From assembly GCA_030682135.1 (NCBI GenBank), contig JAUXQT010000060.1:1-54649 (forward strand): a stretch of DNA of 54,649 nucleotides, written 5' to 3'. Position numbers and translations under genes: made by a program. Positions within the stretch are counted from its first letter, which is position 1; each line of letters opens with the position of its first letter. Below, piece after piece: positions 1-54,649 of the stretch. This stretch comes from Nitrospirota bacterium (lineage in GTDB: Bacteria; Nitrospirota; Nitrospiria; Nitrospirales; Nitrospiraceae). The notes below the pieces were generated by a model. The model was not told the origin of the DNA and searched no databases. It saw only the letters and a program-made list of their open reading frames with translations.

Positions 1-48
1 GACCTGCGCCTTGAAGGTCGCTCCGTGATTCCGTCTCGTTCGCTTCAT
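1..48 (-). CDS. IS3-family transposase OrfA, N-terminal fragment cut by window edge
   Basis: Read on the minus strand from an ATG at 46-48, the first 16 residues are MKRTRRNHGATFKAQV, the typical beginning of an IS3-family OrfA (the helix-turn-helix subunit that binds the element ends and joins OrfB through a programmed frameshift). A strong ribosome binding site (AAAGGAG) lies about 7 bases upstream. The gene runs out of the window, so intactness cannot be judged. The assignment rests on a short but distinctive stretch. Confidence 0.75.
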   Translation of the reverse strand, partial: MKRTRRNHGATFKAQV

Positions 49-137
49 TGCCTCGCTCCTTTCGTCGGCCACCCCTCAGCGGGGTGGGTGAAGCCAGGCT
101 ACCACTTACCACACTGTCCGAATTTCCGGAGCCCCCT
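1..137 (-). mobile_element. End of an IS3-like insertion sequence
   Basis: Upstream of the OrfA start lies a 90-base leader with a perfect 7-bp hairpin at 69-87 (CCACCCC, five-base loop, GGGGTGG). It is followed by GGAAATTCGGACAGTG on the minus strand, which resembles IS3-group termini. The exact end is inferred to lie between about 110 and 140 from the change in base composition; the other end is outside the window. Confidence 0.5.
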
Positions 138-232
138 CTAACATAAATGCCGCCAGTAGAACTGGGACTTTATTTACTGAATTTTGTCAAACTTACGAGT
201 ATCAGGAAAATCAGATAAGGCTCCAGTAACTC

Positions 233-481
233 ATGAATATTTTTTCGAGATTCCGCATCCCCGTAAAGCCTGATCCCCTGCTTCGGACGGTTGAGGGACT
301 GGTCGACGCAGCCCCCCTTCACCCCAACTCCCGCGCCAGGCTCAAGGTGCCATTGGCAGAGTTGCTGAAGTTATCGAGGATCATACCCTCTTGGAATGGC
401 TGGCGCGGAAGTGGAAGCCAACGACAAAACAAGCGCATAGATAAGAAACTCGTCCACGACGAAGTCGTCCGACCAGATTAA
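233..481 (+). CDS. Doubtful small ORF, 82 residues
   Basis: An open frame of 82 codons in the AT-rich strip next to the insertion sequence. The product is basic, has no signal peptide, membrane segment or recognisable motif, and no clear Shine-Dalgarno precedes the ATG. It may be chance, or the damaged remains of a gene disturbed by the insertion. Listed only because it fills the gap between the element and the lipoprotein gene. Confidence 0.2.
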   Translation: MNIFSRFRIPVKPDPLLRTVEGLVDAAPLHPNSRARLKVPLAELLKLSRIIPSWNGWRGSGSQRQNKRIDKKLVHDEVVRPD

Positions 482-530
482 GGAACAGGTAATTGTGGAA
501 CAGAAGTGCGACTGGACATAGGGGTGCGCC

Positions 531-962
531 ATGAAAACAGTATTTCGCTTGGTATTGTTAGCGCTAATGGTGATGAGTGTCGCTTCTTGCGTTCAACAAT
601 GGACACAAGAGGAGAAGGAAAACGCTGAACATTTCCTGAAGTCGCTGAGCCTTGTCATCGAAGATGCTTCGTACTCGAATAAAAAAGGTCCTGGCATAGT
701 GTCAACCCAGGATTTCGCAAAACACATTTCTTCGCTCCAGCGTGCCTTCGATGAGGCGAATCTTGTGCGGGACGATGTATTAGACAAGATTCATCCAGAA
801 CTAAAAAACAACTATCGCATGTATTTCCAGAAAGGTGCCGAGTTAATTATTAACGCTTGGACGAATGGGAAAAACTACGACGAAAGACAGGGATTAGCAC
901 TGATGGATTCATGGGGAGACTGGTATGAGAAAAACCGGAGTAATATCATAATTCCCCGCTAA
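531..962 (+). CDS. Hypothetical lipoprotein, 143 residues
   Basis: The product starts with a basic tip, a hydrophobic core and SVASC, a lipobox with the acylated cysteine near residue 20, so an inner- or outer-membrane-anchored lipoprotein is predicted. The mature part is charged and predicted helical, with no motif I recognise. Codon use is more AT-rich than the housekeeping genes downstream, fitting an acquired strip. It is followed at once by a Sel1-repeat remnant, so it may belong to a former secreted or envelope-associated locus. Function unknown. Confidence 0.6.
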   Translation: MKTVFRLVLLALMVMSVASCVQQWTQEEKENAEHFLKSLSLVIEDASYSNKKGPGIVSTQDFAKHISSLQRAFDEANLVRDDVLDKIHPELKNNYRMYFQKGAELIINAWTNGKNYDERQGLALMDSWGDWYEKNRSNIIIPR

Positions 963-964
963 CG

Positions 965-1183
965 TGCCTTGGGATACTGTACGCCGATGGGCGTGATGTG
1001 CCGCAGGGCGATGTGCGGGCATACATGTGGTTCAACCTCGCATCAGCTCAATCGACGGATAGCATGCAGAATGACGCAGAAAAATATCGAGATACAGTTG
1101 CCCGGTGCATGACTCCCGCTCAGGTTGCCGAAGCCCAGCGGCTCTCGCAACAGTGTCAGGCACAGCAGTTCAAGGGCTGCTGA
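965..1183 (+). pseudogene. Sel1-repeat protein, C-terminal remnant
   Basis: Reading in frame through position 998, the translation gives LGILYADGRDVPQGDVRAY followed by MWFNLASAQ. This is a typical last Sel1 repeat (a TPR-like helix pair: LGxxYxxGxGVxxDxxxAxxWxxxAA), then a usual Sel1 tail ending in a cysteine. No start or earlier repeats are present, since the upstream lipoprotein gene occupies the other frame. It is therefore best read as the 3' end of a truncated gene. A GTG at 998 could in principle start a 61-residue peptide. Confidence 0.6.
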
Positions 1184-1212
1184 GTCGGGGTCCATCGATA
1201 ATTTTAGCCATT

Positions 1213-2022
1213 ATGAAATTCACATCGATTGAACAAGAGGTTATTTTTCTCAAAGCGTCAAATGAATCAATTGGATTAATGGTTAATCATGAAGTCATTA
1301 AATTAAGTGAAGGAGATAATGGGGCTCAGGCAATATTCAAGACCTCGATCCATCAAAGGTTTTTCAACATCATTCTCGTCGATTTCCTTTCGAGGTCTGC
1401 CGAAGAGGTTACAGGGGAAAAGATTTCATCCTTGGAGGCATTAGTCAAAATATGTGAAACCCCGAACTTCAACCAACACAATTCAGTTAAGTCATTGAGG
1501 CGGGCTGTCACAGCATTCAAGAAGTGGTTGGAGCATGAGATTAAAGTGAAGGTCTGGTTTCCGTCAGTTGACCTTGGGACGAAGGTTAAGATTCAGAGGC
1601 AGGAGATCATCAAAATATGCGGAGACATATCCAAACATACTTTCTCAAGACTTCATGTAAGAGCCCGCCAGTTGAAAAGCATCCTAAAGAGGAACGGCAA
1701 GGAGGTCAGTGATGATGATGGATTATTACTGTTAGATGATTTCTACGAGAGATTTCACACTGATATTTTCACTTACCAGGGAAGTCACATTGTTGAGCAG
1801 TTAAATGGCATTCGATGGGGCATCCAAGAATATTTGCAGCCAGAGCTTAAGAGGTCAATGGTATATGAAGACTGCACCTCACCGAGATATAGGTACACCT
1901 ATCCAAATGGCGTCAAGACAGAATTTGTTAAACATTGTTACCAGACACTAATGAACGATATCCGGACGACTCCTTATATCAAGAGATTCAAAACATATAA
2001 AATACTGACACGAAGGTATTAA
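1213..2022 (+). CDS. Unknown protein, 269 residues, AT-rich
   Basis: The open frame reaches back to 1105, but the ATG at 1213 (MKFTSIEQEV) is the natural start because upstream codons overlap the Sel1 remnant. The product has no signal peptide or membrane helix. It has an alternating charged composition, a middle region rich in basic residues (around 110-175) and an aromatic C-terminus. I recognise no family. Base composition is clearly more AT-rich than genes after 3.4 kb, which suggests horizontal origin. It could be a defence or mobile-element cargo gene, but nothing in the sequence demonstrates this. Confidence 0.55.
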   Translation: MKFTSIEQEVIFLKASNESIGLMVNHEVIKLSEGDNGAQAIFKTSIHQRFFNIILVDFLSRSAEEVTGEKISSLEALVKICETPNFNQHNSVKSLRRAVTAFKKWLEHEIKVKVWFPSVDLGTKVKIQRQEIIKICGDISKHTFSRLHVRARQLKSILKRNGKEVSDDDGLLLLDDFYERFHTDIFTYQGSHIVEQLNGIRWGIQEYLQPELKRSMVYEDCTSPRYRYTYPNGVKTEFVKHCYQTLMNDIRTTPYIKRFKTYKILTRRY

Positions 2023-2214
2023 GCAATGGTGGATTCAACTTTGAAGTGCAACGGTTAACGAAGTCTTGGTATTGAAGAAGACCTCATAGGGTGACCAAAA
2101 GCCCAACGATTTTCTCGGGCGGTGGTTCAGTTTATTCATGCGAAGCCGAATACCTCGATTCAACTCTCAAGCTTGTGGATGTCGCTTACTCAGTGGTGCT
2201 GGAAGAGGCGAAGA

Positions 2215-2985
2215 ATGATTAGACTATGGTTCGTGCTAATACCGTTCCTGTTTGTATCGCCAATTCATGCCGCAGACCCTCCGTTTATCCCATTATTTGC
2301 AGGCGGTGCAGGACCCGCGGATGCGGAGTGGGCGAAGATTGGTAGTGCTGACGACTATACTTTTTACGCAAACCCCAGCACGATTCGTCACAAGGGACCT
2401 CTGGTGCAGATGTGGGTGCTGTTTGAATACAAAAGGATAAATACGGTAGCGGGCAAAACGCTTGTGTCAATGAAGCAGCAAATGGAATTCGACTGTGAGG
2501 GAGAAAAAAGCAGATACCTTGAGTCTCATGAGTACTCATCTCACATGGGAGCTGGTAAGCCAATGTATTCCGACTCGACCAGACGAAGTGAGTGGACCAC
2601 TTTCCATACAGGTAGTGTGATTCACACAGAGTGGAAATATGCGTGTGGAAAGTGGGTGAAGATTGGTGGTTCCGACATCCATACTGAGTATATGAACCTC
2701 CAGTCGGTTCATCGCGAGGGGACTCTGGTGAAAATGTGGGGGTTGCGTGACTTCAAGGCGATACAAAAATGGGGCGATCTCACGTTTTTGTCTAACAAGT
2801 CGCAATGGGAGTTCAACTGTCTTACGAGACAATACAGACTCCTTGGGAATAATTGGTACTCAGGGCAGATGGGAAATGGTGAGATGGTGAAATCCTCCAC
2901 AATAGACGCAGATAAGTGGGAACTAGTCAGTTCAGGCGATTGGAGTCAAAATCAATGGAGCATTGCATGTGGGGAACAGCAGTAA
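2215..2985 (+). CDS. Exported protein with two tandem surface-adhesin-E-like domains
   Basis: The frame is open from 2122, but the ATG at 2215 gives a proper signal peptide (MIRLWFVLIPFLFVSPIHA). The mature protein contains two related halves. Each begins W-x-K-I-G with a tyrosine soon after, then a V-x-MW segment (about residues 43-75 and 146-180), and each ends in a W-x(n)-ACG/CGE motif. This is the layout of small surface-adhesin E-like domains common in beta-proteobacteria and Nitrospira. The internal duplication is visible directly; the name comes from memory of the family. Probably periplasmic or surface located, role unknown. Confidence 0.6.
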   Translation: MIRLWFVLIPFLFVSPIHAADPPFIPLFAGGAGPADAEWAKIGSADDYTFYANPSTIRHKGPLVQMWVLFEYKRINTVAGKTLVSMKQQMEFDCEGEKSRYLESHEYSSHMGAGKPMYSDSTRRSEWTTFHTGSVIHTEWKYACGKWVKIGGSDIHTEYMNLQSVHREGTLVKMWGLRDFKAIQKWGDLTFLSNKSQWEFNCLTRQYRLLGNNWYSGQMGNGEMVKSSTIDADKWELVSSGDWSQNQWSIACGEQQ

Positions 2986-3060
2986 ACTGTCAGAAAACTT
3001 TTTCAATGACACGACTTCTGAATGTCATGACTATGGAAACGTTTTCAGCACGGATGAGTT

Positions 3061-3120
3061 ATGGATTCTGTCTATGTAACAACGAGGGGTGGGATTGTCA
3101 TTCCAGCTCGACTTCGCTGA
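3061..3120 (+). pseudogene. AbrB/MazE-type antitoxin remnant
   Basis: The 19-codon frame reads MDSVYVTTRGGIVIPARLR and then stops. This matches the N-terminal swapped-hairpin strand of AbrB/SpoVT-like antitoxins (usual form V-T-x-K/R-G-Q-I-V-I-P-A-K-L-R). A full-length protein of about 75-85 residues would continue with R-K-x-G-I, but the frame ends with TGA and no continuation is seen in other frames. It appears to be a degraded toxin-antitoxin remnant. Confidence 0.5.
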
Positions 3121-3371
3121 CCCCTACCGCGTGCACCAATTTCCTGACTCGCTGCATAAGGAATCGCCGACCGTCCTTCGCTACGCGCATCGAGGAACCA
3201 CGTTCCTATGATGTTCCCTCCAAGCTTTCTTGCTATATCTTCAGGGATGGGGGCTGATTGATCTTCCACTGCGCGCGTCCAACGAGGGGAGTCCGCGACC
3301 GCGCGTTGCGCGAGCACAGAATACCCTCAGCCCAGGTCCACGTCTTCACTCCATTCACCCACCCTAGGGAG

Positions 3372-3463
3372 GGAGTGGCCAGGCTGGCCTTCACTGCGCG
3401 CATTGAGGGACCACTGCTTCATCGTGGGGCCTCAGCGAGCAAGAAGGATGGCCTGGCCACTCC
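3372..3463. repeat. Inverted repeat abutting the M20 peptidase stop codon
   Basis: GGAGTGGCCAGGC at 3372-3384 is matched by its exact reverse complement at 3451-3463, enclosing 66 bases. The right arm touches the stop codon (3464-3466) of the minus-strand gene, so it lies directly downstream of it. It could act as a terminator or be a relic of a palindromic element. There is no U-tract that would identify a classic terminator. Confidence 0.5.
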
Positions 3464-4834
3464 TCACCTCTTCCCCATCTTCGCCAGCTCTTCAAAATAA
3501 TGCGCGAAGGCCTTCATCCCGCTGGAGGCCTGGCCCCAGTCGAAGTATTCGTTCGGCGCATGGTACCCATGCTCGGGCAGACTCAAGCCCATAAACAGGA
3601 TCGGGACCTTCCAGGCCTTCTGCATCGTCACTACTGCGCCGATGGATCCGCCTTCGCGAATGAAGGCCGGTTCTTTTCCAAATCCCGCCTTCGCCGCCCG
3701 CTTCACACAATCGACATAGGGCCCGTCGAAGCTGCCCTTGAAGGGGTGCAGCATGCCCTCCTTCTCCACCTTCACATTCGGATTGATCTTGGCCACGTGG
3801 CGCTTGAGCAAGGCAAAGGCCTTCTCCGGAGTTTGATTCGGCACCAGTCTCATACTCACTTTGAGTTCGCCGTGGCCCGGCACGATCGTTTTTACGCCAG
3901 GCCCTTGATAGCCGCCGGTGAGGCCATGCACCTCGAACGTCGGCGCGGCCCAGATCCGGCGCATGATCTCAGCAGGATCGTTGGTGCGCAACGACTGAAA
4001 TCCGTAAGCCTGCTTGAAGCTCTTGACCTGAAAACCCGATGCGAGGAAACTCTTGATCTCCGCCTTGGTCGGCTCGACCACATCCTGATAGAAGCCGGGA
4101 ATCTTCACCTTGCCGCTCTTGGCATCGACGCAGGCATGCGCGACCTCCATCAATTCCGCGAGCGGATTCCGCGCCGCGCCTCCGGTCACACCCGAATGGG
4201 CGTCTTTTGTGCCCGTGCGCAGCGTGAGTCGTGCGCCCAAGAGGCCGCGCAAACCATAGGGCATGGCGGGCTTTCCTTTGGCGAGCCAGATGGTATCCGA
4301 CACGACGACGGAGTCCGGCCGAGGAATCGCCGCGCGGTTCTTCATCCCAGCTGCGAAATGAGGACTGCCGATTTCCTCTTCCAGCTCCCAGAGAAACCGG
4401 ATATTGATCGGCAGTCCCTGCTCGATAGCGTACCGTGCGCCGAACAGGGCCGACAGCGCCGGCCCCTTGTCGTCCGTCGCGCCACGGCCATGGTACAGGC
4501 CGTTCTCGTTTTTGAACGCAAAGGGCGCTTGCTTCCATTCCGGCTCCTGGGCCGGCTGCACATCCATATGGTTATAGATAGTGACCGTCGGATGCTGGGC
4601 GCCGGTTATCCAGCCGCCTGATACGATCGGATAACCGCCGGTCTCCACGATCTGCGTCTCAGCCCCCAAGTCCGTGAGGACCTGCCGCGCGACATCCGCC
4701 ATGCTCCTCATATCTGGAGCCTTCGCCGGGTCCATGCTGATCGAAGGAATCTCCACCATCTGACCAAGCAGATCTTCAAATCGTCTGCGGATCTCTGTCA
4801 CATAAATATCAAGTTGTCGGTCGTTCACGCTCAT
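3464..4834 (-). CDS. M20-family dipeptidase/peptidase
   Basis: A cytoplasmic di-zinc aminoacylase/dipeptidase of 456 residues, a usual family length. The ATG at 4832-4834 is preceded by a perfect AGGAGG eight bases upstream; the longer open frame to 4882 lacks this support. Metal-site motifs are all present: NHMDVQP (His about 89), GRGATDDKGP (bridging Asp about 121), ELEEEIGS (catalytic and ligand Glu about 153-154) and HAPNEY near the C-terminus (His about 425). A lid/dimerisation domain lies between about 190 and 310 (HGLTGGYQGPG). Substrate is not fixed by the sequence. The gene stands alone, divergent from the OB-fold gene. Confidence 0.9.
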   Translation of the reverse strand: MSVNDRQLDIYVTEIRRRFEDLLGQMVEIPSISMDPAKAPDMRSMADVARQVLTDLGAETQIVETGGYPIVSGGWITGAQHPTVTIYNHMDVQPAQEPEWKQAPFAFKNENGLYHGRGATDDKGPALSALFGARYAIEQGLPINIRFLWELEEEIGSPHFAAGMKNRAAIPRPDSVVVSDTIWLAKGKPAMPYGLRGLLGARLTLRTGTKDAHSGVTGGAARNPLAELMEVAHACVDAKSGKVKIPGFYQDVVEPTKAEIKSFLASGFQVKSFKQAYGFQSLRTNDPAEIMRRIWAAPTFEVHGLTGGYQGPGVKTIVPGHGELKVSMRLVPNQTPEKAFALLKRHVAKINPNVKVEKEGMLHPFKGSFDGPYVDCVKRAAKAGFGKEPAFIREGGSIGAVVTMQKAWKVPILFMGLSLPEHGYHAPNEYFDWGQASSGMKAFAHYFEELAKMGKR

Positions 4835-4978
4835 TGTCGGTCCTCCTGAAAGATGCCGCGGATTATACCGACTGTATCCCAACTACGAAAGAGATGGTCC
4901 TTCCGCAACAGTGCGAACCGCGACGGCAAGAATGGTAGAATGGCACCGCCTATGACCATCGAATGGTTCGACACACAC

Positions 4979-5428
4979 ATGCGAGCGGTTTCGATCTTCA
5001 TCGCCCTCTGGTTAAGCTGGACTGCACTGCCATCCGCGACTCTCGCCGCTGACCCCATCACGGTTCGAGAGATCCTGGACGAGCCGAGCCGTTTTCACCT
5101 TCGGCAGGTGATACTCCAAGGCACCGTTCGGAACGTGCAGCCCCTCGATCCCTATACGCTGCCGGCCGGCACCACCTGTTACGGCGCCTACCTCTTCTAT
5201 TTAGAAGACGAGACGGCTTCGATCAATGTGGCGTCGTTTGGCCGCTGCGGGCTCCCGACGGTCAAAGATCCCGACGTGGAAGAGGGCACACGCATCGAAC
5301 TCCACGCGACAGTCCAGGCGCCAAGCCACGGTGGCTACTATCTGAGTTTCCAGGGAGTCGCGGTAGCAGGAGAACGAGAGGGTGTAGTCCAAGCAGTCGC
5401 TGACCGGATTACCCCGCTGCTCGAGTAG
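4979..5428 (+). CDS. Exported OB-fold protein
   Basis: With the ATG at 4979 the product (149 residues) begins with a signal peptide, MRAVSIFIALWLSW then an ALPSATLAA cleavage region. ATGs at 4952 and 4940 would only lengthen the n-region. The mature part reads I-T-V-R-E-I-L-D, then HLRQVILQGTVRNVQP, a cysteine pair around CYGAYLF and CGLP, and a terminal EGTRIELHATVQ strand. This is the beta-strand pattern of a small OB fold as found in periplasmic BOF/YgiW-like and tRNA-anti-like proteins. Role unknown. The stop codon is immediately followed by a dispersed palindromic element. Confidence 0.65.
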   Translation: MRAVSIFIALWLSWTALPSATLAADPITVREILDEPSRFHLRQVILQGTVRNVQPLDPYTLPAGTTCYGAYLFYLEDETASINVASFGRCGLPTVKDPDVEEGTRIELHATVQAPSHGGYYLSFQGVAVAGEREGVVQAVADRITPLLE

Positions 5429-5597
5429 CAGGATGCTGAAACAGTCCGCCAGCGTCGTTCTCGCATCGTTCAGACCCTCAACGTACCCCGGAGGGTACGC
5501 CTCGGCCCTTCACTCGCTGCTGCCTTGCCTGTGGAAAGGCGCGTCTTGGCGCGCCAGGGTTGGGCGGGTGAGAAGTCTGGCCTGTTTGAGCATCCTG
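5429..5597 (-). repeat. Dispersed palindromic element, copy 1 (long form)
   Basis: Bounded by CAGGATGCT at 5429-5437 and its reverse complement AGCATCCTG at 5589-5597. The core hairpin is CGTACCC-CGGA-GGGTACG. Relative to most copies it is in reverse orientation and carries a roughly 47-base extension (with GGCGCG/CGCGCC) shared only with the copy at 34431-34600. It begins directly after the TAG stop (5426-5428) of the OB-fold gene. Confidence 0.85.
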
Positions 5598-5644
5598 ACG
5601 TGATACAGTAGTTTTCCTGTAGCGACTAGGCAAGGATTTCACAC

Positions 5645-6556
5645 ATGATCATCCCGTCACAAACGAGAATCGGTTGGATCGGCACAGGCGTGATGGGATC
5701 GTCGATGTGCGGCCATCTGCTCCGAGCGGGATATCCTGTCACCCTCCACAGCCGCACAAAATCCAAAGCCATAGCGCTGCTGAACATCGGCGCGACCTGG
5801 GCCGAGAATCCAAAAGCAGTCGCCGCTGAATCGGATCTGCTGTTCACGATGGTGGGATTTCCCCAGGACGTGCGGACCGTCTATTTCGGCGAAGATGGAA
5901 TCCTTGCCGGCGCACAACCAGGCAGGGTGCTCGTCGATATGACGACGACGGACCCATCCCTCAGCCGCGAGATCGCCGAACGTGCAACGGCCAAGGGGCT
6001 CTCAGCGATCGATGCCCCTGTATCCGGTGGCGACGTCGGCGCGCGCAACGCCACCCTCTCGATCATGGTGGGAGGCGACCGTGAAGCCGTGCAAACCGTG
6101 ATGCCGCTCTTCGAGCTGTTGGGGAAAAAGATCGTACACCAGGGAGGGCCTGGCACCGGACAGCAGACGAAACTCTGTAACCAGATTGTGATCGCCGGCA
6201 CGATGATCGGTGTCTGCGAGAGTCTGCTCTATGGCTACAAGGCGGGACTCGATCTGAACAAGATGCTGGACTCCATCCGTGGCGGAGCCGCCGCCTGTTG
6301 GACGCTGGATCATCTCGCGCCTCGTATTCTGCAACGCAACTTCGATCCGGGATTTTTCGTCGAGCATTTCGTCAAAGATATGGGCCTCGCGCTGGAGGAA
6401 TCGAAACGGATGGGGCTTGCCCTGCCGGGTCTTACCTTGGTACACCAGCTCTACCAGACCGTCCAACAGCTCGGGCATGGCAGGAGCGGAACCCACGCGC
6501 TCATCCTGGCCCTTGAAGACCTCAGCGATGTCCACGGGAATATGACGCCGAAATGA
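5645..6556 (+). CDS. NAD(P)-dependent beta-hydroxyacid dehydrogenase family protein
   Basis: A 303-residue cytosolic oxidoreductase of the 3-hydroxyisobutyrate dehydrogenase / glyoxylate (tartronate-semialdehyde) reductase family. The N-terminal Rossmann fold shows [13 protein letters not shown] (residues 9-21) followed by HSRTKSK, where an Arg/Ser-containing loop hints at NADPH preference. The substrate-binding signature DAPVSGG starts at Asp123. The catalytic lysine is Lys176 in QQTKLCNQ. The all-helical C-terminal dimerisation domain is complete. Related enzymes reduce glyoxylate or succinate semialdehyde; the exact substrate cannot be read. It overlaps the next lipoprotein gene by 4 bases, so the two are probably co-transcribed. 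Confidence 0.85.
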
Positions 6557-7254
6557 ATACTCCATCATACATAGCGCTGGCCCTTTCGTTACTCCTCACT
6601 GGCTGTGCAAGCAGCCAAGGCCTCCATCTTGATTCCCTCCAACAGACGCTGAACAATGAAGAGGCTCGCTTCGTCGGTGCTCAGCCATCAACATCGGCGG
6701 TACCCCCCCCGACCAGACAAGGGCCTCCAAAATTGGGGCTTTATGTCATGCCAACGGGATTCCTTCACCATGAGTTCGAGTGGACCGATGCCGATCGGGA
6801 ATCCCTGTTGGCCTGGACCAACGAATTACAACGCGACCGCCTCATCAGCGGCGCCTCCTTCATCCACATCGCGTCGATCAAGGGGAATCAACTGGTACAG
6901 TTACGAGAATCAGCTATACGACAGGGCCTGGATCTCTTGCTCATCGTGGATGGCGCCGCAACCGTCGATCGTTATAACAACTATAAGGGCCTCTTATTGT
7001 ACTGGACGATCCTTGGGACCTATTTCGCTCACGGCACTCACAGCGATGCCCTCTGTCTCGTGCGAGCGGCCTTGTGGGATGTGCGTGGAGAAGCCAAGCT
7101 GGCGCAGGAAGAGGCACAGGGATCGTCGAAGATCGTCGGACCAGCCACACGAGTGGACGATCGCGATGGGGTCACCGCAGCACGCCGACAGGCGCTGACC
7201 AAACTGATGGAGAAACTGCGAGAGACCGTTGCCAGGACCGGAGGCGGACGCTAA
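6553..7254 (+). CDS. Hypothetical lipoprotein, 233 residues
   Basis: The start codon overlaps the stop of the dehydrogenase gene (ATGA). The N-terminus [18 protein letters not shown] is a clear lipoprotein signal with cysteine 18 as the lipidated residue. A proline-rich linker follows (about 45-60), then a mixed alpha/beta domain containing [19 protein letters not shown]. That pattern resembles the sugar-binding-like domains of rhombosortase- or DUF-type envelope lipoproteins in Nitrospira, but I cannot name it. A hydrophobic stretch around 138-155 may be buried or membrane contacting. Confidence 0.65.
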
Positions 7255-7260
7255 CAAACA

Positions 7261-7740
7261 CTATTTTCGTGGCTCGCCCAACAGGCACCACAAACGCCTG
7301 GTTCCTGATTTCTGATCGGTCACCGGTTCACCGCTGAAGAAACTGATCTGCCAGGACACCATGTCGTCGGTGGGGTGCGGCGTCGCCGTCCAATAGATCT
7401 CCGACTTGATGTTGGAGAAGGGATGGCCGGCCGGCAACGCCGGGTCATGCTGAGAGGCATCGATCAAGGTCTTAAGTTCGTCCACAGACGGTGCGCGCCA
7501 GCCCTTCTGCCCGCCGACTTCTTTCGTTGCACAACGAGCCACTGACGCCCCCCACACATCGTGCTCCCGGTCCGGCTCCTGTTCCCAAATCAGACCGGTG
7601 CTGTTGTCCTTCACTGCGGCACCCTGTAAGACCAACGTGAATCGAGAAGAAACAGTGGAGTCGGCTGCCGTGGCCTGACCGGGCAACAGCATCATGCCCA
7701 ATAGGATGAGACAAGCTCGAACGGCTCGCAGACTTCGCAT
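7261..7740 (-). CDS. Exported DUF1566 (Lcl C-terminal) domain protein
   Basis: The ATG at 7738-7740 gives a 159-residue protein with a signal peptide (MRSLRAVRACLILLGMML to about residue 26). The mature domain shows the DUF1566/Lcl pattern: DNSTGLIWEQEP, a tryptophan, cysteine and alanine motif, GWRAPSVDELKTLID, then IYWTAT and a terminal RRLWCLLG strand. Proteins with this lectin-like domain are usually exported; biochemical function is unknown. The open frame continues to 8289 upstream, but that part is the antisense-frame shadow of the neighbouring membrane protein gene. Confidence 0.75.
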   Translation of the reverse strand: MRSLRAVRACLILLGMMLLPGQATAADSTVSSRFTLVLQGAAVKDNSTGLIWEQEPDREHDVWGASVARCATKEVGGQKGWRAPSVDELKTLIDASQHDPALPAGHPFSNIKSEIYWTATPHPTDDMVSWQISFFSGEPVTDQKSGTRRLWCLLGEPRK

Positions 7741-7799
7741 GTTCGTACCTTCTTGATCGAGGTCTATGGTAAGAGAGTTTCTGCGGGCGCGCAAGCTGG

Positions 7800-8543
7800 T
7801 TACGGTGAGAGCCGCCGGTATTGTTTGAAGAGAAGCAGTCCGCCCCATGCAAACGAGACCAGCATCAGAAGAATGCCGACGTTGTAGGCAAGGTGAGCCA
7901 GACGATGGTCGTACTCCAGCCAACCCAACATGGTCAGGATATTGTTCCAGTCGTGCCCGTCCGTTTCTTTTCCCGTCACGCCGCCAAGGAGCATGAGATC
8001 CAGGGCCCGCGCATCGTTGATATAGGGGGCGATATCCATGAAGCTTTCCGCTGTCCACCAGAGAGCTACTGACGCACCGAAGGGATCGCGAGTCTTGAGG
8101 AGAAAGGTACCAAGGCAGACGAGCGGCATCAAGATCTGACCGAGACTTCCTCCCAGGATCATCATGAACCGTCCCAGGGGGATAAACAGAAGATGGCCTG
8201 CTTCGTGGAACGGCAGATTGATCAGATGGAGGAACGACTCCCCTGTATAGTTGGTTTCGAGCGGCGTGACGATAAAGGCTCGACCCCACCAGAGCAATAA
8301 CAGAAATACCGCCACTCGTCCGGCAAACGTCATCGAGTCGGTCGGCCGATCCGATTCAATGAGCCATTCTTTGGCAAAAGCCACCCAGTGCGATCGATTC
8401 CGCAACACAAGCTGTCGTTGCGTCTGGGGTAGCGGCCGATACTTTACAAAGATGATTCCGCACTTCACACATTCTGTCGCTCCGTCAGGCCGATCAGCCT
8501 GACACTTGGGACAGAAGATCATGGGGGTGATCGTGGAGGCCAT
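7800..8543 (-). CDS. Zinc-ribbon integral membrane protein with HExxH motif (M50-like)
   Basis: The N-terminus carries a rubredoxin-like zinc ribbon (FCPKCQADRP, then ECVKCGIIF). After a soluble linker there are several hydrophobic segments. One is preceded by LPFHEAGHLLFIPLGRF, an HEAGH metal-binding motif at about residues 116-120, followed by further membrane helices and a C-terminal helix. This is the arrangement of divergent M50-type membrane metallopeptidases, but the second metal site (LDG) seen in true site-2 proteases is not obvious, so proteolysis is inferred. GTG at 8549 and ATG at 8522 are alternative starts. Confidence 0.6.
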   Translation of the reverse strand: MASTITPMIFCPKCQADRPDGATECVKCGIIFVKYRPLPQTQRQLVLRNRSHWVAFAKEWLIESDRPTDSMTFAGRVAVFLLLLWWGRAFIVTPLETNYTGESFLHLINLPFHEAGHLLFIPLGRFMMILGGSLGQILMPLVCLGTFLLKTRDPFGASVALWWTAESFMDIAPYINDARALDLMLLGGVTGKETDGHDWNNILTMLGWLEYDHRLAHLAYNVGILLMLVSFAWGGLLLFKQYRRLSP

Positions 8544-8618
8544 AGCCACACTGTAGAACCGACTGCGCCACCGGACAAGAAAATCTCTGGATTGATCAAG
8601 CCACTAAATGGTGTCTTT

Positions 8619-8744
8619 GCCGGCTGCTCAAACAGACCGTCAGCAAGGCCGCAGCGAGTGAAGACCGGAGGCGTACCCTCAGGGGTACGTTGAGGATCTG
8701 AACGATGCGAGAACGACGCTGGCGCGTCTGTTTCAGCAGCCGGC
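8619..8744 (+). repeat. Dispersed palindromic element, copy 2
   Basis: Ends are GCCGGCTGCTCAAACAGAC (8619-8637) and its reverse complement with one mismatch (8726-8744). The core contains GCGTACCCTCAGGGGTACG and ends in GAGAACGACGCTGG. The outer GCCGGC replaces the commoner CAGGAT, with matching changes on both ends. The minus-strand stop codon of the site-2 protease gene (8744-8746) starts at its last base. Confidence 0.85.
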
Positions 8745-9718
8745 TAATGGAAGGAGAATGGGATGGGCGCAAACGTGAGCACGAACACGGCGAGCGCAAT
8801 CCATCCGACCACAATCCGCCCCCGGCCTAACGGTTCGTACGGATCGAGCACCGGCGGATGGCCAAGACCCCAGATTCCTGACATGAAGGCCCAGAGCCAC
8901 CAGCCAGGCCAGCCCACAAATCCCAGCATGATCAACAGCGGCACCATGGCAAAGGCGATCGTGCGTTGGCGGGAACCCCACAGGGCGTACGCCACATGCC
9001 CGCCATCGAGTTGGCCGATGGGAATCAGATTCAGCGATGTCACAAATAGACCGAACCAGGCGGCAAAACCGATGGGGTGCAAGACGATGTCGGCCTGAGG
9101 AGGAAGCGATCCAACGACCAGCCAGGAGATGAACTGCAAGAGCAGGGGTTCGCCCAACTGCAATCCGTAAGTCGCCGTTCGATCCACCACCGTCGACAAG
9201 TTCAGGCCGATGACCAACGCCACGACTGCGACAACAAAGCCGGCAAGCGGGCCGGCCACACCGATGTCGAACAACGCGCGACGGTTCATGATCGGCCCGC
9301 GCAGACGGATGATTGCGCCAAACGTCCCGATGAAATGGGGAGGGCCTGGAATGAACAAAGGCAGGGAAGCCGGCACCCCGTGAATGCGGGAAAGCACATA
9401 GTGGCCACATTCATGGGTCACCAGAATCCCCAGCAACGTGGCGGCAAAGGGAATCCCGCGCCAAAGCGTCTCGAAATGTTCGAGGAGAAAATCTACGGGC
9501 CCATGGATTGGCCCCTTATAGGCCTGATAGGCCCCGGCCCAGAGGGTGGTAAAGATCGTCGCTGCAAGGAGGCTGAGGGGCAGGATCCATTTCGAGAAGG
9601 GCGTCTCCTCGAATTCGTCGTCCGCGGAATGATCGATGGGGTCTTCTGACGGTCCTGGCACCAGCGGAAGTCCTCTACCGCGGACCGGCTCGTCGTCGTT
9701 CCGCTGATCGAGATCCAT
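8744..9718 (-). CDS. Site-2 protease family (M50) membrane metallopeptidase
   Basis: A 324-residue polytopic membrane protein. After a hydrophilic, acidic N-terminal 45 residues come TM helices and THECGHYVLSRIHG (His102, Glu103, His106), the zinc ligands and catalytic base. An IPGPPHFIGTFGAIIR beta-region follows, and later LNLIPIGQLDGGH supplies the third metal ligand. This is the classic S2P arrangement, as in plant EGY-like and bacterial Rip/RseP proteins, without a PDZ domain. It probably cleaves a membrane-anchored regulator; no anti-sigma factor is encoded nearby. It lies 10 bases after the XRE-metallohydrolase gene on the same strand, so the two may be co-transcribed. Confidence 0.85.
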   Translation of the reverse strand: MDLDQRNDDEPVRGRGLPLVPGPSEDPIDHSADDEFEETPFSKWILPLSLLAATIFTTLWAGAYQAYKGPIHGPVDFLLEHFETLWRGIPFAATLLGILVTHECGHYVLSRIHGVPASLPLFIPGPPHFIGTFGAIIRLRGPIMNRRALFDIGVAGPLAGFVVAVVALVIGLNLSTVVDRTATYGLQLGEPLLLQFISWLVVGSLPPQADIVLHPIGFAAWFGLFVTSLNLIPIGQLDGGHVAYALWGSRQRTIAFAMVPLLIMLGFVGWPGWWLWAFMSGIWGLGHPPVLDPYEPLGRGRIVVGWIALAVFVLTFAPIPFSFH

Positions 9719-9728
9719 GGCGTCTTTC

Positions 9729-10571
9729 TCAATGATCTACGGCAAAAGGATTATGGTCGAGTTCTTCGCGAACCGTCGTCGCTGGTCCATGACCAGGCAG
9801 CAATCGATATTCAGGCGGTAACCCGAGAACCCTGGTCCGAACCGACCCGAGGTGGGTCTGGTACAGCGTATTGGGATTCGAACGGCCGATAGATCCCGCG
9901 AACAGGGTATCGCCGACGAAACACATACGTTGAGACTCAGCCTCCACACGATAACAAATCCCGCCAGGGGTATGGCCCGGCGTCGCCAGACATTGCACGC
10001 GCAAACGTCCGACAGCAATTGTCTGGCCATCCTCCGGCGCTTTGAGCTGATCGGCGGGCGGCCGCCAACTCAGGAGGTCGACATCGTCCAAGCCGAGATA
10101 CACTGGCGCCTCACGATACTTCAAAATCTGATCGATCCCATCCGCATGATCTGCATGGCCATGCGTCAGACAGATCCCGACCAGCCGCAGATGGTGGTGA
10201 GTCAAGACATCGATCATCGCCGACGCATTGTAGGCGGTGTCGATCAACAGGGCCTCTCCACCGTCATACACCACATAACCCTGCACACCATACCCGTTAA
10301 TCGAGCCCCGTACGGTTTCCACCCACGAGATCGGAGACGCAACCGACGGTTCCCATTGGTCGATCGCAATCTGCTCCAACGGTCCAGGACGAAGTCCCAA
10401 CGCCTTCGCCAGCGCCCGCACCTCGGCGCGATCACGCGGAGGATCACCGCGCTCCAGCGCAGTGATGTCGCCGCCAGGCAATCCCGTAGTCCGGGAGATC
10501 TCGGCGACCGACAGCCCCTGCCCCATCCGCGCCTTCTTAATGATGTCTGAAAATTCGTCTTCCAGCGACAT
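9729..10571 (-). CDS. XRE helix-turn-helix / metallo-beta-lactamase-fold hydrolase fusion
   Basis: A two-domain protein of 280 residues. Residues about 5-62 form an XRE/Cro helix-turn-helix (ARMGQGLSVAEISRTTGLP, then ITALERG). Residues about 85-280 form a metallo-beta-lactamase fold with LTHGHADHADG (His137, His139, Asp141, His142), ATPGHTPGG, CFVGDTLF and LLPGHGP, all the di-metal ligands of glyoxalase II-like hydrolases. Start chosen at MSLEDEF (10569-10571); an ATG three codons earlier is possible. A DNA-binding domain on a thiolesterase-like enzyme suggests either a metabolite-sensing regulator or use of the HTH for protein contacts. It precedes the S2P gene. Confidence 0.8.
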   Translation of the reverse strand: MSLEDEFSDIIKKARMGQGLSVAEISRTTGLPGGDITALERGDPPRDRAEVRALAKALGLRPGPLEQIAIDQWEPSVASPISWVETVRGSINGYGVQGYVVYDGGEALLIDTAYNASAMIDVLTHHHLRLVGICLTHGHADHADGIDQILKYREAPVYLGLDDVDLLSWRPPADQLKAPEDGQTIAVGRLRVQCLATPGHTPGGICYRVEAESQRMCFVGDTLFAGSIGRSNPNTLYQTHLGSVRTRVLGLPPEYRLLPGHGPATTVREELDHNPFAVDH

Positions 10572-10674
10572 GCGACACAATCCTTCGCTATCAGCAGTCA
10601 GCTCTCAGCCATCAGCTTCGCACATCCACCTTCGCTTCTCTCTCACCACAGCTCTGGAGCTTGCGCTCTTCAAT

Positions 10675-10760
10675 CGGGTGGCGCGATCAGCCTGACCGCC
10701 CGCAGCGGGGTCCCAACACCGGGCGGGGTGCGAGGACGGGCAGGCTGATCGCGCCACCCG
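10675..10760. repeat. 20-bp inverted repeat with nested hairpin
   Basis: CGGGTGGCGCGATCAGCCTG (10675-10694) is repeated exactly as its reverse complement at 10741-10760. A nested GC-rich stem (CCGCCC with GGGCGG) lies inside. It sits between the stop of the second M16 gene (10773) and the start of the XRE fusion, so it is probably a terminator or a palindromic element of another family. Confidence 0.75.
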
Positions 10761-10772
10761 TTCCCCTATTTC

Positions 10773-12242
10773 TTAGCGCTCCGGAGCCACCTTCACTTCT
10801 TTGACCTCTCCGAATCCCGACAGCAACTTCGGCAGGGCCTCGCCTGCCCCGACTGCAACAATCGTCAATCGTTCGGGATGGAAATGCTTCTTTGAGGCAG
10901 CCAGGATTTCCTCTTTCGTCAGGGCCACCACGCGGGCCCGTAACTGCTGCAGAAAATCCTTGGGAAGCCCATCGTATTCCAGCTCGACCAGCCGGCCGAC
11001 GATTGCCGACGAACTGGCAAAGGAGAACACAAACGAGTTCACATAGGCCTCTTTCGCTTCTGCCAATTCACTGTCCGTCACCAACTCGGTCCTCATCCGC
11101 TCCATGTTCGCGACAAACCGCGCGATGACCTCTTGCGTCGATGGCAACTTCGTCTCTGCGCGCATCAACCAGACGCCTTGATCGTGCACTCCGGTGTTTA
11201 ACCGGCTGCCGACCGAATAGGCCAAGCCCCGCTTGGTCCGCACGTCGTTGAAGAGCCGGCTGCGAAAGGAACTGCCCCCCAGAATGTCGTTGGCAATCGC
11301 CAAGGACACATAGTCAGGATCCTGCTCCTTGATGGACAGATGGCCGACGCGCAAATGCGTTTGCGACGTATCCTTGTTGACGAAGCGGACGACAGGCTTT
11401 GGCGCCTGGCTCTGGGGCACGTCGGCAATCGTCAGCACCGGCACCTCGCCTTTCTTCCAATCGCCGAATATCTCTCGGAGCAGGGCCAGCATCGCGGTCT
11501 TCTCAAAATCTCCCGTCACACCCACCATCATGCCGTTCGGATGAACGGTCTTTTTGTGAAAGGCGATCAAGTCCTCTCTGGTGATGCGGGTGACGGACTC
11601 GATGCTGCTTTCACGGGCCGTCGGGTGGTCTGCTCCATACAGCAGCTTCACGAACTCGCGGCCGACGATGGAGCCGGGGTTGTCTTGCCTGCGGCGAATC
11701 CCTTCGATGGACTGCAGCTTGGCCAACTCAACCTTCGCCGGCTCAAAGGCCGGCGTCCGAATCAGCCCGGCAAAAATCTGAAGCCCCCGCTTCAGGTCTT
11801 TACTGAGGACATCGAGCGACGCAGAGCCGGATTGCCGTCCGATTGAAATACCGACGTCTCCGGCGAACTGCTCCAACTCCTCGTCCACTTGTTCCGCCGA
11901 CAGACCACCGCCCCCGCCGGTTCGCATGATGGAACCAGTGAGCGACGCCAGGCCGACCTTATCCGCCGGATCGAGCCAGCCGCCCGTCCGCATGGTCGCG
12001 GTGATACTGACCAACGGCAGCTCATGGTCCTCCAGGAGATAGACCACCATGCCGTTTTCAAGCACGACGCGATCCGGTTCGGGAGGGGTGAACTCAACCG
12101 GCTTGAACGTCATCTGCCGAGGATCGCCCAATCCCAGATTTCCGGCAGAGGCGGTCAACGGAATGGCCACCGCCATGATCGTCGAACAGAGCACGACACT
12201 CAACCGGTTCACGTTTCGCATGTTACGTATCACCTGCATCAT
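10773..12242 (-). CDS. M16-family zinc-peptidase-like protein, non-catalytic partner
   Basis: 489 residues with a signal peptide (NRLSVVLCSTIMAVAIPL to about 32), so periplasmic. It has the two-domain M16 layout (N-terminal half beginning RVVLENGMVVYLLEDHELP, C-terminal half with GGSSFRSRLFNDVRTKRGL and the R/Y pair AYSVGSR). The position of the catalytic HxxEH is replaced by KVGLASLTGSIMRTGG, so the zinc site is missing. Bacterial M16 proteases often consist of an active and an inactive subunit; the active one is the gene directly upstream, overlapping by 4 bases (ATGA). Likely a heterodimeric periplasmic or outer-membrane-associated protease. Confidence 0.88.
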   Translation of the reverse strand: MMQVIRNMRNVNRLSVVLCSTIMAVAIPLTASAGNLGLGDPRQMTFKPVEFTPPEPDRVVLENGMVVYLLEDHELPLVSITATMRTGGWLDPADKVGLASLTGSIMRTGGGGGLSAEQVDEELEQFAGDVGISIGRQSGSASLDVLSKDLKRGLQIFAGLIRTPAFEPAKVELAKLQSIEGIRRRQDNPGSIVGREFVKLLYGADHPTARESSIESVTRITREDLIAFHKKTVHPNGMMVGVTGDFEKTAMLALLREIFGDWKKGEVPVLTIADVPQSQAPKPVVRFVNKDTSQTHLRVGHLSIKEQDPDYVSLAIANDILGGSSFRSRLFNDVRTKRGLAYSVGSRLNTGVHDQGVWLMRAETKLPSTQEVIARFVANMERMRTELVTDSELAEAKEAYVNSFVFSFASSSAIVGRLVELEYDGLPKDFLQQLRARVVALTKEEILAASKKHFHPERLTIVAVGAGEALPKLLSGFGEVKEVKVAPER

Positions 12243-13930
12243 CGTCCCACCTCATGCTGCGGCGCCGCCGCGACGTTTTTTTCGCCAGCCTTCTTCACCA
12301 ATGTCGCCACCGTACGGTTCGACTTCGTGAAGTACTCTGTGGCCACACGCTGGATATCTGCCGTCGTCACTGCGGCAATCTTGTCCCGGGCCTTCAGCGC
12401 ATAACGCCAGTCGTCTGCCACTGTTTGATAGAGCGCCAACTGAGAGGCCAGCCCTCCGTTGGATCGCAGCGCCCGCACTAAATCCGCATCGAGGTTATTC
12501 AACACCTTTTCGAGTTCCCTGGCGGAGACCGGCTCCGTCTTGAGCCGATCGAGTTCGGCATAGATGGCCGCCTCGATTTCTGCCGTCGTATGGGGCGCCA
12601 GCGGTGTGGCATTGAGGACGAACAGGTTCGGGGAACGGACTCCCGGATAGTTCGCATCGGAGTTCACCGAGGCGGCGATCCGTTTCTCGCGAACCAGATT
12701 CGTATAGAGCCGTGACGTGAGTCCGTCGGTCAGTACCGCGTCGATCACGTCGAAGACATAGTCATCGGGATGGCCTAACGACGGCTTATGAAATCCAATG
12801 GCCAGTGAGGGTTCGGCATCGAACTCCACTTCCACGCGGCGCTCCCCCCGTTGAGGCGGTTCGACCGTAACCATCGAAGGCTGCGGAGGCGCTGCCGGAA
12901 TCTTGCCGAACGTCTGCTCGAGCAGGACCATGACCTCTTTTGGGTTGATATCGCCCACGATCGCAATCGTCGCGTTATCGGGACCATAGTGGGCTTTGAA
13001 AAAGGCTTCGGTGTCGGCCGGCGTGAGCGACAAAATGTCCGACTCCCAGCCGATCGTCGGAATCCCATATTGATGGGCACGGAAGGCTGCCGAGGTGAAG
13101 GTTTCGAACAATAGTCCGTTTGCGCTGTCGTCGTTCCGCAACCGCCGCTCCTCCATGACCACGCCGCGTTCTTTGTAGAACTCGCGAAGGACGGGATGCG
13201 CCATGCGATCGGCTTCGAGCGCCGCCCAGAGGGGCAGACGATTGGCCGGGAGACTGATCGTATAACGAGTCATGTCCTTGCCGGTCGCGGCATTGAGCCC
13301 GACCCCGCCATGACGCTGGTAGAGCAGGGCCATCTCATTGCCTGCCACGAACTGTCCCGCCCTCTCTTGTAATTCTGTGAATCGCTTTTGCAACCCCTCG
13401 ATCGCGGTTCGCTCCTCGGGGCTGGCTGATTTTCCGACATTCTTCCGTGCAAATTCACGTTGCCGCTGCTCCAACTCGGTTCCCACCCGAAACAACTCCT
13501 CGAGAATCGGCCGCTCTTTCTCGTAGTCCTTCGTCCCGACCGTTCTCGTACCCTTGAAGGCCATGTGTTCGTAGAGGTGCGCCAGGCCTGTTTGCCCCAC
13601 CTGCTCGTTCACCCCCCCGACCCTGAATGTCATGTTGAGCGACACCACCGGTGTTTGATGCCGTTCGACCATGAGCACCGTCAATCCGTTCGCCAACTTC
13701 TGCTCCACCACACGGTCCGCCAGACCGGGCGAAGCGGCATGCGACAGGTCGAAGCTAACGCTGACGGCCAGGAAAACGATCAGAGCCGTGAAGCGTGAAG
13801 CGTGAAGCGCAGGAAGAGCAAAGCACTGAGCGCTGAGGCGCCTGCCTGATTTTTTTATGCCGGCATGTTGTCGACTGCTGCTGTTTGCGAGATACGCTTC
13901 ACGAGAGACGATGGACGATTCGATCATCAT
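12239..13930 (-). CDS. M16-family zinc protease, catalytic subunit
   Basis: 563 residues. The inverted zinc motif HLYEH (His118, Glu121, His122) in GLAHLYEHMAFKGT is intact, and the third ligand region follows. An insertion rich in Glu, Arg and Gln (about 143-190) looks coiled-coil. The C-terminal M16 domain has DGLTSRLYTNLVREKRIA. A hydrophobic export segment (ALIVFLAVSVSFDLSHA) is at about 49-65, but it is preceded by an unusually long 48-residue basic n-region, partly encoded by three GTGAAGC repeats (13785-13808). The true start may be internal, or the repeats may have extended the gene. It overlaps gph by 4 bases and the partner M16 gene by 4. Confidence 0.88.
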   Translation of the reverse strand: MMIESSIVSREAYLANSSSRQHAGIKKSGRRLSAQCFALPALHASRFTALIVFLAVSVSFDLSHAASPGLADRVVEQKLANGLTVLMVERHQTPVVSLNMTFRVGGVNEQVGQTGLAHLYEHMAFKGTRTVGTKDYEKERPILEELFRVGTELEQRQREFARKNVGKSASPEERTAIEGLQKRFTELQERAGQFVAGNEMALLYQRHGGVGLNAATGKDMTRYTISLPANRLPLWAALEADRMAHPVLREFYKERGVVMEERRLRNDDSANGLLFETFTSAAFRAHQYGIPTIGWESDILSLTPADTEAFFKAHYGPDNATIAIVGDINPKEVMVLLEQTFGKIPAAPPQPSMVTVEPPQRGERRVEVEFDAEPSLAIGFHKPSLGHPDDYVFDVIDAVLTDGLTSRLYTNLVREKRIAASVNSDANYPGVRSPNLFVLNATPLAPHTTAEIEAAIYAELDRLKTEPVSARELEKVLNNLDADLVRALRSNGGLASQLALYQTVADDWRYALKARDKIAAVTTADIQRVATEYFTKSNRTVATLVKKAGEKNVAAAPQHEVGR

Positions 13931-14577
13931 ATGAATAGCTCCATGAGTTGTTCCGGTCGTTCGATAAACCAGTCCGGCTGACAGGCTTCCATCTTGGCGC
14001 GATTCCCCATCCCGTACCCGACGGCACAGACGCGAATGCCGGCGTTATGCCCGCCGTTGATATCGTTGGTGCTATCTCCGACGAGCACGGTCTGCTCGGG
14101 CAATACATTCAATTCTTTCATCACATGCAACAGCATGCCCGGTTCCGGTTTCAAGCCGAACCCGTGATCGCCTCCGACGACATATTGAAAGTGATCGGCT
14201 CCCAACCCTTGAAGAATCACATTCGTATACTCGATCGCTTTGTTGGTCGCCACCGCCTTCCGCTTCCCGGAAAAATGCGTCAGCATCTCCCCAATGCCGG
14301 GATAGAAGGTTGTCCGATCGAGGCAATGGGCCAGGTACTGGCCTCTGAACACCCGCAAGGCTTCCTCGAACGTGACCCGGCTGCTCTCGCCCACCGACAG
14401 GCGCAGCAATTGTTTCACCCCATCCCCCACAAATCCGAAGATTTCTTCGAGTGGCCGCTGCGGCAGTCCCAGCTCGCCCAAGGTCAGGTTGACCGACGTG
14501 GCAATATCCCATTTGGACTCGATGAGCGTCCCGTCCAAATCAAAAATCAACAATTCGACTGAGGTCTTTCCCATCAT
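13927..14577 (-). CDS. gph: HAD hydrolase, phosphoglycolate phosphatase type
   Basis: 216 residues of the haloacid dehalogenase superfamily. Motif I is FDLDGTLIES (nucleophile Asp13, acid/base Asp15), motif II lies near AVATNKA, motif III is the lysine in FGLKPEPG, and motif IV is VLVGDSTNDINGGHNAG. The small helical cap between motifs I and II is typical of Gph/PGP enzymes that dephosphorylate 2-phosphoglycolate arising from DNA 3'-end repair or oxygenation. Other small phosphosugars are possible substrates. ATGA overlaps on both sides link it to the upstream exported protein gene and the downstream M16 gene in one operon. Confidence 0.8.
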   Translation of the reverse strand: MMGKTSVELLIFDLDGTLIESKWDIATSVNLTLGELGLPQRPLEEIFGFVGDGVKQLLRLSVGESSRVTFEEALRVFRGQYLAHCLDRTTFYPGIGEMLTHFSGKRKAVATNKAIEYTNVILQGLGADHFQYVVGGDHGFGLKPEPGMLLHVMKELNVLPEQTVLVGDSTNDINGGHNAGIRVCAVGYGMGNRAKMEACQPDWFIERPEQLMELFI

Positions 14578-15134
14578 TTTACCTTTCGTAACTCCTCCTG
14601 CAACGACGCAAGTCGGGCTCGCTTCGCCTGGTCGGTTTCCTTAATCCAGGCTTCCCGCACGACGTTCACCATCCGCTTCTGCCCGACATGGGGGGGCAAC
14701 ATCGGCTCGACAATCCTCCATCGATTGTTGACCGCTTTCACGCGAAACCGGACCTCTTCTGTCACGGCCCCCTGCACAAAACCGGCGGTTTCCAAGTACA
14801 CCGAGCCGATGACCTGAAAGGTGACCGGAATCACGACTTCCAGCCGATCGATCACCTCCCACTGGCGGTAATGCTCCGCCACTACAAAACCCTGCGTCAC
14901 GACGACCTGTCCCCACGTGGGCTCTTCATGCCAACCCGTGTAGGACGCGACCGTTTCGACCGACAGGGCATCGAGCCGCGCCCCCTTATAATCGAGCGCC
15001 AGATACCGCTTCACCACCTCTGACGGTGAATGGTCGAGGGAACCGCTCTGCGCAAGCCCCTCCCCGGCAGACAGCACCAGCGCCAGTAACGGATAGAGAA
15101 ACAATATGAACCGGCCGACCCTGTTGGCTGTCAT
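14574..15134 (-). CDS. Hypothetical exported protein, 186 residues
   Basis: Start chosen at ATG 15132-15134, which gives a signal peptide (VGRFILFLYPLLALVLS, cleavage near GLAQ). The mature part begins SPSEVVKRYLALDYKGARL and continues as alternating strands ending VKAVNNRWRIVEPMLPPHV. That resembles the NTF2-like or DUF4878 layout of small periplasmic proteins, though the family is not certain. The last 30 residues are a charged helix. It overlaps gph by 4 bases and is the first gene of the gph-M16-M16 operon. Role unknown. Confidence 0.65.
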   Translation of the reverse strand: MTANRVGRFILFLYPLLALVLSAGEGLAQSGSLDHSPSEVVKRYLALDYKGARLDALSVETVASYTGWHEEPTWGQVVVTQGFVVAEHYRQWEVIDRLEVVIPVTFQVIGSVYLETAGFVQGAVTEEVRFRVKAVNNRWRIVEPMLPPHVGQKRMVNVVREAWIKETDQAKRARLASLQEELRKVK

Positions 15135-15201
15135 CGTCTGTTCTTCACTTCCACATCTATACCCCGCAAAAGAATCCTGGTGCACCACCCAACTGTTCCG
15201 G

Positions 15202-16653
15202 TCACCCGATTTTGTGTAGCTTCATCAAATTGGTTTCCCCGGGCTGACCGATCCTGGTCCCCGAGAGGATCACGATCCGCTGTCCCGTGACGGCTAAGCC
15301 CTCGGTCTTCAGGCGGCGTTCCGCTTCCTCGATCCGCTCATCGGTTTGCGCGATCTGCCGCATCGTATGCGGGATCACACCCCAGTACAACGCCATCCGC
15401 TGCCGGACGGCCTCAAAGGGCGTCAATCCCACAATCGACGCGGCAGGCCGCTGTTTCGACAACAACCGCGCGGTCGTGCCCCGTTCGCTAAAGGCCACGA
15501 TGACGCTCGCCCCGATGACTGAGGCTGCAGAAAAGGCCGAGTGGCAAATGGCTTCCGGGAAGGACCCTTCCTCTTGTGGCGCGATGGATGAGCGCACATA
15601 CCAGGATCGTGCCCCCTCTTCTGCTGCGCGAATGATGCGGTTCATGACACGGACGGTTTCAACCGGATGTTGCCCGACCGCCGTTTCCCCGGACAGCATC
15701 ACGGCATCGGTCCCGTCGAACACGGCATTGGCCACATCCGACGCTTCAGCCCTAGTCGGACGTGTGTGCTGCGTCATGGACTCCAACATCTGCGTGGCCG
15801 TGATCACGAGCCGGCGCCGGCGGTTCGCTTCGGCGATGATCCGCTTCTGGAGGAGCGGAACTGCCTCCGATCCCATCTCTACGCCCAGATCGCCCCGCGC
15901 CACCATCACGCCGTCCGCCTGATCGAGAATTGCGTCCAAACATTCCACCGCTTCCGGCCGTTCGATCTTCGCAATAATCGGCATGTCGCCGCCCCAGTCG
16001 GCCATGAGCTGCCTTGCGGCCACTACATCATCGGGACCTCTGACAAACGAGAGGGCTACATAGTCCACCCCTTGGGCAATACCGAACCGGAGATCGTCTC
16101 GATCTTTGTCGGTGAGAGTCGGCGCGCTGATGCGCGTATCCGGAAGATTCATGCCCTTGTGCGAGGTCAGTCGCCCCCCGGTCACAACTCCACATTCGAC
16201 GGTGCTGCCGATAATGCGATGCGCGACCAGCTCGATGAGTCCATCGTCGATCAGGATGCGGGCGCCTGGCTGGACATCCCGCACCAGGTATTGATACGCC
16301 ACCGAAATCTCTCGCATGCCGGATGACGCGAGAGACTGTGCGCCGAGTTGGCCACCGGACCGGAGCAGAGTCGTCACGAGCCTCACCCTCTGGCCGGCCA
16401 CCAAGTCGATCCCGCCTGGATCGACGTCTCCAATACGAATCCTCGGTCCTTGCAGGTCCTGGATGATCGCCACCGCCGCCTGCCGGCGATTTGCGGCTTC
16501 GCGAATGGCCTTGATCGCACGTGCATGTGATTCGTGAGTCCCGTGAGAAAAGTTGAGGCGCGCCGCGTCCATGCCGCTTTCAATTAACTGCTCCAGCACG
16601 GCGGGCGAATCACTGGCGGGGCCGATGGTACAGACGATTTTCGCTTTACGCAT
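15202..16653 (-). CDS. pyk: Pyruvate kinase
   Basis: Converts phosphoenolpyruvate and ADP to pyruvate and ATP, the last step of glycolysis. It starts MRKAKIVCTIGPASDS, the standard N-terminus; an ATG seven codons upstream (16674) is less typical and neither has a strong Shine-Dalgarno. The (beta/alpha)8 barrel carries RLNFSHGTH, the B domain sits at about 70-170, and IAKIERPEAVE provides the catalytic Lys. VARGDLGVE and ATQMLESM form the metal and substrate loops, and the C-terminal regulatory domain has VAFSERGTTARLLSKQRP. Length of 483 residues is normal. It lies downstream of the phosphofructokinase fusion on the same strand. Confidence 0.93.
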   Translation of the reverse strand: MRKAKIVCTIGPASDSPAVLEQLIESGMDAARLNFSHGTHESHARAIKAIREAANRRQAAVAIIQDLQGPRIRIGDVDPGGIDLVAGQRVRLVTTLLRSGGQLGAQSLASSGMREISVAYQYLVRDVQPGARILIDDGLIELVAHRIIGSTVECGVVTGGRLTSHKGMNLPDTRISAPTLTDKDRDDLRFGIAQGVDYVALSFVRGPDDVVAARQLMADWGGDMPIIAKIERPEAVECLDAILDQADGVMVARGDLGVEMGSEAVPLLQKRIIAEANRRRRLVITATQMLESMTQHTRPTRAEASDVANAVFDGTDAVMLSGETAVGQHPVETVRVMNRIIRAAEEGARSWYVRSSIAPQEEGSFPEAICHSAFSAASVIGASVIVAFSERGTTARLLSKQRPAASIVGLTPFEAVRQRMALYWGVIPHTMRQIAQTDERIEEAERRLKTEGLAVTGQRIVILSGTRIGQPGETNLMKLHKIG

Positions 16654-16815
16654 AGACGATACGGTTGCTTTCATTGGTCGATCGGAATGAGCGGCCCTCG
16701 TTCCCCGTTCTTCTCGCCATGATATTCAGGGATGCCATTCTAACAAACGACCTCCAGGCCCACAACGCAACCGCCGTTTCATGCGCGGGCCGCTCTCGCA
16801 TTGATGATCGAGGCG

Positions 16816-19140
16816 CTACGGCAGCTCGCTTCCATGCATGCGGGCGAAGATCTCCCAGTCGAACTGCTTCGGCGCTACCGCGTGGAGTGGGATGGCCTCG
16901 ATGGTGCCGGGCCCGCGATAGGCCAACATGCACCCAACCACCCGCTCCGGCTCCTTGACGAGGCGGCGAATCGCTTCGTAGGCCAGATCTTGTCCGATGG
17001 TTTTGTCCTCTGGGGTCGGGGGCGCTCCTCGTAACGTGTGGCCGAGGATGGTGGCTTTGGTCGCAGGGGCAAGGCGATATTCACCGGCACGCGCCTGAAA
17101 CTGTGGCCAGGTCGTGAGTGTGCCTGCGACATATTCGACAAGCCCGCGCACGCCGCCATCCTGGTGATGGCGATGAGGCGTCTGCTCCGCCACTACAAAC
17201 AGATGGCTCTTGTTCGGGACGCCTAACGTACGTTTAAGCGTACCCAGGATGATGTCGTCGATATAGGCATCGGGGTCGGGATGCTCATTGACCAGGATGC
17301 CTTCCGCCCTGGCCTGATAGGCACAAGCGAGGGCGAGATGGCCGGACCCTGCCCCCATAATCTCGACGAAAAAGACGCTGCCCATGGCGGAGCTGGTCGC
17401 TTTCAACGACTCGATGGATTGATTCGCCAGCGACACAGCCGAATGAAAACCCAGGGAGGTCGTCCCCGCAAGATTGTTGTCGATCGTGCCGGGAATCCCC
17501 ACGGCCTGAACGCCAAATCCTTCGTAAAGCGCCCGGGCGCCTCGAAGACTCCCATCCCCGCCAATGACGACCAAGGCGCCGTCTTCCATGTAGGGCCGTA
17601 GATGCCGCATGGTGACCTGCTGCACCTGCTCACTCTTAAAGTCTTCGAACCGGCTGCTCCCGATGGGACTGCTCGCATGACTGCCCATGCCGCGGGTGTC
17701 ATCTTCCGTCACCGCTTCGATCCAGTTGTTGGCCAGACCCAAGAACCCGTGGCGAACGAAATAGACCTCCAAGCCAAACCGATGTCCTGTCACACGCAGT
17801 TCTTTTAACGCGGCGCCAGCACCGGCGAAATCACCCCCCGAGACCAAGGCTACGATCCGCTTGATCTGTCGAGGCTTGAGCGTGATCCGGTCTCTGCGTT
17901 CGCGCTCGACCTTCACCCAGGTCTCCCGCGCCGCCCGTTCACGCGCCGACAACCCCACCGCAGTGGAATAGCCGGACAAGAGTCCCTGTTCGTAGGTCAG
18001 CAGGACGACATTATCCTGTCCTTCCTTATATTCGCCAAACTCGGTGAAGGCTTCGCGAAAGGGACGAGCATCGAGATAAATCATGAGCGCCCGCAGCGTG
18101 GAGCTGTGGCTGTACAGACAGACAGCCTTCCCCTCGTGGGACTGCCCCAACCGGCGGAACCCATCCACGATATCCACATAGACATCGAAGAAGGAATGTC
18201 CGCCCGGGTAACTGTAGAGGGGATGTTTGATCAGGCGCTTGGCTGTCTGCACATCCACGCCGAATGCCTGTGCGGCCTCCTCGGCTTCCAGCTTCTTCTC
18301 CAGACCCGTGACCCATCCGAAATCCTGGGAGTCCAAGGCGGGATCGCATGCTGGTGGGAGCGCGTCAGCCTGTTGTGCCTGCCCCTGCATCAGCGCCGCG
18401 ATGACCCGCTCGTACAGTTGACGCGTATTGGGGCTGTGGCTCACCAGATGGACGAAGGTGCGCGGATCGAGGTAGTTGTGAATGTGCAGGAAATCCAGTT
18501 GTTGCCCGACCAGGCCCAACATCTTGGCCAGGGCTGCACCGACTGCGTCGGCTTTGGGAACGCCTCGCTCAGGATCCAGCACGTTCGCGAGACGGCGCCC
18601 GACTCGATAGGCACTGCTCTCCACGCGGGAGACACCATGACGCATCGTAAAGAGGAGCGTGCGGCCGGTTAAGTCTCGCGGCAGAAGCCAAAACCGATCC
18701 TCACCCAGATCCAGCACGATACGATCCTCGACTAATTGCGGCGTCAGTTGCGCGCGCGGCACGATCGCCACCGGCCGGCGATGCGCCGGCTTCTGCACGG
18801 ACCTGATGGGCACGCGAAAGAGCGGAGCCAACTCGCCTGCTGCAAGGAGCGCATTCCAGGCGGCAAAGAACACCAGTTCGTCTCCCCCGCAACCCTCTTC
18901 GATCACCGCGCGACGAGCCGCTCGATATTCTTCTGCCCCGGCGAAGCCCCCCTGCGCAGACTGCACAAAGGCCCGGATCTTCTCCATGGCGTCACGAGTT
19001 CGTTGTGGTCGATCGGCTGAGGATGTCGAAAGGGGTGGGAGCGTCACTCCCTCACCGGAAGGGCGACGCGCCAACATCTCCCCGTAGGCGAGAAGTCCTT
19101 CGACTGTGACAAACTCAAGCCGGTCCACTGTGGATTCCAT
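16816..19140 (-). CDS. Fusion of histidine-phosphatase domain and 6-phosphofructokinase domain
   Basis: 774 residues. About 1-155 is an unassigned helical region. About 160-400 is a histidine-phosphatase (RHG) domain: LLFTMRHGVSRVES (His168) and YSHSSTLRAL (second His345) followed by GEYKEGQDN, with a long insertion between them. About 425-774 is a PfkA-type domain: RIVALVSGGDFAGAG, IGSSRFEDF (Arg497), VVIGGDGSLRGA (527-534), GIPGTIDNNLAGT (548-560, catalytic Asp554), EIMGAGSGH and LGHTLRGAPPT (His701, Arg704). Gly at GGDGS and PGT points to ATP rather than pyrophosphate. Two usual residues are changed: TIDND is TIDNN (Asn556) and MGRxxG is MGAGSG (Ala597). Adjacent pyk supports a glycolytic role. 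Confidence 0.88.
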   Translation of the reverse strand: MESTVDRLEFVTVEGLLAYGEMLARRPSGEGVTLPPLSTSSADRPQRTRDAMEKIRAFVQSAQGGFAGAEEYRAARRAVIEEGCGGDELVFFAAWNALLAAGELAPLFRVPIRSVQKPAHRRPVAIVPRAQLTPQLVEDRIVLDLGEDRFWLLPRDLTGRTLLFTMRHGVSRVESSAYRVGRRLANVLDPERGVPKADAVGAALAKMLGLVGQQLDFLHIHNYLDPRTFVHLVSHSPNTRQLYERVIAALMQGQAQQADALPPACDPALDSQDFGWVTGLEKKLEAEEAAQAFGVDVQTAKRLIKHPLYSYPGGHSFFDVYVDIVDGFRRLGQSHEGKAVCLYSHSSTLRALMIYLDARPFREAFTEFGEYKEGQDNVVLLTYEQGLLSGYSTAVGLSARERAARETWVKVERERRDRITLKPRQIKRIVALVSGGDFAGAGAALKELRVTGHRFGLEVYFVRHGFLGLANNWIEAVTEDDTRGMGSHASSPIGSSRFEDFKSEQVQQVTMRHLRPYMEDGALVVIGGDGSLRGARALYEGFGVQAVGIPGTIDNNLAGTTSLGFHSAVSLANQSIESLKATSSAMGSVFFVEIMGAGSGHLALACAYQARAEGILVNEHPDPDAYIDDIILGTLKRTLGVPNKSHLFVVAEQTPHRHHQDGGVRGLVEYVAGTLTTWPQFQARAGEYRLAPATKATILGHTLRGAPPTPEDKTIGQDLAYEAIRRLVKEPERVVGCMLAYRGPGTIEAIPLHAVAPKQFDWEIFARMHGSELP

Positions 19141-19317
19141 GCGATACCTCGTTGGCTCGTCCCGACGTCACCGACCATCGTGCCTGCCCGCACGGAAATG
19201 CCGACAGGGAAATATTCTCTACAAGATGAACAGGTTGGATGCTACGCTGGCACATGGACGATAGCAACAATCCCGGCCCCACAGGCTGCGGAAAAACTTT
19301 TCCGGCACAGCACTCCG

Positions 19318-19442
19318 CAGGATGCTCAAACAGGCTGTCCAGCAAGGCCGCAGCCGATGGAAGCACCGGAGACGTAGCCCCTGGCTACGTTGAGGATGCT
19401 TTCGAGGCGAGAACGCTGCTGGCAGCCTGTTTCAGCATCCTG
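19318..19442 (+). repeat. Dispersed palindromic element, copy 3
   Basis: CAGGATGCTCAAACAGGCTG (from 19318) pairs with CAGCCTGTTTCAGCATCCTG (to 19442) with one mismatch. The core hairpin here is GCGTAGCCCCTGGCTACG style, a compensated variant of the GTACCC hairpin. The spacer to its left (19141-19317) holds no gene. Just before the element is the near-palindrome CGGAAAAACTTTTCCG (about 19290). Confidence 0.85.
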
Positions 19443-19524
19443 CTGCAAGTTCGTTGATCCTCCAAGAACCTGCATGCTAGGGTTCGTACGCTATTGCCGT
19501 GCCTCGTGATACGAACGTGACACT

Positions 19525-19986
19525 ATGGATCGAATCTGGAAGGTCTATGGAATAGTCGTCGTCCTTGCCGGGCTGCTGCTCTGTGGCCTCGCCGGTTGCC
19601 CCAACGTCGACTCGTCGCCTGAGCAGACTGTACCATCTGCTTCCGTCCCATCCGTTCAATCCCCAGGACCGGCTCTTCATGATGCCACGCCACCTCTCGA
19701 TCGACCGCATCGAGCCGAACAGGCCTTCCCGCAAAAATCCCGAGACCTCCTAGAAGCCATTCGGCAACATGAGGGCAAGGCTCTCCCCGGATATGTCGGA
19801 GGCGGGGTATTTCAGAATCGTGAACGACGCCTGCCTCGCGGCCACTATCGAGAGTACGATGTGAATCCCAAGATACGCGGCAGCTCGCGGGATGCGGAGC
19901 GAATTGTCATCGAGCAAGCCACAGGAAGAGCCTACTATAGCGGCGACCATTATCGAACGTTCACTCCGATGAATGAGACACCATGA
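19525..19986 (+). CDS. Barnase-type guanyl-specific ribonuclease, lipoprotein
   Basis: 153 residues. N-terminal hydrophobic segment VVVLAGLLLCGLAGC ends in a lipobox (acylated Cys25), then a proline-rich linker (30-65). The C-terminal domain is microbial RNase N1/T1: LPGYVGGGVFQNRE, HYREYDVN (general base Glu110), DAERIVI (Arg126) and SGDHYRTF (general acid His142), aligning with barnase Glu73, Arg87 and His102. All catalytic residues are present, so it should cleave RNA. The membrane anchor is unusual for a barnase and suggests periplasmic or surface display. The following barstar gene overlaps it by 4 bases, forming a toxin-inhibitor pair. Confidence 0.88.
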   Translation: MDRIWKVYGIVVVLAGLLLCGLAGCPNVDSSPEQTVPSASVPSVQSPGPALHDATPPLDRPHRAEQAFPQKSRDLLEAIRQHEGKALPGYVGGGVFQNRERRLPRGHYREYDVNPKIRGSSRDAERIVIEQATGRAYYSGDHYRTFTPMNETP

Positions 19987-20498
19987 CATCGAAGCTCACA
20001 TTGTCCACGTATCTTCAGTCGACGAAGGCTCCCTGGACCTCATTGCTCGTTGTAAAAGCCGGGCAGCGCGCAGAATCGCTGGTGCATCCACCAACCGGAT
20101 TTGCCTTGAAAATCATCAAGGGCGCCAAGTGTCAGACCACCGACGGCCTGTTGCGCGAATGGGCCAGAGCCTTGAATTTCCCGGACTACTTTGGACAGAA
20201 CTGGGATGCCCTTGAGGAATGTCTGGCTGACCTGGAATGGCTGCCAGCCAAGGGCTATATCCTCCTCATCACCGATGCGGCGCAGGTGTTGCCCGACGAT
20301 GAAGAAGAGTACACAACCTTGCTTGAGGTGTTGCGAGACGCGGGAGAGGCCTGGGGGAACGGACAGGCTGGAATGGGCCGGCAACGAGCGACGCCGTTTC
20401 ACGTGTTGTTCGCTGTATCGGAACGGGAGAAAAGAAAACGTGCCCATTGGGGCATGACAGACGTCACGACGCAACCGACTCGGAAGCCGGAAACCTAA
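19983..20498 (+). CDS. Barstar-family ribonuclease inhibitor
   Basis: 171 residues. The core LNFPDYFGQNWDALEECLAD (about 65-84) is the barstar helix-loop signature. The acidic helix (Asp75, Glu78, Glu79) occludes the barnase active site, and a hydrophobic strand (KGYILLITDA) follows. A predicted N-terminal strand region and a basic C-terminal tail make it longer than classical barstar (about 90 residues). The start overlaps the stop of the RNase gene by 4 bases, implying coupled translation. It lacks a signal peptide, so it should protect the cytosol against toxin not yet exported. Confidence 0.88.
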   Translation: MTSKLTLSTYLQSTKAPWTSLLVVKAGQRAESLVHPPTGFALKIIKGAKCQTTDGLLREWARALNFPDYFGQNWDALEECLADLEWLPAKGYILLITDAAQVLPDDEEEYTTLLEVLRDAGEAWGNGQAGMGRQRATPFHVLFAVSEREKRKRAHWGMTDVTTQPTRKPET

Positions 20499-20531
20499 GT
20501 CTTCATATATCGGCGGAGCAATGCACGATCT

Positions 20532-20718
20532 TAGGAGCCTGTCCGACATTGCCTTCGTAACGAGGCAAAGGAGATGCGGTCAGATGCGAGACCGCAGGCC
20601 TGGAAAAACCGGAGGTGTGTTCACTGGAATACAGTGAGGATTTTTTCAGGCCGAGAACGACGCAGATGGTCGCAGATCGTTTGCCGCAGTAGAACGGTCA
20701 ATGTCGGACAGGCTCCTA
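20532..20718 (+). repeat. Dispersed palindromic element, copy 4 (different ends)
   Basis: Perfect 20-bp terminal inverted repeats TAGGAGCCTGTCCGACATTG (20532-20551) and its reverse complement (20699-20718). The ends differ from the CAGGATGCT type, but the core repeats the family order: a GCAGG block, CCGGAGGTGT, a hairpin TCACTGGAATACAGTGA, GAGGAT, and GGCCGAGAACGACGC. The outermost TAG of the right end provides the stop codon of the adjacent minus-strand gene (20716-20718). Confidence 0.85.
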
Positions 20719-20955
20719 GGGGCGCAGCCTCTTGGCCACGTTCAGAAGGCCTGTCCAGCGGAAGAGCACAGAAGACAATCCGGTCGCACCTCCAGAATAC
20801 GAGGCGGTGCGAGCCGATGCCTGCCAGCGGGCTTGCACGTCATGACGATGAAAGACGCAAATCCCGTGCGTTTCACGCGCATCGTCGAGAGGCGCCTTCT
20901 CCCCTACCAGCGAGGTGATTCCTTCTTGTCGGCACCACGAACACACAATTCTCAT
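20716..20955 (-). CDS. Small cysteine-containing protein, 79 residues
   Basis: Begins MRIVCSWCRQEGITSLVGEK and continues PLDDARETHGICVFHR. The pattern C-S-W-C-(x)n-D-(x)n-THGIC-(x)2-H looks like a small metal-binding knuckle and recurs, from memory, in short uncharacterised proteins of Nitrospira. The C-terminal 30 residues are less convincing and run up to the edge of the palindromic element, whose terminal TAG supplies the stop. The original C-terminus may therefore have been replaced on insertion. Function unknown. Confidence 0.6.
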   Translation of the reverse strand: MRIVCSWCRQEGITSLVGEKAPLDDARETHGICVFHRHDVQARWQASARTASYSGGATGLSSVLFRWTGLLNVAKRLRP

Positions 20956-21185
20956 CGCTCATCCTTTAACAAATTACTCTCTAGGCTTCCCTGTCATGCT
21001 TGTCTAGTTAGGCAAGACTCAGGCCGCACTCGATTCGTAACATGAATCGGCATATTTGCAAGGGATTACGAAAAGTCCCTACCCCTTGGATTTATGATCC
21101 TGTATCAAAAAATGTTGAGAGGCGTATCTCTTCAGACACTTTTTGGCCCCAGTCGTTCGACCAGGCCACGGGGACGTTCTCTTTC

Positions 21186-21214
21186 TTGACCGAGACTCTG
21201 CCACATGGTACTGT
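21186..21214 (+). promoter_or_regulatory. Sigma70-type promoter of hemL
   Basis: TTGACC (21186-21191), a 17-base spacer and TACTGT (21209-21214). A start about 7 bases downstream would place the hemL ATG (21226) only a few bases from the transcript 5' end. The alternative ATG at 21205 lies inside the promoter spacer. Confidence 0.55.
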
Positions 21215-21225
21215 GCGCCCCCATT

Positions 21226-22509
21226 ATGAAAACGACTCGTTCAGCCAAACTGTTTGCCGACGCACAACTATTGATTCCCGGTGGCGTGAATAGTCCGGTG
21301 CGAGCCTTTCGCTCGGTCGGAGGCCAGCCCCGGTTTATCAAACGCGCCAAAGGCGCTCGTCTCTATGATGTCGATGGAAACAGTTACCTCGACTATGTCT
21401 TATCCTGGGGCCCGATGATTTTGGGCCATGCCGCCCCATCCGTTATCAGTACGATCAAAAAGGCTGCCGCAAACGGCACCAGTTACGGCGCACCGACCGA
21501 GCTGGAAGTGACGCTCGCCCGCATGATCAATCAAGCGTTTCCCTCGATGGAGAAGGTCCGACTGGTGAGTTCCGGCACCGAAGCGGTCATGAGCGCCATT
21601 CGGGTCGCCCGTGGTTTTACGAAGCGAGACAACATCCTCAAGTTTGAAGGCTGCTATCACGGCCACAGCGATTACTTATTGGCCAAGGCCGGTTCGGGTC
21701 TGGCCACGTTGGGGATTCCTGATTCGCTGGGAGTACCGGCTGACTTTGCCAAACACACCTTGACTGTCCCGTATAACGACATCCAAGCGGTGCAACAGAT
21801 CATCAAGGAACATCGGAATACGTTGGCCTGCATTATTCTGGAGCCCATTGCAGGGAACATGGGCGTCGTGCCGCCGACCCCTGAGTTTCTTTCGTCTCTC
21901 CGACGACTCACCGCAGAAAACGACATTCTCCTGATTTTCGACGAAGTGATTTCCGGCTTTCGAGTCGCATACGGCGGAGCTCAAACGCTCTATGGCATTA
22001 CGCCGGATCTGACGGTGCTGGGGAAAATCATCGGCGGAGGCCTGCCGGTCGGCGCCTACGGAGGACGGAAAGAGATCATGGATCTGATCGCGCCATCCGG
22101 GCCGGTCTATCAGGCAGGAACCTTGTCGGGAAATCCGTTAGCCGTATCCGCCGGGATTGAAACACTCAAACAGCTCAAGCGCCGCGGGGTCTATAAAAAG
22201 TTAGACGAACAATCTGCAGCGCTGGCCAAGGGAATTGGAGAGGCCGCAAAAAAAGCGGGTATCCCCCTCACGCAAACCAGGATCGGTTCGATGCTGGGCG
22301 CCTTCTTTACGTCAGGACCGGTGGTGAACTGGAATACCGCCAAGCTGTCAGATACAAAACGATACGGACAATTCTTTCATGCGATGCTGGAGCAAGGAGT
22401 CTACTTGGCTCCCTCGCAATTCGAGGCCGCCTTCCTCTCAACCGCCCATTCAAGCCGCGATATCGATTACACGATCAAAGCCGCGCATTCCGCGATGAAG
22501 AGCCTCTAA
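21226..22509 (+). CDS. hemL: Glutamate-1-semialdehyde 2,1-aminomutase
   Basis: PLP enzyme of the C5 tetrapyrrole pathway that converts glutamate-1-semialdehyde to 5-aminolevulinate. 427 residues, the standard length. Motifs: N-terminal LIPGGVNSPVRAF, VSSGTEAVMSAIRVAR, YHGHSD, IFDEVISGFR, and LGKIIGGGLPVGAYGG with the Schiff-base Lys267. The C-terminal domain ends in a normal IKAAHSAMKSL. The ATG at 21226 is chosen over 21205 because of the promoter position and because family members begin shortly before the SAKLF/A motif. It appears to be a single-gene unit; a strong hairpin follows at 22628-22668. Confidence 0.95.
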   Translation: MKTTRSAKLFADAQLLIPGGVNSPVRAFRSVGGQPRFIKRAKGARLYDVDGNSYLDYVLSWGPMILGHAAPSVISTIKKAAANGTSYGAPTELEVTLARMINQAFPSMEKVRLVSSGTEAVMSAIRVARGFTKRDNILKFEGCYHGHSDYLLAKAGSGLATLGIPDSLGVPADFAKHTLTVPYNDIQAVQQIIKEHRNTLACIILEPIAGNMGVVPPTPEFLSSLRRLTAENDILLIFDEVISGFRVAYGGAQTLYGITPDLTVLGKIIGGGLPVGAYGGRKEIMDLIAPSGPVYQAGTLSGNPLAVSAGIETLKQLKRRGVYKKLDEQSAALAKGIGEAAKKAGIPLTQTRIGSMLGAFFTSGPVVNWNTAKLSDTKRYGQFFHAMLEQGVYLAPSQFEAAFLSTAHSSRDIDYTIKAAHSAMKSL

Positions 22510-22599
22510 GGCGTCGTTCGTGAAACGTTTCTCGTATCTCGCTAGATACAACTCGTAATCGTTTCAGATACAGCGCGGTATTCCTAGCAAGCTATTCAA

Positions 22600-22680
22600 T
22601 ACGACCAGCCAGCAAGGCCGCAGATAGCTCAAGGGCCCAACGTATCCTAAATACGTTGGGCCCTTGAGCGAAGCGATCAG
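22600..22680 (+). repeat. Degenerate palindromic element (copy 5) with 18-bp perfect hairpin
   Basis: CAGCAAGGCCGCAG, a hairpin and a GAGCGAAGCGATCAGAAC block follow the family order, but terminal repeats are no longer clear. The core is an uninterrupted 18-bp stem, CTCAAGGGCCCAACGTAT (22628-22645), loop CCTAA, and its complement (22651-22668). It may terminate transcripts from hemL and from the convergent gene at 22709. Confidence 0.65.
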
Positions 22681-22708
22681 AACCTGACGGAAGGTTTCAG
22701 CAACCTCT

Positions 22709-22942
22709 CTATTCGTCGTCGTCCTCGTCTTCCATATCCAACACTTCCTGCCGCTTCTGCTCTTCCATCGCGTTATGCAGAAGCATGCGGACAAACATTG
22801 AATAGAGCGAGCCTTTTTCCAGCGTCCCGCCTGGAGGAATGGCGATCTTGCCTTCCTTAATCATGCGATCCATCCAGATCTTTTGGTCGGGCGCGATCAA
22901 GATCGGAACCTCGATCAGCCCCACACGTCCCATCATATCCAT
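22709..22942 (-). CDS. Conserved small hypothetical protein, 77 residues
   Basis: The ATG at 22940-22942 (MDMMGRVGLIEVPILIAP) is preceded by AAGGGGG at good spacing; the longer frame to 22993 is less likely. The product is a short mixed alpha/beta protein ending in a strongly acidic tail (DMEDEDDDE). It has no signal peptide or membrane helix. The segment DRMIKEGKIAIPPGGTL suggests a compact folded unit. I recognise no named family. It is convergent with hemL. Confidence 0.6.
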   Translation of the reverse strand: MDMMGRVGLIEVPILIAPDQKIWMDRMIKEGKIAIPPGGTLEKGSLYSMFVRMLLHNAMEEQKRQEVLDMEDEDDDE

Positions 22943-23077
22943 AGTCCGGCCCCCTTCTATTTCGTTACATCTTTCCCATCGACATGCAGACATTTCAGCA
23001 TGCGAATTTCTTCATTGTCAACAAAACGGGAGGGGCCCAGGTCCTTCTGGCATAAACCCTGCTGATCAACTTATTGC

Positions 23078-23728
23078 ATGGAACGATTCCGACAAATATT
23101 GCGCGTCGTGAGACATGCCCCCTGCAGCTGTCTTCTGATCACCCTCTGGACCATCCCCTTCTTGCTCTCCATGCCTCATGAAGGACTGACTCAGTCAACC
23201 ACCGCGCCGCCCTCCTCATTACCCACTGCTCCGTTATCGCCCGATGCCGCCAGCCCCGACCCACGCTCTTCCTGCGAGCTCTGTTGGAAGCCCGAACCAC
23301 GAGCCGGGAGTACCGTCCGGCCCCACCGACCTCACCGTGAGAAGGGACTCCATCCTCATAAGAAGCCCAAAGGGCTGCGACGATCCAGCAGCAAAAGCTT
23401 CCGATCGATGCTCCGTCGGCAAGCCGCCGCACCACTCGGTGGCATTGAGCGCACAGTCGAGAGTCGGCAGGTCCAGGTAGTCGACGGTGACACCTTTCGC
23501 TACGGGACCGAGCGCGTCAGACTCCGAGGCATCGACACCCCGGAACTGAACGAGCCCGGCGGACAGGCAGCCAGGCTGCGGCTGGAAGAATTGCTTCGCA
23601 GCGGACCAATCCGCATCGTCCCGCATGGACGAGACGTCTACGAGCGTACCGTGGCCGATGTGTACGTCGATGGGCGGAACGTGGCAGAGATGCTCACTCA
23701 AGAGGGCTATGCGAAGCATCAGCCCTAG
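23078..23728 (+). CDS. Exported staphylococcal-nuclease-like thermonuclease
   Basis: 216 residues. N-terminal signal or anchor segment (CLLITLWTIPFLLSM), then a proline- and basic-rich linker (40-115), and a C-terminal SNase OB-fold domain. Catalytic residues line up with micrococcal nuclease: VVDGDTF (metal Asp at 136/138), RLRGIDTPE (Arg150, Asp153, Glu156) and DVYERTV (Arg190). It should hydrolyse DNA or RNA with calcium outside the cytoplasm. The domain is short at its C-terminus but ends like compact members (EMLTQEGYAKH). It stands alone between the small gene at 22709 and the HEPN-like gene. Confidence 0.85.
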   Translation: MERFRQILRVVRHAPCSCLLITLWTIPFLLSMPHEGLTQSTTAPPSSLPTAPLSPDAASPDPRSSCELCWKPEPRAGSTVRPHRPHREKGLHPHKKPKGLRRSSSKSFRSMLRRQAAAPLGGIERTVESRQVQVVDGDTFRYGTERVRLRGIDTPELNEPGGQAARLRLEELLRSGPIRIVPHGRDVYERTVADVYVDGRNVAEMLTQEGYAKHQP

Positions 23729-23964
23729 TCCACATGATTCAGACGGCTCATCGCACATCGCAGAAATAGGCCGCGGGCCAATAGGTCGATAGGCTGCCAA
23801 GCCGGCGGTCTTATCCTGGGAAGTCTCATTGACACATGTTCAGAAGTGGATGACAATCCTCGAAAATCCGGCATGAAGGAGTAAAAAGGCTGTTGGGATA
23901 GGCCGCCACTGAACGACATGGCCCCCGCAGCTCACTTAATAGTGGGGCGTCAGGAGATTGATCA

Positions 23965-24633
23965 GTGAACGTGCGGTACTTTCTAAAACAGCGAGTGGAA
24001 TTCATTCGGCAGTTTTACGTCACCTCCTCTGCGGCGTACATCGAGCGTAAGCGCCTGATTGAAGCTGAAAAGGAGCCCTTTGTTCCTCCGTACACCGAAG
24101 ATTCTGAACCAGCTTTTCTTGATGAGTGGCTCGAAGCGGAAGAATCTCTTCAAGTTCTTGGGCGTACGTGCATCTCAATGCTAGCAGCCATTTTTCATCT
24201 CTACTTTAAGACATGGGAACGTCAGATCGAAATACCTGTTGATGCCTCACTCAAGGCAGACTTCAAGAATGGTTGGCTGAATGGTTACAAGGCCTACTTC
24301 GCTCGCCATTTCCGTATTCGGCTCGAGGACAGTCCAACCAGCCTTGAAGTCTTGGAGGAGATTATTCTTGCGAGAAACAGAATCCAACATCCTGAATCCA
24401 TCACGAGGGATAGCTCGCACTACTCGGACAGTGATCTCAAAAAACTATCGCACCCATTCTTCATCGACGAAAACGACGCGTCTCTCTTCTCTGAAACCGA
24501 GGCAGGCGAACGCGCTTGGCTCATGGCGCCGCCGATCCGGGTCACTGCGGAAAAACTGTTTACTGCGCTATCCGAAGTGGAGAGCTTCGCCGAATGGTTA
24601 GAGAATGTTGATGTTGAGCACCTTGCTTCCTGA
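23965..24633 (+). CDS. Unknown helical protein with HEPN-like R-x4-H motif
   Basis: 222 residues starting at GTG 23965, preceded by CAGGAG. The protein is almost entirely helical and charged. Residues 132-146 read EIILARNRIQHPESI, where Arg137-x4-His142 matches the R-x(4-6)-H ribonuclease motif of HEPN domains, with the polar residue directly after Arg (Asn138) that is usual there. I therefore suspect a HEPN-fold RNase or RNA-binding protein, but no family match can be checked. It sits directly upstream of a HigB/HigA-like pair, a context common for defence or stress modules. Confidence 0.5.
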   Translation: MNVRYFLKQRVEFIRQFYVTSSAAYIERKRLIEAEKEPFVPPYTEDSEPAFLDEWLEAEESLQVLGRTCISMLAAIFHLYFKTWERQIEIPVDASLKADFKNGWLNGYKAYFARHFRIRLEDSPTSLEVLEEIILARNRIQHPESITRDSSHYSDSDLKKLSHPFFIDENDASLFSETEAGERAWLMAPPIRVTAEKLFTALSEVESFAEWLENVDVEHLAS

Positions 24634-24710
24634 CCGCAGACACCCAACCCATCAATCCTCCGGACCTGCCCGATACGCTGGCCGGGCGATATATCCTACT
24701 CACTCGACGG

Positions 24711-24944
24711 ATGGTGGTGCTTGGCCCGAACCTGGGGAAACCGCACACCAACGCCTTTGGTGAAGGCCTGTTCGAGTTGAGACTGAAAGGCGCCGAAGGG
24801 ATCGCCCGAGTCTTTTTCTGTACGCTCGTGGGAAAACGCATCGTCATGCTGCATAGCTTTATGAAAAAGACCGACAAGACCCCGCCCCGCGAGCGCGCGG
24901 TCGCAGAAGCACGGATGGAGGAGATCAAACATGCAGACGCATAA
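24711..24944 (+). CDS. HigB/RelE-type (Gp49-like) toxin, apparently N-terminally truncated
   Basis: 77 residues from the first ATG. The segment GPNLGKPHTNAFGEGLFELR, then KGAEGIARVFFC and RIVMLHSFMKKTDKTPPRE, is the C-terminal two thirds of a phage-Gp49/HigB-like ribosome-dependent mRNase. Family members usually have about 30 more residues, with a first strand (VEF) and an LP-containing helix. The frame stays open upstream and does encode LPDTLAGRYILLTRR, so part of the helix is there. No ATG, GTG or TTG lies in a suitable place, and the region abuts the preceding gene. It may start at a weak codon or be a damaged toxin. It overlaps the antitoxin gene by 14 bases. Confidence 0.65.
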   Translation: MVVLGPNLGKPHTNAFGEGLFELRLKGAEGIARVFFCTLVGKRIVMLHSFMKKTDKTPPRERAVAEARMEEIKHADA

Positions 24945-25218
24945 TCAACTCGTCAAGAAGCTCCTGCGCCGCCCAGGTGTGCGCGCAGAGGTGGCACGTA
25001 TTGAGCGCGAGGAATCTGCGTTACTCGATGCCTTACTCAAGCCACGACAAGAAGCAGGGCTTACGCAAGCACAAGTGGCCGAACGCATGGGCACACAAGC
25101 GCCCGCAGTCGCACGTCTTGAGCGGGCATTGGCGACAGGAAAACACTCCCCCTCAGTGGCCACTTTACGTAAGTACATCAAGGCCTGCGGCAAACGCCTA
25201 GTCCTACAGGTCGCCTAA
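24931..25218 (+). CDS. HigA-type XRE antitoxin
   Basis: 95 residues. Central helix-turn-helix at about 36-65 (RQEAGLTQAQVAERMGTQAP, then AVARLERAL), preceded by a helix that usually contacts the toxin and followed by PSVATLRKYIKACGKRLVLQV. That ending is the typical tail of HigA/phage-derived antitoxins paired with Gp49-like toxins. It overlaps the toxin gene by 14 bases, the standard toxin-first order of higBA. It presumably neutralises the toxin and represses the operon. Confidence 0.8.
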   Translation: MQTHNQLVKKLLRRPGVRAEVARIEREESALLDALLKPRQEAGLTQAQVAERMGTQAPAVARLERALATGKHSPSVATLRKYIKACGKRLVLQVA

Positions 25219-25542
25219 AGAGACGTACCCCTTCCATCGAATGGACCACTACAGGCAAGCCAGTGATTCCAGCTCAGACTAAACGTGAGATGACTTTGGC
25301 GATGGTGAAGACCGAGGAGGGATAGACGATTCACGGGGAGAACTTACGGCTTCTTCTTGTTCTTCTCCGACGGGTTATCCGAAAACAGCAGCCACCCGAG
25401 TACTATAAATCCAATCGCGACGCCGGTGATGGCGAGCAGATTTCTATTCTGACATACGAAGAGCCCCTTCCCGGACAAGGCCGTAACACACCGGCTTATT
25501 CGCAGATGTTATACTTTCCCTTACAACAAGAGGGGAGTCGCT
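25219..25542. other. Spacer with coding remnant and first copy of a 94-bp direct repeat
   Basis: Directly after the antitoxin an unstarted frame (about 25228-25325) reads RTPSIEWTTTGKPVIPAQ and ends MTLAMVKTEEG, so it looks like a gene remnant. The 94-bp repeat lies at 25344-25437. A TATACT box at 25510-25515 and a GAGGGGAG ribosome site precede the methyltransferase gene. Confidence 0.5.
25344..25437 (-). repeat. 94-bp direct repeat, left copy (3' part of a small gene)
   Basis: Identical to 26518-26611 except for one base (CTATAAAT versus CCATAAAT). It encodes, on the minus strand, the last 30 codons of the 37-residue protein annotated at 26518. The first seven codons are replaced by unrelated sequence, though the frame stays open upstream. 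The two copies flank the methyltransferase gene in direct orientation. Confidence 0.85.
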
Positions 25543-26502
25543 ATGGCCTTAGGATTTCCGATTCAACTCATTTCCAAACTCCGTTGTACCAGTGATGGCG
25601 CGGCACTCGAACTTGGCCAGAATTGTCAGCTGAGTGAAGACGGTGGTTTTATTAGACATGGAACATTACATTGCTGCGAGTGCGCCGCTACTTTCACAAT
25701 TGATGACGGCATCTTGAATGTACTGAATCACATCGCACTGGACGACGAGAGCAAGCTCGAACAGCACTTACGAAACGAACGTGCGATTAGATCAGCCAAT
25801 GCCTCCAAGTCTGCTTGGTATGAAAACGAATATAGCTCCACGGAATTGATTCCCACGTTGAATGCATTGTCCGCTGGTCAAGGCCAGACAATACTAGAAC
25901 TTGGGTGCGGTGACGGACGTTATACAGTCCTCCTCGCTGATCAGTGCCAGTGGATATTGGCTGTTGATTTCTCGCTGGAGTCACTGCGGATTTTGCAGCA
26001 CCGACTTGGGGACACACGAAATGTAGCACTCGTGCACGGTGATATTACGACCATGAAAGTGGGAACTGCGAGCTTTGATCGTGTCCTATCCACCCTCGTG
26101 TCTAACCTGCCCACACGGGAACACAGAAACGCGATGTATCGGCTAGCTGGAGATGCCCTCAACGCAAGTGGGCGCTTCGTTTTCAGCACACATCATCATG
26201 GGTTTTGGCAAATGCTACGCGGTGAAGCAAAGTCAGGAAGGTACGAGCTTAGCGGCATCTATCGGTACAATTTTACTGTGAGTGAGTGTAAGGCGGAGGC
26301 ACGACGATACTTTGAGTCGATTAAGGCAAGACCAATTCAAATGTACCTTCCGTTAGCTCGCAGACTTCGACTGCCTTTAGTCACTCTGTCTCGCTTTCTT
26401 GAGCCTGTCCCGCTGATCAACAAATTAGGCGATCTTATCCTCTGTACCGCTGAGCGACCGATTCGGAGCAATCTAGGCGGGGTGAACACCACGGCAGGAT
26501 GA
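25543..26502 (+). CDS. Class I SAM-dependent methyltransferase with N-terminal zinc-finger-like region
   Basis: 319 residues. The N-terminal 60 residues carry cysteine pairs (RCTSDG; HCCECAATFTIDDGILNVL) like the Trm112/UPF0434-type knuckle that precedes many methyltransferases. The catalytic domain contains motif I TILELGCGDGRYT (about 110-122), AVDFSLESL (motif II acidic Asp), VHGDITTM and SFDRVLSTLVSNL. The C-terminal 100 residues are basic and may hold the acceptor site (small molecule, lipid or glycan). It is more AT-rich than neighbouring genes and sits between 94-bp direct repeats, so it looks acquired. Substrate unknown. Confidence 0.75.
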   Translation: MALGFPIQLISKLRCTSDGAALELGQNCQLSEDGGFIRHGTLHCCECAATFTIDDGILNVLNHIALDDESKLEQHLRNERAIRSANASKSAWYENEYSSTELIPTLNALSAGQGQTILELGCGDGRYTVLLADQCQWILAVDFSLESLRILQHRLGDTRNVALVHGDITTMKVGTASFDRVLSTLVSNLPTREHRNAMYRLAGDALNASGRFVFSTHHHGFWQMLRGEAKSGRYELSGIYRYNFTVSECKAEARRYFESIKARPIQMYLPLARRLRLPLVTLSRFLEPVPLINKLGDLILCTAERPIRSNLGGVNTTAG

Positions 26503-26517
26503 ACTGCTCGCAGTTAA

Positions 26518-26611
26518 TTACGGCTTCTTCTTGTTCTTCTCCGACGGGTTATCCGAAAACAGCAGCCACCCGAGTACCATAAATCCAATCGCGACGCCGG
26601 TGATGGCGAGC
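26518..26611 (-). repeat. 94-bp direct repeat, right copy
   Basis: Second copy of the repeat at 25344-25437, here forming the 3' part of the intact 37-codon gene. The distance between equivalent positions is 1,174 bp, and the methyltransferase gene with its promoter fills the interval. Confidence 0.85.
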
Positions 26612-26631
26612 CAGGTTCCGAGCTTGTCCAT
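26518..26631 (-). CDS. 37-residue single-pass membrane protein
   Basis: Too short for routine calling. From ATG 26629-26631 it reads MDKLGTWLAITGVAIGFMVL, continues GWLLFSDNPSE and ends in a lysine-rich tail KNKKKP. One membrane helix (about 5-25) and a positively charged C-terminus predict an inner-membrane microprotein with the tail in the cytoplasm. Coding character is supported by the second copy at 25344-25437, whose single difference changes Met18 to Ile and keeps the frame. It lies 84 bases upstream of ybgC on the other side of a GTGAAGCG-type repeat. Confidence 0.55.
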   Translation of the reverse strand: MDKLGTWLAITGVAIGFMVLGWLLFSDNPSEKNKKKP

Positions 26632-26715
26632 TTAGTGACTCCTTCGCTTCACGCGTCTCTCGTATCTCGCAGAATATAACGACCACTTCCGTCTTGCGCT
26701 TCACGAACGACGACT

Positions 26716-27114
26716 TCAAGCCGAGCGAGGCTCGGACTGTAGTGCTGCGACCATCGCCTTATCGAGGCGCTTCACCTTCCCGTTGCCATCCGTTGCCGCG
26801 AGGCGGGCTGAGCCTTCGACGATCACTCGCTGACTTTCCCGTTCTCTGATCATGTGCGAACAGGTGAAGGAGGCTGCCGTCACGTCTGAGACGACCGTCT
26901 CGATGACCAGCGTATCGCCATAGCGAGCTGAAGACCGGTAATCGACCTCGGCATGCACCACGACGAATACCACGCCTTCTTTCATAAGCCCGGCCACTGA
27001 CAATCCTCGTTCTTCAAGATACTGCGTCCGCGCCCGCTCAAAATATTTGAGATAGTTCGCGTAGTACACAACCCCGCCGCAATCGGTATCCTCGTAGTAG
27101 ATCCTAATTTCCAT
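26716..27114 (-). CDS. ybgC: YbgC-type acyl-CoA thioesterase
   Basis: 132 residues, hot-dog fold. The N-terminal signature IYYEDTDCGGVVYYANYLKY with FERAR is that of YbgC/FadM thioesterases, with the catalytic Asp at about residue 11. The central strand set VHAEVDYRSSARYGDTL completes the fold. Members are often linked to the Tol-Pal envelope system and hydrolyse acyl-CoA or acyl-ACP, though no tol genes are in this window. An S23-type unit begins 19 bases upstream of its start. Confidence 0.88.
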   Translation of the reverse strand: MEIRIYYEDTDCGGVVYYANYLKYFERARTQYLEERGLSVAGLMKEGVVFVVVHAEVDYRSSARYGDTLVIETVVSDVTAASFTCSHMIRERESQRVIVEGSARLAATDGNGKVKRLDKAMVAALQSEPRSA

Positions 27115-27132
27115 AGGAGCGAATGGCCAAAT

Positions 27133-27605
27133 AAGAGCTTATGGCTTATGGCCTGGACAATAATCCGAACCACGGAAAAGAATCGAACATTACGATATCA
27201 ACAGCGTGTTTCTAAAAGCGTTGATACTTTTCGCAAGCCGCTGTCCATCCTCATATAAGGCACGATGTTCTATCTCTGTGATGTACGCTCGATCCTTGGC
27301 AAGAAACGCCCCGGCAACCACTTCAAAAGTTGACCCCAGGGCAATCTCCAACTGATAGTCGAATGCTTTGTTACTGTTTTTGGCCGTCCCCTCCGCGATA
27401 TTGAGCGCGATTGAATTCACTGCCCGATTCAGCTGGGATTTTAATCCATAGTCTTCATGTCTAGGAAACTTAGTGGTTACGGCATAGATCCTTGTCGCGT
27501 ACTCCTTGGCCAACTGCCAAATTTCCAACGTTTCAAATCTGAATGCCATTCTTAATTTTGTCTTTGTTCGTGCTATATGCTACCAGCCATACGCCATAAG
27601 CTCTT
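27133..27605. mobile_element. Unit with 20-bp inverted ends enclosing an S23 four-helix gene
   Basis: AAGAGCTTATGGCTTATGGC (27133-27152) and the reverse complement of AAGAGCTTATGGCGTATGGC (27586-27605) match at 19 of 20 bases. Between them is only the four-helix-bundle gene. The right end touches the stop codon (27605-27607) of the CARF-type gene. No transposase is present, so any movement would be non-autonomous. I infer a mobile or formerly mobile unit. Confidence 0.6.
27190..27549 (-). CDS. Four-helix bundle protein, S23/23S rRNA intervening-sequence type
   Basis: 119 residues beginning FRFETLEIWQLAKEYATRIY, with FPRHEDYGLKSQLNRAVNSI in the second helix, ALNIAEGTAKNSNKAF, then EIALGSTFEVVAGAFLA. 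All are hallmarks of the S23/IVP family, first seen inside intervening sequences of 23S rRNA genes and related to the Avd accessory protein of diversity-generating retroelements. It forms pentameric basic bundles that bind nucleic acid. No rRNA or reverse transcriptase gene is nearby. The gene is framed by inverted repeats (27133-27605), and its base composition is more AT-rich than the surroundings. Confidence 0.85.
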   Translation of the reverse strand: MAFRFETLEIWQLAKEYATRIYAVTTKFPRHEDYGLKSQLNRAVNSIALNIAEGTAKNSNKAFDYQLEIALGSTFEVVAGAFLAKDRAYITEIEHRALYEDGQRLAKSINAFRNTLLIS

Positions 27606-28861
27606 TAGACGTTCAGCGTCGGAAATTTCGGGAGCGACGCCTCATGCGCCCCTGTGAGTCTCAACACGACGTCATACAACTGCTGGACCCGCTCGGCCTT
27701 GACCGGCTCGAAGCCATGGCCGAGGACGGCATGACTGGCCGCGTCGAGCAGAGGTTTCATCGTCGGCCACTCACGCAGAAATGCTTGGCCCATCTGGTCG
27801 CCCAATCCGGCCAGCGCGCGAAACTGCGCCTGCAGAGGCAATTTGTACTTGCCGTCGAGATCTTCCAGCCAGCATGTCCGGCAGGTTTCTCGTAGCGCCT
27901 CCGGCAATTGCTCCGGCAGCACGTCCCAGGTTTTGATCTGGTACTGCTTGAACAGTTGTCGTTGGGCAAAGGCTTCGAGCGCACGAACCAACGAAACCAT
28001 CGCGGTCTCCGGATCATGCGCACCGCGCAGTCGCCGTCCGGCATGGGCCAGTAAATCGATAGGCTGCATGTCTTTGACCGGGGCAGGATCGAGCACAAGC
28101 TTTTCCAGAAATCCCGCATTCGCTTTGATCGGGGGAAGGACGGCTTTGAGCCCTGGTGGTCCGCCCCACAATGCCGCCATCTCGAAGGCTTTCACGGCAT
28201 GCTTCAGTTTCTCCCAGGCCTGACGGTACTGGAATCGCTCCCAGAGATCGTAGCCATCTGCCAAATCTGCAAAGGCCCGATAGAGCGGCTTCTGCCCCCC
28301 GCTCACCCTGGCTTCGAGTTCGCGAAACAGCTTTGCCGATGCGGCAAACAATCCCCGATTGAACAGCTCGCAGCCCTCGCGGCGCGAGACCGAGGCCGCC
28401 TCATCCCAAGGATTGCCCTGCGTCCAGAGGAACGGCTGTCCGGCGATATCGATCCGATCCTCTTCCTGTCCCTCTCGCGCCGGCACGAGCGAGACGACCC
28501 GAGAGCTATGCGACAAGGTGGCCAATGTCAGCGCACCCGCCATGGCCGGAGTCGCTCCGGTCACATCGACGACGAGCTCGCCTGGCTGCACATCCCACGT
28601 ACGCAACATCTCCGGGAGCGCCTGCGCAATCGCCCGATAACAACCGACAAATTCGTCGGTCTCCGCCAAGACCACCCAATCCCACCGTCTTGGCATATGT
28701 TCAATCTTCGGTTGGACGTCGGCTTCGACGAGCGCTTTCGCCCCCTCCGGCAACACAAAGCAGAGCGAGTCCGGCTGCAGGCGATTAATCGAGTAGACCG
28801 CCGCTGCCGTATAGCCGGTGAGGGCGATCACTAATGCTTTTACTGGTTGGTCATGTGCCAT
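27605..28861 (-). CDS. CARF-domain protein, TIGR02710/Csm6-like, outside any CRISPR locus
   Basis: 418 residues from ATG 28859-28861. An in-frame ATG at 28907-28909 has a better Shine-Dalgarno (AGAAGG), so a 16-residue longer form is possible. The N-terminal CARF-like Rossmann fold shows KALVIALTGYTAAAVYSI, a central WDWVVLAETDEFV, and GELVVDVTGATPAMAGALTL, where the D-x-TG-x-T loop should bind cyclic oligoadenylate. The C-terminal helical part (about 280-400) ends ASHAVLGHGFEPV. HEPN nucleases of this family have R-x(4-6)-H there, but the arginine is absent (His377 or Ala375), so RNase activity is doubtful. No cas genes or CRISPR repeats exist in the window. Confidence 0.7.
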   Translation of the reverse strand: MAHDQPVKALVIALTGYTAAAVYSINRLQPDSLCFVLPEGAKALVEADVQPKIEHMPRRWDWVVLAETDEFVGCYRAIAQALPEMLRTWDVQPGELVVDVTGATPAMAGALTLATLSHSSRVVSLVPAREGQEEDRIDIAGQPFLWTQGNPWDEAASVSRREGCELFNRGLFAASAKLFRELEARVSGGQKPLYRAFADLADGYDLWERFQYRQAWEKLKHAVKAFEMAALWGGPPGLKAVLPPIKANAGFLEKLVLDPAPVKDMQPIDLLAHAGRRLRGAHDPETAMVSLVRALEAFAQRQLFKQYQIKTWDVLPEQLPEALRETCRTCWLEDLDGKYKLPLQAQFRALAGLGDQMGQAFLREWPTMKPLLDAASHAVLGHGFEPVKAERVQQLYDVVLRLTGAHEASLPKFPTLNV

Positions 28862-28923
28862 TGGGCGCGGACTATACCATAGGACGGCGCAAATTCCTTC
28901 CGGCTTCATACTCTGCCTTCTGC

Positions 28924-28952
28924 TTGACGGTCTCCGGAAACGCGCTTAGACT
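28924..28952 (+). promoter_or_regulatory. Sigma70-type promoter of the nfeD-SPFH pair
   Basis: TTGACG (28924-28929), a 17-base spacer and TAGACT (28947-28952), 55 bases upstream of the nfeD start. It lies in the divergent space with the CARF gene, whose own -10-like TATGGTATAGT lies on the other strand near 28875-28885. Confidence 0.55.
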
Positions 28953-29007
28953 TTCCTGACGCGCGACATCCCTTGCAACTCTTTCGAATACTCAATGAGG
29001 TCCCCCG

Positions 29008-29442
29008 ATGATCTGGTGGTATTGGATGTTCCTCGGCCTCGTCCTGCTCGGCGTCGAAATGATCACGCCTGGGGGCTTCTATATTCTCTTCTTCGGGTTG
29101 GCGGCTCTGATCGTCGGCAGTCTCACCGGCCTGGGATTCGCCCAAGCGGAATGGCTCCAGTGGCTCTTGTTCTCAGGACTCGCGATCCTATCCTTGCTGG
29201 TCTTCCGCGGACCGTTATTGGCCCGGATCAACAGACAGGACAAGAACCTGCCTGCCGTGGACTCACTCGCAGGAGAAAGCGCGATCCCAATTGAAGACTT
29301 GCTGCCAGGCGCCACCGGCAAGGCGGAGCTGCGCGGCACCTCCTGGACTGCCCACAATGCCGGGACGGTCTCTTTGACAAAGGGTCAACGATGCACCGTC
29401 GAGCGGGTCGAGGGACTCACCATCTGGATATCAGCGGAATAA
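29008..29442 (+). CDS. NfeD-family membrane protein
   Basis: 144 residues. Two or three membrane helices (about 4-22, 28-46, 50-68, starting IWWYWMFLGLVLLGVEM) are followed by a soluble OB fold (about 90-144: LLPGATGKAELRGTSW, then TIWISAE). This is the short NfeD1b type that lacks the ClpP-like protease domain. It is regularly encoded next to an SPFH/stomatin protein, as here. The OB domain is thought to support SPFH membrane microdomain assembly. The gap to the SPFH gene is 37 bases with a GAAGGAG ribosome site, so the pair is an operon. Confidence 0.88.
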   Translation: MIWWYWMFLGLVLLGVEMITPGGFYILFFGLAALIVGSLTGLGFAQAEWLQWLLFSGLAILSLLVFRGPLLARINRQDKNLPAVDSLAGESAIPIEDLLPGATGKAELRGTSWTAHNAGTVSLTKGQRCTVERVEGLTIWISAE

Positions 29443-29479
29443 GCAGGGGAAACCCGGAACGAACACGAAGGAGTGAACG

Positions 29480-30418
29480 ATGACCGAAGGACTCTTTGTC
29501 ATGCTGGTCTTGGCCTTGCTGGTGTTGATCGTCGTCGGCAAGACCGCCGTGGTCGTGCCGCAGCAAAGCGCCTATGTGGTCGAGCGACTCGGCAAATACG
29601 CCGCCACACTGGATGCAGGGTTTCATATCCTCCTCCCCTTCATCGACCGTATTCGCTATAAACATTCGCTCAAGGAAACGGCCATCGACATCCCCGAGCA
29701 GGTCTGTATTACCCGCGATAACGTGCAGGTGTCGGTGGACGGCATCTTGTACCTCAAGGTCTTAAACCCTCAGCGCGCGTCGTACGGCATCAGCGACTAC
29801 AATTTTGCGCTGATCCAACTGGCGCAGACCACGTTGCGAAGCGAGATGGGCAAGATTGAACTCGACCGGACATTCGAAGAGCGGACGAACATCAATATCC
29901 AGGTCGTCAACGAACTCGACAAGGCCTCAGATCCCTGGGGCGTCAAAGTCCTCCGATACGAAATCAAGAACATCACCCCCCCGAAGGGCGTGTTGGACGC
30001 CATGGAAAAGCAGATGCGGGCCGAGCGGGAGAAGCGGGCGGTGATTCTCACGTCGGAAGGCGAGCGCGACGCAGCCATCAACCAGGCCGAGGGCGAGAAG
30101 CAACAAGTGATCAAAGCCTCCGAGGCCAAGAAACAGCAGCAGATCAACGAGGCAGAGGGAGCGGCATCGGCCATCCTCGCCATCGCGCAGGCCACGGCCG
30201 AGGGACTTCGCAAGGTCGCAGAAACGATCCAGATCCCGGGCGGTCAGGAAGCCGTCCAGCTGCGCGTGGCAGAACAGTACATCACCAAGTTCGGCGAGTT
30301 GGCGAAGACGACCAATACGCTAATTCTGCCTGCGACGGTCTCCGATGTCGGTTCCATGATCGCCTTGGCGATGAGCGCCATCCGGCAGACCGGCCCCCTC
30401 ACCACCATCAAGTCGTAA
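29480..30418 (+). CDS. SPFH/Band 7 paraslipin (QmcA/stomatin-like)
   Basis: 312 residues. One N-terminal membrane segment (FVMLVLALLVLIVVG), then the SPFH domain (VVPQQSAYVVERLGKY, through VNELDKASDPWGVKVLRYEI and TPPKGVLDAM). A long coiled coil follows (about 170-245, rich in AEREKRAVILTSEGERDAAI-like repeats), then a hydrophobic C-terminal patch. This matches paraslipins (QmcA, HflK-like) that form ring-shaped membrane cages with proteases such as FtsH. Co-encoded NfeD supports this assignment. Location: inner membrane. Confidence 0.9.
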   Translation: MTEGLFVMLVLALLVLIVVGKTAVVVPQQSAYVVERLGKYAATLDAGFHILLPFIDRIRYKHSLKETAIDIPEQVCITRDNVQVSVDGILYLKVLNPQRASYGISDYNFALIQLAQTTLRSEMGKIELDRTFEERTNINIQVVNELDKASDPWGVKVLRYEIKNITPPKGVLDAMEKQMRAEREKRAVILTSEGERDAAINQAEGEKQQVIKASEAKKQQQINEAEGAASAILAIAQATAEGLRKVAETIQIPGGQEAVQLRVAEQYITKFGELAKTTNTLILPATVSDVGSMIALAMSAIRQTGPLTTIKS

Positions 30419-30473
30419 CTGGTCGATACGTCACGTTTGACAGGTGACGGAGGGTTGCCTAGAATCGCGTCCC

Positions 30474-31052
30474 ATGAAAGATCTTATACTCAGTGCCTTT
30501 GCCGACAGCGCCGCCGTGAAGCAACAGTTCGCGTGCGACCATGCCGATCGTATCGCGCAGGTCGCAACCTTAATGGTCGCGGCCTTTCGCCAAGGACACA
30601 AAGTCTTATTGTTCGGCAACGGTGGCAGCGCCACGGATGCGGCCCATCTCGCAGCCGAATTCGTCGGCCGTTATAAACGCGAGCGGGCTCCGCTCCCGGC
30701 CATTGCGCTGGCTACCGACATCGCCGCCATCACCTGTATCGCCAACGACTACGGCTTCGAAGAACTCTTTGCGCGGCAGGTGCGCGCCCATGGCCAGAAG
30801 GGCGACATCGCCATTGCCATCAGCACCAGCGGTAATTCACCGAACGTCTTGAAGGGTGTGGAAGCTGCGCGGGCTTGCGGCCTCACGACCATCGGATGGA
30901 CCGGTGGAACTGGTGGGAAGCTGGCCGGGCTGGTGGAATACCCCTTCGTCGTGCCTTCGACCGTGACGGCCCGCATTCAAGAAAGTCACATCACGCTCGG
31001 CCACGTCCTGTGTGAACTCATTGAGGAACAGCTCCTTGGCAAAGACTCCTGA
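30474..31052 (+). CDS. gmhA: Sedoheptulose 7-phosphate isomerase
   Basis: 192 residues from ATG 30474; the open frame back to 30444 starts with GTG and is not needed. Converts D-sedoheptulose 7-phosphate to D-glycero-D-manno-heptose 7-phosphate, the first step of LPS heptose synthesis. SIS-domain motifs: LLFGNGGSATDAAHLAAEFV (substrate loop), SGNSPNVLKG, and the C-terminal catalytic ARIQESHITLGHVLCELIE with Glu and His. Length and motifs agree with GmhA. The RfaE2-type adenylyltransferase of the same pathway is at 34647. It overlaps the next gene by 17 bases. Confidence 0.9.
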   Translation: MKDLILSAFADSAAVKQQFACDHADRIAQVATLMVAAFRQGHKVLLFGNGGSATDAAHLAAEFVGRYKRERAPLPAIALATDIAAITCIANDYGFEELFARQVRAHGQKGDIAIAISTSGNSPNVLKGVEAARACGLTTIGWTGGTGGKLAGLVEYPFVVPSTVTARIQESHITLGHVLCELIEEQLLGKDS

Positions 31053-32028
31053 CCGGCAACGGCCCCCCATTACGACCCCGAAGCTGATCGCGCCGATCAA
31101 TGTGACGGATCTCACGACCTATCCGCTCAAGAAGCGGCACAGTAAGGTTCGTGTCTCCGACTTTGCCCGCCCCTGGCACCGTGGAGGCAGCTTCAGCCAG
31201 TTCTATCGTTCGCTGCCGGATATCCTCGGCGTGAAAACGTTGCGCGCGGTCGCCAAAGCCATCGCCAAGGCCCATCGCAAGGGACGTCCGGTCATCGTGG
31301 GCATCGGCGCCCACGTCGTCAAAGTCGGATTGAATCCAATTCTCGTGGACCTGATGCAGCAAGGAATCGTATCGGCCGTGGCCATGAACGGCGCCGGGAT
31401 CATTCATGATTTCGAATTAGCGCTCATGGGACATACCTCCGAGGAAGTCGACGCAGAGATCGACGAAGGACGCTTCGGAATGGCGGAAGAAACCGGCCGC
31501 ATGTTGAACGAGGCGATCGTCCGCGGGGCCCACGATCGCGAGGGGCTCGGCGAATCGGTCGGCCACTACATCAACCGGCGCCAGGGACAGTTTCCCAACC
31601 GCGAGACGAGCATCCTCGCGACTGGAGCACGGCTTGGCATTCCTGTGACTGTGCATGTCGCCATCGGAACCGACATCATCCATATGCATCCTTCCGCAGA
31701 CGGAGCCGCCATTGGCGCAACGTCGCTCCTGGACTTTCGACGGCTTGCTGCCGTCGTGTCTGGCATGGAGGGAGGTGTGTACCTCAATATCGGCTCTGCC
31801 GTCATTTTACCGGAAGTCTTCCTCAAAGCGGTGTCGCTGGGACGCAATCTTGGCCATGATCTGACCAACATTACGACCGTGAACATGGACTTCCTCGCTC
31901 ACTACCGCCCGCTTACCAACGTGGTACGGCGACCGACCCAGAAGGGCGGAAAGGGTTACTCCCTCATCGGCCACCACGAAATCATGGTGCCGTTGCTCGC
32001 CGCGGCCGTGCACGAAGAATTGGGGTAG
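31036..32028 (+). CDS. Conserved protein with deoxyhypusine-synthase-like features
   Basis: 330 residues if it starts at TTG 31036, which has GAGGAA upstream; GTG 31012 is an alternative. Both starts lie within the gmhA 3' end, implying translational coupling. Recognisable pieces are RPVIVGIGAHVVKVGLNPIL, VSAVAMNGAGIIHDFELAL, YLNIGSAVILPEVFLKAV, and TTVNMDFLAHYRPLTNVVRR near the end. The GAGIIHDFE step and the overall nucleotide-binding pattern recall the deoxyhypusine synthase NAD fold. The substrate-binding Lys region of true DHS is not evident, and bacteria lack eIF5A. Function unknown; possibly sugar or polyamine metabolism. Confidence 0.5.
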   Translation: MAKTPDRQRPPITTPKLIAPINVTDLTTYPLKKRHSKVRVSDFARPWHRGGSFSQFYRSLPDILGVKTLRAVAKAIAKAHRKGRPVIVGIGAHVVKVGLNPILVDLMQQGIVSAVAMNGAGIIHDFELALMGHTSEEVDAEIDEGRFGMAEETGRMLNEAIVRGAHDREGLGESVGHYINRRQGQFPNRETSILATGARLGIPVTVHVAIGTDIIHMHPSADGAAIGATSLLDFRRLAAVVSGMEGGVYLNIGSAVILPEVFLKAVSLGRNLGHDLTNITTVNMDFLAHYRPLTNVVRRPTQKGGKGYSLIGHHEIMVPLLAAAVHEELG

Positions 32029-32038
32029 CCCCCGTCCT

Positions 32039-32698
32039 ATGGCTCCACGCCAAGCCCCTCCAGTGACCTCACCGCAGCTGACCCGGATGTGGGTCGATCT
32101 CAATAACCGCTACTTCACCGGCCTGCTCCCTCCGATCGATCTCGTCTGGAGCCGCCGATTGACCTCCTCGGTCGGCATGTTCGTGAGCCGTCGAGGCCCG
32201 AAACCACGGCTGGATCAGGAGGGTCTTCGCCCTCCCATCACACGCGAAATTCGCCTCTCCCTTCCCTTGCTCCACCAAGTCGTCCGGACAAGCGAGTATG
32301 GGGAGCAGGAGATCGTGAATACGCTCGCGCACGAAATGATTCATCAATGGCAGTTCGACATCCTCAAGCGGCGGCCAAATCATCGACAGGATTTTCTCCG
32401 CAAGATGACCGAGATGAATCGAGACGGAATCCTGGCGATCACCATCTACCACTCGTTGCAGAAGGAAGTGCTCGCGCTGACGCGATTCGCCTGGCGCTGC
32501 CGGCAATGCGGCAGACTGTACCAACGACAACGACGGTCGATTCAGCCGCGGCGGCACCATTGCGGTATCTGCCGCGGAGCGCTACAAGAATTGCGGCCGG
32601 TAGGTCAGGCCCAGCTCGAAACACCGACACCACCGCCGCCAACACCAGTTCCCACTCTCACTCTCTTGCAGCGGATTCAACTATCGTTTAGGTTCTAA
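32039..32698 (+). CDS. SprT-like zinc metalloprotease domain protein
   Basis: 219 residues. SprT-like domain with NTLAHEMIHQWQ (His98, Glu99, His102) and a third ligand region NHRQDF. A zinc ribbon (CRQCGRLYQRQ, then HCGICRGAL at about 155-185) follows, then a proline-rich basic tail. The family includes SPRTN, which degrades DNA-protein crosslinks in eukaryotes; bacterial SprT proteins are little studied. It begins 10 bases after the previous gene, and its stop codon is followed immediately by a remnant of the palindromic element. Confidence 0.8.
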   Translation: MAPRQAPPVTSPQLTRMWVDLNNRYFTGLLPPIDLVWSRRLTSSVGMFVSRRGPKPRLDQEGLRPPITREIRLSLPLLHQVVRTSEYGEQEIVNTLAHEMIHQWQFDILKRRPNHRQDFLRKMTEMNRDGILAITIYHSLQKEVLALTRFAWRCRQCGRLYQRQRRSIQPRRHHCGICRGALQELRPVGQAQLETPTPPPPTPVPTLTLLQRIQLSFRF

Positions 32699-32725
32699 GC
32701 AGGATGCTGAAACAATTCGCCAACA
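32699..32725. repeat. Left-end remnant of dispersed palindromic element (copy 6)
   Basis: GCAGGATGCTGAAACAATTC directly follows the TAA stop of the SprT-like gene. The rest of the element is missing; sequence of the GTGAAGCG/ACGAGATACG type begins at about 32732. Confidence 0.65.
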
Positions 32726-32778
32726 CAAAGACCGTGAAGCGTTCCTCGTGAAACGTATCTCGTGTGAGGATGGAGCTG

Positions 32779-32885
32779 ATAGCGTATGGCTTACAGCTGA
32801 TGGCTCGGAAAAATCACCGTCTGCTGGAAGAGAAGTTGATCATTGGTTTCGGCAGCTCCAGCTCTGACTCCTAGCCATACGCTAT
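32779..32885. repeat. Degenerate inverted repeat similar to the S23-unit ends
   Basis: ATAGCGTATGGC (32779-32790) has its exact reverse complement at 32874-32885. The arms resemble the TATGGC-rich ends of the S23 unit at 27133-27605, but the interior (83 bases) encodes nothing. It may be an emptied or decayed unit. The rest of 32699-32954 holds GTGAAGCG-type repeats (about 32730-32770 and 32900-32940). Confidence 0.5.
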
Positions 32886-32954
32886 AGGCTATACGCTCTT
32901 TTCTTCGGACGAGAGACGAACGACGCTTCACGAACGACGTACCGGAGATGATCC

Positions 32955-34103
32955 ATGCGCTGGTCTCGTCAAATTCTCTTCGGAGACGTGGATGCCATGT
33001 TTGCCTCAGCCGCCGTCCTGGCAGATCCAAGTCTTGCGGGCAAACCAGTCGCCGTCGGTGGTTCCTCTCCGCGAGGCATCATCGCAGCCGCCAGTTATGC
33101 CGCCCGTTCGTTCGGCGTCCGCTCGGCCATGCCAACTGGCGAAGCTAAACGTCTCTGCCCAGACCTCATTCTTGTCCCCCCGGACAGGCCGCTCTATCAA
33201 CGGCTGCATGAACAGATGCAGGCCGTCATCAACCGCCTGCTCCCCGTCACCGAATGGACGAGCATCGATGAATTTTACGCGGAGACGACGGACATGCAGT
33301 CGCTCTATCCCGATCCGTCCAGGCTGGGCCAATGCGTGAAGGACGCGATCTTCGACGCGACGGGACTCCGTTGCACGGTCGCGCTCGCCACCGGCAAGAC
33401 CGTGGCCAAGGTGGCCGCGGATGCCCATAAGCCGGACGGACTGGCGGTGATCGAGCCGGGGACGGAAGCGGCGTTTCTGGCGGCGCGTCCGGTGCGCGAC
33501 CTGCCGGGCATCGGACCGAAGTCTGCGGCCATGCTGAATGGGCTCGGCATCCACTGCGTCGGCGACCTGCTCGATCCACGACATGCGCCGTTTCTGCGAC
33601 AACAATGGGGCACCCGCCTTCTCGCGTGGCAGGAGGTGGCGCAAGGAATCGATCGCGACCCGGTCGTGGCCGATCGAGCCGCCAAAAGTCTCGGGCATGA
33701 AACGACGTTCGAACAGGACACCAGCGATCTGGCCTTCCTGGAACTGACGATCAAAAGTTTTCTCGGGATATTAGCGCATGACCTGCGCGTGCAAGGACTG
33801 GCGGCGGGATCGTTCACCGTCAAACTCAAAGATGCCACGTTCCAAATCACCACGCGACAGCAGCAGTTTGGGCATCCGCTCAACTACGATCCTGCCATGT
33901 GGCCGGCCGTCCAGTCTGCACTCCAAAGCCTGGCCAGGCCGCAGACCCGCTATCGATTGGTGGGCTTGTCGCTGTCCGGCCTCGTACCAGCGACAGACTC
34001 GCTCTTTACACAACGCCAAACTCAGGCGGTCGCAGCCCTGGATGGGCTGATCGAGCGATATGGCAGTCGAATGGTACGACTCGGCGGGATTCCGGAAGAG
34101 TAA
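32955..34103 (+). CDS. dinB: Y-family DNA polymerase IV
   Basis: 382 residues. Error-prone translesion polymerase. Palm carboxylates: FGDVDAMFAS (Asp11, Asp13) and WTSIDEFYAE (Asp105, Glu106). Little-finger and helix-hairpin-helix regions follow (DLPGIGPKSAAMLNGLGI). The first conserved segment reads GDVDAMFA rather than the usual HVDMDAFFA; the metal-binding aspartates remain. GGAG precedes the ATG at 32955. No SOS box is apparent in the repeat-filled upstream region. Confidence 0.88.
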   Translation: MRWSRQILFGDVDAMFASAAVLADPSLAGKPVAVGGSSPRGIIAAASYAARSFGVRSAMPTGEAKRLCPDLILVPPDRPLYQRLHEQMQAVINRLLPVTEWTSIDEFYAETTDMQSLYPDPSRLGQCVKDAIFDATGLRCTVALATGKTVAKVAADAHKPDGLAVIEPGTEAAFLAARPVRDLPGIGPKSAAMLNGLGIHCVGDLLDPRHAPFLRQQWGTRLLAWQEVAQGIDRDPVVADRAAKSLGHETTFEQDTSDLAFLELTIKSFLGILAHDLRVQGLAAGSFTVKLKDATFQITTRQQQFGHPLNYDPAMWPAVQSALQSLARPQTRYRLVGLSLSGLVPATDSLFTQRQTQAVAALDGLIERYGSRMVRLGGIPEE

Positions 34104-34113
34104 CCAGGCAGAC

Positions 34114-34299
34114 TCAGCTTGGGCGTTGACTGTCGGACGGGCGGACCGAATTCAAGAACGCTTCCACTTCCTGAATGACCACTCCCTGCTCCTCAGCCGA
34201 CAGCTTATCCCAATGCTGCCGGAGCGGTTCAAAGTATCGCCTGATGGAGGTATAGAGACTATAGGCTCTCCCGTTTCGCTCATCCTGACTGTCGGCCAT
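34114..34299 (-). CDS. Small hypothetical acidic protein, 61 residues
   Basis: From ATG 34297-34299 with AAAGGA upstream. The product MADSQDERNGRAYSLYTSIR, then FEPLRQHWDKLSAEEQGVVI, is a predicted two-helix protein with no cysteine, signal or membrane segment. Its spacing and codon use look genuine, and it is convergent with dinB. I recognise no family. Confidence 0.55.
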   Translation of the reverse strand: MADSQDERNGRAYSLYTSIRRYFEPLRQHWDKLSAEEQGVVIQEVEAFLNSVRPSDSQRPS

Positions 34300-34430
34300 G
34301 GCTATCGTCCTTTCACGTTTTTTCGTAGGCCAGCAGTCTAGTCAATTCTGCCCTTGGCAGACAAGGGCATGGGTAAATCTCGCACCCGCAGTTCTACCAG
34401 TCTCCGAAAAATCTTCAGGACAACTGCATG

Positions 34431-34600
34431 CAGGATGCTCAAACAGTTCAGACTTCTCACCCGCCCAACCCCAGCGCGCCAAGACGCGCCATTCCACAGG
34501 CAAGGCCGCAGGCGAATCGAAACCGGAGGCGTACCCTCAGGGGTACGTTGAGGATTTCGATGAGCCGAGAACGATGCTGGCGAATTGTTTCAGCATCCTG
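34431..34600 (+). repeat. Dispersed palindromic element, copy 7 (long form)
   Basis: CAGGATGCT (34431-34439) and AGCATCCTG (34592-34600); the symmetry extends outward as GCATG/CATCG-like bases. It carries the roughly 47-base extension shared with copy 1 in opposite orientation, then the standard core with GCGTACCCTCAGGGGTACG and GAGAACGATGCTGG. It fills most of the 347-base gap between the small gene at 34114 and the heptose gene. Confidence 0.85.
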
Positions 34601-34646
34601 CATCGAGTCCCTTTCCATCCGAGCACACAGTCGGTATGATGCAGCC

Positions 34647-35129
34647 ATGTCTGTGAAAGTCATGACGAAAGACCAGCTGGTCCCACTTCTGCGTGCGGCG
34701 CAGGCCCGGAGCAAGCGCATCGTATTCACGAACGGCTGTTTCGATCTCATGCACGTGGGCCATACGCGATACCTCCAAGCGGCGAGAGATCTCGGAGACC
34801 TCCTGATCGTCGCCGTCAACAGCGATGACTCGGTCAGGAGCTTGAACAAAGCACCGGATCGGCCGATCGTCCCGGAGGCTCAACGGGCGGAAGTGGTCGC
34901 CGCGCTCAGTTCGGTCGATTATGTGGTCCTGTTCAACGAACCGGACCCCCACAGTTTGATTGCCGCCTTGCAACCGGATGTGCTCGTCAAAGGCGGAGAT
35001 TGGGCGGTGGAACGGATCGTCGGCCGCGACATCGTCGAAGCACGCGGCGGGGTCGTCCGTACCATTCCCTTAGTCCCCGGGGTCTCCACCACATCGTTAA
35101 TCCAACGTATTCGTTCAACCTCAACCTAA
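34647..35129 (+). CDS. rfaE2: D-glycero-beta-D-manno-heptose 1-phosphate adenylyltransferase
   Basis: 160 residues from ATG 34647; the longer open frame runs into the palindromic element. Nucleotidyltransferase fold with FTNGCFDLMHVGHTRYL (HxGH motif), AVNSDDSVRSLN, and VKGGDW with the later GVSTTSLIQRI (ISTT-like). It transfers AMP to heptose 1-phosphate to give ADP-heptose for LPS. It is the single-domain form, without the HldE kinase half. Together with gmhA (30474) it gives two steps of the pathway. The mfd GTG start follows 8 bases after its stop. Confidence 0.9.
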   Translation: MSVKVMTKDQLVPLLRAAQARSKRIVFTNGCFDLMHVGHTRYLQAARDLGDLLIVAVNSDDSVRSLNKAPDRPIVPEAQRAEVVAALSSVDYVVLFNEPDPHSLIAALQPDVLVKGGDWAVERIVGRDIVEARGGVVRTIPLVPGVSTTSLIQRIRSTST

Positions 35130-35137
35130 GCCGCCCA

Positions 35138-38100
35138 GTGTCCGATACTATCCACCCTCTTACAGCATCCCAGTGGTTCGTTCCTGTCGCTGCAGCGCTA
35201 GGAGACGGAACAAGCCGCCCCTCGGTTGCAGGCTTATACGGCTCCACCGCCGGGCTTGCCCTCACCACACTCCTGCATCCCCAGTTGGGCAAACTGGGGA
35301 ATCGATCTTGGCTGATCGTCACTGGGTCGGATGAAGCGGCTGAACGCCTCTTCGATGATCTCCACTTTTTCCATGATCTCATCGGCCTTCCGGCGGCGTC
35401 CCTCGCCCTCTTTCCGCGCTGGGAAACCTTGCCCTACGAGGGCAGCGCGCCCCATGTCAGCCTGATTGCGCGCCGGATGAATGCCCTGCATCACATCCGG
35501 ACCACCCCACAGACCTGCCTGGTCACCTCGATCGCGGCGCTTATGCAACGGCTGTTGCCCGTCGAGACGTTTAGCCGCACCACCCTGCAATTTAAACTGG
35601 GCGGCACGATCGAACGAGAAATCCTCACCGGAGGATTGTTACGCCTTGGCTATCGGCAGGTCTCGGTGGTGGAAATTCCCGGAGAGTTCAGTATTCGAGG
35701 CGGCATTGTCGATATTTTTTCGACGGCCTATGCCGACCCGCTGCGAGCAGAGTTTCTTGGCGAAACCATCGACTCGCTCCGCCTCTTCGATCCCGCCACG
35801 CAAAAATCCATCAAGAAGCTGGATCGAGCGGTCGTCCTGCCCGCGCGGGAATACTTGCGCGCAGAGACGTCGCCGGACGCCCTCGCCCCCATCCCGGTGG
35901 ATGCAGAATGGCGCGCACCGGATCTGTATCCCAGCATGGACACCCTCTTCGACTATTTCACTGAACAGCCTATCCTGGTCATGGATCAGCCAGCCGGATT
36001 GAAAGGGAGTTGCGAGGATCTCTGGGGCAAAATCGACGACGGGTATCTCCGCCATACCGACCGTGAGGCCATCGCACCTTATCCATCACCGGAACGGTTG
36101 TTTCTCTCCTGGGCCGCGCTCTTGGATTGCACGAAACGGTTGCCCGCCCTCGCACTCGAGCCGCTCACGCCAAGCGATGCGTCCTGGAGTCCAGTCCTGA
36201 CCTTTCCCGCCCAGAGCCCGGCCAGCGCAGGCCTCGGAGCTCGCGGCATGCCCTTCAGCCAGACCCTGACCATCATGGATCGCCTGCGGGATGAATGCCG
36301 CGTCGTGCTCGTCGCGAGAAGCCGCGGCCAGGTCGATCGCTTGCTGGCGCTCTTGCGCGAACACGATGTGCCAGCGACGGAATGGACGACGGGAACCTGG
36401 ACTGTGACCGGGAAAACCAAAGCGCCCTTCTACGTCTTGCACGGCGATCTGTCCGCAGGGTTTCTCGCTCCGGACTTGCGCCTGGCGGTGCTCACGGAAG
36501 AAGAACTGTTTGCCAAGGGCGCACGCCACAAACCCCAGGCGAAAAGTAAAGCCGCGACGTTCCTTTCTTCGTTGGAAGACCTCAACGTGGGCGACTATGT
36601 CGTCCATGTCCAACATGGCATCGCCAGGTATCAAGGCCTTAAGCGCCTCTCGGTGCAGGACTTCGACAGCGATTACTTGATCCTGGAATTCGCCGGCGGG
36701 GACAAGCTGTACGTCCCCCTGGAAAAGCTCAGCCATGTGCAGCGGTATAGCGGGGCGGACGGCCATGGCCCGCGTCTGGAACGGTTAGGCGGCACCAATT
36801 GGGCCAAAACGACCGCGCGCGTCAAAAAGGACATCGAGGAGATGGCCCATGAGTTGGTCGACCTCTATGCCAACCGCGAACTCGTGACGCGCAATGCCTA
36901 TGGATTCGACAGCACGATGTACCACGAGTTCGAAGCCGCGTTCGAATATGAAGAAACGGCAGATCAGCTCAAAGCGGTCGAGGACATTACCCGCGACATG
37001 GAGTCCAGCAAACCGATGGACCGATTGGTCTGCGGCGACGTGGGATACGGGAAAACGGAAGTGGCCATGCGGGCGGCCTTCAAAGCCGTGGAGGCCAATC
37101 GCCAAGTCGCCGTGCTCGTGCCCACAACCCTCCTGGCGCACCAACATTACGACAACTTCTCGGAACGGTTCGCCCCGTTCCCGGCTCGCGTGGCCCTGCT
37201 CTCCCGTTTCCAATCGCCGAAGGAGGCCAAGGCCATTCTCAAAGACGTGGCAGCCGGGGACGTCGACGTGATCATCGGGACCCACCGGCTCGTCCAGAAA
37301 GATGTGCTGTTCCGCGACCTGGGTCTCGTGATCATCGACGAAGAACAATGGTTCGGCGTCAAACATAAGGAGCGATTGAAGCAGCTCCGCACCCAGGTCG
37401 ACGTCTTGACACTCACGGCCACCCCGATTCCCCGCACCTTGCAAATGGCCATGGCAAGCGTGCGCGATCTCTCCATCATCGAAACCCCGCCGGCGGGCCG
37501 CCTCGCCATTCGCACCCAGGTGGTCCGATCCAGCGACACCCTCGTTCGAGAGGCGATCTTGCGGGAGTTGGGACGGGGCGGGCAGGTCTACTTCGTCCAT
37601 AACCGGGTCGAGACCATGGAAAAGACGGGAGCCTGGCTCCACCAATTGGTGCCGGACGCGCGCATCGTGATGGCCCATGGGCAGATGAACGCGAAACCGC
37701 TCGAAGCCGTGATGCTGAAATTCTTCCGACGGGAAGCCGACGTGTTGATCGCCTCGGCCATTATCCAATCGGGCATCGATGTGCCCAATGCCAACACGAT
37801 TATCATCAATCGTGCCGACATGTTCGGCCTGGCGCAGCTCTACCAACTGCGCGGACGGGTGGGCCGAAGCGGCGATCAAGCCTACGCCTACTTCCTGGTG
37901 CCCGACGAAGGGCAACTGAGCGAGGATGCGCAGAAACGCCTGACCGCGATTCAGCAATTTACCGAACTGGGCGCCGGCTTCCGTATCGCAGCAGCGGATA
38001 TGGAAATTCGAGGCGCCGGCAATCTCCTTGGCAAACAACAGTCGGGACATATCGCCGCCATCGGGCTCGACCTCTACATGCAAATGGTGGAACAGGCCGT

Positions 38101-38611
38101 CCAGCGCCTCAGAGGCCAGGTGGTGGAAGAAGAGCCGGATCCCGTGCTCCGGCTCAACGTCTCTGCCTTCATTCCGGATGCCTATGTCGCCGATCCTCAT
38201 CAGCGCCTCTCCTGTTACAAACGGCTGTCGTCCTGCACCCAAATCGGAGACCTCGCGTTGCTGCATGGCGAAATCCAGGATCGGTACGGGCTGGCCCCTG
38301 ACTCTGTCGAGCGCCTGTTCGAAGTCATGCAGGTGCGGCTTCAGGCCAAATCGTTGCGCCTGGCTGCCATTGAACTCAAGTCTCACTCCGTCGTGGTGAC
38401 ACTCGACGCCAAGAGCAAAGTCTCGAGCCAGGCGATTCACCGGATGATGGACCGGTACAAGAAACGCGTCTGTTTCCTGTCCCCCCTCTCATTCGAGCTC
38501 CAAATGCCGCACCAGGATTGGCCTTCCATCTTTCGAGAACTCACCGCAACCTTGCAAAGCCTGGGTGTCTGTGATACCAACACAACAGTGCCCTCACGTC
38601 CAACTCGCTAA
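35138..38611 (+). CDS. mfd: Transcription-repair coupling factor
   Basis: 1,157 residues from GTG 35138, in line with about 1,150 for Mfd; the frame is open earlier but overlaps the preceding gene. It removes RNA polymerase stalled at DNA damage and recruits UvrA. UvrB-homology modules occupy the N-terminus (PRWETLPYEGSAPH, GEFSIRGGIVDIF). The RNA-polymerase-interacting CarD-like domain is at about 480-560 (VGDYVVHVQHGIARYQGL). The RecG-like translocase contains CGDVGYGKTEVAMRAAFKAV (Walker A, about 632), IIDEEQWFGVKHKE (about 733) and LRGRVGRSGDQAYAYF (about 903). The C-terminal TRCF/D7 domain is complete. Confidence 0.95.
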   Translation: MSDTIHPLTASQWFVPVAAALGDGTSRPSVAGLYGSTAGLALTTLLHPQLGKLGNRSWLIVTGSDEAAERLFDDLHFFHDLIGLPAASLALFPRWETLPYEGSAPHVSLIARRMNALHHIRTTPQTCLVTSIAALMQRLLPVETFSRTTLQFKLGGTIEREILTGGLLRLGYRQVSVVEIPGEFSIRGGIVDIFSTAYADPLRAEFLGETIDSLRLFDPATQKSIKKLDRAVVLPAREYLRAETSPDALAPIPVDAEWRAPDLYPSMDTLFDYFTEQPILVMDQPAGLKGSCEDLWGKIDDGYLRHTDREAIAPYPSPERLFLSWAALLDCTKRLPALALEPLTPSDASWSPVLTFPAQSPASAGLGARGMPFSQTLTIMDRLRDECRVVLVARSRGQVDRLLALLREHDVPATEWTTGTWTVTGKTKAPFYVLHGDLSAGFLAPDLRLAVLTEEELFAKGARHKPQAKSKAATFLSSLEDLNVGDYVVHVQHGIARYQGLKRLSVQDFDSDYLILEFAGGDKLYVPLEKLSHVQRYSGADGHGPRLERLGGTNWAKTTARVKKDIEEMAHELVDLYANRELVTRNAYGFDSTMYHEFEAAFEYEETADQLKAVEDITRDMESSKPMDRLVCGDVGYGKTEVAMRAAFKAVEANRQVAVLVPTTLLAHQHYDNFSERFAPFPARVALLSRFQSPKEAKAILKDVAAGDVDVIIGTHRLVQKDVLFRDLGLVIIDEEQWFGVKHKERLKQLRTQVDVLTLTATPIPRTLQMAMASVRDLSIIETPPAGRLAIRTQVVRSSDTLVREAILRELGRGGQVYFVHNRVETMEKTGAWLHQLVPDARIVMAHGQMNAKPLEAVMLKFFRREADVLIASAIIQSGIDVPNANTIIINRADMFGLAQLYQLRGRVGRSGDQAYAYFLVPDEGQLSEDAQKRLTAIQQFTELGAGFRIAAADMEIRGAGNLLGKQQSGHIAAIGLDLYMQMVEQAVQRLRGQVVEEEPDPVLRLNVSAFIPDAYVADPHQRLSCYKRLSSCTQIGDLALLHGEIQDRYGLAPDSVERLFEVMQVRLQAKSLRLAAIELKSHSVVVTLDAKSKVSSQAIHRMMDRYKKRVCFLSPLSFELQMPHQDWPSIFRELTATLQSLGVCDTNTTVPSRPTR

Positions 38612-38628
38612 CAAGGTCTTGTGTATCT

Positions 38629-39528
38629 ATGATTCGATCATCGAACGGCTCCATCAACGTCGTCGCTGTCCGCCTCGTCTGCCTGCTCGCCGGCGCCATC
38701 GGCAGCGGCCTCGTCCTGCTGACCAGCTGTACGCCTCCACCAGAGGAAAGCGTGTTGGCCCTCGTCAATGGCCGCCAGATCACGCAGAACGAATTCGAAA
38801 CCCGCTGGGGAGAACTGGCCGACGCGACCAGGGCGCGGTACGAGAAAGAGGGAGGGAAGCGCCGCTTCCTCGACGAACTCATCACCCGCGAACTGCTCAT
38901 GCAGGAGGCGCGCAAACAGGGACTCGACCAGAACGATGCCATCCGCGATCGCGCGCAACGTTATCGGGAACAACTGATTCTCGACGAACTCCTCAAAGAT
39001 CGCATCAAGGCCAAAATCGAGCTCTCGAAGGAGGAGTTGGACGCCTTCTACGAGAAACATGCCCACGAACTCCTGAGCCCGCTGAAAGTACAAGTGTCGC
39101 AGATGCTGCTGCCTCATTTTCCCGCCGCAAAAGATCTCGAAAAGCAGATCAACCAGGGCGGCGACTTCGCCAAGTTTGCGCAACGTTATTCCCTCGACAA
39201 CAAAACGAAGGCCAAGGGGGGCGATCTCGGCCCCTATCGCAAGGACTTGCTCATCCCGGAAGTCGACGCGATTGTGCATACGCTGAAACCGGGAATGGTC
39301 AGTGCGCCGGTCAAGACGGATGCCGGCTATTACCTCGTCATGGTCACGGCCCTCGATAAAGAAATTATTCAGGCGGACTTAGCCGTCCGCGAGCGGCTCC
39401 GACAAGAGCTCCTCAACGAAAAGCGCCGAAAACGTTTCGACGATGTCATCGCCGATATCCGCACAAAGGCGATCATCCGCCTTGCCGACGCCTCCCGTTA
39501 CGTGGCCGACGACGTCGGCACACACTGA
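38629..39528 (+). CDS. Parvulin-type peptidyl-prolyl isomerase lipoprotein
   Basis: 299 residues with a lipoprotein signal (SGLVLLTSC, acylated Cys34). The N-terminal SurA-like helical region (VLALVNGRQITQNEFETRW; FLDELITRELLMQEARKQGL) is followed by a parvulin domain (about 150-245: QVSQMLLPHF, GGDLGPYRKDLLIPE, VKTDAGYYLVMV). It likely assists folding of outer-membrane or exported proteins. It is followed by the surA-like gene, so two envelope foldases lie in one operon behind mfd (17-base gap). Confidence 0.88.
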   Translation: MIRSSNGSINVVAVRLVCLLAGAIGSGLVLLTSCTPPPEESVLALVNGRQITQNEFETRWGELADATRARYEKEGGKRRFLDELITRELLMQEARKQGLDQNDAIRDRAQRYREQLILDELLKDRIKAKIELSKEELDAFYEKHAHELLSPLKVQVSQMLLPHFPAAKDLEKQINQGGDFAKFAQRYSLDNKTKAKGGDLGPYRKDLLIPEVDAIVHTLKPGMVSAPVKTDAGYYLVMVTALDKEIIQADLAVRERLRQELLNEKRRKRFDDVIADIRTKAIIRLADASRYVADDVGTH

Positions 39529-39671
39529 CACCTCGCGGATCGAGATTGCCTGCATTCCGACTCCTCAAGTCCTTCACAAATCGTGTACAATCTCCCGGAA
39601 CCTCGTCGGCCAGCCGATCTCGACGGCATAGGGCGAGCCTCCTATCCATAATCGCGTTCCGTCCGTTCATC

Positions 39672-40676
39672 ATGATGGCACCACACTGGTTACGACTCAC
39701 AGTCTTCTTCTCGGTTGCACTGATCGCACCGGCGTCGCCTCTTTCAGCCGCGCAGGTGGAAGATCGGATCGTTGCGATCGTCAACTCAGATCTCATCATG
39801 CTGTCCGACATGAAACGGGAACTGACACCCGAGCGGGAGCGGATGCAGAAAGAGTTTCACGGCGACATGCTCGCGCGGCGGCTCAAGACGGCGGAATATA
39901 TGGCGTTGACCTCAATGATCGAACGCAAGCTGCAACTTCAGGAAGCGAAGACCAGAAGCGTCGAGGTTACCGATCAGGAAGTCCGGCAAGCGGTCCAGAA
40001 TATGAAGCAGCAGGGGGAAACGATCGACGAAACGAACCCGGCAAACATGAAAAATGTCCGGGAACAACTGACCCTGCTCAAAGTTGTCGATCGCGAAGTG
40101 CGAAGCGGGGTGATGGTGGCAGACTCCGACATGAAACGATATTTCCAGGAGCACCGCGATCGTTTTGCGCTCCCGGAGGAATATACCCTCAGCCAGATTC
40201 TCATCCTTCCCCGGTCGCCGGACGATACGGCCGATGCCAAGGAAAAGGTTCGTGACGTGATGAAACGGCTGAAGCAGGGGGAGTCCTTCGAAGACCTGGC
40301 GCTGCAGTTTTCAGACGGCCCGAACGCCTCGCGCGGAGGACGCATCGGCCTCGTGCGGCAGGGAGAGCTCTTGCCGGGAATCGAACGGGCCATCGCGAAG
40401 CTTGTCCCCGGAGGAATTTCTGATGTGATTGAAACCTCGGAAGGCTTTCAAGTCGTGCGGCTGGAGGACAAGAAACCCAAACAGTTCCGCCCCTACGAGG
40501 AGGTCCGCATTGAAATCCAGGGGCTCGTCTTTCAGCAGAAAAGCGAGGACGTCTTCCAGGCCTGGCTCGCTGACCTCAAGAACAAGGCCTATATCGAGAT
40601 CAAGTTTGAAGCTGCTCCTTCAGGGCCGACCACAACCGGTCCCGCCCCTCGCCCGTCGACGACGAGTAAGGAATGA
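39672..40676 (+). CDS. surA: SurA-type periplasmic chaperone / peptidyl-prolyl isomerase
   Basis: 334 residues from ATGATG at 39672; the longer open frame (39546) is spacer. Signal peptide MMAPHWLRLTVFFSVALIAP, then a SurA N domain (VEDRIVAIVNSDLIMLSDMK). One parvulin domain follows (about 205-300: EEYTLSQILILPRSP, FSDGPNASRGGRIGLVRQGE, TSEGFQVVRLEDKKP) and a C-terminal helix. It guides outer-membrane protein assembly. It has a single parvulin domain, shorter than E. coli SurA with two. The last 77 bases overlap the convergent engB gene. Confidence 0.85.
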   Translation: MMAPHWLRLTVFFSVALIAPASPLSAAQVEDRIVAIVNSDLIMLSDMKRELTPERERMQKEFHGDMLARRLKTAEYMALTSMIERKLQLQEAKTRSVEVTDQEVRQAVQNMKQQGETIDETNPANMKNVREQLTLLKVVDREVRSGVMVADSDMKRYFQEHRDRFALPEEYTLSQILILPRSPDDTADAKEKVRDVMKRLKQGESFEDLALQFSDGPNASRGGRIGLVRQGELLPGIERAIAKLVPGGISDVIETSEGFQVVRLEDKKPKQFRPYEEVRIEIQGLVFQQKSEDVFQAWLADLKNKAYIEIKFEAAPSGPTTTGPAPRPSTTSKE

Positions 40677-41202
40677 TCGTCCCCCCCTCAGTCAATCCCA
40701 GCCCTTCCTGAAGCCGACGCAATGCACTGACGCGCTCGCTCATTTTCAACTTGTCGACTTTCGTCGCCACGACGATGGGCGGCCGTCCGACGGACAAGAG
40801 CCATGCGATGGTTTCACGATCCTGCTCGCTCAACACCCGGCATTCGACCAAGACGACCACCGCGCTGAGTTGCTCGCTGCCGTTAAGATACTGCTCGATC
40901 AACGGCGCCCACTCAGCCCGCAACGCTTTCGACACCCTCGCATATCCATATCCTGGCAAGTCCACCAACACGAACCGCGCCAACCCTGGGTCGTCGCTGG
41001 TGACCCGGAAAAGATTGACTAAGCGGGTCTTTCCCGGCGTGCGGCTCACCTTGGCCAGCCCTTTGCGCTGCAGGAGGGAATTGATGAGCGAGGATTTCCC
41101 GACGTTCGACCGCCCGATGAAGGCGACTTCAGGCAGCTGACCTTTCAGAAACTGTTCTGGCCCCGCACAACTTCTGATAAACTCTGCATTCAAGATTTTC
41201 AA
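40600..41202 (-). CDS. engB: Ribosome-biogenesis GTPase EngB/YsxC
   Basis: 200 residues. G1 EVAFIGRSNVGKSSLIN (about 25-41), G2 around RTPGKTRLVN, G3 VLVDLPGYGYA, G4 ATKVDKLK, and a final SSSTGEGRDRLW (G5). This small essential GTPase acts in late 50S subunit assembly. It is convergent with surA, and the two coding regions overlap by 77 bases (40600-40676): the C-terminus of EngB (KEQLQT) is antisense to the SurA tail. Neither end looks artefactual. Confidence 0.92.
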   Translation of the reverse strand: MKILNAEFIRSCAGPEQFLKGQLPEVAFIGRSNVGKSSLINSLLQRKGLAKVSRTPGKTRLVNLFRVTSDDPGLARFVLVDLPGYGYARVSKALRAEWAPLIEQYLNGSEQLSAVVVLVECRVLSEQDRETIAWLLSVGRPPIVVATKVDKLKMSERVSALRRLQEGLGLTEGGTIIPYSSSTGEGRDRLWSALKEQLQT

Positions 41203-41320
41203 CGGTCACCCTCATAGATAGGCAAGGAGCAAGGGACGAGAGACAAGAGATCGATGCAAGACTCAGATCAGCGCCCTTGGTCCTGCCCTCTCGCCTCCTC
41301 CCCTTCATACGCATCAGACT

Positions 41321-42055
41321 ATGAGGAAGTCAACCAAACAATCCCGCTCGCGCATGAAGGTCTTCCTGATTATCGGGCTCTGCCTCCCGATCGGGGCAGT
41401 CCTGTTTCTCTGGCTGCTCACCATGCCGGACGTCTCGATCTTACGCACGACCAATCCACCCGTGACGGCGCTTATGGAAGCACGACAGGCCCAAGCTGAA
41501 GCACAAGGCCACAGCGTTAGACGCCATTGGATATGGGTGCCGCTCTCTCGCATCGCTCCCTCACTCCGCCAAGCGGTCGTGGGGGCGGAAGATGCGGCGT
41601 TCTTCACCCACGAAGGATTCGACTGGGAAGGGATCAAAGAGGCCGCCAAATACAACCTCGAGGCTGGTGAACTCAAACGCGGCGGGAGCACCATTACCCA
41701 GCAACTGGCCAAAAATCTCTATCTCTCCTCCGAACGGTCCTTGTTCCGAAAGGCACGGGAAGCCTTGATCACCCGCTCCCTCGAACAGCAGCTCACGAAA
41801 GAACGTATTCTCGAACTGTACCTCAACGTCGCCGAATGGGGACAGGGTGTCTACGGAGCGGAAGCGGCAGCCCGCCACCACTTCAAGAAGTCCGCACGCG
41901 ACCTGACGCCCGACGAGGCCGCCTGGCTGGCAGCCATCTTACCCTCGCCCAGGCGATACGATCCGATCAGAAAAACAACGGCCTTGACTCGCCGCCATGA
42001 ACGGATCATTCGCCGGATGAACCAAACGGCGCACCATGACATCAAGCCTGAGTAG
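41321..42055 (+). CDS. mtgA: Monofunctional peptidoglycan transglycosylase
   Basis: 244 residues. One membrane helix (about 13-34), then a GT51 glycosyltransferase domain: VGAEDAAFFTHEGFD (catalytic Glu90), GGSTITQQLAKNLYL, KAREALITRSLEQQLTKERI, LELYLNVAEWG and GAEAAARHHF. It polymerises lipid II into glycan strands without transpeptidation. Length and motifs are normal for MtgA. It is followed after 15 bases by the TonB receptor gene. Confidence 0.92.
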   Translation: MRKSTKQSRSRMKVFLIIGLCLPIGAVLFLWLLTMPDVSILRTTNPPVTALMEARQAQAEAQGHSVRRHWIWVPLSRIAPSLRQAVVGAEDAAFFTHEGFDWEGIKEAAKYNLEAGELKRGGSTITQQLAKNLYLSSERSLFRKAREALITRSLEQQLTKERILELYLNVAEWGQGVYGAEAAARHHFKKSARDLTPDEAAWLAAILPSPRRYDPIRKTTALTRRHERIIRRMNQTAHHDIKPE

Positions 42056-42070
42056 AGACGGATACCCGGC

Positions 42071-44113
42071 ATGAGAGGCGCTTCTTTCGTACAGCTCTGC
42101 GGTCTCATTGCCACCTGCCTCATTCCTCGCCTCACGCTCGCCGAAGAACCCACGAAAGAATCCTCCGTCTTGACGACCGATGAAATCGTGATATCCGCGA
42201 CGAGAACGGCAGAGCCGATCGGGCAGAGTGCGTCCGCCATCACCGTGCTCACGCGTGAACAGATCGAGCGATCTCCCTATCCCGGCGGACATCAGTTGGA
42301 CGATCTGCTCAGATCCGTTCCGGGCGTCCAGCCTGCGACGCTAAGCAGCCGCTACAATCATCCTACCGCTCAGTCCGTGACGTTGAACGGCCTGGGCACT
42401 CGTCGAACCTTGGTGCTGCTGGATGGTGTTCCGCTCAACGACGGGTTTGGCGGATGGATCAATTGGGGATTGATCCCGAACGACATTGAACGGGTCGAGA
42501 TTGTCCCCGGAGGAGCCTCGAACCTCTACGGTACCTGGGCCATGGGCGGTGTCATCCACATCATCACGACTCCCCCGGCTGAAGGGATTGGACTCAAGGT
42601 GGACAGTCAGGCCGGCACGCTCAGCACCTATCAGCAGGCGTTGAATGCCCGGTACGGAACCGACCGATTCCGTTTTTCCATCGGTTACCGGTGGTTTCAT
42701 ACGAATGGGATCATTCCAGTCCCGGCCTATCAGCAAGGACCGGTGGACAGGACGAATGACTCGCGGCACGAACTGCTCAACGGCAGGCTGGCCTGGTTAC
42801 CGTCAAGCAGAACGACCCTAGACCTCTCCGGAAGCCTGTTCCGGGAAGACCGGACATTTGGAACCAGCCTCAGCCTGGCGTCGAGAACGATCGGCAACAT
42901 CGCGCTCGGACTGCACAGCGACCAGGGACAGGGCGGTCAATGGGAGAGCAAACTGTTCGCCCAATGGCAGACCTTCCGGAACCAAACGTCCCAGATCACG
43001 CCGAGTCCGCTCCTGCGCCTGGCAGAATTCCGCAATCTGAATCAGACCATTCCCAGTAACGACTTCGGCGGGTCACTGCAATGGACCGGCAGCCTCTGGG
43101 GGCCGGATCGGCTGGTGTTGGGCTCTGATGCGCGAACGATCATCGCACAAGCCACCGACGATCTCTTTTCCTCTGGCGGCTTCACCGGGCAAACATTGGC
43201 CCGCGGGCACCAGCTCGGATGGGGCCTGTTCGGGGAATGGATCCTGCCGGCGACAGAACGCTTGACCGTCACGCCAAGCCTCCGGGCCGATTGGTGGAAG
43301 AATTACAACGCGAGAAGCGAGTCTCCGACTGCAACCATGGCCTTTCGGGATAACACCGTCCAGGTCGTGAATCCGAAACTATCGGCAAACTACATCTTGA
43401 CCGATAACATCCGCGCGGGCGCCTCGATCTATCAAGGATTCCGGGCCCCGACGATCAACGAACTTTACCGGGGCTTTGGATTTAGCGGATTCAGCTTCCT
43501 GCCCAACGATCAGCTTCGCCCAGAACGACTGACGGGGACGGAGGTCAAACTGGAAGGAAACTTGTTATCTGACCGATCGTTCAGCTGGCGCCTGTCGGCC
43601 CATCGGGACGAAGTCAAAGACCAGATTCTCTTCCTCACACAAGGACCGGCATCCGCGCAACGGCAGAACGTCGGCAGGACTCTATCGACTGGTGGGGCGC
43701 TGGATCTCTCCTATCGGGTCACGCCGCTCCTCTCGCTGAGCTTCGGCTATGCCTATGTCGATTCAGCCATCACCAGCCTTCCGGGAGCCCAGGACCGAGA
43801 AGGCAAACGAATCCCGAACGTCTCGCGGAACCAACTCACTGCCGGCATGACCGGTGGCAGGTCCGATTGGGTGACGGTCACGATCATGGCCCGATATCTC
43901 TCGCGCCAATACACCGACGACTTGAACCTGCAGCCGGTGGCCGATTTCGTCGTGCTCGACGCGTCGCTCCAACACGAGCTTCGAAAAGGACTCAGGCTGG
44001 TTCTCAACGGTGAAAACCTCACCGACCGGCACTATATTGCAACACAAACCGGTTCGATCAAGACGCTGGGGAGCCCGCTCCTGATCATGGGCGGGATACG
44101 CGCCGAATACTGA
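42071..44113 (+). CDS. TonB-dependent outer-membrane receptor
   Basis: 680 residues. Signal peptide (to about residue 24, LTLAEEP), then a TonB-box-like DEIVISATR at about 37-45. The plug domain (SASAITVLTREQIERSPYPG, LDDLLRSVPGVQPA, RRTLVLLDGVPLNDGFGG, VEIVPGGASNLYGTWAMGGV) precedes a 22-strand barrel with the late motif LNGENLTDRHYI. The C-terminal residue is Tyr instead of Phe. It resembles receptors for siderophores, cobalamin or other metal complexes; the ligand is not shown. No Fur box was identified. Confidence 0.88.
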   Translation: MRGASFVQLCGLIATCLIPRLTLAEEPTKESSVLTTDEIVISATRTAEPIGQSASAITVLTREQIERSPYPGGHQLDDLLRSVPGVQPATLSSRYNHPTAQSVTLNGLGTRRTLVLLDGVPLNDGFGGWINWGLIPNDIERVEIVPGGASNLYGTWAMGGVIHIITTPPAEGIGLKVDSQAGTLSTYQQALNARYGTDRFRFSIGYRWFHTNGIIPVPAYQQGPVDRTNDSRHELLNGRLAWLPSSRTTLDLSGSLFREDRTFGTSLSLASRTIGNIALGLHSDQGQGGQWESKLFAQWQTFRNQTSQITPSPLLRLAEFRNLNQTIPSNDFGGSLQWTGSLWGPDRLVLGSDARTIIAQATDDLFSSGGFTGQTLARGHQLGWGLFGEWILPATERLTVTPSLRADWWKNYNARSESPTATMAFRDNTVQVVNPKLSANYILTDNIRAGASIYQGFRAPTINELYRGFGFSGFSFLPNDQLRPERLTGTEVKLEGNLLSDRSFSWRLSAHRDEVKDQILFLTQGPASAQRQNVGRTLSTGGALDLSYRVTPLLSLSFGYAYVDSAITSLPGAQDREGKRIPNVSRNQLTAGMTGGRSDWVTVTIMARYLSRQYTDDLNLQPVADFVVLDASLQHELRKGLRLVLNGENLTDRHYIATQTGSIKTLGSPLLIMGGIRAEY

Positions 44114-44116
44114 GCG

Positions 44117-44557
44117 TCAATCGAGAGGCGAGGAATCACCGATCTCGGACGAACCCTGTTCGCCAAAAATCGCCGACTCATGCAGATAGTGTTTAAATTC
44201 GAGGAGATTCCCGGAGGGATCTTCGAGAAAAAAGGTGTGGTGCTCGAGACTGGTGCCGGGGAAGCGGACGCGGGGCTGTTGGTAAAAGGGCAACCCGTTC
44301 GCCTGGGCCTGCTCCAACAGCCGCTGCCACGAATCTTTCGATAAGAACACCAGACCGAAATGACGGGGGTATATGCCCTGTTGTGATGGCAGAGGCTCCG
44401 CCACCAGATGCGCCACGAGTTGATGCCCTGCGAGTCCGAATAGAACGGCGCGGCTCGACTCACGACCCAACGTACAGCCGAGCCCATCAACATAGAAACG
44501 TTTCGCCGCCGCCACATCGTGCGTGGGAAAGGCCAAATGAAACAGTGCATCCTTCAT
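44117..44557 (-). CDS. VOC-family (glyoxalase/dioxygenase-fold) protein
   Basis: 146 residues from ATG 44555-44557, which overlaps the stop of the asparaginase gene by 4 bases. Two betaalphabetabetabeta modules: LFHLAFPTHDVAAAKRFYVD (metal His in FHLAF) and RHFGLVFLSKDSW, ending SLEHHTFFLEDPSGNLLEFK (metal ligands around the His and Glu). This is a single-metal VOC fold as in glyoxalase I and extradiol enzymes; the substrate is not evident. Translationally coupled to the asparaginase gene. Confidence 0.8.
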   Translation of the reverse strand: MKDALFHLAFPTHDVAAAKRFYVDGLGCTLGRESSRAVLFGLAGHQLVAHLVAEPLPSQQGIYPRHFGLVFLSKDSWQRLLEQAQANGLPFYQQPRVRFPGTSLEHHTFFLEDPSGNLLEFKHYLHESAIFGEQGSSEIGDSSPLD

Positions 44558-45483
44558 GGGAACTGCCCTCGGACCGTCGGCTTTCCCCTCCCCTTCCACC
44601 AGCCGGCAGCCATATAGGGCGTCACATGCTTAATCGCAAATCGCCCGTCCGGCGAGAGGACTAACGCCCCGGCAGACCCCTGGATTCTGGACACCAACAT
44701 ACGCAACACCTGTCGAGCCGCGACTGCAGGGCTTTTCCCCGCTGCTAAACAATCACAGATAGTCTTAGCGACGACAAGACGGATAATCCCTTCGCCCATT
44801 CCTGTCATCGACACAGCGCCACACTGATTGTCCGCATACAGGCCACAGCCGATGAGCGGACTGTCGCCGACCCTCCCAGGCAACATCGAATCGACGCCCC
44901 CGGTCGAAGCCCCTGCCGCCACCGTTCCAAATCCATCCAACGCGACCGCGCCGACGGTTCCATGCTGGTCCTTCCCGGTCCTCTGAGATTGTAACATCGC
45001 GCGATAGAGCCGCATCGTCTGCGCGGCAGAGGCTGAGGGAAGATCTCGACCGGTGTTTCGGCGAGGCGATCGCGCTTTGGGTAATGGAGCCAGTTGGCAA
45101 TGTTGCGCAAATTTCGTGGCCTGGGGTCCCACGAGCAAGACGTGAGGGGTGTCCTCCATGACCAGGCGGGCGGCGGTAATCGGATGGAGAATCCCTTCGA
45201 TCGAGGCAACCGCGCCAGCTCCGAGCTGCGCCCCTTCCATGATCGAGGCGTCCATCCGCTGCACACCATCGAGCTGGCGATTCGCCCCCCGTCCTGCGTT
45301 AAACAGACCGGACTGCTCGAGAAGACCGATGGTACATTCGACGGCGATGAGGGCAGGGCCTCCCTGCTCAAGAATGGCATAACCGATGACGAGCGCATCG
45401 GCCAGGCAGGTGGCCTGCGCCGGCGTCATGCGTCGAAGGCCGGCGCCTCCATGGGCAAGAATGAGGGGAGCGGAACCGGTCAA
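44554..45483 (-). CDS. Isoaspartyl peptidase / L-asparaginase (Ntn-hydrolase)
   Basis: 309 residues, plant-type asparaginase. LILAHGGAG is at the N-terminus and LFNAGRGANRQLDG and DASIMEGAQLGAGAVA form the alpha subunit. After autocleavage the nucleophile is Thr176 in QHGTVGAVALD. ASTGGVDSMLPGRVGDSPLIG and GAVSMTGMGEGIIRL form the substrate pocket. It degrades isoaspartyl dipeptides and/or asparagine. It overlaps both neighbours by 4 bases (ATGA), giving a three-gene operon: 46046, 45483, 44557. Confidence 0.88.
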   Translation of the reverse strand: MTGSAPLILAHGGAGLRRMTPAQATCLADALVIGYAILEQGGPALIAVECTIGLLEQSGLFNAGRGANRQLDGVQRMDASIMEGAQLGAGAVASIEGILHPITAARLVMEDTPHVLLVGPQATKFAQHCQLAPLPKARSPRRNTGRDLPSASAAQTMRLYRAMLQSQRTGKDQHGTVGAVALDGFGTVAAGASTGGVDSMLPGRVGDSPLIGCGLYADNQCGAVSMTGMGEGIIRLVVAKTICDCLAAGKSPAVAARQVLRMLVSRIQGSAGALVLSPDGRFAIKHVTPYMAAGWWKGRGKPTVRGQFP

Positions 45484-46046
45484 TTGAGAAGCAGATCCCG
45501 AACCTGGCGGTAGGCCGGATCTTTCATCCGGTCCAAATCGGACCGCACAAATCCCAGGCCGGTGACGCAGAGCTCGAAGTTGTCGGAGAGTTTACGAAAG
45601 AGCGGAGGCTCTTCCCCCGATGGGCTGTCGGCCATTTGCGCGACAATCCCGTAGGAGCGTTTTCCTTTCTTCATATAGTCCACGAGAAAATCCATATGGT
45701 AGATCAATCCGGCTGTCTTCAGGCGGCGCAGATATTCCGGAAACAGGCCCGCCATGAACAGCGTAAAATCGCCGATGTGCTGATGCACGTCCCGCTCGCG
45801 ATCCATCGACTGCGCCTCAAGCAGCACTTCGGATTCAAACAGGAGATCGACCACCGTATCGACCGGTTGGTCCTGGAGATTCCTGATCTTATATAAATGG
45901 TCGGTATGGGTAAAGTCGACCAGCAGATTGGAGACGTAACTGGTGACGTTGGAGTCGGGCCACCCGAGATGTTCCGTGAAACTCTTCTCGGTCAGGGCGC
46001 CGAAGAACTGCCGGAGCGGATGCCGTGGCGGAACTTGCGTTCTCAT
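45480..46046 (-). CDS. Conserved hypothetical protein, 188 residues
   Basis: The ATG at 46044-46046 has GAGAGG five bases upstream; a GTG two codons earlier is possible. The product is soluble and helical, with LRQFFGALTEKSFTEHLGWP, YVSNLLVDFTHTDHLYKI, HQHIGDFTLFMAGLFPEYL and YGIVAQMADSPSGEEPPLF. A conserved-looking set of His and Asp residues might bind a metal or haem-like ligand, but I cannot name the family. It is the first gene of the operon with the asparaginase and VOC genes. Confidence 0.65.
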   Translation of the reverse strand: MRTQVPPRHPLRQFFGALTEKSFTEHLGWPDSNVTSYVSNLLVDFTHTDHLYKIRNLQDQPVDTVVDLLFESEVLLEAQSMDRERDVHQHIGDFTLFMAGLFPEYLRRLKTAGLIYHMDFLVDYMKKGKRSYGIVAQMADSPSGEEPPLFRKLSDNFELCVTGLGFVRSDLDRMKDPAYRQVRDLLLN

Positions 46047-46182
46047 ATCCACCTCTCACACATTCCGAAGACTCGTGAGTTCAGTATAGCAGATGTTCTC
46101 AAACGCGCCGATGTCGGCCCATGATTCTTCTATCGGTCTTCACACAACAAACTTGAACCAGGACCAGAATGAGCTGAACCGG

Positions 46183-46307
46183 CAGGCTGCTCAAAAAGAC
46201 CGTCCAGCAAGGCCGCAGCCGATGGAAGCACCGGAGGCGTAGCCCCTGGCTACGTTGAGGATGCGTTCGAGGCGAGAACGAAGTTGGCGGTCTTTTTCAA
46301 CAGCCTG
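46183..46307 (+). repeat. Dispersed palindromic element, copy 8
   Basis: Outer bases CAGGCTGCTCAAAAAGACCG and CGGTCTTTTTCAACAGCCTG pair with one mismatch. The core carries GCGTAGCCCCTGGCTACG, as in copy 3, showing compensatory change of the hairpin arms. The dtd stop codon (46308-46310, minus strand) follows its last base. Confidence 0.85.
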
Positions 46308-46757
46308 CTAGCTCACGTTCCGGCTATCCAGAACAAACGTCACCGGTCCATCGTTCAACAACTCGACCTGCATATGCGCGGCAAAGACGCCTGTTTCCAC
46401 CGGAATCCCTTGCGCTGTTAATTCGGCTGCCACTGCCTCATAGAGACGCTTTGCTTCGTCAGGCGGAGCCGCTTCGTCAAAGCTGGGGCGACGGCCATTC
46501 GTCGTCCGGCCAAGGAGCGTGAATTGGGAGACCAGCAAGACCGATCCACCAATGTCCGTCAACGAGCGATTCATCTTTCCCTGTGCATCGGAAAAGATCC
46601 GGAGCACGCGAATCTTCTCGACGAGGTACCGGCCATCCGTCTCCTCGTCCCCCTTCGCGACGCCCAGCAAGACCAGCAGGCCGGCATCGATCCGTCCCAC
46701 CACCCGACCGTCAACCTCAACCGATGCCCGCGTCACCCGCTGAATCACAGCCTTCAT
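46308..46757 (-). CDS. dtd: D-aminoacyl-tRNA deacylase
   Basis: 149 residues. Hydrolyses D-amino acids (and glycine from tRNA-Ala) to proofread translation. Motifs: [27 protein letters not shown] (77-83), and the Gly-cisPro dipeptide in [13 protein letters not shown] (Gly137, Pro138). Length is normal. Its stop codon adjoins palindromic element copy 8. It lies 3 bases downstream of the ogt stop codon and is probably co-transcribed. Confidence 0.94.
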
Positions 46758-46760
46758 AGC

Positions 46761-47372
46761 TTATCGTTCCGGCCGAAGCTGCGCGATCGTGCCCTCAAGA
46801 GTGAGCAGTTTTCGTTTCAAGGGTAACCCTGCTGAAAATCCGCCGATCGACCCATCGTGTGCCACAATCCGATGGCAGGGAATCACCATCGGCATCGGAT
46901 TCGCCCCCACGGCATTACCGACGGCACGGGCATAGTGGCTGCCTCCCACGCGCAAGGCGACCCATTGATAGGATCGCAGTCTGCCATAGGAGATACTCAG
47001 CAGCGTTCGCCAAACCTTTTGCTGAAAGCTCGTCCCTCCCGAGAGGTCGAGCGGCAGATCGAAGGATTGACGGACCCCGTCGAGATAGTCGGTCAATTGG
47101 GCTTGCGCCTCTCGCAATCGTAAAGAAGCCAGGCCTTCCAGTAGCTCCACTGAATCCGCTGGCAGCTCAGACAAGAGGGCCTGACGCGACGCCTGGGGCA
47201 TCACCACCGCGTCGATTCCTTTCGACGTTTCGGAAATGCCCATCCAACCCCATGGCGTCTGAAACACAAAAACGACAGACGCCTGGCGTGGGGCACGAGG
47301 CACGAGGTGAGGGGGAGAATTACTGTATGTGCTGGATCTGACTTCGCTCGTCTTGCCGTTTTTGGCTCTCAT
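46761..47372 (-). CDS. ogt: Methylated-DNA--protein-cysteine methyltransferase
   Basis: 203 residues. Accepts alkyl groups from O6-alkylguanine on Cys166 in MVIPCHRIVAHDG. The helix-turn-helix motif (SGGTSFQQKVWRTLLSISYG, YARAVGNAVGANP) is conserved, and GFSAGLPLKRKLLTLEG closes the domain. The N-terminal 30 residues are low in complexity and may be extra. The ATG at 47370-47372 has AAAGG units of the GGCTAAA tandem repeat as its ribosome site. It is 5 bases after the murJ stop. Confidence 0.9.
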   Translation of the reverse strand: MRAKNGKTSEVRSSTYSNSPPHLVPRAPRQASVVFVFQTPWGWMGISETSKGIDAVVMPQASRQALLSELPADSVELLEGLASLRLREAQAQLTDYLDGVRQSFDLPLDLSGGTSFQQKVWRTLLSISYGRLRSYQWVALRVGGSHYARAVGNAVGANPMPMVIPCHRIVAHDGSIGGFSAGLPLKRKLLTLEGTIAQLRPER

Positions 47373-47397
47373 AGCCTTTAGCCTTTAGCCTTTAGCC
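47373..47397. repeat. Tandem 7-bp repeat (AGCCTTT, 3.5 units) between murJ and ogt
   Basis: Units at 47373, 47380 and 47387 plus AGCC. On the minus strand it encodes the last residues of MurJ (LKAKG), contains its TAA stop and offers AAAGG spaced before the ogt ATG. Unit-number changes would alter the MurJ end and the spacing to ogt. Confidence 0.7.
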
Positions 47398-48994
47398 TGA
47401 GTTTTCGTTTTACCATCCCCCACACGAACACAAGCTCTTCCGAACGCAGCATGGCATGGACGCCCAGATAGCCGCTTACGCTCAAGCCAATTGTCATCGT
47501 CAGCATGATCGACTTCTCAAGCCAATCACCGGGATGCGTCCACAACTGAGCTGCCGCGACCCAGGCGCAGATCACGACCAACGGCACGGACGCGACCAGC
47601 ACGCGGAGCGACGATCGCCCCACCGAGCCCCATTCGATGCCGCCCAGGCGACGATGCAGCACCGCGACTAAGATCCCTCCGTTCACCATCGCCGCCAAGG
47701 CTGTGGCCAAGGCCAGACCAGCCGCACCAAGCGACGACATGAGTAAAAGTGAAAACAGGAGATTGGCCGCGACGGCAATAGCCGCTGAGATGGCCGGTGT
47801 GCGCGTGTCTTGCAACGAATAAAAAGCCGAAACAATGATACGAACTCCTCCGAAGGCCCAGAGGCCGACGGAATAACAGAGCACCGCTAGTGCAGTCTCG
47901 GCCGTATCGTACGCCGTGAAGGACCCATGCTCGAAAAACAGATGGACGATCGGTTGCCGCAGGAGGATCAACCCCAGCATCGCCGGAAGAATGATGAACA
48001 GGATCATGCGAAGGCCGAATCCCAACGTCACACGCAATTCCCCCAACGCGCCGCGCGCGGCCTGCGCAGAGAGGGTCGGCAAGATGGCTGTGGCCAATGC
48101 CACACCAAAAATTCCGAGCGGAAACTGAATCAACCGCATGCCATAAAAAAGATAGGTCGGCCCGCCTGCAAAGAAGGAGGCGAGGATCGTGCTTACCGTA
48201 ATGTTGATCTGTGTCACCGACAGACCGAGAAGCGAGGGGATCATCAGCGTCCCGATCCGCCGTAAACCTGGATGCCCCCACTCCCATCGAAATCCGAACA
48301 ACAAACCTCGCAACTTCAGGCTGGGAAGCTGCATGGCAAATTGTGCGGCCCCTCCTGCGACCACCCCGATGGCCACGCCAACAATCGGCTCCGACAGGTA
48401 TGGCGAGACAAACAACGCACAGCCGATCATGAAGATGTTGAGAAAGAGCGGCGAGAAGGCCGGAGCCGCGAAGGCCCGCACGGAGTTAAGAATCCCCATC
48501 GCCAAGGCCGCCAGGCTGATGAACAGCAGATAGGGAAACATGACGCGGGTGAGCAGCGTCGTCAGTGCAACCTTTTCAGGGTTCGCCTCAAATCCAGGCG
48601 CAAGAAGTTGCACGAGCCACGGCGCGGCAAGAATACCCATGACGGTGACCAGGGTCACGATCGTCAACAGCGTGGTAAAGACGGCGCTGGCCAGCTCCCA
48701 GGCTTCCTGCTTGGTTCGCAGAGTCCGATATTCCGTAAAGACAGGAATGAAGGCCGAGGACATCGATCCTTCGGCAAAGAGTTCGCGCAGCAAACTGGGT
48801 ATCCGAAAGGCGACATAGAACGCGTCCGCGGCAGGCGTGGCACCGAAGAGGCGAGCCAAGACCATGTCGCGGACGAAACCGAGAATCCGGCTGGAGAAAG
48901 TACCAATACCGATCATCCCGGCCGCTTTCACGACGGAATGATTTTCATCCTGCGATGCTGGTGGAGAACCGGGTGACGCGGCAGGTTCGGACAT
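47378..48994 (-). CDS. murJ: Lipid II flippase MurJ
   Basis: 538 residues, about 14 membrane helices of the MOP superfamily. The N-terminal cytoplasmic stretch is followed by GIGTFSSRILGFVRDMVLAR (conserved Arg), ADAFYVAFRIPSLLRELFAE and GSMSSAFIPVFTEY, which are typical MurJ signatures. It flips lipid II across the inner membrane for peptidoglycan synthesis. The C-terminus is basic (KRKLRLKAKG), the last residues encoded by a tandem repeat. It is followed within 6 bases by ogt. Confidence 0.94.
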   Translation of the reverse strand: MSEPAASPGSPPASQDENHSVVKAAGMIGIGTFSSRILGFVRDMVLARLFGATPAADAFYVAFRIPSLLRELFAEGSMSSAFIPVFTEYRTLRTKQEAWELASAVFTTLLTIVTLVTVMGILAAPWLVQLLAPGFEANPEKVALTTLLTRVMFPYLLFISLAALAMGILNSVRAFAAPAFSPLFLNIFMIGCALFVSPYLSEPIVGVAIGVVAGGAAQFAMQLPSLKLRGLLFGFRWEWGHPGLRRIGTLMIPSLLGLSVTQINITVSTILASFFAGGPTYLFYGMRLIQFPLGIFGVALATAILPTLSAQAARGALGELRVTLGFGLRMILFIILPAMLGLILLRQPIVHLFFEHGSFTAYDTAETALAVLCYSVGLWAFGGVRIIVSAFYSLQDTRTPAISAAIAVAANLLFSLLLMSSLGAAGLALATALAAMVNGGILVAVLHRRLGGIEWGSVGRSSLRVLVASVPLVVICAWVAAAQLWTHPGDWLEKSIMLTMTIGLSVSGYLGVHAMLRSEELVFVWGMVKRKLRLKAKG

Positions 48995-49043
48995 AGGCTT
49001 GGATTCTAGCGGAACCTCGCCAGGCAGTCTATCAAGGCAACGA

Positions 49044-49691
49044 TTATGATTCTTGAATCAATGTGTCGGGTAATTCGTTCGGATTGTCGCCTGAACCAGC
49101 AGGACTCACCTGCCCAAGGAGGATTCCACATTTCGCAATCGCCTCACAGATGGCGTCAGTCGCTTGTCCCATTCGAATGCCGTCGGTGATACCACTGACC
49201 AATCCGTCCCATGTACCGGGGGGGACGCGATCGTTGAGGCCTTTGTCCGCCAAGACGTGCACACGACGCTCCAGCAACGAAATGAGGATGAGGATGCCTG
49301 TATGGCCTTTCGTGTTGTGCAACCCGTGCTTGTAGAAGGCCTGCTCGGCACGGAGGGTCACTTTATGTGCCATGCGCTCGCGTGACGTGACGAGACGGAT
49401 GATCACCGAAGCCCTGCCAAGCCATTGCCCGAATCCATAGGCCACCACGACTGACAACAAGAGCCAGCCGGCGTTGCCGGCATACCAGCCCCACGGCAGC
49501 CAATACATCTCGATCGTCAGGAGGAGAGCCAGCACAAGCAGGGCGAGCATAAGCCCCGTTCGATGGCTGGCCTCACGATACAGAGCCGAGGCAGGGACAA
49601 TCATCGGCACAATCTCGCCCTTCGTACCCGACTCGGCTTCTTGAACCGCTTTTCTGATCCGTTCACGCTCTATATCCGTGAATGACGTCAT
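49044..49691 (-). CDS. TPM-domain membrane protein
   Basis: 215 residues. The N-terminal TPM-like segment FTDIERERIRKAVQEAESGT leads into IVPASALYREASHR, two hydrophobic helices (about 47-85), then the second half of the TPM fold (LRAEQAFYKHGLHNTKGHTG, ILILISLLERRVHVLADKGL, GLVSGITDGIRMG). This is the short, membrane-inserted type that accompanies LemA and the longer TPM protein. The start is immediately adjacent to the stop of the larger TPM gene. TPM proteins have been linked to photosystem II repair in plants and to phosphatase activity; the bacterial role is unclear. Confidence 0.85.
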   Translation of the reverse strand: MTSFTDIERERIRKAVQEAESGTKGEIVPMIVPASALYREASHRTGLMLALLVLALLLTIEMYWLPWGWYAGNAGWLLLSVVVAYGFGQWLGRASVIIRLVTSRERMAHKVTLRAEQAFYKHGLHNTKGHTGILILISLLERRVHVLADKGLNDRVPPGTWDGLVSGITDGIRMGQATDAICEAIAKCGILLGQVSPAGSGDNPNELPDTLIQES

Positions 49692-50564
49692 CTACCAATC
49701 TCCCGAAGCGCCGCCGCCGCCAAAGTCACCGCCCCCGCCGCTGAACCCGCCGCCACCCCCAAATGAACCGCCGAATCCACCGCCTGGTCCTGGGATGAAA
49801 CCCTCTCCCCATCCTCCACCCCGCCCTCCTCCGCGATTCGCTTGCAGGATGAGCCACAACAAGAAGGCCGTCACCCCGGCTGCCAGGAGACCCAACCCCA
49901 CCGTGGCAGACTGCGCCACGAGAAAGGCGAGCAGGCTCCCGAGTAACGCACGGGTGCGTTGAAGTCCATGGCTCAACACAATACCGGCCAAGGTCCCAAC
50001 CACGATTCCGATGATCACATACTCAACGGCCGTTGGATCCTGGCCGGAACGGGTGCGGCTGGCCATTACCTCTTCAGCCTTGTAGGTGCCTTCGATCGTA
50101 CCGAGGATAGCCTGGACTCCCGCAGCAACGCCGCCCGGCAGATCCCCGCTTCGAAACCGTGGCACGATCTCCTGGCGAATGATGTGGGCGGACCTCAGGT
50201 CCGTCAATGTGCCTTCGAGACCATAGCCCACTTCGATACGGACTTTCCGCTCGCGCAGGGCGACGAGCAGCAGCACGCCATTCTCCGTTCCCTTCTGGCC
50301 GAGCTTCCACGTGGTCCCGACGCGATGAGAGAAGAATTCGAGCGGCTCGCCTTCGAGAGACGGCAAAATCAGCACGGCAACTTGATTGCTGGTCTTCGTC
50401 TCGTGGGCTTCGAGGTCGCGGCTGAGGGAGGCGACCATATCGGCCGGCAGCACCTGCGCAAGGTCCACGACGCGGCCCGTAAGGGGTGGCACATCGAGCG
50501 CGAAGGACGGAGAGGTGAGGGCCGAGACTAGAGATACAACACCGACGAGAATACAACGAACCAT
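49692..50564 (-). CDS. TPM-domain protein with Gly-rich membrane tail
   Basis: 290 residues from ATG 50562-50564; the longer frame reaches into a palindromic element and is not used. Signal peptide (MVRCILVGVVSLVSALTS), TPM domain (VVDLAQVLPADMVASLSRDL, QVAVLILPSLEGEPLEFFS, LLLVALRERKVRIEVGYGLE, AHIIRQEIVPRFRSGD), two membrane helices, and a Gly-rich C-terminal tail (GGGGGFSGGGGDFGGGGASG). The layout is that of YgcG-like proteins that work with LemA. Order: lemA, this gene, small TPM gene, one strand. Confidence 0.88.
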   Translation of the reverse strand: MVRCILVGVVSLVSALTSPSFALDVPPLTGRVVDLAQVLPADMVASLSRDLEAHETKTSNQVAVLILPSLEGEPLEFFSHRVGTTWKLGQKGTENGVLLLVALRERKVRIEVGYGLEGTLTDLRSAHIIRQEIVPRFRSGDLPGGVAAGVQAILGTIEGTYKAEEVMASRTRSGQDPTAVEYVIIGIVVGTLAGIVLSHGLQRTRALLGSLLAFLVAQSATVGLGLLAAGVTAFLLWLILQANRGGGRGGGWGEGFIPGPGGGFGGSFGGGGGFSGGGGDFGGGGASGDW

Positions 50565-50605
50565 CAACTGTCGAAGATTGTCCCCCACATTAAACCTCAG
50601 CTGAG

Positions 50606-50730
50606 CAGGATGCTCAAAAAGACTGTCCAGCAAGGCCGTAGGCGAGTCGAACCCGGAAGCGTACCCTCAGGGGTACGTTGAGGGTTTCGATGAGCCGAGA
50701 ACGACGCTGGCAGGATTTTTCAGCGTCCTG
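50606..50730 (+). repeat. Dispersed palindromic element, copy 9
   Basis: CAGGATGCTCAAAAAGACTG and CAGGATTTTTCAGCGTCCTG ends, core GCGTACCCTCAGGGGTACG, GAGAACGACGCTGG. It lies between lemA and the TPM genes, starting at the lemA stop codon (50731-50733) and ending 42 bases before the TPM start. Confidence 0.85.
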
Positions 50731-51330
50731 CTAGAACTTCACCTCTGGCGGCTTCGCAACGGCCTTTTCATCCGCCACGGTAAAGTTCGGCTTCTCTTCG
50801 AGATGGAGAAGGAACTTGGCCGTCAGATTCGTAGGGAAATAGCGAACGCCTTTGTTGTACTCCGCGACTTTCTCGATATACCGTTTGCGCGCGACAGCGA
50901 TACGATTCTCCGTCCCTTCGAGCTGGCTTTGGAGATCGCGAAAGTTCTGGTCTGCTTTCAGATTCGGGTAATTTTCTGCAATGGCAATGAGACGGCCCAA
51001 CGCCGACGAGAGACCAGCCTGCGCCTTTTGGAACTGTTCGAAAGCAGCAGGATCTTTTAACGTATCCGGCGTTACCTGAATCCCCGTGGCTTGTGCACGC
51101 GCCTGCACGACCCCCTCAAGGGTATCCTTCTCATGCGCGGCATAACCATTCACGGTGGCGACCAGGTTCGGGATCAGATCGGCTCGCCGCTGATACTGAT
51201 TGACCACTTCGCTCCAGGCGGCTTTGGTATCTTCATCCAACCCCTGGAGATCGTTGTAGCCGCATCCTGAGAGGCCTAGAAGCAGAACCGAAATGATGAA
51301 GGTAGCGAATACCGAGATACGACTGCCCAT
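50731..51330 (-). CDS. lemA: LemA-family lipoprotein
   Basis: 199 residues from ATG 51328-51330, with GGAGGAG seven bases upstream. Lipobox SVLLLGLSGC (Cys about 23), then the LemA helical bundle: AAWSEVVNQYQRRADLIPNL, KDTLEGVVQARAQATG, FQKAQAGLSSALGRLIAIAE, YPNLKADQNFRDLQSQLEGT and ENRIAVARKRYIEKVAEYN. LemA is a conserved envelope protein of unclear role, regularly paired with TPM proteins as here. A palindromic element separates it from the TPM genes. Confidence 0.9.
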   Translation of the reverse strand: MGSRISVFATFIISVLLLGLSGCGYNDLQGLDEDTKAAWSEVVNQYQRRADLIPNLVATVNGYAAHEKDTLEGVVQARAQATGIQVTPDTLKDPAAFEQFQKAQAGLSSALGRLIAIAENYPNLKADQNFRDLQSQLEGTENRIAVARKRYIEKVAEYNKGVRYFPTNLTAKFLLHLEEKPNFTVADEKAVAKPPEVKF

Positions 51331-51431
51331 GGTGCTCCTCCTTTGACATGCGCGCACGCCGGTCTATAGCGCCGGATATCGATCATGCTATCATGCGGAT
51401 CATCTGTATGATACGGAGGCGAGACCGTCCG

Positions 51432-51737
51432 ATGTCGCTTGAACCCTCTTCACATTTACCAGGCGGATTTCAGATCACGCACCGCACTCTCGGCATCTAT
51501 CAGGGGAGCGCGATCGAGCTCGCATTTTGGTATCCCTCATCCGGGATGCCGGAACATGGGCTCTGTCGGTTCGCCACGAAAGAGAAGGCCGAATCCTATC
51601 GCGCATACCTCTGTTCCCCTGCCTGCCCGGAACCGCTCGATGAGAAGGACCTCACCATCGAGCCCTATGACCTCGCTGCGCATGAGGGGCTGATTAACGA
51701 TCATCCGCTTCATTCTGCCTGGGAAACTCCGACCTAA
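51432..51737 (+). CDS. Hypothetical protein, 101 residues
   Basis: The first 28 codons of the longer frame (from 51348) overlap the lemA upstream region, so ATG 51432 (MSLEPSSHLPGGFQITHRTL) is preferred. The product contains GIYQGSAIELAFWYPSSGMP, FATKEKAESYRAYL and a Cys pair (CSPACPEP), suggesting a small folded cytosolic protein. I recognise no family. The stop codon (51735-51737) is followed at once by element copy 10. Divergent from lemA. Confidence 0.5.
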   Translation: MSLEPSSHLPGGFQITHRTLGIYQGSAIELAFWYPSSGMPEHGLCRFATKEKAESYRAYLCSPACPEPLDEKDLTIEPYDLAAHEGLINDHPLHSAWETPT

Positions 51738-51860
51738 CAGGATGCTGAAAAAGTCTGCCAGCAGCGTTCTCGCATCGCTCAGGCCCTCAACGTACCCTCC
51801 GGGTACGCCTCGGCCCTTCACTCGCTGCGGCCTTGCTGGACAGCCATTTTGAGCATCCTG
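51738..51860 (-). repeat. Dispersed palindromic element, copy 10
   Basis: CAGGATGCT (51738-51746) and AGCATCCTG (51852-51860), core hairpin CGTACCCTCCGGGTACG in reverse orientation. It starts on the base after the TAA stop of the 51432 gene. At 123 bp it is the shortest complete copy. Confidence 0.85.
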
Positions 51861-51926
51861 CACATCGCGGCAAACTCTATTCTATTTCTATTGACGATGA
51901 GATTGGGATAAAGATTCGCCGCCCGT

Positions 51927-52445
51927 TCAGGCAGCGGCATCCACCTTGCGGGAGGACTTACCGGACTGGTCCGGCGTCTGAGCCTGCACGAAGGCTAATA
52001 AGCGCTTGTCCTCTTGGGCGGCTCGAAGGAACTTGAAAGCGATACCGCGAGGACTCACGGAACGGACCATCGCAGCCACTTCAAGAGGAAGATCACCTTC
52101 GTTCAGCGTCAATTGCAAATAGAAGATGTCGTCCGTATGGACCAGGGTCTCGCTCTTGATGATACAGCCGCCCATCGAGAGATCGAGCACCGTTCCTTCA
52201 CCACGAACCTTGCCCCCGGAAAACGAAAGATAGAGTCGCACGGGAATCCTGAGATGTTCGCGGCGATCCATCGGATGCGTGGGATGGTCGAGCCAAAGAC
52301 GAGATGCGAGAAACCGGTGACTGCACGACGGACATTTGAATGGCGCCACAAAAATACATGCGGCGAGGTGCTCGCGGATCGATTGAGGGAGAGACTGTAA
52401 GATACCGTCCTTCTGACAACGCGGACAGTTCAGGATGCGGCCCAT
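51927..52445 (-). CDS. PilZ-domain protein with N-terminal zinc ribbon
   Basis: 172 residues. An N-terminal cysteine pair ILNCPRCQKDG and PFKCPSCSHRF (about 7-45) forms a zinc ribbon. The PilZ domain at about 58-160 has RREHLRIPVRLYLSF (RxxxR) and VLDLSMGGCII (D-x-S-x-x-G), the two motifs that bind cyclic di-GMP. A short basic or flexible tail follows. It likely couples cyclic di-GMP to surface or motility behaviour; the target is unknown. Confidence 0.88.
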   Translation of the reverse strand: MGRILNCPRCQKDGILQSLPQSIREHLAACIFVAPFKCPSCSHRFLASRLWLDHPTHPMDRREHLRIPVRLYLSFSGGKVRGEGTVLDLSMGGCIIKSETLVHTDDIFYLQLTLNEGDLPLEVAAMVRSVSPRGIAFKFLRAAQEDKRLLAFVQAQTPDQSGKSSRKVDAAA

Positions 52446-52585
52446 ATCATCGATTCCTCGTGGTTCCTATGACACAGACTTGGCGAAAGACCAAATCTTG
52501 TCTTGTCCACGGATAGATGATCTCCTCCTCGCTGTCAAGAAAACCTACGTTCCGTGCGAATATGTCGTTATGAGACGTGTCCAGT

Positions 52586-53881
52586 TTATCCGCGAACCGC
52601 TCCATCTTCACGCACAGTGGCAGATGCCGCTCGACCTGCAAGTAATCCTGTCGCCCAAGCCCATTGAAAGTTAAACCCGCCGATTCGACCGTCGCAATCG
52701 AGGATTTCCCCAACTAGATAGAGACCGGGCACCAACTTCGACTCCATCGTGCGAAAATTAATTTCCTCCAGTGGAACACCACCCGCCGTAACCTCTGCAT
52801 AGTTCCAGCCCCGATCCTGTTGCACTGGCAGCGGAAACTTTACAAGCCCCACCAATACACGATCTCGGTCCTTCCTCGGAAGTTGACCGATGGCTGTCTG
52901 CCCATTGATTCCCAGATATCGGCAGAGGGACTCGGCGAATCGCTCCGTGACCAGATGCGCCAGAGTGTTGATCAGCGAACGACGAGGGGATCCCGCTGCT
53001 TGCTCCATGAACCATTGGCGGGCGGATTCTTGAGTCAGGGTCGGCAGGAAATTCACGGATAGCTCAACCGGCTCATTTTTTTCCCTGGCGCTTGTCCAAA
53101 ACCGGCTGGCATCCATCACGATTGGGCCACTGACTCCGAAATGGGTCCAGAGCAAACTGCCGGTTCTTCGATCGACGGCATGGCCACTCACCGTCGTGGT
53201 CAATTCCACCTCCTGTGAGATGCCTGAGAGATCCTTATGGAACAGGGTCTCGTCAAGCACTAAGGGGGCTAGGGCCGGAGTGGTTGTACTGACCCGATGT
53301 CCCAGCCGACGGGCCAGCTCATAACCGAACCCGTCACTCCCTGTTTTCGGAAGTGAGCGGCCACCCGTAGCCAAGATGACCTTCTTTGCTTGCAGGGTTC
53401 CATGGGTATGGTGAATGACGAAACCAGCTTCTGAGCCGGTCAGACGGGAGACGTCTGTCACTCGATGGTCCGGACGGATAACCACGCCGAGTTCGTGACA
53501 ACGAGTGAGGAGTGCGGTCAAGACCGTTCTCGCCTTGTCGGTTACCGGAAAGAGCTTGCCGGTGTCTTCACACTTGAGCTCGACCCCCATCGAGGCAAAC
53601 CAGTCGATCGTGGCCTGGACCGGAAAGGCAGCGAGCACATTCTTGATGATGTGACGATTACCGAAGAAGTCGGTGGCGGTCACGACATCATGCGTGACAT
53701 TGCAGCGCCCACCTCCGGAGACAAGGATCTTCGCTCCGACAGTCTTGGCCCCATCGAGCACAGTGACCTTCAGGGTAGGATCTCTTTTCGTCACCCCCTC
53801 GGCTGAAAAGATCGCAGCCGCCAGTCCGGCGGCGCCTGCACCGATCACCACCACATCATGTCTATCGTCCTGTATCGACAT
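52586..53881 (-). CDS. FAD-dependent oxidoreductase of the BaiN/YhiN family
   Basis: 431 residues. FAD-binding VVVIGAGAAGLAAAIFSAE (about 10-28), KILVSGGGRCNVTH (a YhiN signature), VILATGGRSLPKTGSDGFGY, and the C-terminal LYLVGEILDCDGRIGGFNFQ with WAWATG. This matches the HI0933/BaiN flavoproteins, annotated as NAD(P)/FAD-dependent oxidoreductases or aminoacetone oxidases; the true substrate is usually unknown. It stands alone between the PilZ and zinc-ribbon genes. Confidence 0.88.
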   Translation of the reverse strand: MSIQDDRHDVVVIGAGAAGLAAAIFSAEGVTKRDPTLKVTVLDGAKTVGAKILVSGGGRCNVTHDVVTATDFFGNRHIIKNVLAAFPVQATIDWFASMGVELKCEDTGKLFPVTDKARTVLTALLTRCHELGVVIRPDHRVTDVSRLTGSEAGFVIHHTHGTLQAKKVILATGGRSLPKTGSDGFGYELARRLGHRVSTTTPALAPLVLDETLFHKDLSGISQEVELTTTVSGHAVDRRTGSLLWTHFGVSGPIVMDASRFWTSAREKNEPVELSVNFLPTLTQESARQWFMEQAAGSPRRSLINTLAHLVTERFAESLCRYLGINGQTAIGQLPRKDRDRVLVGLVKFPLPVQQDRGWNYAEVTAGGVPLEEINFRTMESKLVPGLYLVGEILDCDGRIGGFNFQWAWATGLLAGRAASATVREDGAVRG

Positions 53882-53992
53882 TAGAGAGTTCTAACTGCCA
53901 GTTAACACCCTGTTAATCTTGCAATGCTAGAGTTCCGTCCGTGAGTGATCGCTGCTTCGGAAATGGAATACATGACAGTAGGAGGTGGGCCG

Positions 53993-54163
53993 ATGACTTG
54001 TCAAAAATGCAAAGGACTGATGGTGAAAGAGTGGCGACCGGATTTCTCACAGGAAGTGGCCGTGCTTCGCTGTATCAATTGCGGCCTGGTCCTTGACCCC
54101 TTGATTGCGCAGAATCGCGTCACTCCCTCGCGCCCGAAACAGCGGGTCCTGGACGCTGCCTGA
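53993..54163 (+). CDS. Small zinc-ribbon protein, 56 residues
   Basis: The ATG at 53993 has AGGAGG upstream at good spacing, making the longer GTG frame (53945) unnecessary. MTCQKCKGLMVKEWRPDFSQ, then AVLRCINCGLVLD, carries two CxxC knuckles of a rubredoxin- or TFIIB-like zinc ribbon, followed by a basic tail. Such tiny ribbons often bind nucleic acid or other proteins; no specific function can be read. Confidence 0.65.
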   Translation: MTCQKCKGLMVKEWRPDFSQEVAVLRCINCGLVLDPLIAQNRVTPSRPKQRVLDAA

Positions 54164-54253
54164 TGGTTTGTTCGAGATCGTGAGCCAGTTCGGTCGGAGC
54201 GGACGACTTGCCGACCCGACCGAATTGGGCAGGTGTGGACGTTGCGCTCGTGG

Positions 54254-54649
54254 TTAGACCGAAAACTCCGCCCATAAGAATGTATGATCTGAGGGGTCTT
54301 TTGCTCGCCGCGGCTCAACGTCCACTTCTACCCTGATACAATGGTCCGCCAGCGGAGCCGTCGCCAGAATATGGTCGATGCGCCAGCCTCTATTCGCTTC
54401 CAGCGAAGCGGGCGCTCGATAATCCCAAAACGTATATTGCTGACGGTCTGGATAGAGCTTCACGAACACATCCTGAAACCCCCAGGCCAACGTCTTCTCA
54501 TAAGCCCGCCTCGCATCCTCGTGATAACAGACATGCTTAAGATGCTTCTCGGGGCTATGCACGTCCATCGGACGCGGGGCGACGTTCATATCGCCGCACC
54601 AGATCGCCGGCTTGTCCGGGGACAGATGCTTCTCGAAATACTTCTGAAG
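54254..54649 (-). CDS. xth: Exodeoxyribonuclease III, C-terminal fragment at window edge
   Basis: 132 codons of the 3' part; the start lies beyond 54649. IWCGDMNVAPRPMDVHSPEK (catalytic Asp-x-Asn pair), YTFWDYRAPASLEANRGWRI, DHILAT and the final SDHTFLWAEFSV (catalytic Asp-His) are the C-terminal motifs of Xth/AP-endonuclease family enzymes. It repairs abasic sites and 3'-blocked ends. Partial because of the window limit, not through mutation. Confidence 0.9.
   Translation of the reverse strand, partial: LQKYFEKHLSPDKPAIWCGDMNVAPRPMDVHSPEKHLKHVCYHEDARRAYEKTLAWGFQDVFVKLYPDRQQYTFWDYRAPASLEANRGWRIDHILATAPLADHCIRVEVDVEPRRAKDPSDHTFLWAEFSV

Follow-up and report, generated by a model that had tools for sequence, protein, structure and literature searches.

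A sugar-phosphate-kinase-type domain and an RHG domain share one chain in PFK-2/FBPase-2 (PFKFB). Yeast PFK-1 is a PFK-A protein with an added N-terminal non-PFK domain, in that case glyoxalase-like (PMC12203962), and GPM2 of M. tuberculosis (Rv3214) is an RHG-fold protein linked to the F6P/FBP step (PMC4535450). Here we describe a gene that joins an RHG-phosphatase-like module to a PFK-A domain, found in a stretch of 54,649 nucleotides from a Nitrospirota bacterium (the window); in the literature, we found no description of this fusion. An earlier note on this DNA had proposed a one-chain switch between F6P and FBP, or else a regulator rather than a kinase. We predict that the fusion no longer acts as a housekeeping phosphofructokinase or as an enzyme of the F6P/FBP cycle, and we tentatively regard it as having taken on a new function, most likely that of a regulator that senses metabolites at the PEP/pyruvate-kinase node, a prediction held at somewhat less than even confidence.

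The fusion is a real gene and not an assembly accident, because full-length orthologues occur across the class Nitrospiria. Pfam placed His_Phos_1 (PF00300) at residues 258-363 (E 1e-5) and PFK (PF00365) at residues 428-725 (E 2e-56), both over the cut-off. Folded alone with 31 orthologues, the N-terminal half reached a pLDDT of 83.4 and a pTM of 0.85, and its residues 160-394 superposed on the RHG enzyme 4ij6 with a Z of 16.2 (193 residues, 2.7 A); superpositions on PhoE (1h2e) and dPGM (1e58) came within about 1.5 Z units of this one. The best profile match of the same half was the phosphatase domain of PFKFB2, a weak one (E 0.26). The C-terminal half superposed on E. coli PFK 1pfk (Z 26.4, 200 residues, 1.9 A). 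In the full-length AlphaFold model the middle of the PFK domain is weak, with residues 573-668 at a pLDDT under 50, and we therefore claim no active-site geometry for this domain. Pfam and predicted structure thus bear out the two-domain fusion read by the earlier note, including a phosphatase domain that structure prediction accepts, as well as its domain order, which is the reverse of that in PFK-2/FBPase-2. The N-terminus, which had been left unassigned, matched no Pfam family over residues 1-112, and its predicted structure has helices at residues 13-109 with a pLDDT mostly about 90 (Table 1).

Table 1. Positions in the window of the fusion gene, its domains and key residues, and the neighbouring pyk gene.
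Feature	Position	Strand	Basis or remark
Complete fusion gene, 774 aa	16816..19140	-	ORF from ATG to stop; full-length orthologues
Residues 1-155, helical N-terminal domain and strand/hairpin region	18676..19140	-	
Residues 160-394, RHG / His_Phos_1 fold	17959..18663	-	Pfam, structure superposition
His168, phosphohistidine nucleophile position, invariant	18637..18639	-	Alignment
Arg240, second catalytic Arg position (SPxxR)	18421..18423	-	Alignment
Ser271, probable general-acid position (E89 of dPGM), Ser in 90/91	18328..18330	-	
His345, second catalytic His, invariant	18106..18108	-	Alignment
Residues 426-758, PFK-A domain	16867..17865	-	Pfam, structure superposition, alignment
GGDGSLRG, residues 527-534, ATP-type donor motif GGDGSxxG	17539..17562	-	
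Asp554-Asn555-Asn556 (D127-N128-D129 of PfkA)	17473..17481	-	Alignment
Ser588 (R162 of PfkA; F6P phosphate clamp, allosteric switch)	17377..17379	-	
Ala597 (R171 of PfkA), Ala in 90/90	17350..17352	-	Alignment
Lys695 (R243 of PfkA; F6P phosphate clamp), Lys in 89/89	17056..17058	-	
His701 to Arg704 (H249 and R252 of PfkA), both kept	17029..17040	-	Alignment
pyk, pyruvate kinase, only one found in the genome	15202..16674	-	141 bp downstream of the fusion

Residue numbering in the PFK domain was fixed by E. coli PfkA in the alignment, and residues were counted over the orthologues covering each site (about 89-91). D437 (D12 of PfkA), R497 (R72), D529 (D103) together with G530, and E652 (E222) are kept in essentially all orthologues covering them, position 552 (T125) is T or S in essentially all, and the general base D554 (D127) is present in 91/91. 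The PPi-type donor motif GG(D/E)D(S/T) is absent from the fusion, which has GGDGS instead, and GGDGSxxG is the ATP-type donor motif of PFK (PMC11609450). Other positions have changed. The residue equivalent to D129 is N556 in 90/91 orthologues, the sole exception belonging to family f45, the deepest fusion branch in the tree; D129 of PFK is assigned to Mg binding. The R162 position holds S in 87 and T in 3 of 90 orthologues. We take R243, H249 and R252 to be the remaining three residues of the F6P-phosphate clamp, which is then incomplete in the fusion, with two of its four members (R162 and R243) replaced. Five of the eight PfkA effector positions carry non-conservative changes (R25 to V, R54 to E, D59 to G, K213 to N and H215 to S), and the fusion falls below every NCBIfam PFK cut-off, scoring 184.9 of 253 bits with NF002872, the best, and 171.8 of 371 bits with TIGR02482. 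The ORF translation and PfkA alignment confirm the residues that the earlier note had listed (Asp554, Arg497, His701, Arg704, TIDNN and MGAGSG) and add to them the changes of R162 to S588 and R243 to K695 and the degraded effector site. MGR is not universal in natural PFKs, and MGAGSG or the loss of R171 alone says little because standalone PFKs carry MGA, MGH and MGN. As a separate observation, standalone PFKs from other Nitrospirota families (L123, L124, L126, L127, L130, L131, L135 and L137) have GGNG, GGTG or GGEG in place of GGDG, so that D103 is replaced, and keep both D127 and D129.

A close rival to the regulator is an enzyme with an altered substrate, which we consider possible though rather doubtful. 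The fusion would then be a kinase with the PFK-A fold that uses ATP to phosphorylate an acceptor other than F6P, such as a different ketose phosphate or some larger phosphometabolite, and the RHG domain would act on a related or labile phospho-group. Such an enzyme would explain the kept base, Mg/ATP site and nucleophile better than a regulator does: D554, D529, T552/S552, R497 and GGDGSxxG are kept together with H701, R704 and E652, 63% of the columns in residues 571-660 are invariant in the orthologue alignment, and the losses are concentrated in the acceptor-phosphate clamp, the seat of acceptor specificity. The near-universal Asn at D129 and the loss of R171 speak against it.

The RHG domain presents a similar mixture. 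R167 is invariant among orthologues, as are H168 and H345, the two histidines that the earlier note had correctly read in the translation, and all three count in favour of an altered-substrate enzyme. The Arg240 position holds R in 46/91 proteins (that of the window included), Glu in 26 (the N. defluvii group) and Thr in 10, so that the RHG core of two His and two Arg is complete in only part of the family. The acid motif of dPGM, LNERxYG, aligns to L[ED]SQDFGW and puts Ser271 at the position of the general acid; this placement is probable, the profile match behind it being weak (E about 0.002). Another candidate for the general acid, the GES-motif Glu (H315/N in this protein), was rejected, since the dPGM alignment puts the acid in LNERxYG. 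A missing general acid and a variable second Arg thus extend the list of altered residues in the earlier note, and the former also counts against catalysis on an altered substrate.

The bifunctional F6P kinase and FBP phosphatase first proposed for this chain finds some support in the two confirmed folds, in the linkage to pyk described below and in the fact that RHG enzymes can be FBPases, as in M. tuberculosis GPM2 (PMC4535450). We nevertheless regard it as unlikely. Essentially all of the 90 orthologues have other residues in half of the F6P clamp, at R171 and at D129, and the RHG domain has lost its general acid, Ser standing there in 90/91, and has a variable second Arg. Moreover, the same genome encodes a second PFK, which has a GGDDT motif and scores over the PPi-PFK equivalog cut-off NF041103 (645 vs 550 bits), and a class I FBPase as a separate gene; GlpX was not found in this genome. 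The earlier note had counted a separate canonical pfkA together with inactivity of this protein, or a structure prediction rejecting the phosphatase domain, against its proposal: a separate PFK does exist, of the PPi type and not a pfkA, and prediction keeps the phosphatase domain. Class I FBPase occurs in 114/117 Nitrospiria genomes, with or without the fusion; fusion presence therefore does not track FBPase absence, and the fusion is unneeded as a source of FBPase. Glycogen/glucan phosphorylase was tried as a partner trait and set aside, its presence not clearly tracking the fusion.

The fusion was found in 72 of the 117 sampled Nitrospiria genomes, in 10 of 13 families. A standalone PFK accompanies it in 60 of the 72, so that it is mostly unneeded as a PFK source, and it is the sole PF00365 protein of the other 12, among which are two single-contig assemblies. 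Among the genomes without the fusion, 27 have a standalone PFK only and 18 have no PFK. Five Nitrospirales genomes of 3.1-4.5 Mb that are 98-100% complete (G009, G060, G143, G220 and G231) carry pyk and class I FBPase and no PF00365 protein. The 12 fusion-only genomes, together with the intact ATP motif, are what would favour a true PFK of low activity, working in glycolysis in those genomes that have no second PFK-family protein, with a dead RHG domain as a spacer or oligomerisation part. This explanation appears improbable to us, given the standalone PFKs in the majority of fusion genomes and the scores under every NCBIfam PFK cut-off. In addition, the residue changes are fixed throughout the family, also in the fusion-only genomes, and the presence of FBPase suggests that these autotrophs run gluconeogenesis.

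The adjacency to pyk pointed out in the earlier note holds well beyond the window. Among 86 distinct evaluable loci, each flanked by 1 kb or more at either end, pyk adjoins the fusion in 61: it lies downstream and co-directional in 18, as here, divergent in 35 and convergent in 3, and 5 further divergent loci carry another pyk type, about 37% identical. The second type is the stronger point for linkage, because a single-gene inversion keeps adjacency by default. A single Nitrospira group of genus rank and most class families outside Nitrospirales lack this adjacency, and the neighbours in these lineages (pilus genes, a 1916-aa protein) had no shared functional theme. By gene content, pyk is present in 70/72 genomes with the fusion and in 27/45 without it; genome size confounds this association, the median being 3.9 Mb with the fusion and 2.5 Mb without it, and among genomes of 2.0-3.4 Mb its p is 0.035. 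In the window, a promoter-like match between the fusion and pyk was weak and within chance. The locus also holds no pathway gene pointing to another substrate, which weighs against an altered-substrate enzyme.

On the other side of the fusion, an interspersed, MITE-like element lies at 19317-19443, between the fusion and a divergent ribonuclease gene, and occurs again at 46182-46309. It is about 125 bp long and is bounded by inverted repeats of 21 nt that are 95% complementary. Among 246 candidates in the genome, 40 were scored, giving at least about 40 copies with identities of 80-93%. The ribonuclease is of the Barnase type (PF00545) and is followed by a barstar-family inhibitor gene (PF01337) with a 4-bp overlap, the two spanning 19525-20498; such a pair stays close to the fusion in many Nitrospira genomes.

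The fusion has a single origin, in the class Nitrospiria. Across 396 Nitrospirota genomes, the full-length protein occurred only in this class, and outside it, among the matches listed, the PFK part alone was covered. A species-genome scan, which reached beyond Nitrospirota with patterns that find close relatives, returned about 65 fusion loci, all titled Nitrospirota or nitrifier; its only other matches were to the PFK domain, in two Clostridia. Matches in plasmid records were partial, the best of them covering the PFK domain, and none was the fusion. Within the class, full-length identity of the fusion stays at or above 64%, and in 56/62 comparisons it was better conserved than the adjacent pyk. 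Ca. Manganitrophus GAC4 (L065, 5941-8321) has it as two overlapping ORFs meeting at residue 436, a frameshift or sequencing error, the frame being open in other sampled class members. In a tree of PFK domains, the 11 fusion rows formed one clade with a support of 100/100. Its stem measured 4.36 changes per column, compared with about 0.3 within the clade and with terminal and inner branches of about 0.2 or less. Because this stem is near saturation, the exact place of the fusion among PFKs is unsure. The PFK copy thus changed massively on the stem branch and then froze, a pattern that fits neofunctionalisation followed by strict purifying selection. Conservation after such a burst speaks against either domain being in decay and points to a new function under constraint.

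We return to the metabolite-sensing regulator; of the earlier note's readings, it is the regulator rather than a kinase that is narrowly favoured here, over an altered-substrate enzyme. It is suggested by the loss of the acceptor clamp, effector site, general acid and second Arg, by the other enzymes that make the fusion redundant and by the linkage to pyk. In the proposed scheme, an RHG-phosphatase-like module and the copy of a PFK-A gene became fused once, in an ancestor within Nitrospiria. The PFK-like domain would still bind ATP, and the two remaining residues of the phosphate clamp would let it hold a phosphorylated ligand; the RHG-like pocket would bind, or slowly hydrolyse, a phospho-group. 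Occupancy would be signalled to the PEP/pyruvate-kinase step, the gene for which is the conserved neighbour; we infer ligand binding, the regulatory role and pyruvate kinase as the target alike. Several results sit less well with a regulator. D127, D103, T125, R72 and the ATP-donor motif show essentially no variation, and a pure regulator would be free to lose them, as the C-terminal half of eukaryotic PFK-1 did lose such residues (TISNN), and the invariant H168 and H345 suggest some RHG chemistry. The size-confounded co-occurrence with pyk, the chance that adjacency of one pyk type survived local inversions, the 12 fusion genomes with no other PFK-family protein and the lineages without pyk linkage also count against it. 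An independently evolved bacterial analogue of PFK-2/FBPase-2 seems to us very unlikely. In it, a phospho-metabolite distinct from FBP would act as a signal, made with ATP by the PFK-like domain and removed by the RHG-like one, and would set pyruvate kinase or gluconeogenic flux in nitrifying autotrophs.

Nitrospira and their relatives are widespread nitrite- and ammonia-oxidising autotrophs, and the literature that we found says little about how their PEP/pyruvate and F6P/FBP steps are controlled. Conserved like core enzymes, and combining two glycolytic folds with both active sites rewritten, the fusion is a clear target in the search for a control point or a missing reaction. Its annotation as a plain phosphofructokinase would mislead metabolic reconstructions, as 12/72 sampled fusion genomes would be scored PFK-positive through the fusion alone.

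Compared with the described systems, the fusion shares with E. coli PfkA (1pfk) the fold, GGDGSxxG, D103, T125, D127, R72, E222, H249 and R252. It differs in R162S, R171A, R243K and D129N, in a mostly changed effector site, in 420 extra N-terminal residues and in its very long stem branch. With the RHG branch-1 enzymes (iPSP of Hydrogenobacter, 4ij6; PhoE, 1h2e; dPGM, 1e58), it has in common the fold (Z 15-16), the RHG with its nucleophile His and the second His, but it is joined to a PFK, is 16-21% identical, has a probable Ser for the acid and G(H/N)S for GES and does not conserve the second Arg. Yeast PFK-1 has a different added domain and is an active, duplicated PFK (PMC12203962), whereas M. 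tuberculosis GPM2 is standalone and an active FBPase (PMC4535450). Finally, PFK-2/FBPase-2 has its domains in the opposite order and a PFK-2 P-loop kinase where the fusion has a PFK-1 fold, and nothing in the fusion gives evidence for fructose 2,6-bisphosphate.

Follow-up and report, generated by a model that had tools for sequence, protein, structure and literature searches.

An S23 gene between inverted heptad arrays and its geneless relatives in a Nitrospirota genome: a candidate two-part mobile system

S23-A at the junction of a CARF gene and ybgC

For S23/IVP proteins, structures have been available since 2006 (2gsc) but no role has been established, and heptamer repeats between genes have been a puzzle in several phyla. 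Both are met at one locus in the 54,649-nt stretch of Nitrospirota DNA analysed here (the window). The preliminary description of this DNA took the S23 gene at this locus, framed by 20-nt inverted ends, for a free mobile unit inserted at a stop codon. This raises the question of what the unit consists of, whether it behaves as an inserted element and what could have moved it.

The S23/IVP four-helix-bundle gene is intact and lies on the minus strand at 27190..27549, encoding 119 amino acids; it is called type A (S23-A) here. The gene is framed by two 20-nt arms at 27133-27152 and 27586-27605, which are complementary at 19 of 20 positions (95%) and 433 nt apart, and the inverted-pair search returned no other pair of at least 12 nt in 26800-27900. 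Read along the S23-sense strand, the order is the CARF/Csm6-HEPN gene, its stop codon, an arm, S23, an arm and the start of ybgC. S23 is the sole gene inside the unit and no transposase gene is present there. The host gene for the CARF/Csm6-HEPN protein (27605..28909, minus strand; profile match to TIGR02710) touches the arm with its stop codon, and that for a YbgC-type thioesterase (26716..27114, minus strand; profile match) touches an outer arm with its start codon. The frame of inverted ends and the identity of both neighbours were thus confirmed by the arm-pair search, the gene calls and the profiles. The S23 gene also lies outside rRNA, as had been proposed, with no Rfam match in the window between 20000 and 35000.

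The arms are degenerate heptamer arrays of the form GC-NN-AT-R, preceded by an AAGA cap. On the S23-upstream side the arm extends inward and spans 27572-27605 (minus strand); in the sequence and in the arm-pair search it reads GC-TTATG GC-GTATG GC-TGGTA GC-ATATA GC after the AAGA cap. Its inverted partner on the S23-downstream side (27133..27152, plus strand; AAGAGC-TTATGGC-TTATGGC) was found in the arm-pair search and is among the 80 genome matches of the end consensus described below. A second, degenerate outer arm, AGGAGCGAATGGCC, was read in the sequence at 27115..27128 (plus strand), where it adjoins the ybgC start codon. With this imperfect outer arm and the longer right arm taken together, the unit measures about 491 bp (27115-27605). 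At two other loci of the same junction (L044 and L054), the matching stretch has a GCCAT-GCTC(T/C)T arm directly before the ATG. A terminal inverted repeat with a fixed 20-bp sequence was considered and discarded, since searches with up to two mismatches revealed a degenerate word family and the five S23 loci of the genome each have a word of their own. When the single-stranded DNA was folded, the arms of the unit paired, with a z-score of only -1.69.

The S23-A protein matched the profiles PF05635 (E=1e-30, 106.5 bits against a curated cut-off of 33.8) and TIGR02436 (1e-28, 99.6 bits against a curated cut-off of 24). Its AlphaFold model has four long helices (pLDDT 95.8) and matched best to 2gsc in the PDB (TM 0.92), and reached TM 0.75-0.81 with the better-matching chains of the DGR accessory protein Avd (4dwl). 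No catalytic residues were recognised in S23. Among S23 pairs dN/dS was about 0.03-0.14, and among four type-A copies 0.04-0.14. Judged from these ratios, the S23 protein is under strong purifying selection and therefore matters.

We then compared the same junction in relatives. Of 29 CARF|ybgC loci, 26 were parsed, and L060, L061 and L062, which are without the CARF 3' end, were dropped. S23-A was present in 8 of the 26 contigs, with some copies broken, and absent from 18. Three contigs held a different S23 gene with CGTGAAG-type arms, four had CGTGAAG-type arms with the gene deleted, and L053 had a CGTGAAG-type left arm followed by a run of N. Other short spacers were found in L046, L064 and L052, and five contigs had other content. 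In L039 and L040, the TAG of the CARF gene is directly followed by the ATG of ybgC; these are the empty sites that the preliminary description had suggested looking for. The absence of S23-A from 18 of 26 loci, 3 of them with another S23, and the abutting TAG and ATG in two bear out the insertion at a stop/start junction. The idea of a free mobile unit held in part. The unit behaves as inserted, but the gene-bearing form of S23-A (at least 70% identity) occurred in 8 of 32 genomes of the genus with one copy each, at CARF|ybgC only, whereas its geneless end word is dispersed. The target duplication that had also been proposed as a sign of insertion was not found in any of 11 readable copies.

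Other junctions were likewise found with changing content. Between a glycosyltransferase gene and LAB_N, relatives had either one of two other S23 types, or remnants of a deletion, or different arrays, or no more than 11 nt. After thrH, an S23 type was found in one or the other orientation, in place of which other relatives had minimal arrays or, within the same arms, a DUF559-like gene; in L243 and L179, the S23 gene of one genome is inverted between the same arms. Also downstream of thrH, CCTCCCCTTTGTAAGGGGAGG-type palindromes were seen inside heptad arms that elsewhere hold the S23 gene (L223, L224, L225, L229, L232, L233, L234, L239 and L245), most of them with the DUF559-like gene. The latter, which we take to be of the Vsr type, is possibly a second gene type that uses heptad-arm elements. 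The reuse of the same junctions may reflect a preference or a small number of insertion-tolerant places. Neither a clean polymorphism within one species nor a transposition intermediate was seen. In one single-contig genome, two copies of one S23 element were found at unrelated places. In this one pair, 10 of 55 arm positions differed, compared to 2 of 334 in the gene region (p=8e-8). These two near-identical S23 copies, L249 and L250, also have common sequence outside the arms, on either side, and what moved may thus have been a larger composite unit.

Inverted heptad arms at S23 loci of many bacteria

The genome has five S23 genes and, on reading the sequence, all five lie between inverted short-repeat arrays with five different words. 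Exact 11-nt inverted seeds were detected at three of the five loci, and the arms of L001 and L003 were recognised by eye; in the alignment test, the score of L005 was only 8.5. For this test, the downstream flank was reverse-complemented and the upstream flank aligned to it; a score of at least 12 was the threshold. The test was applied to 133 S23 loci whose flanks were each 60 nt or longer, which were found by profile in this genome, in others of its phylum and in 80 genomes of many phyla. The survey loci are the best profile matches and not a random sample, and L036-L064 (the same CARF|ybgC junction) and L249-L268 were omitted.

Inverted arms reached the threshold at 107 of the 133 loci, compared to 2.5% of mismatched pairs and 4.2% of 168 other genes at the same loci. 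In the direct-orientation control, 25 of 133 did so. When proteins at least 80% identical were removed, inverted arms were found at 97 of 122 loci. A clear inverted arm was missing at 26 of 133. Arrays were present in the flanks of 106 of 134 S23 loci versus 4 of 134 controls, and with a threshold of at least 21/28 in 125 of 267 flanks versus 2 of 254 control stretches located 400 nt further out. The best array period was 7 in 60 cases, 8 in 31, 14 in 17 and 9 in 8, and the variation within the heptad was position-specific (144 arrays, z=14). The Rfam scan found no rRNA at 20 survey loci from the 80-genome set. In the bacteria sampled, S23 genes go with inverted heptad arrays. The exact ends of S23-A, for which a search around other S23 genes had been suggested, are not shared by these, since the word differs from one S23 type to the next; the inverted heptad architecture is common to them. 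One might speculate that such heptad arrays get called as CRISPR-like repeats.

The similarity of the words followed that of the proteins. In the same orientation, the words matched in about 1% of the pairs at 35-45% protein identity and in 46% at 60-70%; above 70% it was 97%, a value that overstates independence since these pairs include orthologues with flanks shared by descent. In the opposite orientation, at most 9% matched among all locus pairs. The Mantel correlation between word and protein similarity was r=0.34 (0 of 999). Matching words also occur across phyla, for instance between L130 (Hydrocoleum) and L187 and between L113 (Desulfosarcina) and L174. The two arms of one element matched with a median of 16-18, whereas between elements with 45-60% identical proteins the median was 8-8.5. 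Since the arms are alike within and unlike between elements, the two arms are kept alike while the word drifts.

Geneless copies of the type-A end word

The genome (G000; 3.75 Mb, 99.96% complete) was searched with the end consensus AAGAGCNNATRGCNNATRGC, allowing at most one mismatch, and the reversed pattern in both orientations served as the control. The consensus gave 80 matches and the control none in either orientation. The type-A end word is therefore present far beyond chance. Its matches pair up convergently in 26 cases and divergently in none. A single pair bears a gene, the S23-A unit (473 bp), and 25 are geneless, with a length of 64-176 bp.

Within the window, the inverted-pair search revealed a geneless nested palindrome at 32733..32932, with type-B (CGTGAAG...) outer arms at 32733-32749/32916-32932 and type-A (GCNNATR) inner arms at 32774-32791/32873-32890; an end-consensus match lies at 32881-32900. 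This nesting is also seen elsewhere, as type-A palindromes often lie within the loop of a CGTGAAG-type palindrome. By eye, this was the case in 5 of 11 readable copies (L014, L018, L021, L030 and L033, near position 1500), in addition to the one in the window. It looks as if the loops of one palindrome family were targets for another. A solo type-B-like heptad array with three CGTGAAG units was detected on the plus strand at 13780..13814 by the lag-7 scan (18/21). No inverted pair reached the threshold there, and ACGCTTCAC follows about 80 nt downstream, at 13894. Another lag-7 array, with three TAGCCTT units, was noticed at 47366-47403; it has no clear inverted partner. No clean empty site was found for the geneless copy that lies upstream of bioA, the relatives without the copy being too diverged at this place. 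In other relatives, a different heptad family occupies the same spot.

Across the genus, the exact end word had a density of 1.4-14.6 per Mb in the 8 genomes with S23-A and of 0-5.5 in the other 24. The density was higher with S23-A (p=4e-4 for the 32 genomes, a value that ignores phylogeny), and 20 of the 24 S23-A-free genomes had some copies. In G028, a close relative with an empty junction, one end was found compared to 53 in the S23-A genome studied. The density pattern is that of a resident gene serving dispersed non-coding copies.

A proposed explanation, its rivals and known systems

We propose that S23-A and its palindromes form a two-part mobile system resembling REPIN/RAYT, in which an Avd-fold S23 protein that is not a known transposase serves palindromes with heptad ends. 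We give this reading a probability of about two in three. The S23-A unit would be the gene-bearing member of a group of small mobile elements ended by inverted degenerate heptad arrays. Its protein, an Avd-like four-helix bundle, would recognise its own heptad word, probably in single-stranded or cruciform DNA, and promote the copying of word-bounded palindromes to intergenic sites without target duplication. Frequent targets would be stop/start junctions or the loops of other palindromes. Since no catalytic site is evident in S23, host replication or recombination enzymes would probably do the strand chemistry.

The spread could instead have taken place at the RNA level. The transcript would fold through its inverted arms, be excised by RNase III like the intervening sequences of rRNA and spread by reverse transcription, with S23 playing the part of the DGR protein Avd next to a borrowed reverse transcriptase. 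The match of the S23 model to Avd 4dwl (TM 0.81) and the excess of differences in the arms of the duplicate pair, as error-prone copying might give, are in line with this route. However, 65 of the 113 S23-bearing genomes, G000 included, had no RVT_1 match and there was no association (p=0.18), and G-U wobble in the S23-sense RNA was not favoured among the arm mismatches (133 versus 177). We consider this route unlikely. Selection for a sense-RNA stem was not supported either, as the wobble test pointed in the opposite direction overall (p=0.014; per locus p=0.13).

Still less likely, in our view, are Y1 transposases of the hairpin-recognising IS200/RAYT type that carry the S23 elements and the palindromes as passengers. 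Y1 was present in 91 of 113 genomes with S23 and in 47 of 84 without (OR 3.3, p=3e-4, ignoring genome size and phylogeny), so Y1 might be a helper, and the palindromic doublets resemble REPINs. Against this, 22 genomes with S23 had no Y1 match, among them G000 with its 80 end copies, and the word follows the S23 identity; Y1 is associated with S23 genomes but is not required. It is very improbable that the heptad arrays arose by slippage or serve as regulatory sites where genes meet, with the S23 genes as unrelated neighbours. Intergenic heptameric repeats are abundant in several genomes and have been read in this way before (PMC4692102, PMC4679880 and PMC2700814), but the association with S23 is strong, two-sided, inverted and clade-specific, junctions are swapped and whole units are duplicated within a genome. 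With reverse transcription unfavoured and Y1 absent from some S23 genomes, we favour recognition of the word by S23 at the DNA level, as the REPIN-like two-part system supposes.

That most of the relatives examined have this architecture suggests that a family of very small mobile DNA elements has been overlooked. S23 genes in 23S rRNA would then be a special case in which such elements landed in rRNA. A wider claim, for which we see slightly less than an even chance, is that free-standing S23 genes are the partners of a widespread, unrecognised class of heptad-ended palindromic mobile DNA. The ribosomal intervening sequences (IVSs) and the heptamers of cyanobacteria, Xanthomonas, Beggiatoaceae and Geobacter would be its relics or members; a clade-specific word would be read by an Avd-fold protein with no known catalytic site, and the free positions of this word would mutate far faster than the gene. 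If S23 proteins serve heptad repeats, a mobile-DNA system without a recognisable transposase would be added; orphan S23 proteins would be related to DGR accessory proteins and the origin of the rRNA IVSs would be explained. Both the role of S23 and the puzzle of the heptamer repeats would become testable.

Heptameric repeats have been published as GGGAATC-type repeats of Xanthomonas and Nostoc (PMC4692102), as TAACTGA heptamers of marine Beggiatoaceae, for which an unknown repeat-binding protein was suggested as a mobile element (PMC4679880), and as heptad elements of Geobacter (PMC2700814). These are, like the S23 arrays, intergenic tandem units of seven bases, sometimes in inverted pairs, and term searches in the three papers found no S23 mention. 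In our survey, TAGGGAA-type arrays frame an Anabaena S23 gene (L129), and TCAGTTA arrays one from Phycisphaerae (L172). This suggests, as a proposal, that the published repeats and the S23 arrays have a common cause. Within open-access PMC text, no paper was found that describes heptad-ended S23 genes outside rRNA; an earlier description may exist elsewhere.

The 23S rRNA IVS of Coxiella burnetii is reported to have tandem GACAGAT heptamers upstream of the S23 ORF and a terminal stem of 28 bp, and to undergo excision by RNase III; it is termed a selfish element, and the paper cites older proposals of IVS mobility (PMC4990558). The S23-A unit resembles it with a gene of similar size between terminal inverted repeats and with tandem heptamers beside the gene. 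Unlike the IVS, it lies between protein genes, its gene is intact and under purifying selection, its ends have many geneless relatives and its arms do not have the look of RNA-stem selection. With the Avd protein of DGRs (PDB 4dwl, 8ub7) the S23-A protein shares the fold (TM 0.75-0.81 for the better-matching chains), but the sequence identity is 7-10% and G000 has no RVT_1 match. The unit differs from a classical DNA transposon or IS by the missing transposase gene in the unit and by the absence of a target duplication in 11 copies. REPIN/RAYT (PMC3116915) has a single-copy gene flanked by ends that recur genome-wide as short extragenic inverted doublets and match the resident gene, as is the case for the S23-A end word. 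In contrast to RAYT, the resident protein is S23 with the Avd fold and not a Y1 transposase, for which the genome has no match, and in contrast to the fixed REP of REPINs, the S23-A ends are heptad arrays of variable length with hypervariable positions.
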